A stretch of DNA of 64,000 nt, from contig JALDRC010000001.1 in assembly GCA_031316115.1 (NCBI GenBank), positions 124,001-188,000 on the forward strand, written 5' to 3'. Positions 1-64,000 of this stretch are shown one piece after another. This stretch comes from Nitrososphaeraceae archaeon. GTDB lineage: Archaea > Thermoproteota > Nitrososphaeria > Nitrososphaerales > Nitrososphaeraceae. Within the stretch, counting starts at the first letter, position 1. Every line of letters begins with the position of its first letter. Position numbers and translations under genes: made by a program. The notes under the pieces were generated by a model. The model was not told where the DNA came from. It did no database searches and saw only the letters and a list, made by a program, of their open reading frames with translations.

Positions 1-480
1 TATAAAAAAAAGTATTAATTAATATAATTCAAGTAAATTTGTGATAGTGAACCTAGAAAACTACATGTCCGTCGGAAATAACACCTATAGCGGTTCTGAA
101 ATAAGAGTATATTGGAAAATAATTCTGCTAACTTGTATTTAGTTTTTTTTTTGTTAGATACTTAGTTGATTTTAAAATATATTAGAGAAGTGAATGAATG
201 AATAAGTTGTATTTAAGAGAATAGTTTAATTTATTTATAATGCTATTTCCAGTGTTTTGTGTTGTTTAAAAAAGCTTGACCATATTGTGTTCCTACATTT
301 GATTCTATTTGAAAGGAAACTTATCTTTGTCAAGTAATTCACTTTAAAGAAATAATGCTTAAGTTATGGAGAACTAATTACAAGAGCATGTCTACCTTTC
401 TCTCTTACCGCAAATCTATGTGGAGTATCTTTTTGTACAAAAATTATATCTCCTGACACTGCTGTTAAGTTAACGAAAGA
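1..480. other. Left-edge region without a gene
   Basis: AT-rich sequence with stops in all frames and no ORF longer than about 30 codons that looks coding. No tRNA-like fold or clear repeat was seen. It precedes a decayed transposase, so part of it may be eroded mobile DNA. Confidence 0.5.
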
Positions 481-489
481 GCTTTAGCT

Positions 490-1174
490 GTGAATGTTCT
501 ATTTCTAATCTATGGTCATTAGATTATTTGAAAGAAACAGAATATCCACATGTATAGTAATGTATTCTTTGTATTTGTACTTTCTTGGTCTTAGTCTATG
601 AAATACGTCTAAAGCACTAGAACCGTTTAAGGATCAGAATAGAAGTTATGTTGCAATTTGGGAGTGGATTCAACGTTTTGGTTCATTACAGATTTTCAGG
701 AGAAAAAGAGTAACTGCTTTTATTATAGATGAAACAATTATTCAGATTGGTAACCAACATTATTGGTTATGGATTTGTATTGAACCAATTCAGAGATCTG
801 TGCTTGGAATCCATATATCAGAAGAGAGAAACATGTTTGTAGCAGAGAATTTTAACAGAACTCTTGTATCTAAATATGGTATACATACAGTATTCACAGA
901 TGGTGGTACATGGTATCCTCAAGCATGTAACTTTTTGCATTTGAAACATAGATTACATCCACCTTTTGAGAAAAGTCTGATTGAAAGAGTGATGCAGTAT
1001 TTTAAGGACAGAACAGAAGGTTTTGATGATTACTATCCGTGTACCAAGAATAATGGTATAAAATGTGATCTACAGCATGTATACAATTGGATGAAATTAT
1101 TTATTTATATCTATAATTCAAAAGTTAGAAATATTATTTTATTCAAAATTGGAGGTGAAATACTCTTAACTTAA
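490..1174 (+). pseudogene. Decayed DDE transposase (IS6-like), copy A
   Basis: The frame is open from 602 (just after a TGA at 599-601) to 1174. It contains VTAFIIDETIIQIG around the first catalytic Asp, VFTDGGTWYP around the second, and a region ending near DLQHVYNWMKLFIYIYNSK that should carry the distal Glu part. A GTG at 800 gives only a 124-residue fragment. The 5' part (490-601) aligns by eye with the sequence at 10130 but is out of frame, so the N-terminus is broken. The same family recurs decayed at 10130-10745 and, inverted, at 45945-46555. I assign it to the IS6-like DDE group from the D-D spacing and the W-Q-R helix upstream; the exact IS family is inferred. Copy A is the least eroded of the three. 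Confidence 0.75.
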
Positions 1175-1606
1175 CAGCACCTAAAAAATTACACAAAATT
1201 AACTCTAAAATAGGAGGAGAAATACCAATTAAGAAATGTCTATTGCATCAACCTTTTATTGTTCTATATTTCTTTTTTACTGTATTTTATTGGTTTAATT
1301 TTTTATAATATATATATACATCATTAATTATCTTTAGGGAGCCAAAATTGTCTTATTTGTATTTGTCTAGATTTTGATTCAAACGTCATGTGATTCCTAT
1401 AATTTTTAAAAAATAGAATTCGAAATAACTCTAAAATATTTATTATAAAATAAGATTATCTAAGAAATTTTGATTATTGTAAAAAGAGGAAACGAGTAGA
1501 AAATGCAACCAATTTGAAATTCGAGTAATTATTGATAGTTTACACCAATCATTGAATATCAATTATAAAGGAGGTATAAATATTACAACGAGGATGAAAG
1601 TATCTG
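1175..1606. other. Intergenic region upstream of glyS
   Basis: No gene seen. A strong purine-rich Shine-Dalgarno-like string, AAAGGAGGT, lies at 1567-1575. It is about 31 nt before the glyS ATG, too far to serve it directly. A different-frame ATG at 1594 opens a short peptide that runs past the glyS start and stops by 1620. Confidence 0.4.
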
Positions 1607-3070
1607 ATGGTAGATTATGATGAAATTATTAAGTTATCTCTTGAACGAGGCTTTTATTTTCCAAGCTCAGAGATTTATTCAGATGCCCCTGCAGGATTTT
1701 GGGAATATGGACCAAATGGAGTAGGAATAAAAAATAGATTTATGGAGTTGTGGAGAAAAGAGTTAGTTAGAAAAGATGGAATGATAGAAATTGACGGATC
1801 TCAGATTATGAGTAAGAATGTGTTTAAGGCTTCTGGACATTTAAATAATTTTTCAGATCCTGTGATAATGTGTAGTAAATGTAATCATACCCTCAGAGCA
1901 GACAAATATATTAATGAAAAGATTGGATCAGATATCACTGAGGGAGTAACAAATGAAGAAATAGATATAATGATAAAAAGATATGACCTTTTATGTCCTA
2001 AATGTATGTCAAAATTTAACAGTTCAGAAAAATTTAATATGATGTTCAAAGTTGAAATTGGTCCTAACAAGGAAGAGGCTTATCTTAGACCAGAAACTTG
2101 TCAAACAATATTTGTCGATTTTTCACGACTCTTTAAAATATTTAGAGGTAAGCTCCCGTTTGCAATTGCTCAAGTAGGAAAGAGTTTTAGAAATGAAATT
2201 TCACCCAGACAAAGTTTGTTAAGACTTAGAGAATTTTATCAGGCGGAGATTGAAATTTTTTGCAATCCTAATCATCTAGATAAACTTTCGAAATTTGAGG
2301 AATTAAATGGTACCAATCTTATAATAGAAATAGATTCGCAAGTTTATGAATTATCAGCAGAAGAAGCAGTAAAAAAAAATATTGTTCCCAACAAATTGAT
2401 CGCTTATTACCTTTGTCTTCTAACCCTATTTTATGAAAAAACAGGAATTAATATGAAAAAAACTAGATTTAGAAAATTAAAAGATAATGAAAAGGCGTTT
2501 TATGCTAGCATTGCATTAGATTTTGAGGTGCATACTAGTTTAGGTTGGTTAGAACTTGTTGCATGCAATTATCGTTCAGATTATGACTTGAAACAGCATT
2601 CTCTTTTAAGTAAAAAAAATATGGAAGTTATTGATCCAGAAAATCAAGAAAAAATCCTTCCACATGTATTTGAGTTGTCCTTAGGAATAGATCGAAGTAT
2701 ATATGCAATTTTAGAACACTCTTTCTTTTTTGACGATCAAAATAAAAGAAGAGTTCTAGGATTAAAGCCTTATCTTTCTCCGATTACTGTAGGTGTTCTT
2801 CCGTTGACAAAAAATCAAGAATTTGAATCAATTTCTAAAAAAATCTACAAAGAATTGATCAGAAATTTTGATGTTTATTACGATGCTTCAGGATCTATCG
2901 GAAGACGATATAGAAGATTGGAAGAAATAGGTGTACCTTATGCAATCACTATTGACCACACATCTCTGATCGATAATACAGTCACGATAAGAGACAGAGA
3001 TACAATGAAGCAAGACAGGATTTTGATCGAAAAAATTAAGCCATTTCTTAATGAAAATCTAGATTTTTAA
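1607..3070 (+). CDS. glyS: Glycyl-tRNA synthetase, archaeal/eukaryotic (alpha2) type
   Basis: Class II synthetase that charges tRNA-Gly in the cytoplasm. The N-terminus, GFYFPSSEIY followed by GFWEYGPNG, is the signature of the archaeal/eukaryotic homodimeric enzyme. Motif 2 is seen as GKSFRNEISPRQ and motif 3 around ELSLGIDRSIYAILE. The C-terminal anticodon-binding domain begins near GLKPYLSPITVGVLPL. Two CxxC pairs (CSKC, CPKC) near residues 88-130 are typical of the insertion in these enzymes. At 487 residues it is shorter than many archaeal homologues of around 570, mainly through compact insertions. The ATG at 1607 is chosen because the frame closes at 1595-1597. It stands alone on the plus strand, with a small zinc-finger gene 29 nt downstream. 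Confidence 0.95.
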   Translation: MVDYDEIIKLSLERGFYFPSSEIYSDAPAGFWEYGPNGVGIKNRFMELWRKELVRKDGMIEIDGSQIMSKNVFKASGHLNNFSDPVIMCSKCNHTLRADKYINEKIGSDITEGVTNEEIDIMIKRYDLLCPKCMSKFNSSEKFNMMFKVEIGPNKEEAYLRPETCQTIFVDFSRLFKIFRGKLPFAIAQVGKSFRNEISPRQSLLRLREFYQAEIEIFCNPNHLDKLSKFEELNGTNLIIEIDSQVYELSAEEAVKKNIVPNKLIAYYLCLLTLFYEKTGINMKKTRFRKLKDNEKAFYASIALDFEVHTSLGWLELVACNYRSDYDLKQHSLLSKKNMEVIDPENQEKILPHVFELSLGIDRSIYAILEHSFFFDDQNKRRVLGLKPYLSPITVGVLPLTKNQEFESISKKIYKELIRNFDVYYDASGSIGRRYRRLEEIGVPYAITIDHTSLIDNTVTIRDRDTMKQDRILIEKIKPFLNENLDF

Positions 3071-3099
3071 TCTATACGAATATAGGAAAGTCGAATAAT

Positions 3100-3501
3100 T
3101 TGGAAATAAAGGATCCTAATAAAATAACAGATAACGATTTTCTTCCCCTAGAAAAATGGATTGTGCTTTTACGATCTTATGGTGGTTTAAAAAAACATCC
3201 AAGGGTTTTTTTTAGGCAGTTTTTGGCAAAGGATTATTATGAAGCTTACGATATTCTAAGATCATATGTAGATAAATCTAATTTTGAAATAGTTTGGTTT
3301 AAAGAAAAAAGAGAATGTCCTGAATATTATTCAAGAACCTTTCCTTTCCTTGAATTCCATTGTACGTATTGTAATAGAGAATTTCACAATGATAATCAGC
3401 TAAACTGCGACATAGGTAAATGTCATGCTATATTTTGTTCAAGCATTTGTAGAAGGGAACACATAAGATTAAAACATACTGTCGAGAAAAAATATGTTTA
3501 A
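3100..3501 (+). CDS. Small zinc-finger protein, function unknown
   Basis: 133 residues from a TTG start. The C-terminal third has the pattern HCTYCNREF, then C, C, HAIFCSSICRREH and a final H. This resembles an AN1/MYND-like two-zinc knuckle with mixed Cys and His ligands. The N-terminal part is basic and aromatic with no recognised domain. It follows glyS by 29 nt on the same strand and may be co-transcribed. A nucleic-acid or protein adaptor role would be a guess. Confidence 0.7.
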   Translation: MEIKDPNKITDNDFLPLEKWIVLLRSYGGLKKHPRVFFRQFLAKDYYEAYDILRSYVDKSNFEIVWFKEKRECPEYYSRTFPFLEFHCTYCNREFHNDNQLNCDIGKCHAIFCSSICRREHIRLKHTVEKKYV

Positions 3502-3530
3502 ATTGAGTCATATAAATATGAATTCTGCTT

Positions 3531-4130
3531 TTACACCTTGACCAACTCTGCATCCAGTAGTTGTTCTAACAACTGCAATACCTCTTGTTCGATCTGGGAT
3601 CGTGGGAGTCCTAATTTATCAGAAAAAAAATCAGCTAATTGATTGACAGTCTTGCTACTATCACATGATTCCCAAAATCTCACAATCGCTTCATTTACCA
3701 TGAATCCCTTGTTTGCATTATTAGTTAAAATTAAAGAACCATCCTCAGATTTTGAAAAAACGCCTTGTTTAAGAGGTTTATCAGTATCATAATTAATTCT
3801 GAACCTAAGTTTAGGTTTACCAAAACCTAGATTGTCCCTAACAACGGGATTCATTTTTTCTATTGTCCATGGGGGATCCCAAACAATTTCTACATCTATC
3901 TTCCCGACACTTTCTAACTTGCCAAGATTTTGTTTTACATCATTAACCAATGTATTATGTAATGGACATCCTCTAGTTGTCATAGTCATCTTGACATTTA
4001 TGTCATTGTTAGAATTTACTGCTACGTCGTATATTAATCCAAGGTCAACTATGTTTACGGGTATTTCAGGATCCATACATTTCTTCAACTGAGTGTAAAT
4101 TTCGTCTCTAGTAATTATCTGAGATGTCAT
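3531..4130 (-). CDS. DUF59 (MIP18/SufT-like) protein fused to a PqqD-like domain
   Basis: Residues 1 to about 105 form a DUF59/MIP18 domain: DPEIPVNIVDLGLIYDV followed by TTRGCPLHNT, with the conserved Cys at residue 55. Proteins of this family act in iron-sulfur cluster assembly. Residues about 130-199 look like a PqqD-type winged-helix module (FMVNEAIVRFWESCD, then a helix ending LLEQLLDAELVKV), a fold used for peptide or substrate binding. The two are joined in one frame without a linker stop. The gene lies 52 nt upstream of the mtnA stop on the same strand and converges with the zinc-finger gene. The Fe-S role is family knowledge; what the PqqD part does here is unknown. Confidence 0.8.
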   Translation of the reverse strand: MTSQIITRDEIYTQLKKCMDPEIPVNIVDLGLIYDVAVNSNNDINVKMTMTTRGCPLHNTLVNDVKQNLGKLESVGKIDVEIVWDPPWTIEKMNPVVRDNLGFGKPKLRFRINYDTDKPLKQGVFSKSEDGSLILTNNANKGFMVNEAIVRFWESCDSSKTVNQLADFFSDKLGLPRSQIEQEVLQLLEQLLDAELVKV

Positions 4131-4182
4131 CTGAATAAATTTAAGGTAAACACGATAAAAATGTTATCAATGAGTGAGATTT

Positions 4183-5238
4183 TCAAAATAAATTTGAGAA
4201 TACTTTTTTGATACTTTTACTATATGGTGGTTCTAGTATTCCTTTTTCTGTTATAATTCTTGTAATTAGACTAGGAGGAGTCACATCAAATGCAGGGTTC
4301 ATTACCCTAACATCCTTGGGGGCGATCAATTTTTTTCCTATTTTTTTAACCTCGTTCTCTGAGCGTTCTTCTATGATGATATCTTTAAGTGTATTATTGA
4401 GATCAAACGTTGATAATGGAGCTGCAACATAGAAAGGAATTTTATGTCTTTTTGCCAAAACTGCTAGCTGATATGTTCCTATTTTATTAAACACATGTCC
4501 ACTTTTTAATATTCTATCTGCTCCTACTATCACATGCTGTATTTTTCCTTTGGACATTGTATATCCAACAGCAGTATCAGGAATTAAACTCACATCAATC
4601 TGATCATGTTTTAACTCGAATACAGTAAGACGAGATCCCTGCATAACAGGTCTTGTTTCTGTAGCCACAACAGATATGTTTTTTCCAGATCCTTTTGCAG
4701 CTCTTACTACTCCTAACGCAGTTCCATAAGCCACTGTAGCTAGAGAACCTGCATTACAATGAGTCATTATGGTGTCACCATCGGAGATAAGAATTTCTCC
4801 TTCGAGGCCCATTGATTTGTTAATTAATATATCCTCTTCAGCCATTTTCATTGCCTCCCTAAAAATTGCTTGTTTAACTTTTACAACACTATCAAGGTTT
4901 CGAGTCTTTTCAATAATTCGATCTAATGCCCATTGTAAATTAATAGCAGTTGGCCTAGTTGATCTAATAAGTGAATATGCTTTCTTTAAGTCCTTTTGGA
5001 AAGAAGTTATGTTTTTTGCTTTGCTCTTCTTTGATGCAAGAACTAATCCAAATGCTGCGGTAACACCTATAGCTGGTGCTCCTCTAACTACCAGATTTCT
5101 TATCGCGAAAGCAACGTCCTGATAGGTTTTACATCTAAAATAGCTTAATTTTGCTGGAAGTTTCCTTTGATCAATCAATACCAGAGAATTTTTTTCCCAT
5201 CTAACAGTAAATAGAATATTAGAACTATTTTCTAACAT
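4183..5238 (-). CDS. mtnA: S-methyl-5-thioribose-1-phosphate isomerase (eIF2B-like family)
   Basis: Converts 5-methylthioribose-1-phosphate to the ribulose form in methionine salvage. Family signatures: LVVRGAPAIGVTAAFG, the Cys-bearing THCNAGSLATVAYG, VVATETRPVMQGSRLT, the Asp-bearing HVIVGADRI and a C-terminal FDVTPPSLITRIITE. The 351-residue length is normal. The near relative ribose-1,5-bisphosphate isomerase is an alternative, but the RGAPAIG block and the mtnP gene in the same window (11500-12312) favour MtnA. It starts at ATG 5238, 26 nt downstream of the UDP-sugar dehydrogenase gene on the same strand, and probably forms an operon with it and the DUF59-PqqD gene. Confidence 0.92.
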   Translation of the reverse strand: MLENSSNILFTVRWEKNSLVLIDQRKLPAKLSYFRCKTYQDVAFAIRNLVVRGAPAIGVTAAFGLVLASKKSKAKNITSFQKDLKKAYSLIRSTRPTAINLQWALDRIIEKTRNLDSVVKVKQAIFREAMKMAEEDILINKSMGLEGEILISDGDTIMTHCNAGSLATVAYGTALGVVRAAKGSGKNISVVATETRPVMQGSRLTVFELKHDQIDVSLIPDTAVGYTMSKGKIQHVIVGADRILKSGHVFNKIGTYQLAVLAKRHKIPFYVAAPLSTFDLNNTLKDIIIEERSENEVKKIGKKLIAPKDVRVMNPAFDVTPPSLITRIITEKGILEPPYSKSIKKVFSNLF

Positions 5239-5264
5239 TTAACGAATAATTAATTTCTCTAATA

Positions 5265-6689
5265 TTAATTATCAATCCATTTTTTTGTACCTGAACCAAT
5301 AATGGAAAATTTATCAGCACCGGTTTTATCTCTTTTTAATATGCCTCTTCCATCATAAATAGGAATATCTGTTATGTTGTTTATTAAATCTTCATATTCT
5401 TTGTGATCTGTTAAAAGCATAACCAAATCAGTATTTTGGATAGATTTAACGAAATCAGTATAAAAAGTAGTATTAGGGTATTTAGTTATTTCAACATCAG
5501 TTTGTATTAGAGGGTCGTGAACTTTAATATGCCTAATTTTAAATTTGTTAAATTCTTTTATAATGTCATAGGTTGGAGATAATCTAGTGTCAATTACCCC
5601 TCCCCTAAATGCAAGTCCTAACAATGTCACCGTAATATTCTTGTACCCATTAGAGGGAATTAATTTTAATGCTTGTTTAACGCAATACTTTGGCATCATA
5701 TTATTTATTTTTCTTCCTAATTTTGTTATTTTAGAATCTATTCCAAGATTTTTTGAAGCATGAATTATAAATTGGGGATATACTGGTATACATGCTCCTC
5801 CAACTCCAACCCCAGGTTTATGAATTTGACAAAATGGTTGAGAGTTTGCTGCTGACCTCACCTCCCAAAAATCAATTCCTAAATTTTCAGAAAATATAGC
5901 TAACTCATTTGCCAGTGCAATGTTAACATCCCTATAAACACCTTCGAATAATTTTTCCGTTTCTGCAGCTTTTATACTGCTCATAGTTATTAATCCTGTT
6001 TTGTAAATCTTTGAAAATAACCTAGAACCTACTTCCAAACTTTTTTTCCCATATCCTGATATAACTCCAGGATATCTTGATTCTATATCTTCAATAGCTC
6101 TACCTTCATATATCCTTTCGGGGTTATAGACTACATAGAAATCCTCTTCGATCTTAAGATCACTATTTTTTTCTAGTATCGGTACAACTAGTTTTTCTGT
6201 TGTCCCAGGAGGAACACTTGGATTAAGAGAAATTATATCATTCTTTTTCATTCCTCTGCCAATTTCTTTAGCAACTTTTTTTACATTGTTTAAGTCAGCT
6301 GTTCCATCTTGAGCTAAAACTGGTACACATATCATTTTTAGGAAGGAATCTGTTGAAGCTTTGCTGAGATCATCATAAACTAGAAATCTTTTCTCAGAAA
6401 CTCCTTTAGTAAATGCTTCATTAACCCCTGGTTCAGGAATATGAGACTTACCATTCCTAGCTGATTCTATTACCGTAGATGATTTATCAATTCCAATGAC
6501 AAAGAAACCTGCACGTAACCAAGCTGCCGCTAGGGGAGCACCAACATGCCCCAATCCATAAATCGCAATTTTGTATTCACCTGCAGTTAATTTTTTGGAT
6601 ATATCATGTAAAAAGGAATGATAATTAAATTTAGATAAATTTCTCGTTAGTTGTGTATTAGTTTGCCTTGAATTTTTTACGTGTTTCAT
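5265..6689 (-). CDS. wecC: UDP-N-acetyl-D-mannosaminuronate (nucleotide-sugar) dehydrogenase
   Basis: NAD-dependent oxidation of a UDP-N-acetylhexosamine to its uronate, feeding cell-surface glycan synthesis. The N-terminal Rossmann motif is IYGLGHVGAPLAAAWLRAG at about residues 43-61. The substrate/catalytic block GVGVGGACIPVYPQFII carries the catalytic Cys, and the C-terminal UDP-binding domain includes LGLAFRGGVIDTRLSPT. The 474-residue length fits. A basic N-terminal extension of about 35 residues precedes the Rossmann fold. A UDP-GlcNAc 2-epimerase at 18727-20187 could supply the ManNAc substrate, although the genes are 12 kb apart. Divergent from purP. Confidence 0.9.
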   Translation of the reverse strand: MKHVKNSRQTNTQLTRNLSKFNYHSFLHDISKKLTAGEYKIAIYGLGHVGAPLAAAWLRAGFFVIGIDKSSTVIESARNGKSHIPEPGVNEAFTKGVSEKRFLVYDDLSKASTDSFLKMICVPVLAQDGTADLNNVKKVAKEIGRGMKKNDIISLNPSVPPGTTEKLVVPILEKNSDLKIEEDFYVVYNPERIYEGRAIEDIESRYPGVISGYGKKSLEVGSRLFSKIYKTGLITMSSIKAAETEKLFEGVYRDVNIALANELAIFSENLGIDFWEVRSAANSQPFCQIHKPGVGVGGACIPVYPQFIIHASKNLGIDSKITKLGRKINNMMPKYCVKQALKLIPSNGYKNITVTLLGLAFRGGVIDTRLSPTYDIIKEFNKFKIRHIKVHDPLIQTDVEITKYPNTTFYTDFVKSIQNTDLVMLLTDHKEYEDLINNITDIPIYDGRGILKRDKTGADKFSIIGSGTKKWIDN

Positions 6690-6803
6690 AGTTGTTATTT
6701 TCTTGAGTATTATTTGTTTTTTTACTAAATAAGAATTAATAGTAAGATTATAAATGATCTGGATATCATAATTATTTTATGTCTTTATAATTATAATTGA
6801 ATA

Positions 6804-7850
6804 TTGCCCAGATTAAATATCAAAAAACACACTATATGCACTCTAGGATCCCATTGTGCTTTACAAGTCTTAAAGGGTGCAAAAGATGAGGGGTTTAAGA
6901 CCCTGTTAATATGTAAAAAAACTAGGCAAAATCTATACCAGAGGTTTAGTTTTATAGATGAAATTATTTTGGTAAACGAATTTAATGAAATGTTTAATAC
7001 CACAATAAAAAAAATCATCTCTAGAGAGAATTTATACATCATTCCACATGGAACCTTAATTTCTGATATCAAATTAAGTACTTTAGAAAAATTGCAAATA
7101 CCTATTTTCGGTAATAAACACATACTCAAATGGGAATCCGATAGAAAACTCAAACAAAGATTAATGGAAGAAGCGAAACTATCTACTCCAAAAGAAATAA
7201 AAAATAAAAAACAAATTAAAAATCTTTCTATAGTAAAACTCCACGGGGCTGCTGGTGGAAAAGGATACTTTTTAGCATGGAATGAAAAAAGCTTCAATAT
7301 TAGATGTAAAAAACTAATTGAAAAAAAAATTATAAAAAGTGAAGATGATTTATACATTCAAGAGTATTCTGTAGGCGTCCCAGTCTATTTTCATTTTTTT
7401 TATTCTCCCCTTAAAAATGATGTTGAGTTACTGGGAATTGATCGAAGATACGAATCAGATATCGACGGCTTAGGACGTATTCCGGCAACGATTCAGCAGA
7501 ATATAAATTTAGATCCTACTTATAATGTGATAGGAAATTCTCCTTTGGTATTGAGAGAATCTCTTTTGTATGATGCATATTCTATGTCAGAAAGGTTTGT
7601 AGCCGCAACTAGTCGATTGGTAAAACCTGGAATTCCAGGTCCCTTTTGCCTAGAGGGTGTTTATGACAACAATGGAAATTTCACTGTTTTTGAGTTCTCC
7701 TCGAGAATAGTCGCTGGAACAAATCTTTTTATAGATGGATCGCCCTATTCTACTCTTCTCTTTAATATCCCAATGAGCATGGGAAGACGGATAGCTAGAG
7801 AATTAAAATTAGGAATAAAAAAAAATAGGCTTTCGGAGTTACTAACATGA
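6804..7850 (+). CDS. purP: FAICAR synthetase (5-formaminoimidazole-4-carboxamide ribotide synthetase)
   Basis: Archaeal ATP-grasp enzyme that formylates AICAR with formate and ATP in de novo purine synthesis. Recognised by CTLGSHCALQVLKGAKDEGF at the N-terminus, FGNKHILKWESDRKLK, the ATP-grasp loop VKLHGAAGGKGYFLAW and the C-terminal CLEGVYDNNGNFTVFEFSSRIVA (split here by commentary only). The 348-residue length is usual for the family. The start is TTG at 6804. It is divergent from the UDP-sugar dehydrogenase, with a 114-nt shared upstream region. Confidence 0.93.
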   Translation: MPRLNIKKHTICTLGSHCALQVLKGAKDEGFKTLLICKKTRQNLYQRFSFIDEIILVNEFNEMFNTTIKKIISRENLYIIPHGTLISDIKLSTLEKLQIPIFGNKHILKWESDRKLKQRLMEEAKLSTPKEIKNKKQIKNLSIVKLHGAAGGKGYFLAWNEKSFNIRCKKLIEKKIIKSEDDLYIQEYSVGVPVYFHFFYSPLKNDVELLGIDRRYESDIDGLGRIPATIQQNINLDPTYNVIGNSPLVLRESLLYDAYSMSERFVAATSRLVKPGIPGPFCLEGVYDNNGNFTVFEFSSRIVAGTNLFIDGSPYSTLLFNIPMSMGRRIARELKLGIKKNRLSELLT

Positions 7851-7883
7851 ACAATAAGTTTTAAAGGCAAACAAGCTTTAGTT

Positions 7884-8399
7884 TTAGCCACCTGTCATTT
7901 GTGTAAATCTATTAATTTGTTTAGTTTTTGATATATAATCCAAATTTACTAAGGCAACTAATGCTGATTTCCTTACCTCTTCGCTTGGATCAGACAATGA
8001 TTCTTCTAGGGTTTTTCTAGCTTGCTCTGAACCCAAGACTCCCAATGCAATAGCAGCTTCATGGCGAACAAAAAAACTAGGATCTTCCTTTAGTGCCTTA
8101 CATAATCCTTTGAGACCGCTGCGGAAACCTAGTTGCCCAAGAGAAAATGCGGCTTCGTGTCTTACCAACTCATCTGGATCTGTTTCGAGGACATTACTTA
8201 TTGGTATAACGGATTCTTCTCCTGCAATATCTGCTAATATGCACACTGAGCGAGTTCGTATAACATGATCTGGGTGACCTAACAAATTTTTAAAAAAATC
8301 TTTGTTTTTATTGTTAAATTCTTCTTCCATTTTTTCAATTAAGAACATTATGCCTGAATGTTGGGTATTTCCCTGCATAAAATATTGAGTTTTATCCAA
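7884..8399 (-). CDS. HEAT-repeat protein
   Basis: 171 residues made mostly of PBS-lyase/HEAT-type repeats of about 31 residues, e.g. ELVRHEAAFSLGQLG, FFVRHEAAIALGVLG and EEVRKSALVALVNL. These form helical scaffolds for protein-protein contacts. Similar short repeat proteins are often annotated as deoxyhypusine hydroxylase-like, but the metal-binding HE pattern is incomplete, so no enzyme role is claimed. The TTG at 8399 gives the longest frame. The internal ATG at 8378 is more likely, because it leaves room for a promoter between this gene and the divergent one. Confidence 0.8.
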   Translation of the reverse strand: MDKTQYFMQGNTQHSGIMFLIEKMEEEFNNKNKDFFKNLLGHPDHVIRTRSVCILADIAGEESVIPISNVLETDPDELVRHEAAFSLGQLGFRSGLKGLCKALKEDPSFFVRHEAAIALGVLGSEQARKTLEESLSDPSEEVRKSALVALVNLDYISKTKQINRFTQMTGG

Positions 8400-8479
8400 T
8401 TATTAGTATGCTTGGCAGTAAAAATTTAATTCTTGTGTATTTATTAGGTTATTATACTCTTAAATATAGAATTATTTGT

Positions 8480-8944
8480 ATGCGAGTTAGGTATTGGCAT
8501 CTAAATATTCAGGAAACTATAGAAAGCAAATATCCTCTTGATAAAATAAATCATTGGGAAATAAAATGTTTATGTGGTGAATATCAACATTTTGGAGTTT
8601 TCTGGTTTAAATATGGGACCCCTTTAGATAAAGAACCTGTTTATGGTATTTGTCTTTATTACAATGAAATAGATCAGAAAACCGTTGAAGAACTTATTAG
8701 GTATCTTAATGAACGTTTTGGTGGGAAGACTCTCTCTAGACAAACACGAGTATTTCTAAATGGGTCTAAGATAATTTTTGATCCAACATCAATTGGAAGG
8801 TTAGCAAACGATCTTAGTTTAAAATTTAACTCACCTGTAGAGATAACAATAGAGCTGGAAAAAGTATCTGAAGAAGATATTAAAGAAAATAAATTTTGTT
8901 TCCCATCAAAAAAAGCACTTCCAATTGTTGGTAAGGATGAATAA
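8480..8944 (+). CDS. Uncharacterised protein, 154 residues
   Basis: Not recognised. The frame is open from 8408, but the first 24 residues are hydrophobic and atypical. The ATG at 8480, beginning MRVRYWHLNIQETIESKYP, leaves a normal divergent spacer and is preferred. The protein alternates hydrophobic and charged segments (GVFWFKYGTP, GICLYYNEID, VEELIRYLNERFGG) like a small alpha/beta fold. It ends in a charged tail. No cysteine or histidine cluster suggests metal binding. Confidence 0.6.
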   Translation: MRVRYWHLNIQETIESKYPLDKINHWEIKCLCGEYQHFGVFWFKYGTPLDKEPVYGICLYYNEIDQKTVEELIRYLNERFGGKTLSRQTRVFLNGSKIIFDPTSIGRLANDLSLKFNSPVEITIELEKVSEEDIKENKFCFPSKKALPIVGKDE

Positions 8945-8991
8945 AAAATATCTATTCTAAAATATTTGAATCTACTTTTCCTTTTTACTAA

Positions 8992-9402
8992 CTATCCTAG
9001 TATTGTTTGTAATTTAGTGACTAAGTTAGCCATGCTTACCGGTTTACTTATAAAATCAAGAACACCGACAGATGGGATAACTTTGCTGAATTCTTCTCTA
9101 TTTATCTCGAAAGCGGTTATAAAAACCACTTTCATTTCAGGGTTATTTTCTTTGATTCTACGATATAATTCAAATCCATTTATTTTGGGCATTCTTATAT
9201 CCGTTAGGACAAGATCATAATAGTCGATAGGTTTGCTTTTTATTGAATTTAACGCATCCTCTGCATCTATGAATGTATCCACCTCAAAACGCTTTTTGGA
9301 TTCCAGACCTCTTTTAATGATTGACAAAATGTCTTTTTCATCATCAACAACCATTATTCGTGGCGGAATGTTCCTACGATTGGCGACACTCACGATAATC
9401 AT
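8992..9402 (-). CDS. Single-domain response regulator (CheY-like receiver)
   Basis: Receiver domain only. The acidic pair is D20-D21 (MVVDDEKD), the phosphoacceptor D68 (LVLTDIRMP), the switch Thr T96 (FITAFE) and the Lys K120 (FISKP). There is no output domain, so it must act through a partner, as CheY does. No histidine kinase gene lies nearby. Start at ATG 9402; it is convergent with the gene ending at 8944. Confidence 0.93.
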   Translation of the reverse strand: MIIVSVANRRNIPPRIMVVDDEKDILSIIKRGLESKKRFEVDTFIDAEDALNSIKSKPIDYYDLVLTDIRMPKINGFELYRRIKENNPEMKVVFITAFEINREEFSKVIPSVGVLDFISKPVSMANLVTKLQTILG

Positions 9403-9513
9403 AACAACATTATCCCACTAAAAATGTTATCGATTGTATTTACGAATAATAAAATAATCTAAACTATTAATCAAATCTGTTATAATAAATTACGTTAAGT
9501 ATTAAACAACACT

Positions 9514-10008
9514 ATGAATCTTAATGAATATGCATTAGATCTACTCCAAAACGAAAAAATTAAAGAATTTAATGAATTTCGCCTAAAAAATTTAATATTC
9601 AAACCTAATCTTTCAGGTCAAAATTTTTCTAATAAAGTTTTATCAAATGCATTTTTAAATGGAGCAATTTGTACTAAAGCAAATTTCAGCAAGAGTAACC
9701 TTACAAAAACAAATTTGGTACAAGCAGAGTTAAATGAGTGTTGTTTCGATTTTGGTGATTTAACCCTAGGATTATTCATGTATGCTGAAATGAAAAATTG
9801 TAAGGTAACTAACTGTTCCCTTAACCGCACTAACTTTATGTGGGCAGATCTTAGTGGTTCTGACTTTAGTGGAAGTAAATTTGAACAAACAATATTTGTA
9901 GAAGCTAACCTAAACAATGCTAAATTGGATGATTTGAAAAAAGATAAAGCTTTTACAAAGTATGCCAAACTTGCTAACACCTCATGGAATATTCAACAAC
10001 AATCCTAG
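9514..10008 (+). CDS. Pentapeptide-repeat protein
   Basis: 164 residues with A(D/N)LXX-type pentapeptides: FSNKVLSNAFLNGA, ANFSKSNLTKTNLVQAELN, TNFMWADLSGSDFSGSKF and EANLNNAKLDD. This predicts a right-handed quadrilateral beta-helix. The fold says little about function. About four coils are present, so it is short, with a helical N-terminus of about 40 residues. Monocistronic, followed by a decayed transposase. Confidence 0.88.
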   Translation: MNLNEYALDLLQNEKIKEFNEFRLKNLIFKPNLSGQNFSNKVLSNAFLNGAICTKANFSKSNLTKTNLVQAELNECCFDFGDLTLGLFMYAEMKNCKVTNCSLNRTNFMWADLSGSDFSGSKFEQTIFVEANLNNAKLDDLKKDKAFTKYAKLANTSWNIQQQS

Positions 10009-10129
10009 ATTTCATAATTTAATTTTTTTTGGCTTTACTAAAAAAGAATAATCGAATAAAGGAGTTTTTATCATAATACATGAGATAATGCAAAATTGTT
10101 TGATTTAACGACTGCGAGTGTGAACTTTT

Positions 10130-10745
10130 AGAGATTTAGCTGTGAATGTTCTATTCTAACGATGTATGTTGTTAAGATTTGTCAGAAACATAACATCCAC
10201 TATTATTCTATTGGATTCATTGTATTTGTATTTGGTTTCAGTTTAAATTATATCTCTTAGGCCTTGGGAATATTTAGAGAAGAATAGAAGTGAGGTTGCA
10301 GTCGAGAAGTGGATTCAGAGATTCGATCATATAATATTTACACGAGAAAAATGATACCGGTATTGGAGCAATCAGGAAATCAGTCCTTGTAATATATCTA
10401 TCTAAGGAGAGAAATATGTTCTAGCATAGGCATTCGTCAGGTCCTTTGTATTCAAATATGGCAAACATACAATATATACAGACTTACCTGTTTGGATTAC
10501 TAATGCTTGTAATTTTTTTGTTCTAAAACATAGATTGCATTATCCTTTGATGAAGGCGTTTTTGAAAGATTAATGCAGTACCTTAAATATAGAACAGAAT
10601 CATTTGACTATTACTTTACGTACATCAACAACCAAAATAGAAATTGTGATCTACAGTATGTATACAATTGTATAAAATTATTCATTCACAAAATAAAAGA
10701 ATCAAAAACACAATTCTATTCAAAATTGGAGGTAATATAGTCTCA
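10130..10745 (+). pseudogene. Decayed DDE transposase, copy B
   Basis: No long frame remains, but the nucleotide sequence tracks copy A at 490-1174. Shared are the leading GATTTAGCTGTGAATGTTCT, the middle GAAGTGGATTCAGAG, the downstream CATAGATTGCAT, ATTAATGCAGTA and GTATACAATTG segments, and the closing ATTCAAAATTGGAGGT. Internal deletions and stops remove most of the catalytic core. It lies between the pentapeptide gene and apt and has no visible terminal repeats. Confidence 0.7.
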
Positions 10746-10941
10746 AGTTAACATGACCTACGGACATCAAGGATATCAAATAATTGATTAAATTTAATTG
10801 ATGAAACCCGAGTATTTTCAAATCGAAGACTAGTCCTAGCAAAAATTAATTTTGAAATTTGTACTCTAAAAAGAAAAATTACAGAAAACTAAAATATTGT
10901 AGATCAAATAGAAATACTATTTATTCCAACAACGTAATGTT

Positions 10942-10949
10942 TTTTATAA
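10942..10949 (+). promoter_or_regulatory. Possible TATA box for apt-mtnP
   Basis: TTTTATAA just after a T-run, about 20-25 nt before the ATG at 10968. The spacing fits a leaderless or very short-leader transcript. No TFB-recognition element is clear. Confidence 0.35.
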
Positions 10950-10967
10950 GGTTTGCAAGGTTTTGAG

Positions 10968-11510
10968 ATGGTGGAAATTAATACGTTAGATCTGAAATCA
11001 TTGATAAGAAGCTATAAAGATTTTCCGAAAGAAGGGGTAGTTTTTAGAGATATAAATCCATTATTTAGGAATTCTCAAGCCATAACTGAAATTTCTAGGG
11101 AGTTTATAAAGGAAGATGAATCCCAAGATATAGACCTTATAGTCGGAATTGAATCAAGAGGATTTACAATCGCTTCATTATTAGCGGGTAATTTTAATAA
11201 AGGAATTGTACTAGTTAGAAAGGCAGGAAAACTTCCTGGAGAAACCTTAAAAAGAAATTATGAGATTGAATACGGAAATGCTACAATTGAAATTCAAAAA
11301 GACGCTGTAACTGCAAATCAGAAGGTACTAATTGCGGATGATTTGATAGCAACAGGAGGAACAGCATTAGCAACAGCTGAACTAATTCAGGAACTTGGTG
11401 GAGTGGTATTTGGATTCGCTTTTATCATTGATTTAATACATCTTGGAGGTTCTGATAAATTACGAAATAAAGGTTATAAAGTAAATTCATTGGTGAAATA
11501 TGATGACTAA
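10968..11510 (+). CDS. apt: Adenine phosphoribosyltransferase
   Basis: Makes AMP from adenine and PRPP in purine salvage. Typical Apt blocks: FPKEGVVFRDINPLF, VGIESRGFTIASLLAG, VRKAGKLPGET and the PRPP loop VLIADDLIATGGTALA. The frame opens at TTG 10953, but the ATG at 10968 (MVEINTLDLKSLI) gives the family-standard N-terminus and 180 residues. The stop overlaps the start of mtnP by 11 nt, so the two are translated from one message. MtnP releases adenine, which is this enzyme's substrate. Confidence 0.93.
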   Translation: MVEINTLDLKSLIRSYKDFPKEGVVFRDINPLFRNSQAITEISREFIKEDESQDIDLIVGIESRGFTIASLLAGNFNKGIVLVRKAGKLPGETLKRNYEIEYGNATIEIQKDAVTANQKVLIADDLIATGGTALATAELIQELGGVVFGFAFIIDLIHLGGSDKLRNKGYKVNSLVKYDD

Positions 11511-12312
11511 AAAAGAGGTGAAAGATATTTCAATTGGTATAATAGGAGGTACAGGCTTATATGATCCTAATATTTTTACCATAAAAGATGAAAGAAAAGT
11601 TTATACACCATATGGAGAAACTTCCGATAAAATTACAATATGTGAATTGAATGGAAGAAATATTGCTTTTATTTCGAGACATGGTAAAGGTCACAGAATA
11701 CCACCACATAAAATAAACTTTCGAGCTAATATTTGGGCACTAAAAGAATTGGGAGTAAAAAAAATTTTAGCTCCTTCTGCTGTTGGGAGTTTAAAGGCAA
11801 AATATAGACCTAGCGATATAGTAATACCTGATCAATACATCGATTTTACTAAGAATAGAGAATATACTTTTTACGATGGTGGAATAGTTTGTCATATTTC
11901 TCAGGCTAACCCTTTTTGCCCGGATTTACAAAGTTTAGTTAGTACAGAACTTGAAAAATTAAGCTTCAAATATCACAACAAAGGGACTTATACCTGTATT
12001 GAAGGACCTCGCTTTTCAACCATAGCAGAATCAACCTATTATAGAAAAGTTTTAAATGCTGATATCATAGGGATGACACTGGTTCCAGAATGTATTTTGG
12101 CTAGAGAAATGGAAATTTGTTATCTTTCAATTTCTACTATAACAGATTATGATGTTTGGTCAAAAGTTCATGTCAATTCTAGAGAGATAATAGAAACATT
12201 AAAAACAAATGTAACCAAAATTAAGAAGCTCTTAGGAAATATTATTCCAAAAATTTCTGATAAGCAGAATAAATGTGAGTGTGGTTCTGCTCTACGAGAT
12301 GCTTTGATTTAA
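11500..12312 (+). CDS. mtnP: S-methyl-5'-thioadenosine phosphorylase
   Basis: Phosphorolysis of 5'-methylthioadenosine to adenine and methylthioribose-1-phosphate, the substrate of MtnA. PNP/MTAP family motifs: IGIIGGTGLYDP, ISRHGKGHRIPPHKINFRA, the active-site block YTCIEGPRFSTIAEST, and GMTLVPECILAREMEICY. GMTLVPE is closer to the MTAP pattern than to PNP (which has GMS). A C-terminal CECG tail is seen in several archaeal MTAPs. ATG at 11500, with an alternative ATG at 11503. An insertion sequence begins 6 nt after the stop. Confidence 0.92.
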   Translation: MMTKKEVKDISIGIIGGTGLYDPNIFTIKDERKVYTPYGETSDKITICELNGRNIAFISRHGKGHRIPPHKINFRANIWALKELGVKKILAPSAVGSLKAKYRPSDIVIPDQYIDFTKNREYTFYDGGIVCHISQANPFCPDLQSLVSTELEKLSFKYHNKGTYTCIEGPRFSTIAESTYYRKVLNADIIGMTLVPECILAREMEICYLSISTITDYDVWSKVHVNSREIIETLKTNVTKIKKLLGNIIPKISDKQNKCECGSALRDALI

Positions 12313-12322
12313 TATTTAGAGC

Positions 12323-12799
12323 CTATCCCAAAATTAACCTCCTGTAAATAATAAGACTATTTGCTAATTCTACAAGACCAAAGTAGTTCTCATCTTTCTT
12401 TTCATATCTTGTAAACAATTTCCTGTATCTGTTATGCCAAGAATTTGTTCTTTCTACAACCCATCTTCTAGCAGGATGTTTTCTATGCAATAATTTCTCT
12501 TCTCTTCTATGCAATAATTTCTCTTCTCTTCTATGACGTATATGTGGAAGGTATCCTCTGTCGATGATTTCTTGTTCTACCTCTTTGGAATGATATGCTT
12601 TATCAAGACATAGATTTTGTTTATGTTTGTATTTGGATGGTCGTTTAATAACAATATTATCAATGGTATTTGTTGCAACAATAACATCGTGAGTATTTGC
12701 AGATGTTATAAAAGTACAAAGAGGAATACCATCTTGATCTGTTAAAATATGTCTTTTACTGCCTAATTTACTCCTATCAGTTGGATTATGACCAGTCAT
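12323..12799 (-). CDS. IS5-family transposase, downstream frame (orfB)
   Basis: 158 residues with the rest of the DDE catalytic domain: NPTDRSKLGSKRHILTDQDG, LCLDKAYHS (second Asp) and RRWVVERTNSWHNRYRKL (Glu in the VERT motif). An 8-residue in-frame duplication (REEKLLHR twice) results from a 24-bp tandem repeat at 12482-12529. It sits between the second Asp and the catalytic Glu and may impair activity. It ends 4 nt inside the left inverted repeat. Confidence 0.88.
   Translation of the reverse strand: MTGHNPTDRSKLGSKRHILTDQDGIPLCTFITSANTHDVIVATNTIDNIVIKRPSKYKHKQNLCLDKAYHSKEVEQEIIDRGYLPHIRHRREEKLLHRREEKLLHRKHPARRWVVERTNSWHNRYRKLFTRYEKKDENYFGLVELANSLIIYRRLILG
12482..12535. repeat. 24-bp tandem duplication inside the transposase gene
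   Basis: Two identical 24-bp units (12482-12505 and 12506-12529, each beginning TCTATGCAATAATTTCTCTT) followed by 6 bases of a third. The frame is kept, adding eight residues to orfB. Confidence 0.92.
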
Positions 12800-13161
12800 C
12801 GCCCCTCTAAAGGTGATTTTATAGAGATGCTATCAATGGATTGCCAGTTCCATTTGATTCCTATCTTTTTATCATATAATTTTAGTAATCTGGTCCAAAT
12901 TAGATCGAATATACCTAATCGCATCCATTCTTGAAATCTTCTATGGCATGTTGAACCTGAACCATATTCTTTGGGTAACATTTTCCATTGACATCCAGTT
13001 CTCAATACAAATACTATGCCATCAAGTACTTTTCTGTATGGAACAATTGGTCTTCCTATTGTATTCTCTGGTTTCTCATCTGGTAGAATATTTTTAATTT
13101 CACTCCATAAATCATCTGGAATATGTGTAATAGTTCTAACATATTTTTTACTCTTAAACAT
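12796..13161 (-). CDS. IS5-family transposase, upstream frame (orfA)
   Basis: 121 residues: N-terminal DUF4096-type region with IPDDLWSEIKNILP, VPYRKVLDGIVFVLRTGCQW and STCHRRFQEWMRLGIF, ending WQSIDSISIKSPLEGR. It carries the first catalytic Asp (QSIDS). It stops in TGA that overlaps the ATG of the second frame (ATGA). A complete transposase needs a -1 shift within the GGGGCGA stretch just before the stop, giving SPLEGAMTGHNPTD, which matches the usual continuous family sequence. Confidence 0.88.
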   Translation of the reverse strand: MFKSKKYVRTITHIPDDLWSEIKNILPDEKPENTIGRPIVPYRKVLDGIVFVLRTGCQWKMLPKEYGSGSTCHRRFQEWMRLGIFDLIWTRLLKLYDKKIGIKWNWQSIDSISIKSPLEGR

Positions 13162-13471
13162 TAGTGGATATGATAGGAAACTGACGAGCTATATTCCTAT
13201 CTATTTTTGGGATGGGCTCTTAGTTCTTTTCCTCATGAAAATATTGATTGTCAAATTCAATTTAGACATAATATTGTTTGAACCTAGCTGACTATGGTTA
13301 TATTCTCATTTGAAAAATATATTTACTTTTTCTAAAACTAAATAAAATATTTTTTAAATTTTATATAAGTAAAAAATCATATATCTAATTAAAAAGGTCA
13401 AGAAGAAATTTCCCTCCCTACAATAGAAATCAAAATTCACCCTTGAGTATTAAAATAAATATTTGACAACA

Positions 13472-13771
13472 TTACTCTGGTTTAAGCATTTTTTCTGGAA
13501 GGTTTACATCACCTTCAATTAACTTTCTTTGTACGGCTAGCTGAAGATTCTCCGGATCGATGTTCATTTTTTTGATTTTTGCAATGGCTACATTTGATAA
13601 TTTTATACTAACATTATGTCCTCCGATTCTTCCAAAAGCAATAGAAGTAAATTTTATGCTTTCATCATTTATTACAAAATATCCTTGAATTTTGCTTGCG
13701 ACGCTTCCTCCAGAAGATTTAGTTATAAATACTTCCAATTCTAAATCTTCTTTTTTTCTAAAGTAACTCAT
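13472..13771 (-). CDS. Uncharacterised 99-residue protein
   Basis: Not recognised. The sequence suggests a small beta-rich fold (LELEVFITKSSGGSVAS, VSIKLSNVAIAKIKKM). Its ATG overlaps the TGA of the upstream gene by 4 nt (13768-13771), showing translational coupling. It is the last gene of a short minus-strand unit with the 140-residue gene and the winged-helix gene. Confidence 0.65.
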   Translation of the reverse strand: MSYFRKKEDLELEVFITKSSGGSVASKIQGYFVINDESIKFTSIAFGRIGGHNVSIKLSNVAIAKIKKMNIDPENLQLAVQRKLIEGDVNLPEKMLKPE

Positions 13772-14190
13772 GGAATTCTTAACTCTTTAGAAATTTCTAC
13801 CGTTTTATTAATATATTTTTCAACTAAAAAACTCCACCAGATATTGTCAGAAATTTTATAATCATGTACTATTGTTTCGACTATACTTTCATCATCAGTA
13901 TCATAAAAAGATACTTTGCCTTCTTTAATAATTTTAATTAGTTTCCATCTATCTTTTCCCGCTCTATTTTTATTTATGGCAATACACCATTTTTCATTTG
14001 TATTTTTTTTTGGCATTCCTATATAATCGACAATATCTAAAATCCCTAATCTTTTTTCTTCACAAAATAGTTCCTTCGTGATAACACTTCTCCAAACATC
14101 AACAGCCCCTATTGTTCTACCATTTTCATTTATGTTAATAACACCAAAGTAAACAATCTTATCTTTATCCATTGAATTTTGTATAGTCAT
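13768..14190 (-). CDS. Uncharacterised 140-residue protein
   Basis: Not recognised. Tryptophan- and lysine-rich (GAVDVWRSVITKE, NEKWCIAINKNRAGKDRWKL, ISDNIWWSFLVEKYI), probably a cytoplasmic alpha/beta protein. It overlaps the following 99-residue gene by 4 nt and starts 27 nt after the winged-helix gene, so the three look like an operon. Confidence 0.65.
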   Translation of the reverse strand: MTIQNSMDKDKIVYFGVININENGRTIGAVDVWRSVITKELFCEEKRLGILDIVDYIGMPKKNTNEKWCIAINKNRAGKDRWKLIKIIKEGKVSFYDTDDESIVETIVHDYKISDNIWWSFLVEKYINKTVEISKELRIP

Positions 14191-14217
14191 ATGATGAACA
14201 GATAATAATAGAATTCG

Positions 14218-14577
14218 TTATTTAGTTCTTACAGTATCATAATGTCTCTCTAAAATCAATCCTAAATTATCTATAATCTGATTTCTTTTTAGTTCTATTT
14301 TTTTTTCATAGCAGAGTCTCTTGTATCTATTGATGACTACAAATCTTGGATGGAATGATTCATAGAGCTTATCCGAGTACTCTAACAAAATACCTTTGTT
14401 AATTAATGATAAGATTATCTTTTTACTATAATCGAGAGGATAACTAAAATTAGATGATATCTCTTTTAGAGTTTTTTTTCCTTCAAATATTATCAACAGA
14501 AAAATCGCGGTTTCCTGGTCTGTTAATTCAAGATTTACTTTTATCGATTGAAGGAGTTTTTCCTTATTGTCCGTCAT
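14218..14577 (-). CDS. Winged-helix (TrmB/MarR-like) transcription regulator
   Basis: 119 residues. Residues about 15-75 read as a winged helix-turn-helix: LTDQETAIFLLIIFEGKKT, LKEISSNFSYPLDYSKKII (recognition region) and LINKGILLEYSD. The C-terminal part is a charged helix, and no effector domain is visible. Its position at the head of the small operon suggests local regulation, but nothing in the sequence shows a target. Confidence 0.7.
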   Translation of the reverse strand: MTDNKEKLLQSIKVNLELTDQETAIFLLIIFEGKKTLKEISSNFSYPLDYSKKIILSLINKGILLEYSDKLYESFHPRFVVINRYKRLCYEKKIELKRNQIIDNLGLILERHYDTVRTK

Positions 14578-14632
14578 TAATTTTACAAATTATTAGCAAA
14601 ATATTAATTTTAATCTAAGGTTCGAATTATTT

Positions 14633-15070
14633 TCAAAAAAAGATATTTTGATTTATAAAGTCGAATGCTTGACGTAAAATAGTTCTTGAGTTTTCATATG
14701 TAATAATTTCTAACGCTGAAGAATAACTTTCCCATTTATAACCAATATGTTCTTTTGATAAAATAACATCCCATTTAGATGTCTTTGCTAAGAAATATAT
14801 TACTTCTTTTGAAACTAAAGACTTTTTTCTTTTATAATTATAGAAAACCTCTTTTCTAAAATCATCATATATATCGATATCGACAATTCCAGTCTCTTCT
14901 CTTATTTCTCTTACGATGGTTTCTTGGTCTGTCTCATCTTTTTCCTTATTTCCTTTAGGGAAATCCCAATGTCCTGAATTATAATGCAATAATAAAAAAT
15001 AAGGTGTTTTATACTTGAAACTAAATAAAACTGCCCCTATGGATAATTCATGAATAATTGATTTATTCAA
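14633..15070 (-). CDS. Nudix hydrolase (Ap4A hydrolase-like)
   Basis: 145 residues. The Nudix box runs from GNKEKDETDQETIVREIREE into TGI, matching GX5EX7REUXEEXGU. The preceding SGHWDFPKG is typical of the diadenosine tetraphosphate hydrolase group. It likely cleaves dinucleoside polyphosphates or similar NDP-X compounds with Mg2+. A small ORF lies 24 nt upstream on the same strand. Confidence 0.85.
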   Translation of the reverse strand: MNKSIIHELSIGAVLFSFKYKTPYFLLLHYNSGHWDFPKGNKEKDETDQETIVREIREETGIVDIDIYDDFRKEVFYNYKRKKSLVSKEVIYFLAKTSKWDVILSKEHIGYKWESYSSALEIITYENSRTILRQAFDFINQNIFF

Positions 15071-15094
15071 TTGAGTTGATGAACCTTACCGCCA

Positions 15095-15244
15095 CTAACT
15101 AGAATTTGAGGAAATATCCAACGAGTTAATATCTTCACTATTTGGGGGCATATAGTCATGTGTATCAATCCATTCATCCAAACTCATAAAATAAGAACAA
15201 AACCACTTTTTATTATGCGAATCATAAGAACCGTGTTCATACAT
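15095..15244 (-). CDS. Small acidic protein, 49 residues
   Basis: A complete frame from ATG 15244 to TAG 15095 beginning MYEHGSYDSHNKKWFCSYFM and followed by a D/E/S-rich tail. It fills the space between uppS and the Nudix gene on the same strand, with 35 nt and 24 nt gaps, which is why I keep it. No family recognised. Confidence 0.5.
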   Translation of the reverse strand: MYEHGSYDSHNKKWFCSYFMSLDEWIDTHDYMPPNSEDINSLDISSNSS

Positions 15245-15279
15245 TTATGGTATAATTTTCTCATGTTTTATTTTAACTT

Positions 15280-16089
15280 TCATTTTCCGAATCTTCTCAC
15301 ACGATTTTGATATGTTCTTATTGCTTTCATAAAATCAATCTTTTTGAATTCAGGCCAAAAAATATCCATGAAAATTAATTCACTGTAGGCCGCCTGCCAC
15401 AATAGAAATCCGCTTAATCTTTTTTCGCCTGAAGTTCTTAATATTAAATCAGGACAAGGTTGTGGCAAATGGGAAGTATAGAGAAATGATTCGATAATTT
15501 TTTCATTGATATCATCTACTTTTAATCTACCTGATAATACCATAAAACTTATTTTTTTGATAGCATCAAGAAGTTCTTTCTGTCCACTGTAAGCAACAGC
15601 AATGTTTAAGAACATAGAGTTATAAGAAATCGTCTCTTCTTCTAGGACTTTTAAAATTTTTTGGAGATCACGTGGTAATACATCTAAATTTCCTATAGCT
15701 TTAATCCTCATTTGTTTTTCATGAATTCTTGAATCATCTCTAAGCTTACATAGCTTACCATGTAATAATGTGTAAATATTAGTAAGCTCATTGTCTTCTC
15801 TTTCTAGATTTTCGTTTGACAGAACATAGACAGTAGTTATTTTGATATCTAGTTCATAAATCCAATTTAACAAATCTTCTGCCTTTTCCGCACCTACAAA
15901 ATGTCCTTTATCTATTCTAAAAAGGCGGTATTTTGCCCATCTCCTATTACCATCAAGGATTATCGCAATATGGTTAGGTAAAGGATCTTTAGATATCTCA
16001 GACTCTAACCATCTTTCAAAAATTTTGTGAAATCCAGTTAACTTAAAGATTAATCCAAAAATTTCCTTATAAGAAGAGATTAGTTTCAT
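15280..16089 (-). CDS. uppS: cis-Prenyl diphosphate synthase (UppS family)
   Basis: Condenses isopentenyl diphosphate units in cis to build the polyprenyl carrier lipid for glycosylation. Signatures: NHIAIILDGNRRWAKYR near residues 39-55 with the catalytic Asp, a helical core ending LNIAVAYSGQKEL, and the C-terminal PDLILRTSGEKRLSGFLLWQ with SELIFMDIFWPEF. The 269-residue length is normal. The product chain length cannot be told from sequence. It lies 57 nt downstream of the DUF373 membrane gene. Confidence 0.93.
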   Translation of the reverse strand: MKLISSYKEIFGLIFKLTGFHKIFERWLESEISKDPLPNHIAIILDGNRRWAKYRLFRIDKGHFVGAEKAEDLLNWIYELDIKITTVYVLSNENLEREDNELTNIYTLLHGKLCKLRDDSRIHEKQMRIKAIGNLDVLPRDLQKILKVLEEETISYNSMFLNIAVAYSGQKELLDAIKKISFMVLSGRLKVDDINEKIIESFLYTSHLPQPCPDLILRTSGEKRLSGFLLWQAAYSELIFMDIFWPEFKKIDFMKAIRTYQNRVRRFGK

Positions 16090-16146
16090 TTATGGTATGT
16101 CGTGCATTATCAACATAATTATTAGTTATTTATTTTATATCTTTTA

Positions 16147-17310
16147 TTAAGATTTTAGAGATTCTCCACCTTTTCGATTTTTATAATATTGATAAAGGAA
16201 TGTTGCTACTATTAATGTGATCGCTAAACCTATCAACAGTGAAGAAATTAAATTAAATGGACTAGTTCCTTCAGTTAGGACAGATGTGAATTGCAGCATT
16301 GGGTAATATAACAGAATGAGAATAACAATACGTAAAATATCAGACATAGTTTTTATGCTGCCTTTAAACCAGTTACTGATCAAGGTTCCTGCCAGAATAG
16401 TGCCAATTCCAATCCACATTAGAAGAATGGTGCCTTTCATAAAACTTCCAACAACCTCTTTATTCGTAATAATATCAAATATTTTGGAATGTTCGTTGAC
16501 TATTTCTTGAGGAATTTGTGATAATCCATTAAATACAGAGACCACAATAATTAGAATTCCAGCCACTATTGAAAATATTCTTATAAAACTGGTAGGATTT
16601 GGTTTCCCTAACGAACTTATAGATCTATCAATGTCAAATGCTCTAATTATAAATGCACAACCTAGAATTATTAACACAAATGCGATAGCTTCACGAGTTA
16701 AACCAAATATTGTGGCTATTGCACTAGATACTAAAAGAGCACCAGGTACCCCCAAGAAAAATCTTGAATATCTAGGATCGTATACTAACATTTTGATATA
16801 TCTAGCAAATACGGCATAAGAATATTCCACACTCCTACTATGTCTGATTACTACACGGTGAATTGAGATGATAGGTATTAGTGACTGAATTACTGGAATA
16901 ATTGTTTCATCATCTTCGCCATCAGATACAATTACAGAAGCGTCAGCTTTAAATGCTTCGACTATATACTGAATTTCAGAACTCAGCTTTTCATCTCCCT
17001 CTATTCCCCTATTGTATTTTCCCGCAACCAAAGCCACTTCAGCATCATAACCTCTTTTGAGCAAGTCTTCATAATTCTTAACTGCCGCGAATATAGTGTT
17101 TGCATCTGAATCTTCAGGATCCTCAATTGCTAATCTAGTTCCAGCATTTATACATGGATCTCTACCGATAACCGGGGTTTCTATCCCACCTTTTGAACCA
17201 ATATCATCATCTCTATCTATACATAAAACTAGAATTCTTTCATATTTTTTAGTTTCCTTAGCTAACAAATTTCCTCTTGTTAAACGATTGTAATTATTAT
17301 CTTTGGACAA
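16147..17310 (-). CDS. DUF373 family membrane protein
   Basis: 387 residues. Residues about 25-180 form a soluble domain of the DUF373 type (RILVLCIDRDDDIGSKGG, IEDPEDSDANTIFAAVK, DASVIVSDGEDDETIIPVIQ) rich in acidic motifs that could bind metal. The rest has about six hydrophobic segments (e.g. ALLVSSAIATIFGL, IFSIVAGILIIVVSVF, LLIGLAITLIVATFLY). It is widespread in archaea with unknown function. First gene of a probable minus-strand unit with uppS. Confidence 0.85.
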   Translation of the reverse strand: MSKDNNYNRLTRGNLLAKETKKYERILVLCIDRDDDIGSKGGIETPVIGRDPCINAGTRLAIEDPEDSDANTIFAAVKNYEDLLKRGYDAEVALVAGKYNRGIEGDEKLSSEIQYIVEAFKADASVIVSDGEDDETIIPVIQSLIPIISIHRVVIRHSRSVEYSYAVFARYIKMLVYDPRYSRFFLGVPGALLVSSAIATIFGLTREAIAFVLIILGCAFIIRAFDIDRSISSLGKPNPTSFIRIFSIVAGILIIVVSVFNGLSQIPQEIVNEHSKIFDIITNKEVVGSFMKGTILLMWIGIGTILAGTLISNWFKGSIKTMSDILRIVILILLYYPMLQFTSVLTEGTSPFNLISSLLIGLAITLIVATFLYQYYKNRKGGESLKS

Positions 17311-18726
17311 AAGAGGACCCTATGATAAATTCTTATTTCACATTAATTAATTTAACTAAGATCCAGCAGTATTGTTTTTAAAATGATTTCTATTCTAATA
17401 GACTGAAAAGGAGGTTATTAATGATTAAATTTACTCCGTTATATGAGGGCTATGGCTTCTTTAGTAATCATAACATGATGGCTTGAGAGGTTACTTGATA
17501 ATGGATATAGACTTGTAATCTCCTTACGTTCATCCTAATAAAAATCCACTGTTCTAATAATCTAATCCCTGTGAGTTCAAAATAAGGAAGAGATAACTAA
17601 AATTTTCACCGCTACTATTTTACCTTATGAATATTCTTTTTACTCTAAAGCCAATTGATCTAACAGTTCATTTGTAAAGAAATTTGCTAGAATTAGTTAG
17701 CAATTCCGCTAAATCTTTTAATTCGATATAAAACATCTTTTTCATTCTCACATTTCTGAGAGGTAAATTATCAATAAATTAAATGTAAAAAATCAAACAT
17801 AAAAAGAATCGTGGTGGAAATTTCTTTGAGATCTAGACAACTTGTTGTTTCGAAATTCATTGACTTGATATTTTCAGTATAGTTGTTCTTATTTCTTATT
17901 TGCGACATAGATCAGTACATTCAATATTATTTATTTTAATTCATCATAGTAACTAATTCTACGTGAATTTTTAGCTTCAAATGTTTTAGTATATATGTTT
18001 ATTTATGTTTTCAATTAAAAAAGTAATTTGCGAATAAATTATCTTAAAGACTAGTAACGAAATAGTCAGGAATATTTTCAGAAAATAGTATAATAATTTT
18101 TGTTACTAAATCCTAGGTTTAGGATTATCATCAATTGAGCACATAATGTTATCTCATCTAGTGGTAGATTAAAACAGGAAAAACCATTATACATCCAATA
18201 ATCACAATATTAATCCAGCCTATTGAATTTTCAATTTTCTTGAGTATTTTAAAAAATTATTTAGACAAAATCCAACAATATATTGACTTAATCTTATTTA
18301 GCAAATATTACCTATAATTTAGGTATAAATTAGTTGGTTTAATGGATGAAGATCAATTAGCTCACTTAAGATGTAACTAAATCAGAAATAAATATACTTT
18401 AGGAAGTCATTTTTAAAATTTGGATCGATTAATTTTCTGCTCATTTATTTTCTTTAACCTTTAGAAAGGTATCCACTTTTAGTCTAACTGATAAGTGAAT
18501 TTGAATAAACTTCTGAAGAATAATAATGGTTTTCAATACTTTGAATTTAAAAAAATTCTTCAAAGTCACATTTGGATTATTATTGTTGAATAGGCAGACT
18601 AGATAAGATTAGCTTTAATGATATTTATCGATATCAATTATATAAGAAATTTTTATACAAATCACTGATTTAAAGCCCATGTTATTATGTTCAATTAGAT
18701 AAATATTAATAAAAATTCTTGAATCA
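17311..18726. other. 1.4-kb gene-poor region
   Basis: Very AT-rich, with stops in all frames. The only notable item is a near-perfect Shine-Dalgarno sequence (AAAGGAGG) with a 21-codon frame at 17421-17486. No tRNA, CRISPR or long inverted repeat was found by eye. It could be decayed DNA or hold unrecognised small RNAs. Confidence 0.5.
17421..17486 (+). CDS. Possible micro-ORF (21 codons) with strong RBS
   Basis: ATG at 17421 preceded by AAAAGGAGG at about 17407-17415, an ideal ribosome-binding spacing. The peptide begins MIKFTPLYEGYGFFSNHNMM and then ends. The protein is too short to assign; it may be the head of a gene truncated by decay. Confidence 0.25.
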   Translation: MIKFTPLYEGYGFFSNHNMMA

Positions 18727-20187
18727 CTACATATACTGAAGGTCATTATCATCTTTCCAAAGATTAATTCTTTGATGAAACCAAGGATAAAAACTAGTAT
18801 TTTTATCTTTGAATTGTTTTTTAATAATTTTTGCAATTGTTTTTGAAACTTCTCCTGGCTCGCCATAGATTTCTTTTTTATTTTTCAGAGATACCCCAAA
18901 TCCTTCAAATTTATCATAAAGATTATTTACCATAGAAGGTATCCATTCGGGATTTATTGGAGGTATTAGTAAATTACTTCGAGCATCAAAAATAGTTTCA
19001 GGCCGATCAGTATTTAATCTTATTGTCAAAGAGAGAACATTCTTAAAATACAATAATTCTTCTTGCATAGAACCAGAATCGGTCATCTCTGCCCAACAGT
19101 GACCACTATCTAAAAATTCTATGACCTGACCATATTCTTTCCATAAAGGAGTGGTAAGGAATTTTTGTGGATATTCTTTTGACAGTAATTTAATTTTGTC
19201 CTCTAACCCATAGAATTTTAATGCCGATTTAGTAGCATTGAGCATTACTAAAACAACTTTATGTTCGGAATATTTTATGATATTCACCAACCCATGAATA
19301 ATTGATTTAAATCTATGCTCGGTCAAGTTTTCCCTCCTATGAATATCCATCCTAATCCATCGTTCTTTTTCAAGTTGGGGATAAATATCAAAAATACTTT
19401 TGGATACCTTTTGTTTACGTTTTAAGTGAATTGCATCAACTACTGAATTCCCTACGACATGAACAAATTCTTCAGGATAGCCTTCTCTTATCAGATTTTC
19501 TTTATTAAGTTGAGTTGGTGCAAAAAAATATTGTGTACCAGCTGAACATATCCAAGTATCTATCTGTTCAGGAAAAGGTTCTTCCCTAGCTACAAACCAT
19601 TTTCCGGTTAACTGTTCATTTATAAATTTTTCTATATTGTCCAGTGTGGGTTCTTGGTTAACTTTGATTTTTTTCATTATTTCTGGACTCATAGATCTTA
19701 ATCCTGCTTCATTTTGTGCGACCTTCTGGCCCATACCAAAAACCCATGCAAGTGGTGCGATTCCAGCAACTAGTGTATCACCATGTACTACAGGAAGTAA
19801 TTTTGACGTGGAGCTAAACTTGTCTTTACAGTATCTTCCAAATGATCCGAATTTTATAATCAATTCACTAGCCTTCTCCATCAAATCTCCTCGAATCTGC
19901 AAATCACACCCTACAGACTCTTCTAGTTTAAATTCTTTTATCCCAAAACCCAATACATCATCAAAATGTTGGCCTGTATCGATTACGAAGACAGGAAGTT
20001 TTTCTTCTTTCGCTTCTACTACTAATGGAGCTTGTTTATAAAAATCAGGTTTAGTACCGATTACTACGGATAGAATTGGACTATTTTCTTTTTTTGCATT
20101 AGTGAATATTTCACTAAGTAGATTTTTATTTATTTTTATAGGTAAATTTTGTTTAGACGTTTCTAGATGTTCAATATTGCTGTTCAA
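18727..20187 (-). CDS. wecB: UDP-N-acetylglucosamine 2-epimerase family protein
   Basis: Interconverts UDP-GlcNAc and UDP-ManNAc for surface polysaccharide. Seen: SVVIGTKPDFYKQAPLV at the N-terminus, FVIDTGQHFDD, PVVHGDTLVAGIAPLAWVFG, VAQNEAGLRSM (substrate loop), DIHRRENLTEHRFK and a C-terminal DSGSMQEELLYF. At 486 residues it is about 100 longer than the usual enzyme, with an insert after EAGLRSM and an extended N-terminus. The ATG overlaps the stop of the upstream membrane-protein gene by 4 nt, so the two are coupled. A hydrolysing (NeuC-type) variant cannot be excluded. Confidence 0.87.
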   Translation of the reverse strand: MNSNIEHLETSKQNLPIKINKNLLSEIFTNAKKENSPILSVVIGTKPDFYKQAPLVVEAKEEKLPVFVIDTGQHFDDVLGFGIKEFKLEESVGCDLQIRGDLMEKASELIIKFGSFGRYCKDKFSSTSKLLPVVHGDTLVAGIAPLAWVFGMGQKVAQNEAGLRSMSPEIMKKIKVNQEPTLDNIEKFINEQLTGKWFVAREEPFPEQIDTWICSAGTQYFFAPTQLNKENLIREGYPEEFVHVVGNSVVDAIHLKRKQKVSKSIFDIYPQLEKERWIRMDIHRRENLTEHRFKSIIHGLVNIIKYSEHKVVLVMLNATKSALKFYGLEDKIKLLSKEYPQKFLTTPLWKEYGQVIEFLDSGHCWAEMTDSGSMQEELLYFKNVLSLTIRLNTDRPETIFDARSNLLIPPINPEWIPSMVNNLYDKFEGFGVSLKNKKEIYGEPGEVSKTIAKIIKKQFKDKNTSFYPWFHQRINLWKDDNDLQYM

Positions 20188-20636
20188 TGAAATTTCCCTG
20201 GCCGAACTCCTTTCTTTGAATTTAGGTAAATTCTAAGTCCAATAATAACTATTCCGATGCTTACTATTACAAAAATATAAGGTATATATAAAATAATTTC
20301 TTGAAAAAATTCAGTGGGTATTTCAGATGAAATGCTAAGTGAAAAACTCATTCCTATTATAATGATAATTCCAGTTATGGAAACCACACTACCCGCAAGT
20401 CTGTTACCGTGACTTTTTGAAAGCCCATAGGTAATAGCGGCTAGGATTACCGAAGGAGCTCCAGAAATTGAGATAGTTTTAATTAACACACCAGAGATGT
20501 CTACATATCGATCTGGACCTAACTTATCCGGTCCTACTAAAAAAGCATAAAATGATGAAAGTAATAACACAAACATTACCCCAAGACCCAATGACGCGAA
20601 TGAAACCCACACTTCTAAATCAAAATTTAATCTCAA
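20184..20636 (-). CDS. Four-helix membrane protein, function unknown
   Basis: 150 residues from TTG 20636, with about four hydrophobic segments (FASLGLGVMFVLLLSSFYAF, LIKTISISGAPSVILAAITY, VVSITGIIIIIGMSFSLSI, IILYIPYIFVIVSIGIVII). No domain recognised. It is wedged between galT (6 nt away) and wecB (4-nt overlap), so it is probably part of the sugar-nucleotide operon. Confidence 0.7.
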   Translation of the reverse strand: MRLNFDLEVWVSFASLGLGVMFVLLLSSFYAFLVGPDKLGPDRYVDISGVLIKTISISGAPSVILAAITYGLSKSHGNRLAGSVVSITGIIIIIGMSFSLSISSEIPTEFFQEIILYIPYIFVIVSIGIVIIGLRIYLNSKKGVRPGKFH

Positions 20637-20642
20637 ATCTAA

Positions 20643-21665
20643 CTACTCTACTCCTACTAATTTAGCGAGTTCTTTTCTAGCTGAGGAACCGAGTTCTAAA
20701 GCTGATTTTTCAGGTAAAACATTATTAACAAAAACTCCAAACCCCTTTTCTAAACCTGTCAATGGATATAATTGGGGAAAAATCTCTATATGCCAATGAA
20801 ACTGTCTGCTATTTTTTTTTTCAGGAGAGAGTTGAAAAATTAAATTAAAAGACGGATTATCCAACATATGAGCCATCCCTCCGAGTGTGGCTCTGAGAAT
20901 CATTGCTAAATCGGAAATCTCCTTTTGAGAGATCTTTGTTAATGTAGTTGAATGTTTTTTTGGATAAATGCTAAATTGATAAGCGTAAAGGGAAGCCCAA
21001 GGACAGAAAGCTATAAAATTATCAGTCGTCAAGACCTGTCTTGGTCCATCTGATTCAGTAGAAATTGCTACACAGGAAGGACATGTTCCGTTTTCGTTTA
21101 CGAACTTGTGAGATAATAGAGCAGTAGATTCTATCATCGGGGGAACTTCAGAAAAAGTAACTATGTTGACGTGTGCATGAGTTATTTCAGTCCCCGACCC
21201 TATACCGCTGTTGATAAAGGCTGAAACATATGTTACTCTTTTTTGGGTATATAAATGTCTTATGCGATCTTGCAAAACTAAGAGTACGTTTGCCCATTGT
21301 TCCACCGAAATTTTTGAAAAATCGTCTTGATGATTAGGTGTAGCAACTAATATTTGATGATATCCATAAGCAGGTTCACTATATAATGGCTGTTCAGTAT
21401 AAAGGGAGGAGTTATTTGGGACTAGACATGGTTGTTTACTATTAAATACTCTCACTTCCCAATTTTTAATTAGATTTCCTTCAGAATCGGATAATCGTTG
21501 AAGCATTCCCTCTTTAATGACTAAGGAAACAAGAGAAGGTTCAGTTAGGTGTTCATTTCCAGGACAATACGGACATTGATCAGATATATTATTTTGTTTA
21601 GTTTTAATATTATCAGGAAAAACTACAAATTTTTCCATAACATAATCCTTTCTTAATTCACCCAA
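20643..21665 (-). CDS. galT: Galactose-1-phosphate uridylyltransferase family protein
   Basis: Transfers UMP between UDP-sugars and hexose-1-phosphates. Zinc/fold residues appear as CPYCPGNEHLTEPS near residue 30 and CPSC near residue 195. The first half contains HAHVNIVTFSE, and the catalytic region of the HIT superfamily is QFHWHIEIFPQL. The 340-residue length is right. The substrate sugar is not certain because archaeal relatives vary. Starts at TTG 21665; first gene of the galT-membrane protein-wecB operon. Confidence 0.85.
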   Translation of the reverse strand: MGELRKDYVMEKFVVFPDNIKTKQNNISDQCPYCPGNEHLTEPSLVSLVIKEGMLQRLSDSEGNLIKNWEVRVFNSKQPCLVPNNSSLYTEQPLYSEPAYGYHQILVATPNHQDDFSKISVEQWANVLLVLQDRIRHLYTQKRVTYVSAFINSGIGSGTEITHAHVNIVTFSEVPPMIESTALLSHKFVNENGTCPSCVAISTESDGPRQVLTTDNFIAFCPWASLYAYQFSIYPKKHSTTLTKISQKEISDLAMILRATLGGMAHMLDNPSFNLIFQLSPEKKNSRQFHWHIEIFPQLYPLTGLEKGFGVFVNNVLPEKSALELGSSARKELAKLVGVE

Positions 21666-22419
21666 TGTAAACTTCCTTTTACAACGTCGTAATAACCTTT
21701 AATTAAAGGTTCTGGATGAGATTAGAATCTACTTCTAGGAAACATTTATGGATAAATTTTGATATCCATACCCTTAACTATATTTATAACCCGTTTGAGG
21801 GAATTTAGAGTACAGATAACATACCTCAGACAAGCATTTAAAATTGACAAGGAGCAGAATAATTGTTCAATTCCAAAAATCAAATTAAAAGCGATATCAA
21901 GTTTAGAAAGGTTGAGTAATTGATAGATATTAGATTATGAATTCATCCAATTGACGATATTAAATTTAATAGTAAGAATCAATATGCGGATTTTATTGAA
22001 TAGTTTTATTATTTTTTATCAAAAAATAAATTTGTTTAACACACAAAAAGTATTATATTTTAATATAATTAGTTCTACGCATTAGGGAGTATTGAAATCT
22101 TCTCTTAAGATCGAGTCCATGTAATAGATTTTCATGGAATACTAATGGTATTAAACTGTCATAACTTTTAGAATAAAATAATCAAATCTAGAAATTTTTT
22201 TATTTTTTATAATCTAACTAATACAAAAAAGAAGGTTTGCCAATAGAATGAGTATTTTAATTTGGATGTAATCTCCTAGAATATTTTTCCATTTATTCTG
22301 AGAAAAAGTATTCGATTTCCTGTCCCTATTTTATTTGAAGTAACGATAAAAAATCCAAGGTTAAACTTGAAGAAAAGTTTAAAAATTAGTTTGGGAGTTG
22401 ATAGATTTGAAAAGATAAA
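21666..22419. other. 750-bp gap without a recognised gene
   Basis: AT-rich spacer between the divergent galT operon and the small gene at 22420. Nothing longer than about 30 codons looks coding, and no RNA fold was seen. Promoters for both flanking units must lie here. Confidence 0.5.
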
Positions 22420-22674
22420 ATGACTATGCCAAAAGGTTTTGGAGGAAGCTCTAGTACTACTGGAAAAAGAAGTTTTAATGATTGGTGGAATAATGTTCCA
22501 GCAGACTTAAAAACGAAAGCTCGAAAAGGAGATGAGAATAATAAACCATTGTTAAATCAGGTCAACTATGTTTTATTGCATCTGCACCTTGCAGGAAAAC
22601 ATGATGCAAAACCCTCACATGAAGAATTAAAGGATTGGTTACACAGCGGACAGGTAGACGTACTGAGAAAATAA
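22420..22674 (+). CDS. Small uncharacterised protein, 84 residues
   Basis: Begins MTMPKGFGGSSSTTGKRSFN and is followed by NDWWNNVPADLKTKARKGDE and a helical C-terminus. Basic and soluble. No family recognised, though the composition looks like a genuine coding sequence. A second ATG lies two codons in. Monocistronic, followed by a T-rich terminator-like tract. Confidence 0.65.
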   Translation: MTMPKGFGGSSSTTGKRSFNDWWNNVPADLKTKARKGDENNKPLLNQVNYVLLHLHLAGKHDAKPSHEELKDWLHSGQVDVLRK

Positions 22675-22682
22675 TCCACTAG

Positions 22683-22697
22683 TTTTTTTTTCTTTTT
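22683..22697 (+). terminator. T-rich archaeal-type terminator
   Basis: A run of nine T, then C, then five T, starting 9 nt after the stop of the 84-residue gene. Archaeal termination commonly uses such U-tracts. Confidence 0.45.
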
Positions 22698-22735
22698 CCG
22701 ATTTCAATTTTAAACAAAGTTGCATTTAAAAATAC

Positions 22736-23788
22736 TCATTTAAATGCATCTTGTAATATTGCTTTGCGCTTTGTCATATCAAAGAGAAGGTCAGTATGTT
22801 GGAGAGCCTCAGATCGAGTTTTTTGAGATACCATAGACTGAATCAATAAATGGTTTTCTGGAATAACCATTCCAGTTTGGTCATCAGAATAGACAAGTTT
22901 TAATGTATCGTCTTGTATGCGTAATAAGTTTTCATGTATGTGAACCATGTTTGTATCACCATGGATAAAACCTAAATCCATTGCTTTTTTTCGTACTTCT
23001 GCAGTACCTTGGGAAGATTTTAGGATAGCAACTCCGAATTCCTTCTGAAATATCTCGAGAATTTTATCCTTGGATGTAACACGATTCTTGAATCGTATCA
23101 ACATCTGGTGTACATGCATCATTCTAGAAGGGACCTTGAATGCTTCAACATATAGGTTAACTTTCGGTAAAAAATCCTTTACATCATCTTGGTGGTGAGG
23201 ATGAGCATCCCACTCAATCGAGTCTTTGACCTCCTTTGAATCTTCGAGATCGGCCCACCTCCTAATAAGAGTGACATCAAAACGGGAGATAGAATCCCCA
23301 AAATTCTCGATCAATGGTTCTATTATTCTTCCCATACCAGATACATTACAACTTCCCTGTATTACATAGTGCTTTAATTTTGCTTTGTCGTAGTTGACCC
23401 TTGAATTGTGTATCATATCAGCAACTGAAAATTTACCTTCTCTTTTTTCTCCACCCTGAAATATGGCCTTTTTATCCATAGGCAGGTATATTTTTTGTTT
23501 ATTTTCATAACCTAATCCTTCTTTAGCCGCATCTATAATTAAATCTGATTGACGTACACCATCTTCTATATATCCTGCGTATTGTATTTTTTTATCCTCG
23601 AATGATTTTTTCAAATTTTTAGGAATATATATATTATACCCTTTTGATATTGCTTCTTTAGCTCTAACATCTGTATTATACTTTGCAATCCCTATCAAAT
23701 CAATTTCTTTATCAAGATCAAGATATGTAGCTAACCTTCTACCTATATTGCCAAAACCATTAATGAATATCTTAACCAATTTTACCAC
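22736..23788 (-). CDS. gap: Glyceraldehyde-3-phosphate dehydrogenase, archaeal type II
   Basis: Central carbon enzyme, in this lineage probably working toward sugar synthesis. NAD(P)-binding start FINGFGNIGRRLATYLD and catalytic Cys at residue 147 in YVIQGSCNVSGMGRI. The later HPHHQDDVKDFLPK and VHQMLIRFKNR are typical of the archaeal (not bacterial) family. The 350-residue length fits. The start is ATG 23788; an in-frame ATG-like choice nearer the Rossmann motif would drop only three to five residues. Divergent from trpG. Confidence 0.93.
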   Translation of the reverse strand: MVKLVKIFINGFGNIGRRLATYLDLDKEIDLIGIAKYNTDVRAKEAISKGYNIYIPKNLKKSFEDKKIQYAGYIEDGVRQSDLIIDAAKEGLGYENKQKIYLPMDKKAIFQGGEKREGKFSVADMIHNSRVNYDKAKLKHYVIQGSCNVSGMGRIIEPLIENFGDSISRFDVTLIRRWADLEDSKEVKDSIEWDAHPHHQDDVKDFLPKVNLYVEAFKVPSRMMHVHQMLIRFKNRVTSKDKILEIFQKEFGVAILKSSQGTAEVRKKAMDLGFIHGDTNMVHIHENLLRIQDDTLKLVYSDDQTGMVIPENHLLIQSMVSQKTRSEALQHTDLLFDMTKRKAILQDAFK

Positions 23789-23885
23789 TAAAATTATAGT
23801 TGTATGAAATTTCGGGTTTATATATCCTTATTTTATATTTACTATTTATCATTTTTGATAACTGAGTTTCTTGAAAATTATGTAA

Positions 23886-23894
23886 AATTTAAAT
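23886..23894 (+). promoter_or_regulatory. Probable TATA box of trpGD
   Basis: TTTAAATAT about 35-40 nt before the trpG ATG at 23928, the usual archaeal distance for a short-leader transcript. Confidence 0.4.
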
Positions 23895-23927
23895 ATATTT
23901 GGATTGAATAACAGTCAAATAACATTA

Positions 23928-24515
23928 ATGAAATTATTGATTATTGATAACTATGATTCGTTTGTATATAATATTGCACAGATAGTGGGAAATAAAAATA
24001 CGAGTGTATATGTTTATCGTAATGACAGAATAACGATTAAAGAGATAGAAAAATTGGATCCAGATGCAATAATAATTTCTCCAGGACCAGGAAATCCACA
24101 AGATAAAAAATATTTTGGAATTTGTGATTCTATAATAAGAAATTTGGGTAAACAAACACCTATTTTGGGAATCTGCTTGGGTCATCAAGGCATATCGTCT
24201 GCTTTTGGAGGAAAGGTAATAAAGGGATCTAGGACTAGACATGGGAAAACAAGTCTAATTTCATTTTTGCCCGATCCTATTTTTGAAGGGATAAAAAATC
24301 CATTTAGAGCCACTAGGTATCATTCCTTAATAGCTGAGAAGAAATCGTTTCCACACTGTTTAAAAATCATTGCCCATTCTATGGATGATAATGAAATTAT
24401 GGCATTAACGCATAAAAAATATCCAATAAAAGGGGTACAATTTCATCCAGAATCCATTTTGACAAATGAAGGGATAAAAATTTTAAATAATTTTTTAAAA
24501 TTTATTAAGAAATGA
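23928..24515 (+). CDS. trpG: Anthranilate synthase component II (glutamine amidotransferase)
   Basis: Provides ammonia to TrpE for anthranilate. Class I amidotransferase: KLLIIDNYDSFVYNIAQ, ISPGPGNPQD, the nucleophile Cys in LGICLGHQGISSAFGG, and the His/Glu pair in GVQFHPESILT. The frame opens at TTG 23904, but ATG 23928 gives the standard N-terminus. The last four bases are shared with trpD (ATGA). TrpE is not in the window, so the trp genes are dispersed. Confidence 0.94.
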   Translation: MKLLIIDNYDSFVYNIAQIVGNKNTSVYVYRNDRITIKEIEKLDPDAIIISPGPGNPQDKKYFGICDSIIRNLGKQTPILGICLGHQGISSAFGGKVIKGSRTRHGKTSLISFLPDPIFEGIKNPFRATRYHSLIAEKKSFPHCLKIIAHSMDDNEIMALTHKKYPIKGVQFHPESILTNEGIKILNNFLKFIKK

Positions 24516-25594
24516 GAAATATTTATGACCAGGATTTAGAGAATTATCTTGCCAAGATACAACTAAAAAAGGATTTATCTTACAATGAATCTTTAACTTT
24601 ATTTGGTAAGATTATCAAAGACGATGCAAATGAGTCGCAGGTTCGTTCAATTCTAATAGGATTAGCAGAAAAAGGTGAATCAATTGAGGAAATTCATTCA
24701 CTTGTTGACTTTTTAAAAAGGCAAGCGATAAGAATAACTCCAAAGGTCAAGGGAAAATTAATAGATACTTGTGGCACTGGAGGTAGTAGATTAAAAACTT
24801 TTAATGTAAGTACTGCGGCAGCAATAATTGCTTCTGCTTCAGGATCTAATATAGCAAAACACGGTAACAGGGCATCATCTGGAATATGTGGTAGCGCAGA
24901 TTTCCTAGAGGCGATAGGAATCGATCCTTTGAAAATATCAGAATTTGCTTCTAGTTCTATTGAAAATCTAGGTATAGGATTTTTGTTTGCCCCATTTTTT
25001 CATCCGGCATTGAAGTATATATCTAAAATCAGAAAATCGTTAGGGATTCGCACAATTTTCAACATAGTAGGTCCTCTCTGTAACCCATGTACGAATCTAA
25101 CCGGACAGGTCCTAGGAGTAAATGATATTTCCCTATACAAAAAATTATCAGAGGTCGTTGTATTGCAGAGTGATAAAGAATTTATGGTCGTACATTCAGG
25201 AGATGGTTTTGATGAGTTGACTAATACCGGCCTCAATTATGTTTCTATGATCGAGAATGGACGAATAAATAAATTTAAGATCAATCCTATTGATTTTGGT
25301 ATTCCAATTACAAATGTTGAAAACTTATTGATAAAAGATAGAGACCAATCTATCAGTGTAACTTTACGAGCAATTTATGGAGTTGCAAGTAAAGAGGTAG
25401 AAGATATCTTAGTAATGAATTCAGCAGCTTCATTAGTTATATCGCACTGTTCAAAGAATTTCAAAGAAGGTTTAGAAATTTCTAGAGAAACAATAAAAAC
25501 AGAAAATGGAAGAAAAAAACTCAAGAATATAGTAGAAAGATATGGAGATATCAAAAAGTTACTTGAGTTAGAAAAGAAATTCAATTTAATTTAG
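24512..25594 (+). CDS. trpD: Anthranilate phosphoribosyltransferase
   Basis: Second step of tryptophan synthesis. Glycine-rich PRPP site DTCGTGGSRLKTFNVSTAAA, AKHGNRASSGICGSADFLEA, and IRTIFNIVGPLCNPC. The 360-residue length is normal. Translationally coupled to trpG by a 4-nt overlap. The C-terminus is lysine-rich. Confidence 0.94.
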   Translation: MRNIYDQDLENYLAKIQLKKDLSYNESLTLFGKIIKDDANESQVRSILIGLAEKGESIEEIHSLVDFLKRQAIRITPKVKGKLIDTCGTGGSRLKTFNVSTAAAIIASASGSNIAKHGNRASSGICGSADFLEAIGIDPLKISEFASSSIENLGIGFLFAPFFHPALKYISKIRKSLGIRTIFNIVGPLCNPCTNLTGQVLGVNDISLYKKLSEVVVLQSDKEFMVVHSGDGFDELTNTGLNYVSMIENGRINKFKINPIDFGIPITNVENLLIKDRDQSISVTLRAIYGVASKEVEDILVMNSAASLVISHCSKNFKEGLEISRETIKTENGRKKLKNIVERYGDIKKLLELEKKFNLI

Positions 25595-25658
25595 AAAACA
25601 TAATTTCTACATAATTTATGTAGTTTTATAAAAAATATCATTTTTACTCATGCAAATG

Positions 25659-25666
25659 CTTATATG
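25659..25666 (+). promoter_or_regulatory. TATA box for rps24e
   Basis: CTTATATG centred about 24 nt before the rps24e ATG (25686). This spacing predicts a leaderless transcript. Confidence 0.5.
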
Positions 25667-25685
25667 AGTTATCGAAAATATTTCA

Positions 25686-26051
25686 ATGTTGAGTTTTCAG
25701 CTACAAACAACAGAGGATAAATCCAACGTTCTATTAGGAAGGAGAGAATTGAGAATTAGTATACCTAATGCGGCCGGCAAAATAAGCAAGTTAGAATTAA
25801 TTTCATCGCTTGAAAAGAATTTAGGTATAAATAGAGAAAAAATTTATCCCATTTCCCTAAAGAGCGAAAAAGGGAAAAATCATATAACTGCAATGATATA
25901 TATTTATGATAATAATGATGATGCCAAGAAACACTTACCCAAGTACAGATTATTAAGAAGAATCTCGAAAGAAGAAAGAAAGAAAATAATTGCTGATGAA
26001 AAAGCTGCAAAGCTGAAAGCAAAACAAGCAAGCAAGGCAGATTCAAAATAA
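25686..26051 (+). CDS. rps24e: Ribosomal protein S24e
   Basis: Small-subunit protein of archaea and eukaryotes. Matches the family through NVLLGRRELRISI, KNLGINREKIYPISLKSEKG and a lysine/alanine-rich tail. 121 residues; followed after 12 nt by S27ae, the usual archaeal pairing. Confidence 0.95.
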   Translation: MLSFQLQTTEDKSNVLLGRRELRISIPNAAGKISKLELISSLEKNLGINREKIYPISLKSEKGKNHITAMIYIYDNNDDAKKHLPKYRLLRRISKEERKKIIADEKAAKLKAKQASKADSK

Positions 26052-26063
26052 AAGGTGTAAGAG

Positions 26064-26243
26064 ATGGTAAATAAAAAAAAGGAATCTCAGATTTCTAAAT
26101 TTTACAAAATAGATGGAGATATAGCTAAAAGAGCGAAAAAGTACTGTCCAAGATGTGGAAATGGAGTTTTTATGGCAGAACACAAAGATAGAAACACTTG
26201 TGGAAAGTGTGGTTTTACAGAATTTACCCATAAAAAGCAATGA
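26064..26243 (+). CDS. rps27ae: Ribosomal protein S27ae
   Basis: 59-residue zinc-ribbon ribosomal protein: KYCPRCGNGVFMAEHKDR followed by CGKCGFTEF, the four-Cys zinc site. ATG at 26064 with GGTG and GAG purine tracts just before it. It lies directly downstream of rps24e, the canonical archaeal order. Unlike eukaryotes there is no ubiquitin fusion. Confidence 0.95.
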   Translation: MVNKKKESQISKFYKIDGDIAKRAKKYCPRCGNGVFMAEHKDRNTCGKCGFTEFTHKKQ

Positions 26244-26267
26244 CCCGAGAGTAATACTAAATATTAC

Positions 26268-27455
26268 TTAAAAATCATCAATTCGATCTTTTTTCAAATA
26301 TATCCCAAGTATATCAAATTTTATACAAGCACAATTATTATCCATATGTGAAACAAGACTATTGCTTGCAAACATTTGTTTTTCTATGAATTGCTTGATA
26401 AATAAACCACCATCTGCTAGGAATGTGACAACAAAATGATATTCGTCTAATTTTTTAGCACAAATTTTATAAATTTTTTTTTGTACTATCTTTGATTTAT
26501 ATCTATATGTAACCACAGTATTGTTCAATTGTCGAAGTAACGATAATTTCTGACTAGTAATTGGACTCAAAGTTTGAACGTAGGCTCGTATTTTAGAAAT
26601 GTAATTAACATTAAATTTTTTTATTGATTCTCGCTTTTCTTCAATTCTAAAAATTATTCCATCTTCCTTAAAAACTTGATTTGTATTTATTCTTCGTTTT
26701 TGTGGTGCAATAATTTCAGCGATAAAAAATCTTCCTTTACCTAAAACCAAACTATTTGGATCTTCAGCCCCAATCCAGGTAAATTTGATATCCTTAGAAT
26801 CTGTTACTTCAAGTAATTTTTTTTTGACTATTGTTTCAATAGAGATTTTATGGTTTGAATATTCATCAATATGTTCTTTAGATTCTGATTTGTCAGAGTT
26901 AAGATATTTTATATTTTGAGTCATAAATTTTTTTTTTGTATATCTCATTATCAAATAATAAGAACGTGGTTTTAAATCTATCAAAATTTCAAAATTATCT
27001 AATATCGATAAATTAATCATTAAATCGGGTTTGATGGGTTGAAGTAACTTTTTTAGTTTTTTTTTAGATATGTCCCTTATTTGTTTGTTAAAAGCAGATT
27101 TTATATTCTCTCTTCCTCTGATTTTAAAAATAGATCTGAAATGATCTTCATTATCGAAAAGAGACGCGGGTATAGAAGAACCAAGAAAATAAGAACGAAA
27201 TTCATATTTGTTTCTAATAGTAGTAATATATATAATATCTTTTACAATTTTATTAATGAGAGTGAATAACCCTCTACATATAAAACATTGATTTATATCA
27301 TACAAATCTTCATTGTAAGAGTTTGTGATCGAATAATAAATTTTAAATTTTGTTGATGGATCATTTCGCTTTGCACAAAACTTACAGATATTGTAAGTAG
27401 GTTGTAAACTAGTGATATTACTTCGATTTCTATTATATTTACTAACCAAAACCAA
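26268..27455 (-). CDS. nmd3: NMD3 family protein
   Basis: Archaeal homologue of the 60S subunit export/assembly adaptor. The N-terminal zinc part has CKFCAKRNDPS and a second pair QCFICRGLF. The middle carries GAEDPNSLVLGKGRFFIAEI, the conserved NMD3 block, followed by the Val/Lys-rich beta domain. 395 residues. Overlaps the end of srp54 by 14 nt on the same strand, so it is in its operon. Confidence 0.87.
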   Translation of the reverse strand: MVLVSKYNRNRSNITSLQPTYNICKFCAKRNDPSTKFKIYYSITNSYNEDLYDINQCFICRGLFTLINKIVKDIIYITTIRNKYEFRSYFLGSSIPASLFDNEDHFRSIFKIRGRENIKSAFNKQIRDISKKKLKKLLQPIKPDLMINLSILDNFEILIDLKPRSYYLIMRYTKKKFMTQNIKYLNSDKSESKEHIDEYSNHKISIETIVKKKLLEVTDSKDIKFTWIGAEDPNSLVLGKGRFFIAEIIAPQKRRINTNQVFKEDGIIFRIEEKRESIKKFNVNYISKIRAYVQTLSPITSQKLSLLRQLNNTVVTYRYKSKIVQKKIYKICAKKLDEYHFVVTFLADGGLFIKQFIEKQMFASNSLVSHMDNNCACIKFDILGIYLKKDRIDDF

Positions 27456-28809
27456 AACGTCTTAACATTCCATGCATTTGTCTTCCTTTGGACTGTTTGA
27501 TCATGCTTTTAGAGTTGTTATATTGTTTTATCATTTCCTTAATATCATGTTCTGTTATACCTGAACCTCTTGAAATTCGTTTTCGTCTTGAATCATTTAT
27601 TAAATTTGGTTCTCGTTTCTCCTGCTTCGTCATGGATTGGATAACATATCTCCATTTTTCGATCTTAGTTTGCAGTACATCAAGCTGTTCATCTTTGACC
27701 ATACCTGACAATCCGGGAAGATTTTCTATTACGTTTCGAAAACCCATTTTACTAACATTTTCCATTTGTGAGTAAAAATCTTCAATTGTCATTTTTCCCC
27801 CTAACAATCGCTTAGCTTGTTTTTCATCCGCTTCAAGTTCGAGATTTTTCGCCATGTCTAATAATGCCTTTATGTCTCCCATCCCCAATATTCGTCCAAC
27901 AAATCTTGTTGGAGAAAATAGCTCGAGATCATCTATTCTTTCTCCAGTTCCGATAAAAAGGATTTTTGCTCCGGTTGCAGCTGAGGCAGCCAAAGCTCCT
28001 CCCCCTTTTGCAGTACCGTCTAGTTTCGTGATCAATATTCCTCCAACCGGAGCTACATCATGGAATGCTTGGGCTTGATTGAAAGCCTGTTGTCCTATTG
28101 TTCCATCTATTACTAAGATTACCAAGTCAGGGTTAATTATATTGTACATATCTTTCATTTCTTGTAATAATCCAGACTCCTCCTTGTGTCTTCCAGCTGT
28201 ATCTATAATAATGACATCGTAATTCAGATTATTGAAATATTCCAATCCATTTTTAACTATTGTTAAAGGGTTGTTATTTCCTTCTTCCCCATAAACCTCA
28301 ACTTTGATTTTGCTACTATTCATCTTTAACTGTGTTAATGCACCAGGTCTCCATGTATCGGCACCGATTATAGCGCTCTTGTAACCATGTTTGTTCAACC
28401 ATCTAGCTATTTTTACGGTACAGGTAGTTTTTCCACTACCCTGTATTCCTAGCATTAGAATAATGTTTCTTTTATTTGGATTCAAATGTAGGTTTTCTTC
28501 TTTTTCTGAAAATGATTTTTCTATTTTTGTAAACCGATCTCCCCGATATCCCAAAAGAGAAGCTATTTCATTATATAATATAGTAACAATATGATCTTTT
28601 CTTGATAATCCTTTAGGTGGCTGTTCATTTAGAGATCTATCTTTTAAATTTTTAGTAATTGAAAGGACAAGTTTCACATTTACATCAGATTGCAACAGAG
28701 ATCGTTGGATATCCTTACAAATAGAATCAATAAGTTCTTCGTTTATATCCGATGCTCCTACAATCTTTTTGAGCGTGTTTCGAAGTCCATCCCGTAGATT
28801 ATTTAACAT
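27442..28809 (-). CDS. srp54: Signal recognition particle GTPase SRP54
   Basis: Binds signal peptides and 7S RNA and targets ribosomes to the membrane. N domain 1-90, G domain with LGIQGSGKTTCTVKIARW (P-loop), DTAGRHKEESGLLQEM, LDGTAKGGGALAAS and GTGERIDDLELF. The M domain ends with the SRRKRISRGSG RNA-binding stretch. 455 residues, complete. Between dph6 (1 nt) and nmd3 (overlap) in a minus-strand operon. Confidence 0.96.
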   Translation of the reverse strand: MLNNLRDGLRNTLKKIVGASDINEELIDSICKDIQRSLLQSDVNVKLVLSITKNLKDRSLNEQPPKGLSRKDHIVTILYNEIASLLGYRGDRFTKIEKSFSEKEENLHLNPNKRNIILMLGIQGSGKTTCTVKIARWLNKHGYKSAIIGADTWRPGALTQLKMNSSKIKVEVYGEEGNNNPLTIVKNGLEYFNNLNYDVIIIDTAGRHKEESGLLQEMKDMYNIINPDLVILVIDGTIGQQAFNQAQAFHDVAPVGGILITKLDGTAKGGGALAASAATGAKILFIGTGERIDDLELFSPTRFVGRILGMGDIKALLDMAKNLELEADEKQAKRLLGGKMTIEDFYSQMENVSKMGFRNVIENLPGLSGMVKDEQLDVLQTKIEKWRYVIQSMTKQEKREPNLINDSRRKRISRGSGITEHDIKEMIKQYNNSKSMIKQSKGRQMHGMLRRFGFG

Positions 28810-28810
28810 G

Positions 28811-29497
28811 TTACTTATCTTTTAATATAATATCTGATATTTTTACTATTCCTCTTTGTCCATCCCATTCGGTTACCGAATCAGTAATCTCGATACTTTT
28901 AGTATATATTGGACAATCAATTACAAGGGTTTCTGCTTCTCCTCCTTCAAACGCCAAATTAAATCCATTTTTTTTACTAAGCTGGGCTAATTTTTCGAGA
29001 CTAGGATGATCTATTATAGTCCCTAACCAACTTTGATCAAGTCCCATTGCAGAAACTCCTATTATGATAATATCAAATTCATCATTCAGTAATTGTTGCA
29101 TATATTTATACTGGTCAATATTCCATAAAGGAGAAAATAAGGTTAAATTATTTTGGACACAGATTTCATTGAAAATTTTCTTTTGGAAATTGGAACTTAT
29201 TCCACCATGTACTATTCCCTCGATTCCGTATTTATCTTTAGCTAACTTGACCGTACTATCAAGAACTTTTATTTCATGGTCTAAATTGTTGTAATGAACA
29301 TCTTTAGAAATAAGAGGAATGTTCATAATCTTTGATTGTAATTTAGTAATCCAAGTATTTGGAAAATGAAGCAACATGCTATCTTCATACTTTGGATTTA
29401 TAGTTAACAAACATTCAACGGAAAACCCTCTCTGTAGGCTAAGATAGATAGAATAAGTACTATCCTTACCTCCAGAAAAAAAACTTGCTAATCTCAA
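28811..29497 (-). CDS. dph6: Diphthine-ammonia ligase
   Basis: Last step of diphthamide formation on EF-2. PP-loop ATPase with FFSGGKDSTYS (residues 7-17), VHGGISSNFQKK, and the family C-terminal FNLAFEGGEAETLVIDCPIY. 228 residues, normal for the archaeal form. One nucleotide from srp54. Confidence 0.9.
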   Translation of the reverse strand: MRLASFFSGGKDSTYSIYLSLQRGFSVECLLTINPKYEDSMLLHFPNTWITKLQSKIMNIPLISKDVHYNNLDHEIKVLDSTVKLAKDKYGIEGIVHGGISSNFQKKIFNEICVQNNLTLFSPLWNIDQYKYMQQLLNDEFDIIIIGVSAMGLDQSWLGTIIDHPSLEKLAQLSKKNGFNLAFEGGEAETLVIDCPIYTKSIEITDSVTEWDGQRGIVKISDIILKDK

Positions 29498-29582
29498 TTT
29501 CCTTTAATAGATTTATTCGAAAATTAATATAAAATAATATTTCTATAAAAGTAAATAAATTCTATACTAGAAAATTTACTGT

Positions 29583-29867
29583 CTATTCAGAAATATCTGG
29601 AAATAACTGTATTAATTTTGCATGTTTATTTAAGAAATCTTTGCCTAAAGATGTTGTTTTATATAGGTTAGTAAAGTTAGAGTATTCCATTAACCGTGTC
29701 TTAACTGCAAGAGGCAAATATTTTGTAATTTGAGAATGTGAGACACATGCATTGTTCATGATGGTTGTTTGATATTCCCAATTGTTAATTGCACACCGTA
29801 CTATAGATGCTATAACTTCAATATCACTCCTATTTTTCAAAGTTAGTAACATCTCCATCTGTATCAT
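29583..29867 (-). CDS. Small winged-helix DNA-binding protein
   Basis: 94 residues: RSDIEVIASIVRCAIN, TTIMNNACVSHSQITKYLPL (helix-turn-helix) and SNFTNLYKTTSLGKDFLNK (wing). It resembles the compact archaeal regulators annotated as ArnR1-like or DUF4364-like. No target is visible. The start may be an internal ATG (residue 4 or 6). Confidence 0.7.
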   Translation of the reverse strand: MIQMEMLLTLKNRSDIEVIASIVRCAINNWEYQTTIMNNACVSHSQITKYLPLAVKTRLMEYSNFTNLYKTTSLGKDFLNKHAKLIQLFPDISE

Positions 29868-29991
29868 TCATCATATTAGTTCTAAGAATATCATAAAATC
29901 CACGATAAAAAAGCATCTGACAATAAATAGCTACCTAGTTGTCGGAAAATCAATACAAGAATCTATATGTTGATTGAGATATACACCTCAG

Positions 29992-30093
29992 TTACTCATA
30001 ATCTTCGTCATATACAACCTTGATTGAATCAGACGGCTCTTCCTTTACTTCATCGGTGCTAATTAAAAATGTCTGGTGAAAAAATAAAAACAT
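29992..30093 (-). CDS. Possible 33-residue acidic peptide
   Basis: ATG 30093 to TAA 29992, ending IKVVYDEDYE. It sits in a 320-bp gap between divergent genes. The acidic, non-random C-terminus suggests a real small gene, but no family is known to me. A promoter region for the alcohol dehydrogenase follows. Confidence 0.3.
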   Translation of the reverse strand: MFLFFHQTFLISTDEVKEEPSDSIKVVYDEDYE

Positions 30094-30191
30094 TTGTATA
30101 AATTAAGTAAATCTGTAATAGTATAAAGACAATATCATTTCTATTGATCCAATAAACTTAATTTTTATTATCCCTAGTAAATTATTAGAAT

Positions 30192-31244
30192 ATGATTTCT
30201 GCAAGAATAGTGAAAACTAATTCTCCTCTGAAAGTCGAGAATTTAGAACAACCTAAACCTATTCATTCACAGGTACTGGTACGAGTTAAGGCGGCAGGCA
30301 TATGCCATAGTGATTTACACTTATGGGAGGGAGGATACTTAGGCGCTGGAGGCAAATTTATGAAAGTAGAGGACAGAGGCGTTAGATTTCCATTAACGCC
30401 CGGTCATGAAATAGCTGGGACGGTAGAAGAGACAGGAGAAGCGGTAGAGTATTTTCAAAAAGGCGACAAAGTATTAGTTTATCCATGGATAGGAGATCAA
30501 ATATGTTTGTCATGTAAATCAGGCGATGAACATTTATGTGATTCACCAAAGACCTTAGGAATTTATCAAGATGGAGGATATTCAGATTTTATTTTAGTTC
30601 CGCATTATAAATATTTATTAAAATTAGATCAAAACGATTTTGACTCTGCTGCATCACTTGCCTGTTCAGGTCTTACTTCTTATACTGCTATAAAGAAGGC
30701 TTCGGCTTCTCCAGGAGATAATTTAGTTATTATCGGGGCAGGGGGACTGGGATTGATGGCAGTTCAGGTAGCAAAAAAAATAACAAATTCTAACATAATT
30801 GTAGTTGACGTAGATAACAAGAAATTAGATGAAGCTATCAAGTTGGGAGCGGATGAGGTTATCAATTCCAAAGAAGTGGACCCTGTCAAGAACATTAAAG
30901 ACTTGTCAGGAGGAACTGGTTGTGAAATAGTTGTGGATTTTGTGAATAATAATATTACATCGAAATTTGCTATTGATAGTCTTAGAAAGAGAGGAAAATA
31001 TATTATGGTAGGGCTTTTTGGTGGATCTTTAGAATTGAATTTACCATTAGTTCCTCTACGTGCATTTAATATAACTGGAGCTTATACTGGAAGATTTACA
31101 GATTTAATTGAACTTGTAGAGCTATATAAAAAAGGAAAGATAAATTCAGTAGTCTCTAAAAAATACAAAATAGATGATGCCAATCAAGCGTTAGAAGATT
31201 TAAAGAATCGTAAAATTATTGGACGTGCTGTATTTAACCCTTAA
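30192..31244 (+). CDS. adh: Zinc-dependent medium-chain alcohol dehydrogenase
   Basis: 350 residues. Catalytic zinc site AAGICHSDLHLWEGG (Cys38) with PGHEIAGTVEETG (His72, Glu73). The structural zinc lobe DQICLSCKSGDEHLCD has three Cys rather than four, as in Sulfolobus-type ADHs where the remaining ligand is acidic. Rossmann motif VIIGAGGLGLMAVQVA followed by VVDVDNKKL, where the Asp predicts NAD(H). The substrate is unknown. Alone, convergent with tRNA-Tyr. Confidence 0.9.
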   Translation: MISARIVKTNSPLKVENLEQPKPIHSQVLVRVKAAGICHSDLHLWEGGYLGAGGKFMKVEDRGVRFPLTPGHEIAGTVEETGEAVEYFQKGDKVLVYPWIGDQICLSCKSGDEHLCDSPKTLGIYQDGGYSDFILVPHYKYLLKLDQNDFDSAASLACSGLTSYTAIKKASASPGDNLVIIGAGGLGLMAVQVAKKITNSNIIVVDVDNKKLDEAIKLGADEVINSKEVDPVKNIKDLSGGTGCEIVVDFVNNNITSKFAIDSLRKRGKYIMVGLFGGSLELNLPLVPLRAFNITGAYTGRFTDLIELVELYKKGKINSVVSKKYKIDDANQALEDLKNRKIIGRAVFNP

Positions 31245-31292
31245 TACAGTTTTAGCTTTTTTTTATAGGAATATGTATCCCGCGAGCAGGAT

Positions 31293-31321
31293 ATGCCCCA
31301 AATAACAGTAGTTATTTTTGT
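31293..31321 (-). other. Intron 2 of tRNA-Tyr (within the T loop)
   Basis: 29 nt dividing T-loop CTCAA from AT. On the RNA strand AAATAAC and GTTATTT can form a 7-bp hairpin capped by TACT. Flanking GCTC and GGGC could pair as the 4-bp core of a relaxed bulge-helix-bulge with AAA and ATA bulges, the substrate of archaeal splicing endonuclease. Confidence 0.75.
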
Positions 31322-31341
31322 TTGAGCCTGCGACAATTCGG

Positions 31342-31399
31342 TTTCTATCGCATGTTAGCCTGATAGGCTGATTATTACGTTTAGCCAATTTAGCCAACT
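31342..31399 (-). other. Intron 1 of tRNA-Tyr (anticodon loop, position 37/38)
   Basis: About 58 nt between anticodon-loop base 37/38 and the 3' stem CCGAA. An A at each junction makes the exact cut ambiguous by one base. The site is the canonical archaeal intron position. The insert contains the paired-looking segments AGTTGGCT and AGGCTAAC. Confidence 0.8.
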
Positions 31400-31765
31400 T
31401 CTACAGCCGAAAGCTCTACCAGGCTGAGCTACCGCGGGATATCTCCAGTGAATCATCAATTATATATAATTTATTCTAAGTAAACCATCTAGAATAAAGC
31501 CTGAAAACTTTTTTTGAAATAAGTATAAGTATTAAATAATTATAGAACACATACAAAGATCGCGTGATAAAAGACAAGATAGCAACATTCTAAAATATAA
31601 CGCATATTTTATTCAAAACCTTATTTAATTTAGCATAATCTGAAATATACTTTAATTACATTTTAACTAATGTAGAGAATGAATGTTTATTAAAAAATAT
31701 TCTGATAGTGAATTATCTTTAATAAAATAATAAGATATAAATTCGGATCTCTTAAAAAAAAACAG

Positions 31766-31946
31766 ATGTCAAAAACGTTACAACTACCAATTTGTTCGTC
31801 TTGTAATCGATCTATTATGCCTAATGATGAATGTGTAAAATTTTACTGTCCGAGTTGTGGATATGTCTTACTGTGGAGATGTCAAAGTTGTAGAGAATTT
31901 GCTCGTTCTTATAAATGTGTTAATTGTAGTTTTGAGGGTCCGTAAT
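31766..31946 (+). pseudogene. Zinc-ribbon protein gene upstream of EF-1beta, frameshifted near its end
   Basis: ATG 31766 opens a small all-Cys zinc protein with CSSC, CPSC and CQSC pairs, beginning MSKTLQLPICSSCNR. The frame stops at 31922-31924 after KCV. The last expected pair and the family ending (NCSFEGP then TAA at 31944-31946) follow in the next frame. One extra T in the TTT at 31920-31922 explains the shift. The restored stop would lie 4 nt before the ef1b ATG. This gene pair is common in archaea, so a sequence error is as likely as a real mutation. Confidence 0.8.
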
Positions 31947-31950
31947 CATC

Positions 31951-32232
31951 ATGACTAGACTTGTAGCAAGAATAAAGATACTCCCTAAAGAAGCTGATAC
32001 GGATCTTGAAAAAGTGGTGGAAAGTTTAAAAGACCAGATTCCAAATGATTTTGATCTAAAAAGATATTCAAAGGAACCTATTGCTTTTGGGCTTTATTCG
32101 CTTATTTGCGATTTCACATTAAATGATTCTGAGGGACAAATGGATCTATTAGAAGAATATATCAAAAAAACAGAAGGGGTAAGTGAAATACAAGTGATCA
32201 GAGTAAGCAGAGAGTCAGTTAGTATTAAATAA
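31951..32232 (+). CDS. ef1b: Translation elongation factor 1-beta (nucleotide exchange factor)
   Basis: Recharges EF-1alpha with GTP. 93 residues matching aEF-1beta: RLVARIKILPKEADTDLEKV, EPIAFGLYSLICDFTLND and EYIKKTEGVSEIQVIRVSR. ATG 31951 follows the broken zinc-ribbon gene directly. Confidence 0.92.
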   Translation: MTRLVARIKILPKEADTDLEKVVESLKDQIPNDFDLKRYSKEPIAFGLYSLICDFTLNDSEGQMDLLEEYIKKTEGVSEIQVIRVSRESVSIK

Positions 32233-32771
32233 AATATTAAGATCTCCGGTCAGTAAATTTATTGACATAAGTAAAGTTCAACTATCATAAATTTTCAGAT
32301 ATTTTTTTACAGAACACTTTCACTCAATAAAGACTCACCATATAAAATGAATAAATGGTATATTTTATAATAAATTTACGCCAAGTCTAGTAATTAATAT
32401 ATAAAAATGATTGGTGGGTTTGATTGTGAAAAAAACGATAATTGATAGTTTTGTTAGTTCTATTCTCTAGTCACAAGTGTTCACGAAAAAAATATTATAT
32501 TTTTCAAGATATCATTAAAATTTACAAAAAAATCAATCTTGTTATTATATACTATTGGTCGAAAGAAAAGTAATAACAACAATTTATTGTTAAATAATTA
32601 CAAGAATTATACTATCTATATTTTCTTAAAATATCATAATTTTTAGTAATTCTTTAATAAGATAAATTAGTTTATTGTTGAAATTTTTTCATTAAATATA
32701 TATTAATATTCAAAAATTGAGAGAACCAGAGAATATCTTAATATTATATTGTTAATTTTCTTACATTCAAG
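32233..32771. other. 540-bp gap, nothing recognised
   Basis: AT-rich spacer on the far side of ef1b. No ORF above about 25 codons looks coding and no RNA fold was identified. Confidence 0.45.
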
Positions 32772-32981
32772 TTGAAATATCCCTTAAGGAATACCGTTTA
32801 CGAAAAAATACAACAATCGAACAACATCACTGATACAGAATTAATATCTACGTTAGCAAAAGATGGCATAGAAATAAACTTACTAGAGCTTAATAAAATA
32901 TTATTGGACTTGGAAATATATGGACTATTGAAAGTAACTTGGATTTCTAAAGATAAAAAAAGAATAGAAATTTTACCCTAA
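32772..32981 (+). CDS. Small winged-helix-like protein, 69 residues
   Basis: TTG start. The pattern NTVYEKIQQSNNITDTELIS, LELNKILLDLEIYGLLKVTW and KDKKRIEIL reads as three helices and a wing, like compact archaeal HTH proteins. No partner domain. Convergent with the heme farnesyltransferase gene, 9 nt apart. Confidence 0.6.
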   Translation: MKYPLRNTVYEKIQQSNNITDTELISTLAKDGIEINLLELNKILLDLEIYGLLKVTWISKDKKRIEILP

Positions 32982-32990
32982 AAGCCTTTT

Positions 32991-33878
32991 TCAAATTCTG
33001 AAGTAAAAAAATGCATCCAAGGCAATTGCTATAAATATTACTACGAGATACGGAGCAGTTACTTTATAAGCTTTCCAAGCGAAATCAGGTGTAGGATTAC
33101 CAATTAGCTTATAATGATATATGAGCATTAATGATCCCGATATCAATGCTATTATTGTATAGACTAAACCCAATCCAAATAGATACAATGCCAAAGAATA
33201 AGGTAACAAAATAGCTGTATTAATGAATATGTACTTTGCTGTCTTTGTATTTCCTATAAGAACTGGAAGCATTGGAATATGTGCACTTGCATATTCTTCC
33301 CTTTTCTTAATAGCAAGACACCAAAAATGTGCAGGAGTCCACATGAAAACTAGCCATCCAACTAAAAATCCAAGGAGGTCGATAGATCCTGTGGTCGTAG
33401 CCCAACCTGCCATGGAAGCAGCACTTCCGGCAAAACCTCCTATAACTATGTTAGATGAATTTCTTCTTTTTAACCAAACAGTATAAATTATTACATAAAA
33501 AAATATTCCTATAGCTATCATCAATGTAGCTACAGGATTCAAAGTAAACCATGCAACAGCAACAGAAATTATACATAAACCTAATCCAAAAACCAGTACA
33601 TTTCTTGGCGATAATTTGCCAGATGGAATGGGTCTAGTAGATGTTCTATTCATGAATTTATCGATATCTCTATCATAATAGTGATTGATGGCGCTCGAAC
33701 CCATTGAAGCAAGAGCACCACTAATAAGTAAGAATAATAATTTCCAACCAGAGATATCCCAAGCTATATCAGGTGTACTATCAAATCTTGTTGCACCAAG
33801 ACAAGATGCTACAGCAGTTATTACTAAAACTACTACTATTCGAGGTTTTGAAACTTCAATATACGATCCTACATCCAC
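32991..33878 (-). CDS. ctaB: Protoheme IX farnesyltransferase
   Basis: Converts heme b to heme o for terminal oxidase assembly. UbiA-family integral membrane protein with SSAINHYYDRDIDKFMNRTS (prenyl-PP/Mg site) followed by RPIPSGKLSPRN, and the second site WTPAHFWCLAIKKREEYASA. About eight or nine membrane segments, 295 residues. The start (ATG 33878) is followed by the short cytoplasmic MDVGSYIEVSKPR. Divergent from the cupredoxin gene. Confidence 0.94.
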   Translation of the reverse strand: MDVGSYIEVSKPRIVVVLVITAVASCLGATRFDSTPDIAWDISGWKLLFLLISGALASMGSSAINHYYDRDIDKFMNRTSTRPIPSGKLSPRNVLVFGLGLCIISVAVAWFTLNPVATLMIAIGIFFYVIIYTVWLKRRNSSNIVIGGFAGSAASMAGWATTTGSIDLLGFLVGWLVFMWTPAHFWCLAIKKREEYASAHIPMLPVLIGNTKTAKYIFINTAILLPYSLALYLFGLGLVYTIIALISGSLMLIYHYKLIGNPTPDFAWKAYKVTAPYLVVIFIAIALDAFFYFRI

Positions 33879-34030
33879 TGCTTGCGCACGGATGATGATA
33901 ATGATTATGTAGGATTTAATTTATTCGATGAATTTCCATACTTTTAAGAGAATTTCAATGACTGAAAATTTTTTGAGTAAATATATTCAAAAAGATTAAA
34001 ATTATAGCAAAATTCAAACAAAAGTACGGG

Positions 34031-34831
34031 ATGGTAGACTGGGATCTCTTAACACCTGGAATTGGACTTACATCTCTGGGGATTGTTGGAGTGCTTATCT
34101 CGCTATCAGGAATAGCTAAAACCTTTGTCGATGGTATGCATGCCGTATCATTGTTAACATTCTTAATAGGAATGATTTTTCTCTCTACTGGGATTTTTAA
34201 AGATGGTTTTCCCTCCTCAAAAAAAGCAAAATCAGCAACTTTTTTAACACTAGGTATACTAGTTGTAATTGGATTAATAGCTGCTTCACTCTCAAGTGTA
34301 CAAACTCCTGGGATATTTGTATATCTAATCATCATGTTGATAGTGTCCGTCCCTGCAGCTGCTGTTGTAATAGGTATTTACAAGAATAGCAGACGAGTAA
34401 AGCTATATCTAAGTTCATTCGTAGTATCGGTTATCATAGGAATTATTGCATTTTCTTCTTTAGCAGCGACGAATCCAGAAGCTACTTCTAATGAAGATAC
34501 TAAAGAAGCTACAGTTGAAACACCAGCTCCAACTATAGATATATCGAAAACGGCTCAAGTCAATATTTTAGCTGGTTCCTCAGCTCAAGGAAATCCGGAT
34601 TATGATCCAGATGAACTCATTGTAAAGGATGAAATCGGAATTACATGGACAAATTTGGATAATGTCCCACATACAGTTACGAGCTTTGCTGATGATGGAA
34701 AATCTTTTGATTCATCACTTATCAATCCAAGTGAAACATATACTTTGTCATTAGCCGACTTAACTGAAAAGCAATACGAATATTTCTGTACTATTCATCC
34801 ATACATGAAAGCTAGTTTTAAAATTGAATAA
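34031..34831 (+). CDS. Membrane-anchored cupredoxin (plastocyanin-like) protein
   Basis: 266 residues. Residues 1-150 hold about four hydrophobic segments. A Thr/Glu/Ala/Pro-rich linker follows, then an extracellular type I copper domain. The copper ligands are His in NVPHTVTSFAD, Cys in YEYFCTIHPYMKASF, with the second His and the Met three and six residues on. Such blue-copper proteins are abundant in thaumarchaea and are thought to replace cytochromes as electron carriers. The heme-o synthase next door suits a respiratory role. Confidence 0.9.
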   Translation: MVDWDLLTPGIGLTSLGIVGVLISLSGIAKTFVDGMHAVSLLTFLIGMIFLSTGIFKDGFPSSKKAKSATFLTLGILVVIGLIAASLSSVQTPGIFVYLIIMLIVSVPAAAVVIGIYKNSRRVKLYLSSFVVSVIIGIIAFSSLAATNPEATSNEDTKEATVETPAPTIDISKTAQVNILAGSSAQGNPDYDPDELIVKDEIGITWTNLDNVPHTVTSFADDGKSFDSSLINPSETYTLSLADLTEKQYEYFCTIHPYMKASFKIE

Positions 34832-34980
34832 AACATAGAAACAAAAATAATAAACTAAACAATACCAAACAAAAAAAATTAGGGCTAAATAATATTTAAA
34901 CCTAGATTTAAAGATTTTACGAGCTGAGAATTTTCTTTAAAATAAAAAAATTAATCTGTTTATTAAATATCATATCAAAT

Positions 34981-35403
34981 ATGAATTTGATTTTCCTTTC
35001 AATAAAACAAGATCACTTGAAAGAATTAGAAGCAATATCTAAAGAATCGTTGCCGAATGAATCGTGTGCTATTTTACTTGGAGAAATTAACCATAAAAAT
35101 CAACATACTGTAAAAAAAATTATCAAAATGGAAAGTAGTGTACAAACTTCGGATTATTTTGAAATCAACCCCATAAATTTGTTAGATGTATATATGAAAT
35201 CCAAAGATATGAATTTAGATGTAATTGGAATATTTCATTCACATCCCTCAATGGCTTTTCCTTCCAAAACGGATCTTTTGTATATGGAAATAAATCCTGT
35301 TATTTGGTTAATTTATTCTACTACCGAATTGATATTTAGAGCATTTTTACTTGATGAAGAAAGAAAAATAAATAAAGTTACGATAAATGAGGTCAAGGAG
35401 TGA
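34981..35403 (+). CDS. JAMM/MPN+ metalloprotease (deubiquitinase-like)
   Basis: 140 residues with an intact JAMM zinc site: Glu27 in PNESCAILLGE, HSH at 86-88 in GIFHSHPSMAFP, Ser95 and Asp98. Archaeal members remove ubiquitin-like SAMP proteins, or act on sulfur-carrier proteins. No ubiquitin-like or E1-like gene lies in this window, so the substrate is open. The last 11 nt overlap the end of the convergent aspS. Confidence 0.87.
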   Translation: MNLIFLSIKQDHLKELEAISKESLPNESCAILLGEINHKNQHTVKKIIKMESSVQTSDYFEINPINLLDVYMKSKDMNLDVIGIFHSHPSMAFPSKTDLLYMEINPVIWLIYSTTELIFRAFLLDEERKINKVTINEVKE

Positions 35404-36685
35404 GTCTAATTGGATCTCTGGGATAAAGTACAACATCCCTTATATTGATAGAATTAGTGAGTACCATTAATAGTCTATCTAATCCCAATCCACATCCTGA
35501 ATGAGGTGGCATGCCCCATTCAAAAGTTTTCAAATGTTCAGAAAAACTTTGGGGATTTAACCCTTGTTCTTGTAATCTTTTTCTAATCTTATTGGGATTG
35601 TGTTGTCTGGTACCTCCAGAAATTAATTCAAGATAGCCCACCTGTAAATCAAAAGAGTTTGATAGAAATTCATCATCTTCTTTTTCATGAATGTAAAAAG
35701 GTTTTAATTTTAAAGGCCATTCAGTTATAAAATAGAAACCTGGATGTGATTGGCCCAGCTTCCTTAAAGAGCTATCAGAAAGATCATCGCCGTACTCAAT
35801 TTTTTCTCCATTACTATTAAGTTCTTGAATACACTCTTTATAAGTTAATTCTGGAATTTTTGACTGTAATACGGATTTTATTGTCTCATTTTTATCGATA
35901 TTAACTAAATTGGAATTTGTCAGTTCTTTTATTATATTTTTTATTGTTTCTTCCATTATATCCATAATTTCATGGTAATCAACAAATGCAGCTTCTATAT
36001 CCACACTTTGAAACTCGGTTAGGTGTCTAACTGTGTTAGAGTTCTCAGCACGAAAGTAAGGAGCTATTTCAAAAACTCTGTCTAAAGCAAGAATTAGTTG
36101 TTCTTTGTATAATTGCGGACTTTGCGCTAAGAACGCTATTTTCTTAAAATAATCAAAAGAAAACAAATTTGACCCTCCTTCACTTGCACTTCCTATTATC
36201 TTTGGTGTATTAACTTCGATAAAGTGATTATCCGATAAAGTCCTCCGGATAACTTCCAGTGCCTTTGATCGTATAAGGAAGACCTTAGAAACCTGTGGAT
36301 TCCGCAAGTCCAAAGCTCTTGAATCTATTCTTTTATCTATTGATGATTCCACTCTGCCTGTTGGATCTATCGGAAGTGGGTGTTGTGCTGGGAAAATAGA
36401 GATTATATTTTCTAGTTTTATTTCTACTCTTTTTCCTTTTGCTTTGCTACTTTGTACCAACCCAGAGATCAAGATAGAACTTTGTCGTGGTATTTCTCGT
36501 GCTTGGGAAAAGTCATCCTGATTTATTACTACTTGCATTGGTCCGGTAATGTCTCTAATTATCATGAAGATAATTTTTCCTATATCTCTGATGTCTTCTA
36601 CCCATCCACCCACTGTAACATGTTTTCCAATAGTTTTTTCATCTAGTTGATTAGAATAATGACTCCTTTTCGAATTTATTGTCAA
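35393..36685 (-). CDS. aspS: Aspartyl-tRNA synthetase (archaeal type)
   Basis: Class IIb synthetase. N-terminal OB fold (VTVGGWVEDIRDIGKIIFMI), motif 2 FEIAPYFRAENSNTVRHLTE with FQSVDIEA, and motif 3 GCGLGLDRLLMVLTNS. 430 residues. Whether it is discriminating or also charges tRNA-Asn is not decided from sequence alone. Start TTG 36685. A nearby ATG in another frame yields only 13 codons. Confidence 0.94.
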   Translation of the reverse strand: MTINSKRSHYSNQLDEKTIGKHVTVGGWVEDIRDIGKIIFMIIRDITGPMQVVINQDDFSQAREIPRQSSILISGLVQSSKAKGKRVEIKLENIISIFPAQHPLPIDPTGRVESSIDKRIDSRALDLRNPQVSKVFLIRSKALEVIRRTLSDNHFIEVNTPKIIGSASEGGSNLFSFDYFKKIAFLAQSPQLYKEQLILALDRVFEIAPYFRAENSNTVRHLTEFQSVDIEAAFVDYHEIMDIMEETIKNIIKELTNSNLVNIDKNETIKSVLQSKIPELTYKECIQELNSNGEKIEYGDDLSDSSLRKLGQSHPGFYFITEWPLKLKPFYIHEKEDDEFLSNSFDLQVGYLELISGGTRQHNPNKIRKRLQEQGLNPQSFSEHLKTFEWGMPPHSGCGLGLDRLLMVLTNSINIRDVVLYPRDPIRLTP

Positions 36686-37468
36686 TATTCATTTTAGTTT
36701 TTTAGGTATTATTTCACTTTTTCCATATTTGAGGTATTATTATTAGGATTCATCTCGTTTAAATTATTTTTTTCCATATTTTAATACCAAAATTAAAAAT
36801 AAGCAATTTCTATAATCCTGGGCTTGGAACTAAGGACAGCAATTATCATTTACAATCGTAATAATTAAAAGGAATCAATAAAAAAAAGTACTTCATGATC
36901 TGATATTCCTCAAGAATCATATTTCAAAGTGACCTCTAGGTGGAGGTCATTAGCAATTGCATAAAATACTTTCATTATAGATTATGTGTATTTAATATTT
37001 TGATTCATTCTAATTTGTCCATATCAATAATAGTTCTTTGATTTCAATGAATTATTAAATGGCGAGTTCCAATATATTGATCATACAAGACAAAGAAGAA
37101 TTCTCAAATTTATTATTCTTTAATTTATAATAAACAATGGTTATCCCAATCAATCGGCAAAACGAAAGATTATTTATATATATTATCAAAAGAAAGATCT
37201 GTTTATATTTTCTAGATAAAATAACTCCTCATATGCAAAACAACTAAAGCTCATTTACAATTTCTGTATGTAATTTTTTTTGATAATAAACTAGATATTT
37301 TGGAAGAAATAAGATCTATGAATTTATACAAGACAACATAGTTATTGAATTGTCTAGATTGAGAGAAGGTAGTTCTCTAGATGTAATATGTTCTTTTTTA
37401 TGTGTTCAATATTCTCATAAATACGAGATTTTCGAGTATTTTAATTGTATTAAAAATGTATTATTCAT
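36686..37468. other. 780-bp gap without a recognised gene
   Basis: Contains two minus-strand mini-frames (22 and 13 codons) just upstream of aspS, with no other support. The remainder is AT-rich with stops throughout. No RNA gene was identified. Confidence 0.45.
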
Positions 37469-37975
37469 TCATTTTTTGATATAGTCGATCAACAGCTCTA
37501 TATCTTTCAGTTTGTGAGCAATTTTTTTCAACTTTTCTTCTGAAGGTTTATTTTTACTTTTATTTTCAGATATCACAATTTTTGTAAGTTTATTGCCATC
37601 AGGCAACCAAATCAAATTTAAAGAGTATATTTTAGTTGGATATAACAAATTTTCGATGAATCTTTTTTCGGTTGCACCATTCTCAATAAACCAAACATGA
37701 TTGTTAAATTCTTTTTGTATTTTTTTCATCAAATTTTCATCAGATCGAATAATACTAATATCGGAACTTGGAAGAACCATTACAAGGTCCTGATCGATCT
37801 TATATGCACCATTAAGTGTGAATTTATCAATTGTGTTATTTTCTTCTGCTAACTTCGTTAATTTCATAGATGCTTCAATGTCTCCAGGAGTTAAATGCCC
37901 AGATTTCAATTTGGACTCACATTTTGTGCATAATATTCCAGTTTTAGCATCAAAAGAACAAATAGGGGTTTTCAA
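37469..37975 (-). CDS. NusA-like KH-domain transcription factor with zinc knuckle
   Basis: 168 residues. The N-terminal CSFDAKTGILCTKCESKLKSG has Cys residues suitable for zinc, followed by GDIEASMKLTKLAE. The central and C-terminal parts are KH-like (LIWLPDGNKLTKIVIS). Archaeal genomes carry this protein as a putative transcription elongation factor; RNA binding is expected. Monocistronic. Confidence 0.75.
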   Translation of the reverse strand: MKTPICSFDAKTGILCTKCESKLKSGHLTPGDIEASMKLTKLAEENNTIDKFTLNGAYKIDQDLVMVLPSSDISIIRSDENLMKKIQKEFNNHVWFIENGATEKRFIENLLYPTKIYSLNLIWLPDGNKLTKIVISENKSKNKPSEEKLKKIAHKLKDIELLIDYIKK

Positions 37976-38075
37976 TTATCAAGATAATTTTGATTATCTC
38001 TAATATATATTTAGAATTTTTTTAAAAAATTTAAATACCTCCGAATATGGAAAATTATAACTGTCTTCCAAACGA

Positions 38076-39023
38076 TTAATAGTTAATAATTTAAGTATAT
38101 CATATTATCTACGAAATAATACAATTAAAGCAGTAGATAATGTATCTTTTAGCATAGATTTTGGAGAATCGTTTGGTATAGCAGGGGAGTCGGGTTCAGG
38201 AAAAAGCACTCTAACATCTGCCATACTCAGAAACCTAACTCATCCAGGTAAAATAGATTCAGGTACAATAAAATTAAATGATGAAGATTTAACACAGTTA
38301 ACGGATTTAGAATTTAATTCTAGGATAAGATGGAAAAAAATATCCATGATATTTCAGGGTGCAATGAATGCCCTGGATCCTGTATATAAAATAAGATACC
38401 AAATAAAAGAAATATTTTCAACACATAAAATCAAGGAAGATTTTGACAAGGTTCTTCAGATTTTCACCGATTTTGGATTAGATAAATCAGTTTTAGACAA
38501 ATATCCTCATGAATTGAGTGGGGGGATGAAACAAAGAGTGGTAATTGTCATGGCCTTATTACTCGAACCTGAGATAATCATTGCTGACGAACCAACTACA
38601 GCCTTAGATGTATTGGTACAGGCTCAGATTATCAATCTATTGAAGAAATTGAAGACTGAAAAAAGCAAAAGTATTGTACTTATTTCACATGATATAGCTT
38701 TAATTGCTGATTTAGTAGATAAGATAGGGATTATGTATGCAGGAGAAATTGTTGAAATAAATTCAACAAAGGAAATCATCTCTAATCCAAAACATCCTTA
38801 TACAAGATCACTAATATCTTCACTGCCAGATCTTGAAAATAATATCATTGATATAAAACCTGTGGGATATAAATTAGATAAAAATATGGAGGCGTTAGAT
38901 AGTAATTCATGCAAATATTTTTTAAAATGTGAATATGCTATGGATATATGTAAAATTAAGCCTCTAGATTTTACAACTGGTAAAAATAGTTTTGTAAAAT
39001 GCTGGCTATTTAAAGATAAATAA
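38076..39023 (+). pseudogene. dppD: Oligopeptide/dipeptide ABC transporter ATPase without a usual start codon
   Basis: The frame is open from 38061 to 39023 and reads through a full DppD/OppD ATPase: LIVNNLSISYYLRNNTIKAV, Walker A GIAGESGSGKSTL, the Q-loop FQGAMNALDPV, the signature ELSGGMKQRVVIVMALLLEP, Walker B IIADEPTTALD, the His switch VLISHD, and the C-terminal oligopeptide tail with CKYFLKCEYAMDIC. No ATG, GTG or TTG lies in frame before Walker A. The first ATG (38346) is after it and would give an inactive protein. The natural start would align with the TTA-ATA-GTT at 38076-38084. No permease or binding-protein gene is adjacent. It is either a start-lost pseudogene or uses a rare start. 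Confidence 0.7.
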
Positions 39024-39047
39024 CATAATAGTTCAGAAATCAAAATA

Positions 39048-39290
39048 TTATTGAAAATCATGTAACTGTTTTTCCTTATATCGAGATATTTTTTTTACTA
39101 CTTCCTGGTAATGTTTCTGCAGTATGTGGGAATTTGCACAGTCATCATGCATAAGCCCTATCTCACAAAATTCACATGATGTAACAAAGGAGAAATCCGT
39201 AAATTTTGCTTTGCAATGACTACAGTACTCTGAATTTATTTCATAATCGGTCAGAGGTTTAATCCATGCTTCTCTCCATAAAAGTTGCAT
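39048..39290 (-). CDS. Small Cys/His-rich zinc-binding protein
   Basis: 80 residues: YCSHCKAKFTDFSF, SCEFCEIGLMHDDCANSH, and QKHYQEVVKK. This is a treble-clef-like arrangement of two CxxC and two distal Cys/His ligands. Function unknown. Convergent with the ABC ATPase. Confidence 0.65.
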   Translation of the reverse strand: MQLLWREAWIKPLTDYEINSEYCSHCKAKFTDFSFVTSCEFCEIGLMHDDCANSHILQKHYQEVVKKISRYKEKQLHDFQ

Positions 39291-39338
39291 AAATCTACTG
39301 ATAAGATTCAGTTATATATTATTTCTATATAAATTCAA

Positions 39339-39803
39339 ATGTTGATTGGAAACCGCCAATATAAACAACCTAGTATTACAGTAGATGCTATTATTCCTAA
39401 ACTATCCTCAATATTATTAATTAAAAGAAAGAAAGAGCCCTATAAAGATACACTTGCTCTTCCAGGAGGGTTTATCGAATATAATGAAACAGCGGAACAG
39501 GCAATAATAAGGGAAGTTTTTGAAGAGACATCACTGAAAATTCAGGTAGTAGATATTCTTGGGGTTTATTCAGATCCACAAAGGGATCCCAGAGGACACG
39601 TAATGACAATTGTATTTATTTCAAAAATACATGGAGGTAAGGAACTACAAGGGGATGATGCAAAGGAGATTGATTGGGTAAAGTTGAAAGATGTTGATAA
39701 GATTAAACTTGCTTTTGATCATAGTTTAATTGTCAAAGATTACAAAAATTGGAAAAAAATACATAGAACATATTGGACAGCCAAAGACCGACAATCAGCC
39801 TAA
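39339..39803 (+). CDS. Nudix hydrolase (ADP-ribose pyrophosphatase-like)
   Basis: 154 residues. The Nudix box begins at GGFIEYNETAEQAIIREVFE and continues ETSL, preceded by DTLALPGGF. The YSDPQRDPRGHVMTIVF after it is typical of archaeal ADP-ribose/NADH pyrophosphatase relatives. Likely a housekeeping hydrolase. Confidence 0.87.
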   Translation: MLIGNRQYKQPSITVDAIIPKLSSILLIKRKKEPYKDTLALPGGFIEYNETAEQAIIREVFEETSLKIQVVDILGVYSDPQRDPRGHVMTIVFISKIHGGKELQGDDAKEIDWVKLKDVDKIKLAFDHSLIVKDYKNWKKIHRTYWTAKDRQSA

Positions 39804-39926
39804 AGGGCCAAAACAGCTTTAAATTATTAAATCTAGACATATTGTATTTATTTTCCGAATAGAATTTATTATACCTCTTTTTGTCAATCAATTTATATTC
39901 CAAACTGGTTATTATAATGTTATATT

Positions 39927-41168
39927 ATGCAAGCTACTCAAATAGAAGTAAACCAAATTAGAAAGGATTTCCCTATCCTGCTTCGTAGAATCAATGGCAA
40001 ACCTTTAGTCTATTTTGATAATGCTGCCACCACTCAGAAACCTTCTTCAGTGATAACCTCTATCTCTGAGTATTATACTACCTATAATGCTAATATTCAC
40101 AGAGCTGTATATCAAATTGCTGAAGAAGCTACCAATGCTTTTGAAACTACAAGAGATAAAGTTTCATCATTTATTAATGCGCACTCGAGAGAAGAAATTA
40201 TTTTCACAAGAAATACTACTGAATCAATAAATTTGGTTGCATATTCTTGGGGTAGGAAAAATGTTGGAAGAGGAGATACAATCATTTTGTCTGAATTAGA
40301 ACATCATAGTAACATTGTACCATGGCAAATTTTGTGTCAGGAACGAGGAGCACAAATAAAATATTTAACTATAGATCAGGATGGAAATTTAGACTTATCT
40401 GAACTTGAATCATGTACGTCAAATAATAATGTAAAATTAATTTCTTTAAGTCATATGTCAAACGCTATAGGTAATATAATCCCAATAAAATATATAGTAA
40501 AAATTGCTCACTCCTTCGGAATCCCAATTTTTGTTGATGGTGCCCAATCAGTCCCACATCTAAAGACAGATGTGACTGACATAGATTGTGATTTTTTGGC
40601 TTTTTCTGGACATAAAATGCTTGGACCTACTGGAGTAGGTGTTCTATATGCCAAAAAAAAGATTCTTGAAGAAATGAACCCCTTTATTGGAGGAGGAGAT
40701 ATGATCAAGGAAGTTCATAAATATGAAACTAGCTACAACGATTTACCCCATAAATTTGAAGGCGGTACGCCCAACATTGCTGATGTTATAGGATTTGGCA
40801 AGGCATTAGATTACTTGAACAAGATTGGTATAGAAAATATTCGTAGACACGAAATTGAATTAACAAAATATGCATTAGAAGAAATGTCTAATTTAAAGAA
40901 CATTCAGTTGTATGGAAGTCCTGATCCTTATCAAAGAGGAGGAATAATTTCCTTTAACCTCGGAGATATTCATCCGCATGATTTGGCCACTATCTTGAAT
41001 GAAGAAGCCATTGCAATTAGGTCTGGACATCATTGTGCTCAGGTGTTAATGGAAAAATTAGAAGTTCCTGCTACTTCTAGAGCAAGTTTTTATATTTATA
41101 ACACAATTGAAGAAATCAATATATTTATTAATGCCTTACACAAAGCTATGAGGTTGTTTCGACTTTGA
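39927..41168 (+). CDS. sufS: Cysteine desulfurase SufS
   Basis: PLP enzyme that mobilises sulfur from cysteine for Fe-S clusters. NH2-end RKDFPILLRRINGKPLVYFD, NAATTQKP, PLP Lys in FLAFSGHKMLGPTGVGVLYA and active Cys in RSGHHCAQVLMEKL. 413 residues. Coupled to sufU by a 4-nt overlap. Confidence 0.96.
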   Translation: MQATQIEVNQIRKDFPILLRRINGKPLVYFDNAATTQKPSSVITSISEYYTTYNANIHRAVYQIAEEATNAFETTRDKVSSFINAHSREEIIFTRNTTESINLVAYSWGRKNVGRGDTIILSELEHHSNIVPWQILCQERGAQIKYLTIDQDGNLDLSELESCTSNNNVKLISLSHMSNAIGNIIPIKYIVKIAHSFGIPIFVDGAQSVPHLKTDVTDIDCDFLAFSGHKMLGPTGVGVLYAKKKILEEMNPFIGGGDMIKEVHKYETSYNDLPHKFEGGTPNIADVIGFGKALDYLNKIGIENIRRHEIELTKYALEEMSNLKNIQLYGSPDPYQRGGIISFNLGDIHPHDLATILNEEAIAIRSGHHCAQVLMEKLEVPATSRASFYIYNTIEEINIFINALHKAMRLFRL

Positions 41169-41593
41169 GTGACGATATTTATCGTGAAATTATTTTAGAT
41201 CATTATAGAAATCCCAGAAATAAAGGAAAAATGACTGATGCAGATGTGGTTATTCATGACAGTAATCCATTATGTGGAGATCAAATCGATATTTATCTCA
41301 AGGTGAAGGACGGTGATATTGATGATATCAAATTTGACGGAAGAGGTTGTGCAATAAGTCAAGCAAGTGCATCGATGTTAACAGAAATGATATTAAAAAA
41401 GCCTTTGACATTAGCAAAAGACATTTCAAAAGAAGATATTTTAGAAAATATAGGTTTGACCAATTTAGGACCTGCGAGGATAAAATGCGCACTTTTATCA
41501 TTAAAAGTACTAAAGATGGGAATGGTCAAATATTACGAAGATAAAGAACCAGTTACAGCCGAAAAATTAGAAAAAGATTCTAATTTATATTAA
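41165..41593 (+). CDS. sufU: Fe-S scaffold / sulfur acceptor SufU
   Basis: 142 residues with the three SufU/IscU-type Cys: NPLCGDQIDIYLK, FDGRGCAISQASASMLTE, and ARIKCALLSLKVLK. The start YREIILDHYRNPRNKG is typical. TTG start overlapping the sufS stop. Works with SufS; the DUF59-PqqD protein (3531-4130) may act in the same pathway. Confidence 0.94.
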   Translation: MSDDIYREIILDHYRNPRNKGKMTDADVVIHDSNPLCGDQIDIYLKVKDGDIDDIKFDGRGCAISQASASMLTEMILKKPLTLAKDISKEDILENIGLTNLGPARIKCALLSLKVLKMGMVKYYEDKEPVTAEKLEKDSNLY

Positions 41594-41628
41594 CAAAAAT
41601 ACAATGGATTAACGATGCTTATCTAGTC

Positions 41629-41970
41629 GTGGACATCACAGATTTTTACAAGAATTTAATAGTCTATAAAACTGTTGAGATTTCAGACAAACAGAAAATA
41701 GTTAAAGTAGCAAAGGATATGGTAGAAGATTATATTGCATTTAGAGGTCCAGAAAAATTTAGTTATAGAATCTTACTTCCTAGAAAAGAAAAAGACATTA
41801 ATTTTGCAAAAAATCTGGGACTGGGTATTCAATTAGAGTTTTTGTCCCAACTTAAGAGGAGGAAGATCAAGGTGAAATTGAGAGAGATAAAATATATTCA
41901 TGATTCCAGTCATTTTGGATGGCTTCTATTAGACTCTGATTTCTCGATTACAAATTTTGACAATAAATAA
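41629..41970 (+). CDS. Uncharacterised 113-residue protein
   Basis: Not recognised. GTG start 36 nt after sufU, same strand, so possibly co-transcribed. Sequence ISDKQKIVKVAKDMVEDYIA, FSYRILLPRKEKDINFAKN and KVKLREIKYIHDSSHFGWLL reads as a small alpha/beta protein. No metal motif. Confidence 0.6.
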   Translation: MDITDFYKNLIVYKTVEISDKQKIVKVAKDMVEDYIAFRGPEKFSYRILLPRKEKDINFAKNLGLGIQLEFLSQLKRRKIKVKLREIKYIHDSSHFGWLLLDSDFSITNFDNK

Positions 41971-42004
41971 TATAAAGGAATTTTGTATAAAAGATAGCAG
42001 AATT

Positions 42005-42679
42005 TTAATTAAACCTATTTAAATCTGATAACTCGTTTGGTTTCAATAGTTTGCATAATATCATTGCGATTATCATTCCATATAAAATACCCCCTACTAC
42101 ATCAAAGAAATAATTTTGAAGTAAATATAATCTAGAAAATCCTATCGACAATGGATATATCCACAATATTTTTCCAACTATGTTGTCATTTCTTCTAAGA
42201 GTAAACCAAAATCCAATTATAACTACGAAAGCTGTAGTACGGGCAGTGTGATTAGAAGGAAAGGAAAAGTCTCTTGAAATAGGCATCATGCTATCCTTTT
42301 CTACAGTAAATTTCTCTGGAACATTATATTTAGGGATATACTGTTCTATTGGAGATAAGCGACCTACTAATGGTTTGATGTACATGATAGAAACAGAAAG
42401 AATAACGATAGAGATAAGTAGTAACAAGCCCATCTTTCTAGTACGTTTAATTATAGTTAATGCTGCTCCGACTATAACCATTATAAATAGATCACCCAAC
42501 GAAGAAAGTACGATTATTACAATATCAAATGTGTATATACCGCTGATATCATAAAATACTTTAGTAACTACTTGATCTAGATTATTCGTTATCCCATAAT
42601 GAACAGAAACAACCAATCCCAGAAATAGAATAATTAGAAAGACGAATTTCTTGGTTCTAAGACTTACTGTTGCCTGCAT
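42005..42679 (-). CDS. PAP2-family membrane phosphatase homologue with altered active site
   Basis: 224 residues, about six membrane spans. PAP2 layout is present but altered. Motif 1 is KPLVGRLSP (the Arg of KX6RP is Ser109). Motif 2 is FPSNHTARTTAF (His144 kept, Gly to Asn). Motif 3 is GFSRLYLLQNYFFDVVGG, with Asn189 where the nucleophilic His belongs. Active members dephosphorylate lipid carriers such as polyprenyl diphosphate. With motif 1 Arg and motif 3 His both gone, catalysis by the usual route is not expected. Confidence 0.8.
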   Translation of the reverse strand: MQATVSLRTKKFVFLIILFLGLVVSVHYGITNNLDQVVTKVFYDISGIYTFDIVIIVLSSLGDLFIMVIVGAALTIIKRTRKMGLLLLISIVILSVSIMYIKPLVGRLSPIEQYIPKYNVPEKFTVEKDSMMPISRDFSFPSNHTARTTAFVVIIGFWFTLRRNDNIVGKILWIYPLSIGFSRLYLLQNYFFDVVGGILYGMIIAMILCKLLKPNELSDLNRFN

Positions 42680-42882
42680 CCTACTCCCTCATCGAAATTT
42701 AAATAGAAAGAAACCATAATCCACTACAATCACAAAGTTTTTAAAAAGTATATAACACATATCCTTTAAACCTTTACATTGTATCATAATTTCGATTTTT
42801 TTAGTATTCTGAATATTTAATAACTAATCCTCTTTTCTTAGAGAAATCTACATACATTTTATGATATTAAAACTAAAAAAAA

Positions 42883-42957
42883 TGCCGGAGGCGGGATTCG
42901 AGCCCGCGACCTTTCGATTATGAGTCGAACGCTCTAACCAGGCTGAGCCACTCCGGC
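42883..42957 (-). tRNA. tRNA-Met (CAT), probably elongator
   Basis: On the minus strand: acceptor GCCGGAG/CTCCGGC, D arm GCTC/GAGC, anticodon stem TTCGA/TCGAA with loop CTCATAA, variable AGGTC, T arm GCGGG-CTCGAAT-CCCGC and discriminator A. Intron-free, no encoded CCA. The GCCGG acceptor resembles archaeal elongator tRNA-Met; a tRNA-Ile2 with modified C34 cannot be excluded from sequence. Confidence 0.92.
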
Positions 42958-43074
42958 AAGCTCAGCAGCGTCCTAGAAACCTTATTTTTTTGTAATATAT
43001 ATTCTATTCAGATAAATGATACAAAATTTTTGGAATCGTTTACAATAGTTCATACTTGATATCTCTTCTCAAGC

Positions 43075-43320
43075 ATGGATAACTACATTAGAAAAGATAA
43101 AAAGCCTAAAAGAATATATTTTAAAAAATTTCTTTTAAATTACATAATAGAATTAACGCAAATCTATAAAATTAACCCTATAAAAAAATGGATGACCAAG
43201 ATATATCATTTAGTTTATAAGAATTGGGGTTATTGTAAAGAAGTATTTTATATAAAACTTTTAAGGATTGTCAGTGTGGTTTTTAAGGATATATATTTAT
43301 TTAATCAAGATATTATGTGA
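43075..43320 (+). CDS. Possible 81-residue basic protein
   Basis: ATG to TGA, highly Lys/Ile/Tyr-rich (MDNYIRKDKKPKRIYFKKFL), with a composition close to what AT-rich non-coding sequence gives. No domain. Kept only as a possibility because the flanking 500 bp have no other candidate. Confidence 0.25.
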   Translation: MDNYIRKDKKPKRIYFKKFLLNYIIELTQIYKINPIKKWMTKIYHLVYKNWGYCKEVFYIKLLRIVSVVFKDIYLFNQDIM

Positions 43321-43810
43321 CTATTAGATTTATGTATAAATAAGAGAAAATTGGATTTATACAAAATCAGAGGTAATATAAAAATAGCTTAGTTTATATG
43401 TAATTTCTTTTGAGATACTGATCCCTTATATAGACATTTCAGGTTGAAAGTTAATATATTCAATACGGATGATAATGAGACTGTTACTGAACCGATGGCC
43501 TAACAACTATAACACTTTCTCATAAAACAGTCAAATAGATTTTGCATCCATTAACTCGAAAGAAAAAATATAAAAAAATCAAAAATCAAAATGATGAAAA
43601 GATAACATATATAGTTGGTATTATTTCCGATAATACTAAATCATATAAATTAGAACAGAATATTATCTCTAATAAGAAAAAAATTACATCACACAGATAG
43701 GAATTTTCATAAATTTTAAAATAATCGAAATATCCTATTGAAAATGATACAAAATCTCAAATAAAAAAAGAGCAAAATTCAATACTATAACATATTAAGT
43801 ACTTTATAAT
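43321..43810. other. 490-bp gap, nothing recognised
   Basis: AT-rich, stops in all frames; a few short frames around 43560-43690 have no coding look. It may be decayed. Confidence 0.4.
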
Positions 43811-45829
43811 TTACAGAACTTTATTTTCAGTATTATTTTTGTTAATAGCATTATAATCGATATCAAATATCACATTCTGATGAGTGAATTCTCTAAATAT
43901 TTGTCTTTTTTTGATATTATGTTGTTGTTCAGTTTTTAACAATGCTGAAAGGATCCTAACAGCTTCTACGATATATTTACCCTTATTTAGCATTACACAT
44001 TCTGCTCTTTGTCCTCTTGCGGCATCTATAATTTCAGCCCTAGTGGGCAATCCACTTTTAGATAAGGTTTCAAGAATCTGCGTGGCTAAAATAACTGGAA
44101 TATGTGCTGCCTCACATAAACATAAAATATCCTCCTGAATTAAAGATAAATTTTCAAAACCCATCTCTACGGCAAGATCACCTCTTGCAATTAATATACC
44201 AAATTTAGGTAAAAATAATCCTGTTAAGAGAATTCTTCCCAAATTATGTACAGCAGTACGAGTTTCTATCTTTGCAATTACTCCAAAATCAGGATGACCT
44301 AAGTTTATTAATTTATGATATAAATTTTGTATATCATCTTGCGAATGTGCAAATGATATACCAACTGCTGTGGCATTTTTTACTATGAATTTTAAATCTT
44401 CAAGGTCTTGTGATGTTATGGCTTGAAGATCCAAATTTGAATCGGGAAAATTTAAACCTTTATCTGTTTTTATACGTGCTATAGTTTCAGAAGGATATAT
44501 TATTTCTAATTCTAAAAAATTTTTGTGTTTGAACATCACCTTTGCACCTAACTTCCCGTCATCTATCAATACCCTATGCCCCACCTCTATTTTTTCTAAG
44601 ACTTCAGGCATAGTACAACTAATTTGGTTATAACTACCAAAATTTGGTAATTTTTCGATTTCGTTTTTAAATAATATTATTTTGTCTCCTTTTTTAGTCT
44701 CAATAACCAACGGATGGGATTCGATCTTTCCAGCTATCATTATGTGTTCCATGTTTCTGGGGAATGGGCATTGGTTAAAATTCTCATAATATTTTTTTCT
44801 GTATAAAATTATATCAGAATCTAAATATATTGATTTTTCTATACCAACTCTAATTCTACTTTTACTTATCTTTTCCAGAACAGTAATAGTCCGATACCTA
44901 TTTCTGGAATCATAAAAAAATAAGATTTCGCCAATCTCCAAATCTGCAAGTTCTTGCATTCCGTCAGCTATAGAGATTACAAAACTTTCCGGGACTCCAG
45001 TTAATTTTGTTTTTTTGGTATATCGCGCCTCCGAATCTAAGAATCCTTCTATTAATTTAATTGGTTTTCTATATGTATCCTTTGGAACTTTAATCTTCAA
45101 AGGCTCTGTTCCTATTCCCGTAGATTTTATTCTTATTTTTGGTCCAGCTAAATCCATAACAATCCTACATTTTCTACCAATATCTAGGGATTGTTCCTTC
45201 AATCGTTGTTCTGCATTTCTAATAGCATCGATTATCATTTTCCATTTTTGTTGAGTACCATAGGCACAATTTATCCTAGCAATATCCATCCCATTCTTTA
45301 ACAATTCTTCCAATAATTCAGGTTGATAAGCCATATCACTATCAACCGTTACCATTATACGTGTGATCCTTTGTCCTCTAGCACGACCAAGTAGTAATTG
45401 CGTCCGTTCTGAAATTATATCCTTGGCCTCTTTTTGATTTATTTTTTCAAGAGATGTTTTATGAATTGGTGAATAGCCATAATGTTTTAGAATCTGTTCG
45501 AGACTGGTTAGTACATTATCTTCCAACCGCCCTAGAGATGAAACACCATCTTGAGCCAATCTTAGTTGAATCTGTTCTATATTACGTCTCCTTAACGCTA
45601 AATAACATAATAAATTATCACAACATTTGTTATGTGTTTGAATATACAAATTTTGAACTTGAAAATATTTTTTTATTATTTGAGCCTCTAAAATTATATT
45701 CTTGTATAATAAAAATAGATCCCTTCCCAATTTTTTTTGTTCATCAGTTAGGCAAATCGATTGAATATCATTATTCATATGATCAAGATCCTTTGGTTTG
45801 GAATTATTATACACACTTTTTAATAGCAA
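43811..45829 (-). CDS. Atypical pyruvate-kinase-like protein with N-terminal extension
   Basis: 672 residues. Residues 1-150 are a helical extension with no known domain. From about 155 a pyruvate kinase barrel runs: RITRIMVTVDSDMAYQP, ARINCAYG (185-191), MDLAGPKIRI (225-234), VLIDDGKLGAKV, GLNFPDSNLDL, the signature VIAKIETRTAVHNL (Lys520, Glu522), ARGDLAVE (548-555) and LPTRAEIIDAARGQRAECVM. DLAGPKIR instead of DTKGPEIR, and ARINCA instead of RLNFSH, place it with atypical bacterial PK-like proteins. The regulatory C-terminal domain is missing. The B domain is enlarged. Whether it makes pyruvate is unknown. Confidence 0.8.
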   Translation of the reverse strand: MLLKSVYNNSKPKDLDHMNNDIQSICLTDEQKKLGRDLFLLYKNIILEAQIIKKYFQVQNLYIQTHNKCCDNLLCYLALRRRNIEQIQLRLAQDGVSSLGRLEDNVLTSLEQILKHYGYSPIHKTSLEKINQKEAKDIISERTQLLLGRARGQRITRIMVTVDSDMAYQPELLEELLKNGMDIARINCAYGTQQKWKMIIDAIRNAEQRLKEQSLDIGRKCRIVMDLAGPKIRIKSTGIGTEPLKIKVPKDTYRKPIKLIEGFLDSEARYTKKTKLTGVPESFVISIADGMQELADLEIGEILFFYDSRNRYRTITVLEKISKSRIRVGIEKSIYLDSDIILYRKKYYENFNQCPFPRNMEHIMIAGKIESHPLVIETKKGDKIILFKNEIEKLPNFGSYNQISCTMPEVLEKIEVGHRVLIDDGKLGAKVMFKHKNFLELEIIYPSETIARIKTDKGLNFPDSNLDLQAITSQDLEDLKFIVKNATAVGISFAHSQDDIQNLYHKLINLGHPDFGVIAKIETRTAVHNLGRILLTGLFLPKFGILIARGDLAVEMGFENLSLIQEDILCLCEAAHIPVILATQILETLSKSGLPTRAEIIDAARGQRAECVMLNKGKYIVEAVRILSALLKTEQQHNIKKRQIFREFTHQNVIFDIDYNAINKNNTENKVL

Positions 45830-45944
45830 TTCTTCTAAATAAATAATACTGCTATTATAAGCTCTGTTAATTTAAGACGATATTCAGACCATTTAATTTA
45901 AAATTTTAGTTATTATTTACTACTGTATCATAAGGTATCTTTAG

Positions 45945-46555
45945 AAACAAATAATTGTATCCAATTATATACATGAAATATATTACACTCTCCTTGGATA
46001 CAAGGATAATAATCATCAAAACTTTCTATTCTATCTTTCAAAAACTGGTTTACTATTTCCATCAAACTTTTCTCTATTGTAGAATGTAGTTAGTGTTTTT
46101 CTCCAATTACGTTGCATGCTTCATCATATCAGGTACCACCATCCATATAGACAGTATTTTTGCAATATTTAGATACAAGAGATCTAGTAAATTCTCAAAC
46201 AACCAGCATGTTTCTCTCTTCTCATATATAGATTCCAAGCGCAGAACTTTGGACAGTTTAAATACAAAATCACAACCAGAAATGTTTCCTTCCAATTTGG
46301 ATTACAGTTTCATCTACTACGTATGCGGAGACTCTTTTTGTCTTGTAAATCTGACAGGATCTCAACCTTTGGATCCAGTTCCAAACAGAAACATAACTCA
46401 TTTTATCATCTCTAAATATTACTAGTGCTTTAGATATATTAAGCAGTCTCAAACCAAGAAATTATAGATAAAGAGAATATATTGCAAAATAGTTTGATGT
46501 TCTATTTCTTTTAAATAATATTTTATTCACATAATCAATAGAATGTTCTAGATAC
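45945..46555 (-). pseudogene. Decayed DDE transposase, copy C
   Basis: On the minus strand, SKALVIFRDDKMSYVSVWNW then KRVSAYVVDETVIQIGRKHFWL match copy A (490-1174). A frameshift follows, and the rest continues in other frames through a GGTGGTACCTGATATG region and a degraded FDDYYPC... VYNWIQLF end. Frames are interrupted several times. No terminal repeats were identified. It fills the gap upstream of the CoA-disulfide-reductase-like gene. Confidence 0.7.
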
Positions 46556-46815
46556 ACTTTTTGCTGCTTAAATTAACAGAGCATTTAATATCATTTACGG
46601 AATTGGAATTATGTATATTTAATGCAAATGTGTATAGAATAAGATCTAGATCTATGTGTCTAACTTAAAATTTGTTTTGTATTCATTTTTACATGTAGAT
46701 TTTCCAGGTAATATGAGAACATCTAAAAGTAAACCACGGGTAATTTTCAATGTTGCAATCAAAAAAGAAAAATGTATGTTTTTATTAATATCTCAATAGG
46801 TGTTATTGATATAAT

Positions 46816-48165
46816 ATGAATAAAATACTAGTTATTGGTGGTGTTGCTGCTGGTACAACTGCAGCTTCTCAAGCAAAAAAAACCGATCCATCTGCAGATG
46901 TAAAAATAATTCAGCTGGAAAATGTGGTATCTTATGGTGCTTGTGGAATGCCATATGTTTTTGAGGGAATAGTAGAAAAATTTGAAAACTTGATAGTTAG
47001 ATCTATAAAAGAATTTGATGAGAAGTATGGTATCAAAATAATTCAAAATACAGAGGCAATAAAAATAAATCCTTATAAAAAAATTGTTGATGCAAAAAAT
47101 ATTCTAACAGGTAAAGAATCATCTTTTATTTACGACAAGCTAATCATAGCTACTGGGGCAAGAGCTGTAAAACCACCGATAAAAGGAATAGATGGAAAGA
47201 ATATTTTTTTGTTACGTACTTTTTCAGATGGATTAAAATTAAAACAAGATATTGAAAATAAAAAATCGTGTGTACTGATAGGAGCTGGACTTGTTGGTTT
47301 GGAAATGGCTGAGGCTTTTAAAAAAAAAGGATTAGCTGTAACAATAGTTGAAATGACTGACCGAATACTTCCTAAAATGATAAATGAGAAATTTGCAAAG
47401 ATTATAAATCAACATCTTGTAGAAAATGGAATTGTTCTCAAGCTTGGAGAAAAGGTACAGGAAATTGCTGATTTTAAAGGGAAAAAAATAGTACTAACAA
47501 ACAATGGAAAGATCTCGGGGGATTTTGTGCTCGTTGGAGTAGGAGTGAGACCAAATTCAGAAATTGCTCAAGCCGCTGGAATCAAGCTAGGTGTTTCAGG
47601 GGCTATCAGAGTGGACCAACATTTGAGAACAAATTTCAAGGATATCTTTGCTGCAGGTGATTGTGCTGTTGCTATAAACTACATAACTGGAAAAGAATAT
47701 TATCTCCCATTGGGAACTACTGCAAACAAACAGGGTAGAATAGCAGGACAAAATTCTGCAGGTAAAAATTACATGTTTAGAGGCATAGCTGGCAGCGCAA
47801 TTACTAAAGCCTTTGAACTTTATATTGGTAAAACAGGGCTTAGCGTAGAGGAGGCAATTCGGGAAGGATTTGATCCTGTTGAAAAAGAAATAGAGGGAGT
47901 TACCCGTGCGAGTTACCATCCTGAGAAAAAACCGATCTGGATTAATTTAATTGTAGATAAAAGATCTAGGAGAGTTCTTGGTGTACAAGTTGTAGGTTCT
48001 GAATTTGTAAAAGCAAAGATTGATGAGATTGCACTAGCACTTTTACTTGAGGCTAAAATAGAAGATATTGTAGATTTTGATTGGTGTTATGTTCCTCCGA
48101 CATCCCCTGTGTGGGATCCATTGGGAATTGCAGCTTTGCAAACATCCAAAACCTTGTATAGATAA
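46816..48165 (+). CDS. CoA-disulfide reductase / NADH oxidase family flavoprotein
   Basis: 449 residues. FAD site ILVIGGVAAGTTAASQAKK, redox Cys43 in VVSYGACGMPYVFEG, NAD(P) site CVLIGAGLVGLEMAEAFKKK, second FAD motif TNFKDIFAAGDCAVAINYIT, and the C-terminal dimer domain RSRRVLGVQVVGSEFV ending PVWDPLGIAA. Cys43 is the position used by CoA-disulfide reductases. A role in thiol or oxygen/peroxide metabolism is likely. Monocistronic. Confidence 0.9.
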   Translation: MNKILVIGGVAAGTTAASQAKKTDPSADVKIIQLENVVSYGACGMPYVFEGIVEKFENLIVRSIKEFDEKYGIKIIQNTEAIKINPYKKIVDAKNILTGKESSFIYDKLIIATGARAVKPPIKGIDGKNIFLLRTFSDGLKLKQDIENKKSCVLIGAGLVGLEMAEAFKKKGLAVTIVEMTDRILPKMINEKFAKIINQHLVENGIVLKLGEKVQEIADFKGKKIVLTNNGKISGDFVLVGVGVRPNSEIAQAAGIKLGVSGAIRVDQHLRTNFKDIFAAGDCAVAINYITGKEYYLPLGTTANKQGRIAGQNSAGKNYMFRGIAGSAITKAFELYIGKTGLSVEEAIREGFDPVEKEIEGVTRASYHPEKKPIWINLIVDKRSRRVLGVQVVGSEFVKAKIDEIALALLLEAKIEDIVDFDWCYVPPTSPVWDPLGIAALQTSKTLYR

Positions 48166-48672
48166 CTAGTTATCAGATTCATGTGAATGGAAGATAGATC
48201 AGTTTTGATTTACAGATCCAAATATTCAGGAAAATTAAATCAATTTAATAAATCAATAGTTTAAATGAACATTAGAGACTGTATTTGTAGTTTCTACAGC
48301 CACTAATAAGGCAACATCGTATAATCCTGACTTTAGTTATACTGGAGCCTATCATGTAAAATCAAATTTTAAATCTGTTTCAACATACCCAACAAGTGTT
48401 ATGGTATCAGTAAACTATAAATCGTTAGAAAGTCCACGAAAGTCTCAATTTAATTAATAATCCTTGAAATCTCAAATCTTTTTTTTCTTTTTGAAAATAT
48501 TAAAAAATAATTTGTATTGATGATTATCAAACTCATGTAACTGTTCTAAATGATTATGTAAGTAATATACTGCTTTATTTAGAGTGTTCCTTACAAAAAA
48601 AAGGTAAAGTTGAAAATGAAAGTTATGATATGGAAATATATATCTACTTTCTTAGATACTTTATTGATCGGA
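48166..48672. other. Gap with an orphan 62-codon frame lacking a start codon
   Basis: The frame 48269-48457 is open after a TGA and reads like the tail of a secreted protein (TVFVVSTATNKATSYNPDFS, then SVSTYPTSVMVSVNYKSL). It has no ATG, GTG or TTG. It may be a gene remnant. The rest is AT-rich with nothing recognised. Confidence 0.35.
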
Positions 48673-49338
48673 TTACAAGTTTAAATATTTTAAAAACCAT
48701 TTTACAGCATGAACAGAAACCTGTTCTAAAGTTCCTGTTTCTTCGAAAAGATGGGTTGCTTTTGGAACAATTATAATTTTTTTTTCCTTAACTTGTATCA
48801 ATTTTTCAAATGCTATTTGATTAAGTTCTATTACCTGATCATCTCTTTCGCCAACAATTAAAAGTGTAGGAACTCGTACGTTAAAAAGATCATCATAAGC
48901 CAGGTCTGGACGACCTCCCCGTGAAACAATTGCTTTTACTCTGTCATTAGACTGTCCTGCTGCCACAAGTGCTGCTGCTGCACCTGTACTTGCACCAAAA
49001 TATCCTATAGGTAAATTTTTAGTATTTGGATTTTCTCTTATCCATTCTGTAACATCAACTAATCTTTTAGCAAGTAACGGAATGTTAAATCGAATATGAG
49101 CAGTCCATCTTTCTTCTTCTTCTTCTTTTTGAGTAAGAAGATCGAATAAAAGTGTTGCAATATTACTTTCCTGAAGGACTTGAGCGACAGATTTATTCCT
49201 TGGACTAAATCGACTACTTCCACTACCGTGAACAAAAATAACAACTCCTTTTGCATCAGATGGAATAAAGAGGTTTCCAGCAAGACTTTTCGAATTAGAA
49301 TTTATTGAAATCTCCCGATTGTAAAAATTCCTAGTCAT
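48673..49338 (-). CDS. Alpha/beta hydrolase (dienelactone hydrolase-like)
   Basis: 221 residues: oxyanion region VVIFVHGSGSSRFSPRN, nucleophile Ser in GYFGASTGAAAALVAAG, Asp in LLIVGERDDQVIE and His in VPKATHLFEETGT. Archaeal and bacterial genomes often pair this protein with a phosphoribosyltransferase like the broken gene at 56875-57558; here they are 7.5 kb apart. Divergent from hypF. A run of Glu codons (about residues 72-76) is unusual. Confidence 0.87.
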   Translation of the reverse strand: MTRNFYNREISINSNSKSLAGNLFIPSDAKGVVIFVHGSGSSRFSPRNKSVAQVLQESNIATLLFDLLTQKEEEEERWTAHIRFNIPLLAKRLVDVTEWIRENPNTKNLPIGYFGASTGAAAALVAAGQSNDRVKAIVSRGGRPDLAYDDLFNVRVPTLLIVGERDDQVIELNQIAFEKLIQVKEKKIIIVPKATHLFEETGTLEQVSVHAVKWFLKYLNL

Positions 49339-49505
49339 CTCTAATACAGATATACTATAGATCCTAAGAAAAAAAAGATTTAGGTAAATTAGGAGGAGTT
49401 GGCTTCTTTAAATCTGTACAAGACATTCAGTTAATTATATCATGGAATTTCCGTGAAAAAATAATAAATTTAACAAATAATATTAGATTATTACCTCAAA
49501 GTAAC

Positions 49506-51774
49506 TTGAAAATTATTATTTCTGGAATTGTCCAAGGAGTTGGATTTAGACCTTTTGTCCATAAAATTGCCAGTGAATGCAATCTTTCAGGATATATTCA
49601 AAACCAGTCCGATGGGATTGTTGAGATATATATCCAAGGGAATAGAAGAGATATCAATTTATTCCTGAAAAAGATCAAAGAAGAAAAACCTATTCTTGCA
49701 AAATATGAAAACATCGAAATTCAAGAATATCCTGAGAATCAGAATTACCAAAACTTCACTATTAGATCAAGTTCTGAAAATATAAAAAATTACGGGTCAT
49801 CAATTCATCCAGATGTTTCAATTTGTAGTAAATGCATAGAGGAATTTTTCCACGGAAAAAGAAGGCGAAATTATTATTTTGTTTCTTGCACTGATTGTGG
49901 TCCAAAATATACAATTTTTAAAAAATTTCCATATGATAGAGCTAATACTACTATGAACGATTTTTCAATGTGTCCTTTATGCCATGTTGAATATAATAAT
50001 CCATTCGATAGATTGTTTCATTATGAATTAATTTCATGTAAAGACTGTGGCCCAAGATTTTCAATTCTAGATAGTAATGGTTCGACTGTTGAATGCAAAG
50101 ATCCTATACTTTATTCAGCTAAATTATTGAAGGAAGGTAACATAATAGCAGCTAAGGGGATAGGGGGATTTCATTTAATAACCTCAGCGACTGACTCTGA
50201 TCCAATAACAAGGATTCGCATAAAGAAAAATAGAAAGAAAAAACCATTTGCAATTATGAGTAAAGATCTAAAATCTGTAAGATCTTTTGCTATTTTAAAT
50301 GAGAAAGAAAAAGAAGTGATAACTTCATTGCAACGACCTATTGTTATTCTGGAGAAAAGCGATAGTTACTATCTTTCTCCTTTGATATCACCTACTTTAA
50401 ATTCTATTGGTGTAATGCTTCCATATAATGCGTTTCAGATTTTACTATTAAATCATATTCCTTATCATACGTTAGTAATGACAAGTGGGAATTACAAAGA
50501 TAATCCAATTATAAGTGACAATAAAACAGCATTAAAGAATTTAACTGATTGTGCAGATTATTTTCTTACTCATAATAGAGAAATCTTCACACAATGTGAT
50601 GACTCCATTGTTAAAATAATAGAAAACAATCCTATTTTGTTAAGAGGATCTAGAGGTTTTTCCCCTTTAAAAATTATTTTACCTGAGGAAGTACCAAACT
50701 GTATTCTGGCACTTGGGTGCGAAAAAAATCTTACTTTTTCAATAGCTTATAAATCGAATTGTTTCCTTTCACAACATATAGGGAATATTAACAACTCGGA
50801 ATCTTATCGCTATTATAAGAGTATGATCGATAAGATGATCAAATTTTATAACCAAAATCCATTGTATTTTGCATGTGATATGCATCCAACAATGGTGACT
50901 ACAAAATTAGCATTTAAACTTTCTAACGATGTATCACGAGTATTTCAAATTCAGCATCATCATGCACATCTTGCATCACTTATGGCAGAATACGGTTTAC
51001 AAGATATTATTGGTATAATATGTGATGGAAGTGGATATGGGCTAGATGGAAGCATTTGGGGTGGAGAAATATTTCAATGCGAAAATATAAGAAAAATAAA
51101 AAGAATTGGCCACCTACGTGAACAACCCTTGATAGGAGGGGACCTTGCAACTATTTATCCTCTAAGAATGGTTGTGGGAATGTTAATGGGTAATGTAGAC
51201 GGTGTTGAAAATTTCCTTTATTCGAACTTAAATCATTTTTCCAATGGGAGAAAAAGAGATAGAATCGATTATTTCCATAAATAAATCACGTTTATATCAC
51301 AAGACTACCAGCACAGGAAGGGTACTTGATGCAATTTCGTCATTATTGGGAATATGTTATCAAAGAACTTTTGAAGGCGAACCAGCTATATCTTTAGAAT
51401 CTAACTCAATAAATGGTAAGGACATTTTAATTTCACCAAAGATATCGGATAATGTGTTAGATACAACTTATTTGTTGAAATTTATATTCGAAAATAAAAA
51501 CAAGTTTTCGTTAAAAGATCTAGCATATTCTGCACATGTCTATATTGCAAAAGGATTGGCAAATATTGCAATAGAAAATGCTTTATCATCTGGTATAAAA
51601 GTAATAGGATTTTCCGGCGGAGTTGCTTCCAACAAAGTAATTACCAAAGTTATCAAAGAAGAGGTGGAAAAAAGGGGGATAAAATTCTTACAACATAAAA
51701 ATATTCCACCGGGAGATGGTGGAATATCTGTGGGACAGGCTTATTATACAATGTCTGAGCTATTAAAAAAATAA
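49506..51774 (+). pseudogene. hypF: Carbamoyltransferase HypF, split by a +1 frameshift
   Basis: Makes the carbamoyl group that becomes the cyanide ligands of [NiFe] hydrogenase. The first frame (49506-51284, 592 residues) carries acylphosphatase (GIVQGVGFRPFVH, 8-20), zinc fingers with Cys at 107, 110, 128, 131, 156, 159, 178 and 181, a YrdC domain (AKGIGGFHLI) and the first half of the Kae1-like domain (VFQIQHHHAHLAS). The second frame (51244-51774) holds the rest, with IGFSGGVASNKVITKVIKEE. The natural junction is HFPMGEKEIE. The five-T run at 51236-51240 has one T too many for it. Either a sequence error, ribosomal frameshifting or a dead gene. TTG start. First of hypFCD. Confidence 0.88.
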
Positions 51775-51823
51775 ATTTTCATCTACAATCTTTTTAGGTT
51801 AGATATTCCACTGAAATATAAGA

Positions 51824-52114
51824 ATGTGTTTAGCATATCCAGGAAAGATTATCGAGCTTGACGGAGATTTTGCAAAGATTGATTTTGGAGCAAGCACCAT
51901 TAAAAATGATATTAATATTTCCCATGTTAAAGGAAAGAAAGGTGATTATGTTTTAGTTCATGCAGGATACGCAATAGAGATCTTAGATCTAGATGAAGCG
52001 GAAAACATGATAAATTATTGGAAGGATATTACTGCATGGAAATGTAAGCGATGCGAAATAGCACAAGAATGTCCTACAGGGAATATTGTAAATGAAATCA
52101 ATTCAAAAGCGTAG
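51824..52114 (+). CDS. hypC: Hydrogenase maturation chaperone HypC
   Basis: 96 residues. Essential Cys2 in MCLAYPGKIIELDG and the His in DYVLVHAGYAIEILD. The C-terminal extension has CKRCEIAQECPTG, a Cys-rich tail beyond the minimal HypC. Carries the Fe(CN)2CO unit with HypD. It starts 49 nt after hypF and 22 nt before hypD. Confidence 0.95.
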   Translation: MCLAYPGKIIELDGDFAKIDFGASTIKNDINISHVKGKKGDYVLVHAGYAIEILDLDEAENMINYWKDITAWKCKRCEIAQECPTGNIVNEINSKA

Positions 52115-52136
52115 CATTGGGTGATGAAAAAACAGA

Positions 52137-53252
52137 ATGATTCTTAAAGAATATAAAGATCCATATTTAGCAAAAAAATTAAGTGAAAAAATCCGAATAC
52201 TGGCCGAAGAAATAGAAGAAGATTTATTATTTATGCATGTATGCGGATCTCATGAATGGACGATATCACATCACGGTATTCGCTCTTTATTGCCAAAAAA
52301 TATAGAAATAAGACCTGGTCCTGGTTGTCCTGTTTGTATAACACCATCTGAAGATATAGATAATGCCATCAAACTTGCTCTGGAAGGGATTACTGTTTTA
52401 GTATATGGAGATATGTCAAGATCTAAAGGAACATTTGGTAATAGTTTACTGGAAAGTAGATCTGACGGAGCAGAAGTTCAAGTCATTTATAGTATTCATG
52501 ATGCGATAAAACTTGCAAAGACTAGTCCAGAAAAAGAATTTATTTTTTTTGGGGTGGGTTTTGATACTACATCACCTCCTACTGCTTATGAAATATTAAA
52601 AGGATTCCCTCCAAATCTTTCTATTATTCTATCATATCGATATATGCCTCCTATTGTAGGTGCTGTACTACAATCCTCTATCTTAGGTATTGATGGTGTG
52701 ATAAATCCTGGGCATTCTTCTACCATCACAGGAATGAAACCATATTATCCCTATTTTTTGGAAACAAAGAAACCTCAAGTCTTTGCAGGTTTTGAACCTA
52801 TTGATATTCTGATTAGTATTGTTATGTTACTCAATCAGATCAAAAATAATGATTATAAACTTGAAAACGAGTATACTCGATCTGTTACGTGGGACGGAAA
52901 TTTGAAAGCTTTAAAAAAACTGGATCAAGTATTTGATCTGGATAAAAGTTATGTCAGGGGTGTAGCCCATATAGAGGAGTCAGGTTTTACTCTTAAAGAT
53001 AAATATCGTCATCTTGATGCTTATTTAAAGTATGGAATAAGAAAGAAAAACTCTAACGATCATTTTGTTTATGGTGCCAGATGTGGGGAAGTAATTATTG
53101 GTTTGTGTGAACCCACAGAATGTCCACTTTATATGAAGGAATGTACTCCTCATTCGCCAAAAGGACCTACAATGGTTTCCTTTGAAGGAACATGTAGAAT
53201 ATGGAGTGAACACGCTATTATAAAGTCAATCAAAAAAATACAAAAGGTCTAA
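52137..53252 (+). CDS. hypD: Hydrogenase maturation protein HypD
   Basis: Scaffold for assembling the Fe(CN)2CO group. Cys36 in MHVCGSHEWTISHHGIRSLL, Cys64 and Cys67 in RPGPGCPVCITP, and the C-terminal [4Fe-4S] cysteines in GARCGEVIIGLCEPTECPLY and further on. 371 residues, complete. ATG 52137. Confidence 0.96.
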   Translation: MILKEYKDPYLAKKLSEKIRILAEEIEEDLLFMHVCGSHEWTISHHGIRSLLPKNIEIRPGPGCPVCITPSEDIDNAIKLALEGITVLVYGDMSRSKGTFGNSLLESRSDGAEVQVIYSIHDAIKLAKTSPEKEFIFFGVGFDTTSPPTAYEILKGFPPNLSIILSYRYMPPIVGAVLQSSILGIDGVINPGHSSTITGMKPYYPYFLETKKPQVFAGFEPIDILISIVMLLNQIKNNDYKLENEYTRSVTWDGNLKALKKLDQVFDLDKSYVRGVAHIEESGFTLKDKYRHLDAYLKYGIRKKNSNDHFVYGARCGEVIIGLCEPTECPLYMKECTPHSPKGPTMVSFEGTCRIWSEHAIIKSIKKIQKV

Positions 53253-53310
53253 ATTATAGGATATTTATGTTATTGAACCGCCGACTTACTTTCCATTTGG
53301 ATTAATCCAT

Positions 53311-54087
53311 ATGGCTTTTTTTATCGGAAATAGTTTTTGCAGATTATGTCAAATGAATGAGGAAGATCTTAAGAATGAACTCATATTCTGTAGTAATGGA
53401 CTGAGAACTAAAGGTCTATTACCTCCAATTAAATCCATTCACAGTACAAGATTACCTAATTCTAAAAGAATATGGACACCAATTCCCTTAAGGGATGACT
53501 TAATCAAAGAAATGAAAACAAATTATGATGTAAATTATTTTGATCTAGATAATCTGGAATCTAATAATATCAATAAATCAATTAATGAACAATGTTCCAT
53601 TCATGAATTAAGATTACATTCCGAGTTGTATAAACTAAGGCCAGATGTTAATGCTATCTGTCATACAAATAGTCCATTTACGATTTCTTCATTTAAAAAT
53701 GGAACTTTGGAAAATGTACATGGGGAAGCCAAGTTAATACTAGGAGACATACCTGTTGTTAGATTAAATGAAGATCTATTTAATTACCATAAATCAGAAA
53801 AGTTTTGGGAGGAAATGATTAAACTTGTTTCTAGATCTTGTATAGGTGAGCCACTAAGGCCTATCCGAATAATAATTTTAATTCAACACGGAGTAATTTC
53901 TCTAGGAGCATGTCTACATGAAGCTAGGGCTTTTGTAGAGATCCTAGAAGAATGGGCAAGATTTAATGTATATGCCAAGATCATAGCTAGAGGTGATCAA
54001 ATCCGTACTCTTACTTTAGAACAATTAAGAAGTTTAGGAGGACGTTATGCACGTTCGATCAAATTTAGTGGTCGATGTTCGTTGTGA
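53311..54087 (+). CDS. Class II aldolase/adducin-like protein next to hypD, one zinc ligand lost
   Basis: 258 residues with class II aldolase fold marks: catalytic-type Glu99 in SIHELRLHSELYKLR, the zinc pair AICHTNSP with His118 kept but Asn120 where the second His belongs, and a third His193 in IQHGVISLG. Its N-terminus (MAFFIGNSFCRLCQMNEEDL) has two Cys. It follows hypD by 58 nt on the same strand and so looks like part of the hyp operon. A paralogue with all ligands lies at 60962-61627, on the far side of the inserted DNA. A role in hydrogenase maturation (for example small-carbon supply) is an inference. Confidence 0.75.
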   Translation: MAFFIGNSFCRLCQMNEEDLKNELIFCSNGLRTKGLLPPIKSIHSTRLPNSKRIWTPIPLRDDLIKEMKTNYDVNYFDLDNLESNNINKSINEQCSIHELRLHSELYKLRPDVNAICHTNSPFTISSFKNGTLENVHGEAKLILGDIPVVRLNEDLFNYHKSEKFWEEMIKLVSRSCIGEPLRPIRIIILIQHGVISLGACLHEARAFVEILEEWARFNVYAKIIARGDQIRTLTLEQLRSLGGRYARSIKFSGRCSL

Positions 54088-54198
54088 TTTAGAAAACTAA
54101 TTTCTCGAGTTAATCATAATTTTAAAATAATCTGCAGATCAAGTCTTATACTTTTTAAGAATAACTCTATATTTGTGTAATCTTTTACCTTTTATAAC

Positions 54199-54630
54199 AT
54201 GAAAATTTATGATGTAATGTCCGTTGATATTATTTGTGCAAAAAAAGATGCCACAATCATAGAAGTGGCAACAAGAATTGTTTTAGGTGGAATCAATGGA
54301 GTTCCTATAATAAACGATGATGGTGTGCCAATTGGAATTATAACTACAATAGACATATTACGTGCAATTAAGGATGGAAAAGATCTGAACAATACCACAA
54401 TAGGAGATATAATGAAGAATAATCCTTTAGTGACAAAACAAAATGACGGAATTGAAGAAACGATTGATATTATGGATAAAAATGGAATTTCAATGATTCC
54501 AGTTGTTGAGGATGATGGACGAATAATTGGCATTTGCTCAAGATCTGACATATTAAAAGAAATTCTAAATGAAAGATTTGTAATGATAGGGAGAAAAAAA
54601 ACTACTACAACAACATTAGGAGTTGGATAA
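54199..54630 (+). CDS. Two-CBS-domain protein
   Basis: 143 residues: CBS 1 (DVMSVDIICAKKDATIIEVA, then GVPIINDDGVPIGIITTIDI) and CBS 2 (MKNNPLVTKQNDGIEETIDI, then MIPVVEDDGRIIGICSRSDI). CBS pairs bind adenosyl ligands and sense energy state. There is no attached effector domain. 111 nt after the aldolase-like gene on the same strand. Confidence 0.9.
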   Translation: MKIYDVMSVDIICAKKDATIIEVATRIVLGGINGVPIINDDGVPIGIITTIDILRAIKDGKDLNNTTIGDIMKNNPLVTKQNDGIEETIDIMDKNGISMIPVVEDDGRIIGICSRSDILKEILNERFVMIGRKKTTTTTLGVG

Positions 54631-55191
54631 AAATCAAAGATCTGTATAAATTAGATTTAGAAATTTTCAGAATCCTGTTGAAGATAAATTATTATATCAA
54701 TTAGGACATTGATATTCCTGATTAAAATAATAAAGCAATGTGATATTATATTAAGATAGATATATCTATTATTTCGTCACATGTCTTAGCCTCCTACTAT
54801 ACACTTGTACGATTGTCATTTAGTTCAATGAAATGTCTACTTTTTAGTAATTATAGTATTGTATGAATAGCTAATGTCTGTTAAACCTTGGTTTTTCCAT
54901 ATCATATTTGTGATGTAATATTCTTTCACAATGTGTTAGTATTTACTATACGACCATTAACATGTTGTATGTTATACCCCTTGCCAGAATGCAAAATAGA
55001 GAATTAACATTCAGATTTATAACATACAACGCTAATACGATGCTAAATTTATTATTAGATACTTTCTACAAATCCTATTTTATTTTAGATATTTAATATT
55101 GTAAAAAAAAAGAATAAAAATCATATTTTATGCTAAATCTAACTTGCATATGGAAAAAATGATTTCTAGAATATAATTAAAAATAATTTTT
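54631..55191. other. 560-bp gap with a perfect inverted repeat
   Basis: AT-rich, no coding frame. It contains the 13-bp inverted repeat described separately. This marks the start of the decayed stretch between the two hyp blocks. Confidence 0.45.
54964..55030. repeat. 13-bp perfect inverted repeat, 41-bp spacer
   Basis: GTTGTATGTTATA at 54964-54976 and its exact complement TATAACATACAAC at 55018-55030. Pairing can extend outward imperfectly (ATTAACAT against GCTAAT). It could be the ends of a small non-autonomous element or a structured RNA. Confidence 0.55.
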
Positions 55192-56333
55192 TTAAAAAAA
55201 AATAAAATAATCTAATTGTAATTCATAAAGATATCCGTATTCTCTTTTTTTCTCATCTATAGAATAATTTGTACCTAAACATAAACACCTTTCAGCCATT
55301 CTATTTATTATCAAATCAATGTCGCCATCATTTAATGGAATAGAATTAACTCTAAAGTTGCGAATCTTGGTAGGTATAAGCTCTATTGTGCAATTTTCTA
55401 GTATCATATTACTCTGATTGTTAGAACTATTACTTGATTTAAGGTTCTTTTCTGGATGAAAATTCAATAGGAAAATAAAAGACAGATCATTCCTATAATT
55501 AGGATCTGTTGCATAATCATCTATAAAATCACCACAATCGTATAGTATTATTTTTTGATTATTTCCTTTTTTATAGATCTCTATACCTTGGGGGTGTGAT
55601 TACTATGTCCCCAATATATATCTGCACCAAAATCGATTATTTTATGCGCAAAATTCACGTATGTATTAGAGGGCATCTCTCTAAAATGAGGTCCTACATG
55701 AGAAGCAACAATAACTAAATCCGATTGCTTTTTAGCTTCTAAGATAGAATTTTCAAGCCTATCAGAGTATATGTTTTGTTGTAATGTTAATGGAATATAA
55801 TTTACTCCCGGAGAATTAGGATATGCTTCCCATTCTGGCTGATTATCAGTTAATGAAATTAATCCTATTCTTATAGAATCTTTGATATTTTCATACTTTT
55901 TTACATTAAGTTTTTTGTGTTTGTCTTGATTTATTTTTATTTTTTTTTCAATGAAAGCCGGTTTAGTAGCATTTTTGAGATCTTTCCCTGCACCAGAATG
56001 AGAAATATTATACTTGTCCAATAAATCAATTGTATCTACCAATCCCTCAACATCATAATCTAATATATGATTATTGGCTAAAGCAACATAGTCAATACTA
56101 GCAGATTTCAAAACCTTAATAGCATTCGGATGGGCTCGAAAATGAAATACCTTGAATGTTTTTTTCCATTCTTTACCCTTTGAAGATATTGCGCATTCTA
56201 AGTTTAGAAGAGAAAAATCTGCTTTTTGGATGATTTCTATTGTATTTCCCCAAACATATTTAAAGTTCTCTTTAGGAAGAACATTATTTACAAGTCTACC
56301 AAGCATAACATCACCTACAAAAAGAATTTGCAT
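55192..56333 (-). pseudogene. capA: CapA-family protein, frameshifted
   Basis: The first 250 residues (55581-56333) are a CapA/poly-gamma-glutamate-type metallophosphatase-like protein: QILFVGDVMLGR, FSLLNLECAIS, YVALANNHILDYDVEGLVDT, LVIVASHVGPHFREMP and IYWGHSNHTP. It then stops at KV. Its proper C-terminus (GIEIYKKGNNQKIILYDCGD and on to 55192) lies in another frame. One C missing from the run at 55590-55594 (GGGGG on the plus strand) explains it, restoring HTPQGIEIY and about 381 residues. Either a sequence error or a true mutation. Confidence 0.8.
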
Positions 56334-56874
56334 ATAGTATAAATCAAATACTAAATAAAAAATATTGTTTACTGTTTAACACAGAAAATTGTTTATAACT
56401 ATCGTTGAAATGACGTAATAAAAATGATAGATAATCTATTAAGATTTCTCTTATGCCTACTTTAGATTCATTGACTATTAGAGCAGGATGCGTTACTCAT
56501 CTCTGTAAATGAAATGGTAGCCTATGTTAGGAAGTAAATCAATTAGATAATAAATAAGAAAATTCAGAGATACCCTTTAACTTGGCTTTCTGATTTTGGA
56601 TTTGAGAAATGATGTTAATGCATTATGGGAAAATAGTTAGAAATGAACTATTACAGATCAAGTGCTACTTCATCACATGGGAGGATTACAACTACTACGA
56701 AAGAGGAAAGGTTTATCATATAGAGATTTCTTTTCTAAATTCGCAAGATACATTTTAGGTATGTTAAAAGAGCTTGTGACTCGTAATTTGAGATAGTTCA
56801 CTACAATTATGATTAGCCATATTATCCTTTTGAATAATTTTTTATATAAATAATTTTTTAAAGACTCAGTATAA
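56334..56874. other. 540-bp gap, probable decayed DNA
   Basis: No intact gene. A short frame near 56660-56800 reads LRKRKGLSYRDFFSKFARYI, which could be a fragment of a transposase or integrase, but I cannot assign it. Confidence 0.4.
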
Positions 56875-57558
56875 ATGAATTATAGAGTATTCAAAGATAG
56901 AGAAGAGGCAGCAGAAGAACTGGCTGAAAAAATAAAGAGTTATTTAATAAGCATTGGTATAAGAGAAGGTACAGAAGAACATAAAGCAATTGTCGTTTTA
57001 GCGATTCCACGTGGAGGAGTTATTACAGGAGATGTTATTGCATCAAGAGTGAAATGTGATATGGATATAATTGTATCGAGAAAGATTGGTGCTGAAAATA
57101 ATTCAGAACTTGCTATTGGTGCACTATTACCAGATGGAACCTATTTTATTAATGAACGCATTGCGAATATGCTAAACACTCCTAAAGTATACATAGATAA
57201 CGAGGTTAAAATTCGGAAAAAAGTAATCGAATGAAGACTAATAGAATTTAGAGGTAACAAAAATTATAACTTGGATAGAAAAATCGTAATTTTGGTGGAT
57301 GATGGTATTGCAACAGGATCTACAATTATAGCTGCAGCAAAATGGATAAAAGAAAGACATAATTGTAAAAGATTAATTATTGCAGTTCCAGTCGCACCTG
57401 CTGCAAAAGACACTATTGATAAACTCGATGAACTTGCAGATCACGTTATAGTTCTAGATATTAAAGAATTCTATGCTGTTGGACAATTTTATCAAAACTT
57501 TAATCAAGTTGAAAATGAGGTAGTTAAAGAAATTATAAAAAAATATAAAAAACAGTAA
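56875..57558 (+). pseudogene. Phosphoribosyltransferase-fold protein with an in-frame TGA
   Basis: The two pieces (56875-57234 and the frame through 57558) are in one frame, separated only by TGA at 57232-57234. The reading is IRKKVIE-stop-RLIEFRG. N-terminal half: AIVVLAIPRGGVITGDVIAS and IVSRKIGAENNSELAIGAL. C-terminal half: the PRPP loop IVILVDDGIATGSTIIAAA. An Arg codon (CGA to TGA) is the simplest original. Total length would be 227 residues. These proteins accompany the alpha/beta hydrolase of the type at 48673 in other genomes. Nonsense mutation or sequence error; selenocysteine is unlikely at an Arg-type site. Confidence 0.8.
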
Positions 57559-57654
57559 TTTTACTGGATTTGCCATTATTATTACAATATCGGAGTTTAA
57601 GTTTGATATACTAGATACATTTTTTATTATAGTTTTGAATCCGTATTATCAATA

Positions 57655-57880
57655 ATGAAGAGGAAGACAGTTCAGCAGGTGGAGAGCAGGAAGAAACAAC
57701 AGGGGGAGCAAGAGCAAGAACAGCAGCGAGAGCAGAAAATTGATTACATAACTCAATCAACTACGCCATTCATAAAGAAGGCCATAATGGAATTAGCAGA
57801 CATGCATAAACCCAGAAAATGTAGATATCATTTACGATTATATAGTTGCTGAACAGTCAGAATCCAATATCAAAATATCT
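57655..57880 (+). pseudogene. Tyrosine-integrase N-terminal fragment
   Basis: Begins with a Gln/Glu-rich head (MKRKTVQQVESRKKQQGEQE), then STTPFIKKAIMELADMHKP. After that the frame slips: removing one C from the CCC near 57812 restores ENVDIIYDYIVAEQSESNIK. This resembles the N-terminal SAM-like part of integrases I associate with thaumarchaeal integrated elements, from memory and not from a search. The catalytic domain is absent, so it would be the stub left when an element integrated or decayed. Confidence 0.5.
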
Positions 57881-57909
57881 ATCTTCCTTCCTTTGTTCCT
57901 GAATTATTA

Positions 57910-58345
57910 TTATAATTCTGCACTATTATCTGAATAACTGATTAGTTTAGCACCTATAGCAATTCGTTCTTTGATATCTGTGTCTAATTCTTCTGGTTCC
58001 AATCTATTCCTTCTATTATTGTTCTTGTTTCTACTATATCTGGGTTTTACAAATGGTTCAACATACAATTTTTTGCTATCATGAATACTTTCTGGTACTT
58101 CCTTGAAGCCGGTTATAGTATTTTCTTGCTTATCATGTTCTACTGGATAGATTGTACCACAAGAATAACATTGTACCCAACTCTCTGAGTCTGCTGAAAT
58201 CTGTCTATTGATATATTCATGTTATTGGTAAACTCTAGGTTTTAGTTGTTTGTATGGAAATCCATAACTTTCACAGTGGACACAATATCTTTTATCCTCA
58301 CCGGATTCTGAACTATAAGAATTTTCAGTTAATGACTTGAAATCT
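57910..58345 (-). pseudogene. Zinc-binding protein gene with an internal stop
   Basis: A minus-strand frame reads through about 140 codons with one TAA inside: KRYCVHCESYGFPYKQLKPR, stop, then ESWVQCYSCGTIYPVEHD and LEPEELDTDIKERIAIGAKL to TAA at 57910-57912. The two CxxC pairs suggest a zinc ribbon. Directly downstream of the terminase-like remnant. Family not recognised. Confidence 0.5.
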
Positions 58346-58832
58346 TGATAAATGCAACTCCTTTGTCTTCTCTTCTGGTAATAGTAGTTCAGAGGGTTTT
58401 GTAATCAGAAAGTGTCTGTATTTCTCAATGTTTAATATCAAGTTTTTGAGGGTTCGAAGGTGTTCGTTTGCGTGTGCCTGTGACTGAGCAATTATTAAAA
58501 TGTCTACCTTTGCATGTCGTTCATGCTTTCTGGAAGTCTTCAAGTAGCGCTGAGGTTGAAAGGCCTACTTTCTGACTCTTGACTACCAGCCTGTACTTGG
58601 TTTTGCTGTCATTCCATATCTGATATTGATATGGTGTTAGTTCTTGTACTGGTTCACGAGTCTTGGGATGCAATAAATAACCAAAGTCTGTATAGAATGC
58701 TTGTGGATTTGATGGAATCATTAGGTTACTAATTATTGATTGCTTACTATGAATACTATTACTAGATCGATTCTTGATAGAATCAGAATCTAACGATAGT
58801 AGGTTACTTGCTTGCTGGAATACTTTGAGCAT
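58325..58832 (-). pseudogene. Terminase-like (viral packaging ATPase) N-terminal remnant
   Basis: ORF 58521-58832 reads NPQAFYTDFGYLLHPKTREP, LTPYQYQIWNDSKTKYRLVV, then the P-loop-like KSQKVGLSTSALLEDFQ. It stops at TGA. The second frame (58325-58543) continues DILIIAQSQAHANEHLRTLK and FLITKPSELLLPEEKTKEL. This order fits a large-terminase ATPase whose C-terminal nuclease is missing. The assignment rests on domain order and recollection of similar provirus genes, so it is moderate. Confidence 0.5.
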
Positions 58833-59316
58833 TTTCCTTTAGTGCTTGGTTATTGGTATTGTTGGATTCTAATCTGTCTATCCTGTCTATCCTGTCTATC
58901 TTTGCTTTGATTTGCGCTACTATTGAAGTTCCTAATGATAGTTCTTGGAACAGTTTGGAATTCTCTCGAATCTCGTACCTTAAACGATTAACTTCGTTCT
59001 TATTGGGTTTCTCTGGTGTTTTATTATATTCTATAATATAGTCTCTAATTGTGTCCTTCTACACCATTTCAATAATATTAATTATTTCTTGGTGTTTAAT
59101 TACAAATCCAACCTTGTTAAAATATGAAAGCCATTGTTGTGCATAATCTCCACTATCAACTTGCTTTTTCCTGAGATAGTATGCGTCTGTAGATATTTTT
59201 CTCCCTAGCCTGGCTTTAATGTACGCTAGCGCTTCCTTCTCTGAGAAGCCATAGTTAACGCAATCAGCAACTAATGGCATCAAAATCTTATTCTCTTTTG
59301 CTGTAAAACTATCCAA
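58804..59316 (-). pseudogene. Element-borne protein gene with one TAG (170 codons)
   Basis: MDSFTAKENKILMPLVADCV leads a helical, DNA-binding-looking region (NYGFSEKEALAYIKARLGRK). After EMV a single TAG (59059-59061) interrupts, and the same frame continues KDTIRDYIIEYNKTPEKPNK to TAA at 58804-58806. The continuation contains RIDRIDRID encoded by three 9-bp repeats (58874-58900). It overlaps the terminase-like frame by 29 nt, the position where small terminase subunits often lie. Confidence 0.55.
58874..58900. repeat. Three tandem 9-bp units (CTGTCTATC)
   Basis: Exact triplicate inside the preceding pseudogene, giving RIDRIDRID-type residues on the minus strand. Confidence 0.85.
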
Positions 59317-59575
59317 CTACTCTTTATGCTCTCCTTGTATAATGAAATCTGCTTTGTTGCGAAAATATGATTTTAGTTGCTTTTGATTAAAAATATGAAT
59401 TGGTATTTATATAGACTTTCAATTTTATTAATTAGTTCCTATCAAAATTTTATATGATATTATCGATTTTCATAATTGCGCAACAAAGCAATGAAATCAA
59501 ATAAATATATCATATTATTAGCATAAAAAGATTATTAACTTTTGGGGTAAATTTTAATAACTTTACGTATCTTGA

Positions 59576-59866
59576 TTAATATGGTCTTTTACCAATCTTT
59601 CTTCGGAATACTCGTCTTCCAACCCATTCCAATTTCCTTTTTACTGCATGTTCCTCAAATATTCTCCAGTAACAAACGTCACATAACAGAACTGTCTCCT
59701 TAATCAAATATGCACTTTCCATCTTTAGTTGAAATCTAAACCCACAGTTATCACAACTGGCTTTAAGGTAATCAATAGTGTAATTATATTCGTTATCAAA
59801 AATTCTAGGATATTCGCTAGCTTTTTCTTCCTCTGTTTCTTCCTCTTTTTCAGCCAATTCAGACAA
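59576..59866 (-). CDS. Zinc-ribbon protein of the integrated element, 96 residues
   Basis: Acidic N-terminus (MSELAEKEEETEEEKASEYP) followed by SCDNCGFRF and LLCDVCYWRIFEEHAVKRKL, two CxxC pairs, and a basic tail. Intact. Small zinc proteins are common in archaeal viruses and plasmids; function unknown. Confidence 0.6.
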   Translation of the reverse strand: MSELAEKEEETEEEKASEYPRIFDNEYNYTIDYLKASCDNCGFRFQLKMESAYLIKETVLLCDVCYWRIFEEHAVKRKLEWVGRRVFRRKIGKRPY

Positions 59867-59893
59867 TTACTCCTTTGTTACAACGATAACTAT

Positions 59894-60148
59894 TCATTCC
59901 CAAGGATTGTCTTTTGGCTCTATATTATATCCGAATTCCATACGAATTTTATTAATCATCTCTTTACTTGGTTGGTAGATTTCCCTTGAATGCTCCTTAG
60001 AAGAATGAATCAAATAATCCTCTTTATTATCGAACTCTAATGAACAATAATAACATCTAATTAATTGGAATTCTCCGTTATGGAAATTATTTAAATTGTT
60101 ACTATTATTTTTGCTCGTATCAAGTATAATACTGAAAGAACATGTTAA
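59894..60148 (-). pseudogene. C2H2 zinc-finger frame without a start codon
   Basis: Open frame from 60148 to TGA 59894. The zinc finger is IRCYYCSLEFDNKEDYLIHS followed by SKEHSREIYQPS. No ATG, GTG or TTG precedes the finger in frame. It sits 27 nt upstream of the zinc-ribbon gene on the same strand. Probably a truncated gene of the same element. Confidence 0.45.
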
Positions 60149-60961
60149 TTAACTATTCTATATTTTTGTATATCTTAATTAGTTTATTCTGTTTGTAAAA
60201 GAAAAAAGATAATTTGAGGATCTAGATTCAAAAATTCTTTGGTTTCCGAGTATTGTATACAATTTATCATAAACTAATATCGGATCTTATCTTGCGCAGA
60301 GAAATTGGAGGGATATGCTTCTTTTGGGATGATTGGGTTAGTATCATTAATCGATTTGCTGTTAGTACTCTCCTTCTATTTCTATAATTAATATAGTAGT
60401 AGTAAAATAGTAATAATATCAACCCATACCCAGAACGGCCTACTGTGAAACCGTTCTATGAGTCCGGGCAGGGCTGAATGTTGGTAATGGCTTACTACTT
60501 TACCTATCGTAGTACTTGGTTTGATATTAGATCTGGATTGTGCTAGTATAATTTTTGATGAATCTTTTATAGTCATATCTTTCTAATCAACTATTTTGTC
60601 AATTTAATAGAACTTTGTGAACGCATCTTTTTCCATCTGAGTAGTTAGGTAGGAGTCATTCGTTTGCTACTAGGTTTTTACCCTATCCTTGTGCTTGTGC
60701 TTGTGTATCTGCATACAGTCTTGTGGATTGCAAGATAATTAATAGTGGTTCGGTGTGAGATGTAATTGAATGTGAAGTAGATTAGAAAAAGGTGATATCG
60801 ATTTAGTCTAACTATTCTAGAAAGCTACTTAAAAAGATATGACGTAATAATATCTTTAAGAAATTTGAAATAAAGTGTAGATCCGCAAGACTGATGGCAC
60901 TTAACTTATAAAGACAATATTTTATTATAATTTAAATTCGAGCAAATCTTAAGAATAATGT
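60149..60961. other. Decayed right part of the element
   Basis: A minus-strand frame at 60388-60576 reads HYQHSALPGLIERFHSRPFW, which looks like the start of another element-borne ATPase but is cut short. Its DNA also contains a 7-bp hairpin (60432-60438 with 60451-60457). A CTTGTG triplet repeat lies at 60688-60705. Nothing intact. Confidence 0.35.
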
Positions 60962-61627
60962 TTGTCTTGTGAGTTGTGTTCTTCATATAATTTGAGATTC
61001 TTTAAACTAGAATTAGTAAAATCAGTAAAATCGTTCTACTTAAATGGATTGGTATCAGTAGGTGGAGGAAATCATAGTTTTAGATCCGAACTCAGAAATC
61101 AAATTTGGATTACTCCGTCTGGCTATCCTAGATCCCATTTGAAAGATGATGATCTAATTCTGATTAATCTAGAAGGAAACATAATACAAGGTAATCTGAG
61201 ACCTACGATTGAGGTTCCGTTTCATACTGAAATCTATAAGAATAGAGAGGAAATTAATGCCATCTGTCACGTACATAATCCCTATACGATTGGATTTTAT
61301 CTTAGCAGTAAATTAAAAAATACACAGTATGAGGGAATTTATACTTTGGAATCACCTCCCGTAAAACTTCCAATAGATTTACAAGATACAGTAGTATTAG
61401 ATTATCAACAACTGGGATCGAAAATATTAGGAAAACTTGTAGGAAAAGCAACGACAATTGATATTAACTTGTCTATTTCAGAATCGGTTTCTCATCCTCG
61501 CATCATTATCCTGCTCAACCATGGAATTATAGGTTTAGGCCGATGTATTCATGAAGCCAAATTTCTTGTAGAATTATATGAAGAATGGGCTAAATGCATA
61601 ATGATAAAAAAAGTATTACAATATTAG
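60962..61627 (+). CDS. Class II aldolase (fuculose-phosphate aldolase-like)
   Basis: 221 residues. GLVSVGGGNHSF and WITPSGYPRSHLKDDDLILI mark the family. Catalytic Glu84 in PTIEVPFHTEIYK, zinc His103 and His105 in AICHVHNPY, and His187 in LLNHGIIGLG are all present, so it may be active. The paralogue after hypD (53311-54087) lacks one ligand. Flanked by decayed mobile DNA on the left and the minus-strand hypE unit on the right. TTG start. Confidence 0.85.
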   Translation: MSCELCSSYNLRFFKLELVKSVKSFYLNGLVSVGGGNHSFRSELRNQIWITPSGYPRSHLKDDDLILINLEGNIIQGNLRPTIEVPFHTEIYKNREEINAICHVHNPYTIGFYLSSKLKNTQYEGIYTLESPPVKLPIDLQDTVVLDYQQLGSKILGKLVGKATTIDINLSISESVSHPRIIILLNHGIIGLGRCIHEAKFLVELYEEWAKCIMIKKVLQY

Positions 61628-61712
61628 ACAATACCTGAGATTTTGGAAGAGTTATAACGAGAATTTCTGTAAACATATTAAAGATATTTTTCCCTCTCTT
61701 GTCATTTCATTT

Positions 61713-61824
61713 CATAAATCATCTGGAATACTTGTAATTGTTCTAACGTACTTTTTACTCGAACATTATTGGATATGATAAGAAACTAACGATCTATAGT
61801 CCTATCTATTTTTGGAATATGCTC
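61713..61824 (-). mobile_element. Orphan right end of the IS5/IS1031-like element
   Basis: Closely matches the end of the complete element (about 13108-13219): CATAAATCATCTGGAATA, then TTTTTACTC, ATTGGATATGATAAGAAACT and CCTATCTATTTTTGGAATAT, ending GCTC. The terminal 15 bp differ from the intact inverted repeat at several positions. The rest of the element is missing. Confidence 0.8.
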
Positions 61825-61828
61825 TAAA

Positions 61829-62191
61829 TTAAGTAGTATCATTTGTTTTATTATGATTGAATTCAAGTATACATATATTTTTTTTAACTATAAAAATAAT
61901 TTCTTCAAGATACTTCTCACATTTGTTTTGATAAAATTGATTAATTAAATTAATAATTTTCTCCCAATCATAGTATAATCTTTTGCCTTTTATCCATATT
62001 ATTCTATTTTTCCATCCAATAGATGGCTCTTCATGAAAATGTAGGTTAAAAAGAGCAGAATTTGCATCGATAATTTCCTCAAATGCTTTTAATAAACTAT
62101 TTATTGCAATATAATTATTTTTGTCTAATTCATCTTCTGCAATTTCAACCATAACTTTTGCAAATTTAATATGCCAAAAATATGATGACAA
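61829..62191 (-). CDS. Helical 120-residue protein, possible HEPN-like
   Basis: Predominantly helical: WHIKFAKVMVEIAEDELDKN, NSLLKAFEEIIDANSALFNL and LYYDWEKIINLINQFYQNKC. It resembles HEPN/PaREP-type bundles only in overall character. It follows the Cys/His-rich gene by 12 nt in the hypE unit. No RNase motif (RX4-6H) was clearly seen. Confidence 0.55.
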   Translation of the reverse strand: MSSYFWHIKFAKVMVEIAEDELDKNNYIAINSLLKAFEEIIDANSALFNLHFHEEPSIGWKNRIIWIKGKRLYYDWEKIINLINQFYQNKCEKYLEEIIFIVKKNICILEFNHNKTNDTT

Positions 62192-62203
62192 TTTACTTTT
62201 TAT

Positions 62204-62488
62204 TTACTTATCAGCTAAATCATTCAGGTTATCATAATCTTTAGGAGTCATTCTAGGAATATCGTCATATTTAGATTCCGAGTAGAACATAGGCACATTA
62301 CAATGTAATGGAATATTCTGTTGAAAATCACATTCTTCACAACAAAGACATTCGATTTTTTCAAATGCTCCTTTAATCTGCCATTTCATATCCTTTTCGT
62401 GGTGTTGAGGTATATTGTCGTCAACATATTTGCAAATTCGACAGATGAATTTTTTTTTTATATTCAAATTAGAAACCCCTCGAAACAT
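62204..62488 (-). CDS. Small Cys/His-rich metal-binding protein beside hypE
   Basis: 94 residues with CRICKYVDDNIPQHHEKDMK and CLCCEECDFQQNIPLHCNVP followed by Met. These two Pro-x-His-(His/Cys)-x-x-x-Met/Asp-type repeats, with CxxC knuckles, suit a zinc or nickel site. 39 nt after hypE, same strand. No HypA or HypB is in the window, so a metallochaperone role is tempting but unproven; the MHE N-terminus of HypA is absent. Confidence 0.6.
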   Translation of the reverse strand: MFRGVSNLNIKKKFICRICKYVDDNIPQHHEKDMKWQIKGAFEKIECLCCEECDFQQNIPLHCNVPMFYSESKYDDIPRMTPKDYDNLNDLADK

Positions 62489-62527
62489 TAGATTTGACCT
62501 TCCATCAAGTTTTGAGAGATGTATTCA

Positions 62528-63580
62528 TCAACATATTCGAGGAATTGGATCTCCTGAAGGCATGGGAATTATTCGATTACCTCCTATTATTGTTTCTAAA
62601 ACTGGGATATCAATTTCATTAATTGCTTCTCCAATTATCATGGCATCTTCTCCTTCTTTAGTCTGTTTTATCGTTTGTAATATTTCCTCCGCTTTTTCTG
62701 GAATAGCTGAAATACAGACCTTTCCTTCATTTCCAACTTCTAGATAATCAATTCCCAAAAATCCCAATGCTGTTCGTACACTTTCCTTTACAGGAATTTT
62801 TTCTTCATAAATTTTTAATCCAATTCCTGACTTTGATGTCCATTCATTTAGAAGATTAGCCAGTCCTCCTCGTGTAGGATCTTTAATGTTTGTTATTCCC
62901 CCAATTGCTAGTGCCTTTTCAATTACGCTATTTAAGGGAGAAACATCTGATTTTATATTACTATCAAATCCATAATTATTTCTTGCAGATAAAATTGCTG
63001 TTCCATGGTCACCTAAGGTTCCAGATATTATAATTTTATCTCCTTTCTCAATATTAAAATCGGATAACCAAAGCTTGTTATAATTAGGCCTATATTTTTG
63101 TATTATTTCTAGATTATGTTCTAATAGCTTGCTCTTTTTGCCTATTCCTGTAGTAGTAATAACTAATTTATCGATTGATTTTTTTTCCATGACTTTTGTA
63201 TCTCCTGTAACAACATGAACTTTAGCTTCAGTACAGGTTTCGTGAATACTCATCATTATTCTTTCTAGATCATCTATAGGAAAACCTTCTTCGATAATGA
63301 GACTACATGCGAGAGCAAATGGATCCCCACCCATTACTGAGATATCATTTACTGTTCCCGAAATAGATAATCTACCGATGTCACCTCCAGGAAAGAAAAG
63401 TGGATTAATTGTATAGGAGTCGGTAGAAAAAACTATTCCGTCAATTATTGCTGCATCGTCCAACGCACTTAGCGGAATTTCACAGCTTTTATCCTTAAGA
63501 TTTTTTATAATAGTGTTCTGAATCATTTGTTGCATTATTGCTCCACCTCCCCCATGCATCATTGTAATATTTTTATACAT
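62528..63580 (-). CDS. hypE: Hydrogenase maturation protein HypE
   Basis: Dehydrates the HypF-made thiocarbamate on its C-terminal Cys to thiocyanate. PurM-like fold: MMHGGGGAIMQQMI, VFSTDSYTINPLFFPGGDIG, ISGTVNDISVMGGDPFALAC, SGTLGDHGTAILSARN and KDPTRGGLANLLNE. It ends in the required PRIC with a terminal Cys. 350 residues, complete. Divergent from the hydrogenase small subunit, 153 nt apart. Confidence 0.96.
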   Translation of the reverse strand: MYKNITMMHGGGGAIMQQMIQNTIIKNLKDKSCEIPLSALDDAAIIDGIVFSTDSYTINPLFFPGGDIGRLSISGTVNDISVMGGDPFALACSLIIEEGFPIDDLERIMMSIHETCTEAKVHVVTGDTKVMEKKSIDKLVITTTGIGKKSKLLEHNLEIIQKYRPNYNKLWLSDFNIEKGDKIIISGTLGDHGTAILSARNNYGFDSNIKSDVSPLNSVIEKALAIGGITNIKDPTRGGLANLLNEWTSKSGIGLKIYEEKIPVKESVRTALGFLGIDYLEVGNEGKVCISAIPEKAEEILQTIKQTKEGEDAMIIGEAINEIDIPVLETIIGGNRIIPMPSGDPIPRIC

Positions 63581-63733
63581 GAATAATGTAAATTATGATT
63601 TGATATTATATCAAGTTCACGAAAAAAAAGGAAATATTACTAAAATCATTAACATTACCATTACAAGTTTCTCCAAATCTTTAGTTTTGGAAATTCATAA
63701 ATAATATAAATAAAACGAGATTAAATTACTATA

Positions 63734-64000
63734 ATGAAATTAAATGTAGGTTGGTTTTCATTTACATGTTGTGAAGATAGTACAATTGTTTTTATAGAAC
63801 TTATGAACGAAAGGTTTTTTGAGTGGAGGAAATTAATCAATTTTAAGTATTTTAGAACTTTCAAGTCAAATAACTCTATAGATGATTTAGATATAGCTTT
63901 TGTAGAAGGCGCTATATCCAGTAGGAAAGAGGAGGAAACATTGAGAAAGATACGAGAAAATTCTAAAAAACTTGTTGCTATTGGTAGCTGCGCATGTACT
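63734..64000 (+). CDS. [NiFe]-hydrogenase small subunit, 5' part (cut by window end)
   Basis: First 89 residues: LNVGWFSFTCCEDSTIVFIE with Cys12-Cys13 and, at the end, AIGSCACT with Cys86 and Cys88. These are candidate ligands of the proximal [4Fe-4S] cluster in the hydrogenase/complex I 20-kDa family. DIAFVEGAISSRKEEETLRK is a typical block. The maturation genes alongside support a hydrogenase. The catalytic subunit should lie just beyond the window. Confidence 0.85.
   Translation, partial: MKLNVGWFSFTCCEDSTIVFIELMNERFFEWRKLINFKYFRTFKSNNSIDDLDIAFVEGAISSRKEEETLRKIRENSKKLVAIGSCACT

What the first reader, a model, noticed from the sequence alone, without database searches (positions are those of the whole stretch)
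31278..31438. tRNA-Tyr with two introns, one in the T loop
The gene folds only if about 58 nt are removed from the anticodon loop and 29 nt from the T loop. The second insert has its own 7-bp hairpin and a plausible relaxed bulge-helix-bulge. Multiple non-canonical introns are known in some Crenarchaeota and thaumarchaea, but a T-loop intron paired with the standard one is uncommon. It implies a splicing endonuclease of broad specificity.
Basis: partly seen in the sequence, partly recalled or inferred. Interest (0 to 1): 0.6.

Follow-up and report, generated by a model that had tools for sequence, protein, structure and literature searches.

The report
Two-intron tRNA-Tyr, intron pairs D loop

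Summary
The minus strand at 31278-31438 encodes the only tRNA-Tyr(GUA) found in a 98.8%-complete archaeal genome. It folds only after removal of a 58-nt intron at 37/38 (31343-31400) and a 29-nt T-loop intron (31293-31321); the spliced RNA is a standard 74-nt tRNA. ARAGORN calls tRNA-Tyr only once the T-loop insert is removed. All 32 same-family orthologues read in full keep both introns. The genome has two EndA-like genes, fitting an alpha2beta2 splicing endonuclease.

T-loop introns and relaxed bulge-helix-bulge sites are a known archaeal kind. New here is a conserved 8-nt segment of the 37/38 intron (31358-31365) complementary to D-loop nucleotides 15-21 of the same tRNA (31417-31424). In the order, all eight pairs form in 93 of 95 distinct genes. 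C17-G/U17-A, U20-A/C20-G/A20-U and probably G15-C/A15-U exchanges occur, several within single families, so it is a real long-range helix. It extends to other classes of the phylum. Its function is inferred: it should hold the D loop away from the T loop until splicing.

Some relatives have four introns in tRNA-Tyr; three was the published maximum. No RNA data were available.

The parts
31278..31438 (-). tRNA-Tyr(GUA) gene, pre-tRNA 161 nt, mature 74 nt
   Evidence: orthologues
31401..31438 (-). exon 1, nt 1-37 (acceptor 5' strand, D arm, anticodon arm 5' side, GUA)
31343..31400 (-). intron 1, 58 nt, position 37/38
   Evidence: ARAGORN i(38,58) once intron 2 is removed; conserved in all relatives
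31322..31342 (-). exon 2 (nt 38 to 58: anticodon stem 3' side, variable loop, T stem 5' side, start of T loop)
31293..31321 (-). intron 2, 29 nt, T loop 58/59 (or 31292-31320 if 59/60)
31278..31292 (-). exon 3 (end of T loop, T stem 3' side, acceptor 3' strand, discriminator A)
31417..31424 (-). D-loop nucleotides 15-21 (GCCUGGUA), partner 1 of the D-loop:intron helix
   Evidence: covariation
31358..31365 (-). intron-1 segment UAUCAGGC, partner 2 of the D-loop:intron helix
   Evidence: covariation
31381..31397 (-). intron-1 hairpin H1 (strands 31392-31397 and 31381-31386)
   Evidence: 6 of 8 pairs with changes on both sides
31345..31348 (-). intron-1 AUAG, pairs with CUGU 32-35 (31403-31406): 4-bp central helix of BHB 1; bulges AG|A and AA|A
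   Evidence: sequence; C32-G and U33-A never vary
31296..31298 (-). intron-2 GGG, pairs with CUC 54-56 (31324-31326): central helix of the relaxed BHB 2
   Evidence: sequence; GAG or GGG in the orthologues read
31300..31317 (-). intron-2 7-bp hairpin (strands 31311-31317 and 31300-31306)
   Evidence: sequence; hairpin kept with different sequences in relatives
31460..31469 (-). TATA-like promoter element, 22-31 bp upstream
   Evidence: read; A+T-rich TATA-like box at similar distance in orthologues

Best explanation
It is the functional, apparently single-copy tRNA-Tyr(GUA) gene of a Nitrososphaeraceae-type archaeon, with two protein-spliced introns cut by the alpha2beta2 splicing endonuclease: a canonical 58-nt intron at 37/38 with a regular 4-bp BHB, and a 29-nt intron in the T loop with a relaxed BHB (anatomy shown; splicing inferred). 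Intron 1 is a structured element, not filler: 8 nt of it (UAUCAGGC) form a long-range helix with D-loop nucleotides 15-21, next to a local hairpin (helix shown by covariation). The inferred mechanism is that in the precursor the D loop is held by intron 1 and the T loop is opened by intron 2, so G18/G19 and U55/C56 cannot form the elbow. Splicing frees both loops, letting the L shape form only then. The helix lies close to the BHB strand, so it probably also fixes the BHB's orientation for cleavage.
For: Two introns. All 32 same-family orthologues read in full carry both, and the introns diverge freely while the exons do not. EndA pair: one subunit is closest to 2cv8/3p1z and one to 5x89/1a79. 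D-loop helix: 8/8 pairs in 93 of 95 distinct genes; position 17 C-G 83, U-A 11, U.G 1; position 20 U-A 90, C-G 3, U.G 2. On an alignment made without regard to structure, 2 of its 8 pairs change on both sides; for the whole 27-pair structure no shuffle of 500 reaches any measure and slid versions collapse. Phylum-wide, with the register chosen without positions 17 and 20 and rows collapsed by family and state: 121 of 141 Watson-Crick cells against a shuffled mean of 93.9, maximum 110 in 20,000. Matched changes inside single families: position 17 in f8, f13 and f22, position 20 in f4 and f10. In genus g31 the C17-G, U17.G and U17-A states all occur (L166, L075, L165). The local hairpin that could otherwise explain the segment is broken at its inner pair in family f9 and in the U17 types, while the D-loop pairing stays.
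Against: No RNA evidence: neither splicing nor the helix in the precursor has been observed. A complete 8-bp helix inside a 9-nt D loop is strained, so some pairs may be alternative to the D stem or to the intron's own short hairpin. Free search of shuffled introns gives 8 of 9 pairs or better in 17%, so single-sequence complementarity proves nothing; the case rests on covariation. A few lineages break pairs (L138/L140 at 21; L270 and L266 pair only 15-19; L230 mismatches 20). f9 and other lineages keep the helix without any T-loop intron, so the helix does not exist for the sake of intron 2.
Confidence: 0.85

Rival explanations
1. The conserved intron-1 segment is only one arm of a local hairpin (CAGCC/GGCUG), and the D-loop complementarity is a by-product of shared GCC/GGC sequence.
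For: A short local stem G-C, C-G is possible in nearly all sequences of the alignment.
Against: When the D loop has U17 the segment changes to AAGC or GAGC while the local 5' arm stays CAGCC, which breaks the local pair; f9 has CAGCA; L267 has no CAGC arm. U20/C20/A20 is matched by A/G/U in what would be the hairpin loop.
Confidence: 0.06
2. Intron 1 is a guide RNA (like the box C/D guide in euryarchaeal tRNA-Trp introns) that directs a modification in the D loop in cis or trans.
For: Complementarity of guide length to a tRNA loop; precedent in the tRNA-Trp intron (d'Orval 2001 and Singh 2004, cited in PMC11408192).
Against: I saw no conserved C box or D box next to the segment; the CUGA in many f1 and f9 introns is CUAA in the window's genus. 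No Rfam guide family matches. Pairing is contiguous, unlike an H/ACA pocket.
Confidence: 0.1
3. The helix serves only as a clamp that presents BHB 1 to EndA, taking the place of the missing inner helix h', and has nothing to do with delaying the D-loop/T-loop contact.
For: The segment lies a few nucleotides 5' of the BHB strand in most genes (9 nt of it plus 8 nt to the splice site); f9 and others keep it without a T-loop intron.
Against: Not distinguishable here from the checkpoint model; occupying G18/G19 necessarily blocks the elbow while it lasts.
Confidence: 0.3
4. Pseudogene or assembly artefact: the 29-nt T-loop insert is not removed and the gene is dead.
For: Relaxed BHB 2 with a 5-nt 3' bulge; no RNA data.
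Against: No other tRNA-Tyr in the assembly; insert present in all 32 same-family orthologues read in full with near-invariant flanking exons.
Confidence: 0.02

Closest known systems
Archaeal BHB tRNA introns at canonical 37/38 and non-canonical sites, Thermoproteales and Thaumarchaeota (PMC8450103, PMC4033280, PMC4090602)
   Same: Intron positions, BHB splice sites, alpha2beta2 endonuclease, multiple introns in one tRNA gene
   Different: Intron 1 carries a phylum-wide covarying helix with the D loop; some relatives have four introns where the literature gives three as the maximum
Permuted tRNA-Tyr(GUA) of Thermofilum pendens, joined at 59/60 with a 37/38 intron (PMC3218864)
   Same: Same tRNA, a T-loop splice site at or one nucleotide from the same place, plus a canonical intron
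   Different: Here the gene is in normal order and the T-loop segment is an intron, not a permutation junction
Red alga C. merolae tRNA-Ile(UAU) with D, anticodon and T-loop introns (PMC9602550)
   Same: T-loop intron with BHB beside an anticodon-loop intron; there the T-arm intron blocks Psi55 formation by Pus4
   Different: Eukaryote, different tRNA; no D-loop:intron helix is described in the parts I read
Euryarchaeal tRNA-Trp intron that encodes a box C/D guide (cited in PMC11408192)
   Same: A structured, conserved archaeal tRNA intron that base-pairs with its own tRNA
   Different: No C/D boxes seen here, different pairing site (D loop), no guide-family match

Membership tests
tRNA-Tyr(GUA) | 74-nt cloverleaf with GUA anticodon and C1-G72 after splicing | tested here: met
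   ARAGORN call on spliced sequence; 0 of 300 shuffles called; C1-G72 read from sequence
Archaeal BHB intron, 37/38 | 4-bp central helix with two 3-nt bulges at the exon junctions | tested here: met
   CUGU/AUAG, bulges AG|A and AA|A in the sequence; the first two central pairs invariant in 38 genes
Archaeal BHB intron, T loop | BHB or relaxed BHB at the junctions | tested here: met
   CUC/GGG central helix, AA|A 5' bulge, enlarged 3' bulge: relaxed form; a regular UUCA/UGAA form can be drawn in relatives such as L067
Archaeal BHB intron | excised in vivo by the splicing endonuclease | not testable with these tools
   no RNA data
alpha2beta2 splicing endonuclease in the host | two EndA-like genes, one catalytic and one structural | tested here: met
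   two PF01974 loci over cut-off; best PDB matches differ between the two; the Tyr/His/Lys triad was judged by eye only, and subunit assembly is inferred
Box C/D guide intron (tRNA-Trp type) | boxes C/D flanking the antisense segment | tested here: not met
   no conserved boxes seen in 95 aligned introns, no Rfam match
Structured tRNA intron pairing with the D loop (proposed) | covariation between D-loop nt 15-21 and the intron segment | tested here: met

The most novel reading that the evidence does not exclude
The 37/38 intron of tRNA-Tyr in Thermoproteota is an ancient structured RNA domain whose helix with the D loop acts as a folding and maturation checkpoint: it keeps the tRNA out of the L shape until EndA has cut, and this protected state lets T-loop and other extra introns accumulate in tRNA-Tyr, up to four.
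Probability: 0.35. Interest if true: 0.8.

Novelty: new variant of a known kind. Interest (0 to 1): 0.6.

Why it matters
Archaeal tRNA introns are usually treated as mobile filler recognised only by a local BHB. Here a canonical intron keeps a specific long-range contact with the tRNA body over very deep divergence, which makes it directly testable whether an archaeal tRNA intron shapes folding, modification order or splicing. It also gives one possible reason why tRNA-Tyr keeps its intron, and practical covariation rules for finding tRNA-Tyr genes that standard programs miss.

Tried and rejected
Box C/D or H/ACA guide reading of intron 1 (no boxes seen, no Rfam match). Local hairpin as the sole explanation (inner pair broken in f9 and in U17 lineages). 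Chance complementarity per intron as evidence: shuffled introns reach 8 of 9 or better in 17%, so this argument was dropped in favour of covariation. A SAM-II riboswitch match overlapping the gene's 3' end is far below the gathering score and taken as chance. A plasmid search found nothing. A first automated count of T-loop introns was wrong where ACCGG occurs inside intron 1 and was redone (L103 remains a known false positive and L281 a probable false negative, both read by eye). Literature searches for a tRNA intron pairing with the D loop found no description; most subscription journals are not in that library.

Full report
Observation. Read on the minus strand, 31438 to 31278 is a tRNA-Tyr(GUA) gene in three exons of 38, 21 and 15 nt separated by 58 and 29 nt. 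ARAGORN and Rfam in default use do not see it. ARAGORN with introns allowed finds nothing in the 161-nt precursor, nothing when only the 58-nt insert is removed, tRNA-Tyr(gta) with a 58-nt intron when only the 29-nt insert is removed, and a plain tRNA-Tyr when both are removed; 0 of 300 shuffled mature sequences are called. The held genome (3.16 Mb, 98.8% complete) has no other tRNA-Tyr: the spliced 74-mer matches the exons of this gene, and otherwise only other tRNA genes weakly, and the Tyr-type D-arm/anticodon pattern occurs once.

Conservation of the two introns. A DNA search of 60 relatives found nearly full-length orthologues in 31 of the 36 other genomes of the same family. The 30 loci first read (the window's own copy included) all hold intron 1 at 37/38 (56-67 nt) and intron 2 in the T loop (20-33 nt), with near-identical exons, and two more read later agree. 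A downstream convergent alcohol-dehydrogenase-like gene is also seen in relatives, judged by eye. The T-loop intron is absent in the 76 f9 genes read and in f2, f18-f22 and others; it is present in f1, f4, f5, f10, f11, f16, f17, f29, f33, f39 and f40, and in part of f8 and f13. It is thus old or repeatedly gained in tRNA-Tyr. BHB 1 of the window is regular: CUGU(32-35)/AUAG with bulges AG|A and AA|A. BHB 2 is relaxed: CUC(54-56)/GGG, 5' bulge AA|A, enlarged 3' bulge; the cut is at 58/59 or 59/60.

Enzyme. Two EndA-like genes lie in the genome. One matches solved tRNA-splicing endonuclease chains such as 2cv8 and 3p1z best; the other, which I read as beta-like, matches 5x89 and 1a79. This fits the alpha2beta2 enzymes reported for Thaumarchaeota, a group rich in unusual splice sites (PMC4090602).

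The D-loop:intron helix. Aligning intron 1 across the order showed a nearly invariant block, CAGC-CUAYYRGGC-N2-ACAG. Its UAYYRRGC part is complementary to D-loop nucleotides 15-21 of the same tRNA. In 95 distinct genes the pairs at 15, 16, 17, 17a, 18, 19 and 20 form in all, and at 21 in 93 (some genes with one bulged nucleotide or an extra 5' nucleotide); position 17 is C-G 83, U-A 11, U.G 1 and position 20 is U-A 90, C-G 3, U.G 2 (Fisher values there ignore phylogeny). A MAFFT alignment of 38 representatives, made without structure, gives 11 of 27 pairs with changes on both sides and 0 of 500 shuffles as good; sliding the partners by one to three columns drops pairing from 96% to 26-50%. The D-loop helix contributes two of those pairs, the intron hairpin H1 six, and the anticodon stem three.

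Depth. A covariance model of the 5' part plus intron finds tRNA-Tyr with this intron in other orders of the class and in other classes of the phylum. There D loop and intron keep changing together: C20 with G in L213, L215, L220, L221; U17 and C20 together in L229 and L284; A20 with U in L265, L271, L281; and A15 opposite U in L230 when its CCAGGUU is read by eye. The automated register does not recover the L230 pairing, so that one is a reading, not a count. Choosing the register without using positions 17 and 20 and collapsing rows by family and state, 121 of 141 Watson-Crick cells are met; 20,000 shuffles of the D loops never exceed 110. Matched changes occur inside single families, so common descent alone does not explain them: position 17 in f8, f13 and f22, position 20 in f4 and f10; in genus g31 the C-G, U.G and U-A states coexist (L166, L075, L165). 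The local hairpin alternative is broken at its inner pair in these same lineages.

Mechanism. Shown: anatomy, conservation, covariation. Inferred: splicing by EndA and the role of the helix. Pairing of G15-A21 with the intron occupies G18 and G19, and in the window intron 2 engages U55 and C56, so the elbow contact cannot form in the precursor. I favour a model in which the helix tethers the intron next to BHB 1 and delays tertiary folding until cleavage. The simpler clamp model is nearly as good, and lineages without a T-loop intron show that the helix has its own reason to exist.

Comparison with the literature. Multiple and non-canonical introns are established (PMC8450103, PMC3293823), the published maximum per archaeal tRNA gene is three (PMC4033280, PMC8450103), and T-loop junctions at 59/60 are known, including tRNA-Tyr of T. 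pendens (PMC3218864). A T-arm intron blocks Psi55 formation in a red alga (PMC9602550), an example of introns setting modification order. I found no description of a tRNA intron pairing with its D loop, but most subscription papers are not in that library, so novelty is provisional.

In passing, three tRNA-Tyr genes tested (L073, L074, L080) become a canonical 74-nt tRNA-Tyr when four inserts are removed; L179, L185 and L284 have the same layout by eye. Without RNA data these remain predictions.

Noticed in passing
L073, L074, L080 (and by eye L179, L185, L284): tRNA-Tyr genes with four introns (anticodon stem, 37/38, about 53/54, 58/59-59/60); removing all four gives a canonical 74-nt tRNA-Tyr. 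Published maximum is three.
   Followed up: partly
L268 and L275 (family f29): tRNA-Tyr with a long intron inside the D loop itself, upstream of most of the part that pairs with intron 1; it would probably have to leave before the full D-loop:intron helix can form.
   Followed up: no
L067, L072, L077, L081, L274: tRNA-Tyr genes with an extra intron in the D stem; L274 seems to have another insert near the variable loop.
   Followed up: no
L291 (G000:C1:479650-480000) and L293 (G000:C16:214250-214620): Other tRNA genes of the window's own genome that ARAGORN misses, apparently with D-arm or anticodon plus variable/T-arm introns.
   Followed up: no
window 31242-31305: Sub-threshold SAM-II riboswitch match (20.9 bits against a gathering score of 44) overlapping the 3' end of the tRNA; taken as chance.
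   Followed up: partly
window 30192-31244: Convergent zinc-type alcohol-dehydrogenase-like gene ends about 33 bp from the tRNA 3' end; its C-terminal coding region also seems to follow the tRNA in several relatives (for example L035, L131).
   Followed up: no

Follow-up and report, generated by a model that had tools for sequence, protein, structure and literature searches.

Class II aldolase-like and small metal-binding-type proteins as probable accessory factors of oxic-type archaeal [NiFe]-hydrogenase maturation

The hydrogenase maturation (hyp) genes of a Nitrososphaeraceae archaeon are accompanied by two aldolase-like genes (Ald1 and Ald2), a gene for a small Cys- and His-rich protein (Small) and a gene for a helical protein (Helical), which raises the question of what these four contribute to the assembly of a [NiFe]-hydrogenase. 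All four very probably assist, as accessory factors, the maturation of [NiFe]-hydrogenase in an archaeal system of the oxic type, and for the aldolases and Small a functional link to hydrogenase maturation is strongly supported. The window, i.e. the whole 64,000-nucleotide stretch of DNA that was analysed, ends within the gene for the hydrogenase small subunit, and the contig was followed beyond this point (Table 1).

Table 1. Genes of the hyp region and of the adjoining contig extension, in window numbering.
Gene or product	Position	Strand	Basis
hypF, carbamoyltransferase	49506..51774	+	two overlapping frames, 49506-51284 (N-part; TIGR00143 E 1.3e-193) and 51244-51774 (C-part; E 3.1e-37)
hypC, scaffold chaperone	51824..52114	+	TIGR00074 above cut-off
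hypD, scaffold, type A clade (AOA/Sulfolobaceae)	52137..53252	+	TIGR00075 E 1.4e-114, and tree
Ald1, degenerate class II aldolase domain, probably non-catalytic	53311..54087	+	PF00596 E 8.5e-14; HTN instead of HxH
Ald2, class II aldolase domain	60962..61627	+	PF00596 E 5e-34
Helical, small helical protein, no family assigned	61829..62191	-	conserved position beside Small
Small, 94 aa, two C-x2-C/His-Cys knuckles, probable two-metal protein	62204..62488	-	alignment; always adjoins hypE
hypE, cyanide-forming maturation enzyme	62528..63580	-	TIGR02124 E 2.4e-109
hydrogenase small subunit, truncated 159-aa form	63734..64213 (past window end at 64000)	+	PF01058
hydrogenase large subunit	64206-65486 (beyond window)		contig extension
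maturation protease	65467-65862 (beyond window)	-	contig extension

HypC, HypD, HypE and HypF were all detected in this genome with NCBIfam models; hypF is broken by a one-base frameshift near 51244-51284, and is a single intact frame in relatives. The gene positions agree with those given in an earlier note on this DNA, with hypF, hypC and hypD followed directly by one aldolase-like gene, and a second one, the helical protein and the small Cys/His protein lying beside hypE, ahead of the hydrogenase small subunit. Extension of the contig past 64 kb, which the same note had proposed as a check, revealed the large subunit and protease genes, but no hypA or hypB. Their absence from the window, also remarked upon there, is true of the whole genome, in which nothing reaches the cut-off for either protein: the HypB match is UreG-sized, and the HypA match is a weak fragment containing a stop.

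The same gene grouping was seen in 20 genomes, which belong to three families, and is well beyond chance. Both Ald1 and Ald2 are present in all 11 assessable hyp loci of the Nitrososphaeraceae and Nitrosocaldaceae, and nine Sulfolobaceae display the order HypE-Small-HypC-HypD-Ald, with one Ald each. An Ald gene is located directly 3' of hypD, often overlapping it, in all assessable loci of the three families. Small always adjoins hypE, and is placed between hypE and hypC in the Sulfolobaceae, while the position of Helical beside Small is kept in the Nitrososphaeraceae and Nitrosocaldaceae. The suggested search for co-occurrence revealed that the module tracks one HypD type: among 19 sampled Sulfolobaceae, Ald and Small were both present in the eight genomes with a type A HypD (8/8) and in none of those without (0/11). 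They are likewise absent near the hyp genes of relatives with other HypD types, and neither is found near a second, group 1g hyp set that four of the Sulfolobaceae genomes with the module also contain; the matching set of Acidianus brierleyi is reported to be expressed anaerobically (PMC11018855). In the HypD tree, sequences of the AOA type fall into one clade with those of Sulfolobaceae type A (100/99). This topology allows the association to have arisen only once, which means that the link between the module and oxygen is confounded by shared ancestry. A scan of named genomes with two peptide patterns, which missed most Sulfolobaceae and is no proof of absence in other groups, gave good matches in Nitrososphaerales and Metallosphaera yellowstonensis only, the 68 other loci being weak matches with no hyp gene close by. 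Among openly available papers we found none that connects hyp genes with an aldolase of class II.

Both aldolase-like proteins belong to PF00596 above the gathering score, as anticipated, but the metal-binding histidines are kept by Ald2 only. Its Glu/HxH/His site is complete (E84, H103, H105 and H187), and the Sulfolobaceae Ald likewise retains Glu, HxH and the third His; Ald1 has HTN where HxH is expected and is probably non-catalytic, so that, judging from the residues, only Ald2 of the two can be an ordinary metal-dependent enzyme. All hyp-linked aldolases, including Ald1, share an invariant signature of their own, C-x2-C plus C-x-H-E (C3 and C6, and C195 and H197, in Ald2). Ald1 carries an N-terminal GNSFCRLC and a C-terminal tail, RYARSIKFSGR; the Sulfolobaceae Ald has a C-terminal tail too. 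Class II aldolases of the L-fuculose-phosphate aldolase type share the fold with the whole family and the metal site with Ald2, but differ in having neither the private motifs (the C-x2-C being N-terminal) nor the hyp linkage, and also with respect to the lost site of Ald1 and the extra tail. In the aldolase tree the hyp-linked members fall on one side of a branch (96/88), and ordinary aldolases, including one encoded elsewhere in the same genome, lie outside this clade. As to the order of the duplication, Ald1 groups with the single Ald of Sulfolobaceae in the best tree (95/74), and a pairing of Ald1 with Ald2 is not rejected by an AU test (p 0.24). The predicted structure of Ald2 (pLDDT 88.9) matches Fe(II) oxygenases that have the same class II aldolase fold, namely pyruvic oxime dioxygenase, NovR and TqaM (about 20% identity over the fold); a three-His metal site has been shown for pyruvic oxime dioxygenase (PMC5216522).

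Of the readings considered, the most likely, at rather less than even chances, is that Ald2 or the Sulfolobaceae Ald releases a one-carbon unit for the CO ligand and so replaces HypX. HypX joins a formyl-THF transferase domain to an enoyl-CoA hydratase domain. In aerobic bacteria it serves as the formyl-tetrahydrofolate decarbonylase (PMC12134894, PMC6802093), and it resembles the Ald proteins in its hyp linkage and in the proposed role, that of an extra factor giving the CO ligand when a hydrogenase matures in O2, although its fold is unrelated to theirs. No HypX-like protein was found in the carriers of the module, in line with what had been noted for the window; the formyltransferase domain PF00551 is absent from the nine Sulfolobaceae carriers, and its matches in AOA-type genomes are all PurN/PurU-sized. 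Sulfolobaceae able to oxidise H2 in air are without HypX.

In the proposed mechanism, the catalytic aldolase-fold protein (Ald2, or the single Ald in Sulfolobaceae) would release a one-carbon unit, as CO or a CO precursor, from which the Fe(CN)2CO group on HypC-HypD obtains its CO ligand. Fe(II) may serve as the catalytic metal and O2 as co-substrate, a combination known from other enzymes with the aldolase fold; Ald1 would assist Ald2 without being catalytic itself and might dock on HypC-HypD, and the C-x2-C/C-x-H-E signature may bind a second metal. A more doubtful proposition treats the family as a whole as a CO-ligand synthase of a new kind that is compatible with O2. It would be the HypX counterpart of archaea, built on the class II aldolase fold and perhaps iron-dependent, and in the ammonia-oxidiser lineages it would comprise a catalytic subunit (Ald2) and a non-catalytic one (Ald1). 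Several points count against the CO reading. Class II aldolases are not normally known to produce CO; Ald1 has lost its metal site, so that some members of the family do not have to act as enzymes; and Nitrososphaeraceae lack both HypA and HypB, as a result of which their maturation may differ in other steps besides CO supply. The earlier note had put forward the aldolases as possible suppliers or handlers of a small-carbon unit for the CO ligand, with reference to anaerobic-type systems; the tie to hydrogenase maturation stands, and a CO role is plausible with indirect support, but the setting is the opposite one, i.e. aerobic archaeal lineages, the module being missing from anaerobic-type hyp sets. 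The module may be the way in which archaea that use oxygen, namely Sulfolobus relatives and lineages of ammonia oxidisers, make the CO ligand without the bacterial HypX. We found no paper asking how Sulfolobaceae mature hydrogenase in O2, and for Sulfolobus relatives the module provides testable candidate genes for this process.

Other explanations were weighed against this reading. Ordinary metabolic aldolases lying beside hyp genes by accident would account for the PF00596 membership of Ald1 and Ald2, the latter of which might bind a sugar phosphate; this explanation was rejected as highly improbable on the separate clade, the private invariant residues, and the absence of hyp-linked aldolases from sampled Sulfolobaceae without the linked HypD. 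A role in iron handling or protection, in which the Ald proteins together with Small would provide a scaffold, either for bringing iron to HypC-HypD or for keeping O2 away from Fe(CN)2CO, is somewhat unlikely, yet has several points in its favour: the Cys/His signature is retained even in Ald1 despite its lost catalytic site, Ald1 adjoins HypC-HypD, and Small, with two metal knuckles, adjoins HypE. Protection of this type, in which the iron group may be held or protected during oxic maturation, is documented in aerobic bacteria for HupK/HoxV (PMC12134894), proteins that resemble hydrogenase large subunits, unlike the Ald proteins. A pure scaffold would have no need of the complete catalytic site and substrate-loop motifs found in Ald2 and the Sulfolobaceae Ald.

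The earlier note had suggested that Small could deliver nickel; in such a reading Small, perhaps together with Helical, would replace HypA/HypB. Small is rich in Cys and His (invariant C16, C19, H29, C50, C53, H62 and C63), no HypA or HypB above cut-off was found in the other Nitrososphaeraceae carriers either, and the HypA of Nitrosocaldaceae is missing its zinc loop. Nickel delivery is nevertheless improbable, and the replacement of HypA was set aside, because all nine Sulfolobaceae carriers of Small (9/9) also have a full-length HypA; moreover, Small starts with MFR or similar, without the N-terminal MHE nickel motif, and its neighbour is hypE rather than hypA/hypB. Small may instead contain two rubredoxin- or zinc-ribbon-like metal sites and act as an iron or electron donor to HypE, HypC or HypD. 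Its structure model is poor (pLDDT 69, pTM 0.47) and gave no significant match in the PDB; Helical has neither a Pfam nor a PDB match.

Group 3b hydrogenases combine a large subunit of the sulfhydrogenase type with diaphorase subunits. The hydrogenase encoded at this locus has a large subunit closest to the alpha subunit of Pyrococcus sulfhydrogenase 1. On the diaphorase side, the gamma subunit is missing from the cluster, and the sole counterpart elsewhere is a distant paralogue (34%). The group 3b hydrogenase of Nitrosocaldus (PMC5817080, PMC5797428) is similarly an AOA hydrogenase with accessory genes and a related large subunit, whereas in Nitrososphaeraceae the only hydrogenase genes alongside the hyp genes encode the truncated small subunit and the large subunit; the main texts of the two Nitrosocaldus papers make no mention of aldolases. 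A 2023 review lists only Ehr-type complexes without the C-x2-C motif for Nitrososphaeraceae (PMC10432482). In contrast, the large subunit of the present locus, which is accompanied by a protease gene, carries two intact C-x2-C motifs, and a Nitrososphaeraceae hydrogenase locus of this kind is now documented.

In the window, which spans positions 124001-188000 of its contig, hypF (in two frames), hypC and hypD are followed directly by Ald1, one of two class II aldolase-like proteins (PF00596), and, after approximately 6.9 kb of other genes, by the second, Ald2. On the opposite strand after Ald2 lie Helical, a helical protein, Small, a Cys/His-rich protein of 94 aa, and hypE, after which comes a hydrogenase small subunit. 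Extending the contig past 64 kb, as had been proposed in the earlier note, recovered the large subunit, together with a maturation protease, but not hypA or hypB: no HypA or HypB was found over the cut-off anywhere in the 3.16 Mb archaeal genome, so that their absence, first noticed in the window, holds genome-wide. The large subunit possesses both C-x2-C motifs, and the Pyrococcus sulfhydrogenase 1 alpha subunit is its nearest match among solved structures.

HypD was found in 22 of the 400 genomes of the order Nitrososphaerales that were surveyed; the relatives compared include Nitrososphaerales archaeon TH1177 (G004), Nitrososphaeraceae WS9 (G011), Nitrosothermus koennekii (G067) and Nitrosocaldus schleperae (G060), as well as Metallosphaera yellowstonensis (G542). 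Twelve genomes of the Nitrososphaeraceae (family f1) and Nitrosocaldaceae (f2) encode a divergent HypD, and wherever the contig was long enough (11/11) Ald1 lies directly behind HypC-HypD and Ald2 is present, while Small and Helical adjoin HypE. Where HypD is canonical, in ten genomes of families f4, f7, f12 and f13, no gene of this module lies close to the hyp genes; HypA gave a match in each of the ten, either within the hyp locus or in another part of the genome, and HypB also scored over the cut-off in f4 and f12.

A profile search with Small identified eight Sulfolobaceae genomes, and a HypD search of that family added a ninth. The co-occurrence of aldolase and Small with hyp genes recurs in the Nitrososphaeraceae, the Nitrosocaldaceae and nine Sulfolobaceae. 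In the Sulfolobaceae the genes run HypE-Small-HypC-HypD-Ald, and the one Ald resembles Ald1 and Ald2 to about the same degree. Behind it lie a short protein that weakly matches an FeS-assembly family, listed below for L198 and L201, and a short helical protein, which may be the counterpart of Helical, judging from an alignment and a weak match (E 3e-4) in one genome. HypD is present in 11 of 31 Sulfolobaceae and is of two types: type A accompanies the module, and type B is located in group 1g clusters comprised of small subunit, isp1, isp2, large subunit, a Rieske-like protein, HypD, HypC and HypE. Four genomes have both types and two have type B only; no Ald or Small was found around type B HypD within the stretches read. 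In the phylum sample, which has 19 Sulfolobaceae, both Ald (E<=1e-20) and Small occur in 8/8 of those with type A and in 0/11 of those without it (Fisher p 1.3e-5, the genomes being related and not independent).

The hosts of the module belong to groups that the literature describes as oxygen-using. In Acidianus brierleyi, according to a published study (PMC11018855), the products of hypD1, hypC1 and hypE1, located beside the group 1g hydrogenase, follow its anaerobic expression, and the SUL2 hydrogenase is at its maximum in aerobic growth. Type B matches this anaerobic set in its gene order, from which we infer that the module would belong to the other hyp set. A tree of 36 HypD sequences unites those of the ammonia-oxidising archaea (AOA) type with type A in a single clade (100/99), to which neither type B nor canonical Nitrososphaerales HypD belongs; the association of the module with HypD may therefore have arisen once and been transferred later, and shared descent confounds its link to oxygen.

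A tree of 56 aldolases has a branch (96/88) that separates the hyp-linked members (Ald1, Ald2 and Sulfolobaceae Ald) from 25 ordinary ones, one of which comes from elsewhere in the host genome. Ald2 and Sulfolobaceae Ald keep the Glu, the HxH, the third His and the GGN, TPSG and P-x-I-E segments. Ald1 has lost most of these metal-site residues and segments, its second His being R, N, K or E (HTN in the host genome). Pyruvic oxime dioxygenase, which is related to class II aldolases, still forms a tetramer but is inactive once a single metal ligand is changed from His to Asn (PMC5216522), and by analogy Ald1 is probably non-catalytic yet able to assemble. C3, C6, C195, H197 and E198 (Ald2 numbering) are common to all 23 aligned members, Ald1 included; in the ordinary aldolases used for comparison neither the cysteines nor H197 are conserved, and this signature suggests an additional putative metal site. 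Ald1 and Sulfolobaceae Ald have in common a tail at the C-terminus whose last residues are KF-x-GR or KFGGR; Ald2 does not have it. The predicted model of Ald2 (pLDDT 88.9) matches fuculose aldolases as well as three Fe(II) oxygenases with this fold, pyruvic oxime dioxygenase, NovR and TqaM.

That the module takes part in hydrogenase maturation at all is very probable, and that the aldolase is a bystander enzyme is most improbable. HypX supplies the CO ligand from formyl-tetrahydrofolate in bacteria that mature their hydrogenase in air, and its source in systems without HypX is unknown (PMC12134894). A formyltransferase domain is absent from the nine Sulfolobaceae, and the formyltransferase proteins of AOA-type genomes are solely of PurN or PurU size. 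Being coupled to hypD and missing from anaerobic hyp sets, Ald is a natural candidate for this job: as a metal enzyme it would supply the CO ligand in the role of HypX, a reading we put forward tentatively. Its strongest rival, a scaffold that protects against O2 or handles iron, appears somewhat unlikely.

Nickel delivery by Small, as the earlier note proposed, is weakened to the point of being quite doubtful, since full-length HypA co-occurs with Small in 9/9 Sulfolobaceae. The Nitrosocaldaceae likewise retain, alongside Small, a HypA whose zinc loop is missing, and Small is thus not merely a replacement for HypA. Across 20 sequences of Small, C16, C19, H29, C50, C53, H62 and C63 are invariant, and in the Sulfolobaceae its halves read as a repeat of C-x2-C followed by P-x-H-C; two rubredoxin- or zinc-ribbon-like metal sites are our best guess from this pattern, the structure model being of poor quality. 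Weaker Small-like matches exist in other families, with no hyp genes around them at the two loci read (L016 and L017).

The hydrogenase and accessory genes of Nitrosocaldus have already been reported (PMC5817080, PMC5797428), with aldolases unmentioned in the main texts, and a 2023 review (PMC10432482) lists AOA besides Nitrosocaldus only with Ehr-type complexes lacking the C-x2-C motif. No open-access paper was found in which hyp genes are connected with class II aldolases. The locus is a variant of the known Hyp system that may contain a new kind of enzyme. Further features of these loci are listed below.

Coordinates of additional features in the window and in loci of other genomes (L numbers; L003 is the contig past the window end)
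Feature	Locus	Coordinates	Observation
hypF frameshift	window	51244-51284	one base; intact in relatives; real lesion or assembly error
Phosphoribosyltransferase-like gene	window	56875-57558	in-frame TGA near 57232
Homologue of the phosphoribosyltransferase-like gene	L047	14102-14755	uninterrupted
Nitrososphaeraceae hydrogenase small subunit	window	63734-64213	truncated, 159 aa; no diaphorase genes alongside the pair
Nitrososphaeraceae hydrogenase large subunit	L003	206-1486	sulfhydrogenase-like
Short HypA, Nitrosocaldaceae	L042	6630-6893	short HypAs 83-94 aa; MHE nickel end kept, no zinc-binding loop
Short HypA, Nitrosocaldaceae	L205	8970-9233	as L042
Short HypA, Nitrosocaldaceae	L206	8689-8940	as L042
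Short HypA, Nitrosocaldaceae	L287	9698-9982	as L042
Second, divergent HypC-like gene, Nitrosocaldaceae	L042	6929-7153	immediately 5' of hypE
Second, divergent HypC-like gene, Nitrosocaldaceae	L043	13260-13511	immediately 5' of hypE
HypA, then MinD-like ATPase (f13)	L049	11064-12282	in place of GTPase HypB; compare ATP-type HypB systems
HypA, then MinD-like ATPase (f13)	L050	10802-11999	as L049
Distant Small-like double-knuckle protein, other Nitrososphaeria	L016	2036-2224	
Distant Small-like double-knuckle protein, other Nitrososphaeria	L017	3635-3895	
Distant Small-like double-knuckle protein, other Nitrososphaeria	L298		
Distant Small-like double-knuckle protein, other Nitrososphaeria	L299		
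Weak FeS_assembly_P (MIP18/SufT-like) match	L198	12469-12774	between Ald and helical protein
Weak FeS_assembly_P (MIP18/SufT-like) match	L201	7467-7745	between Ald and helical protein
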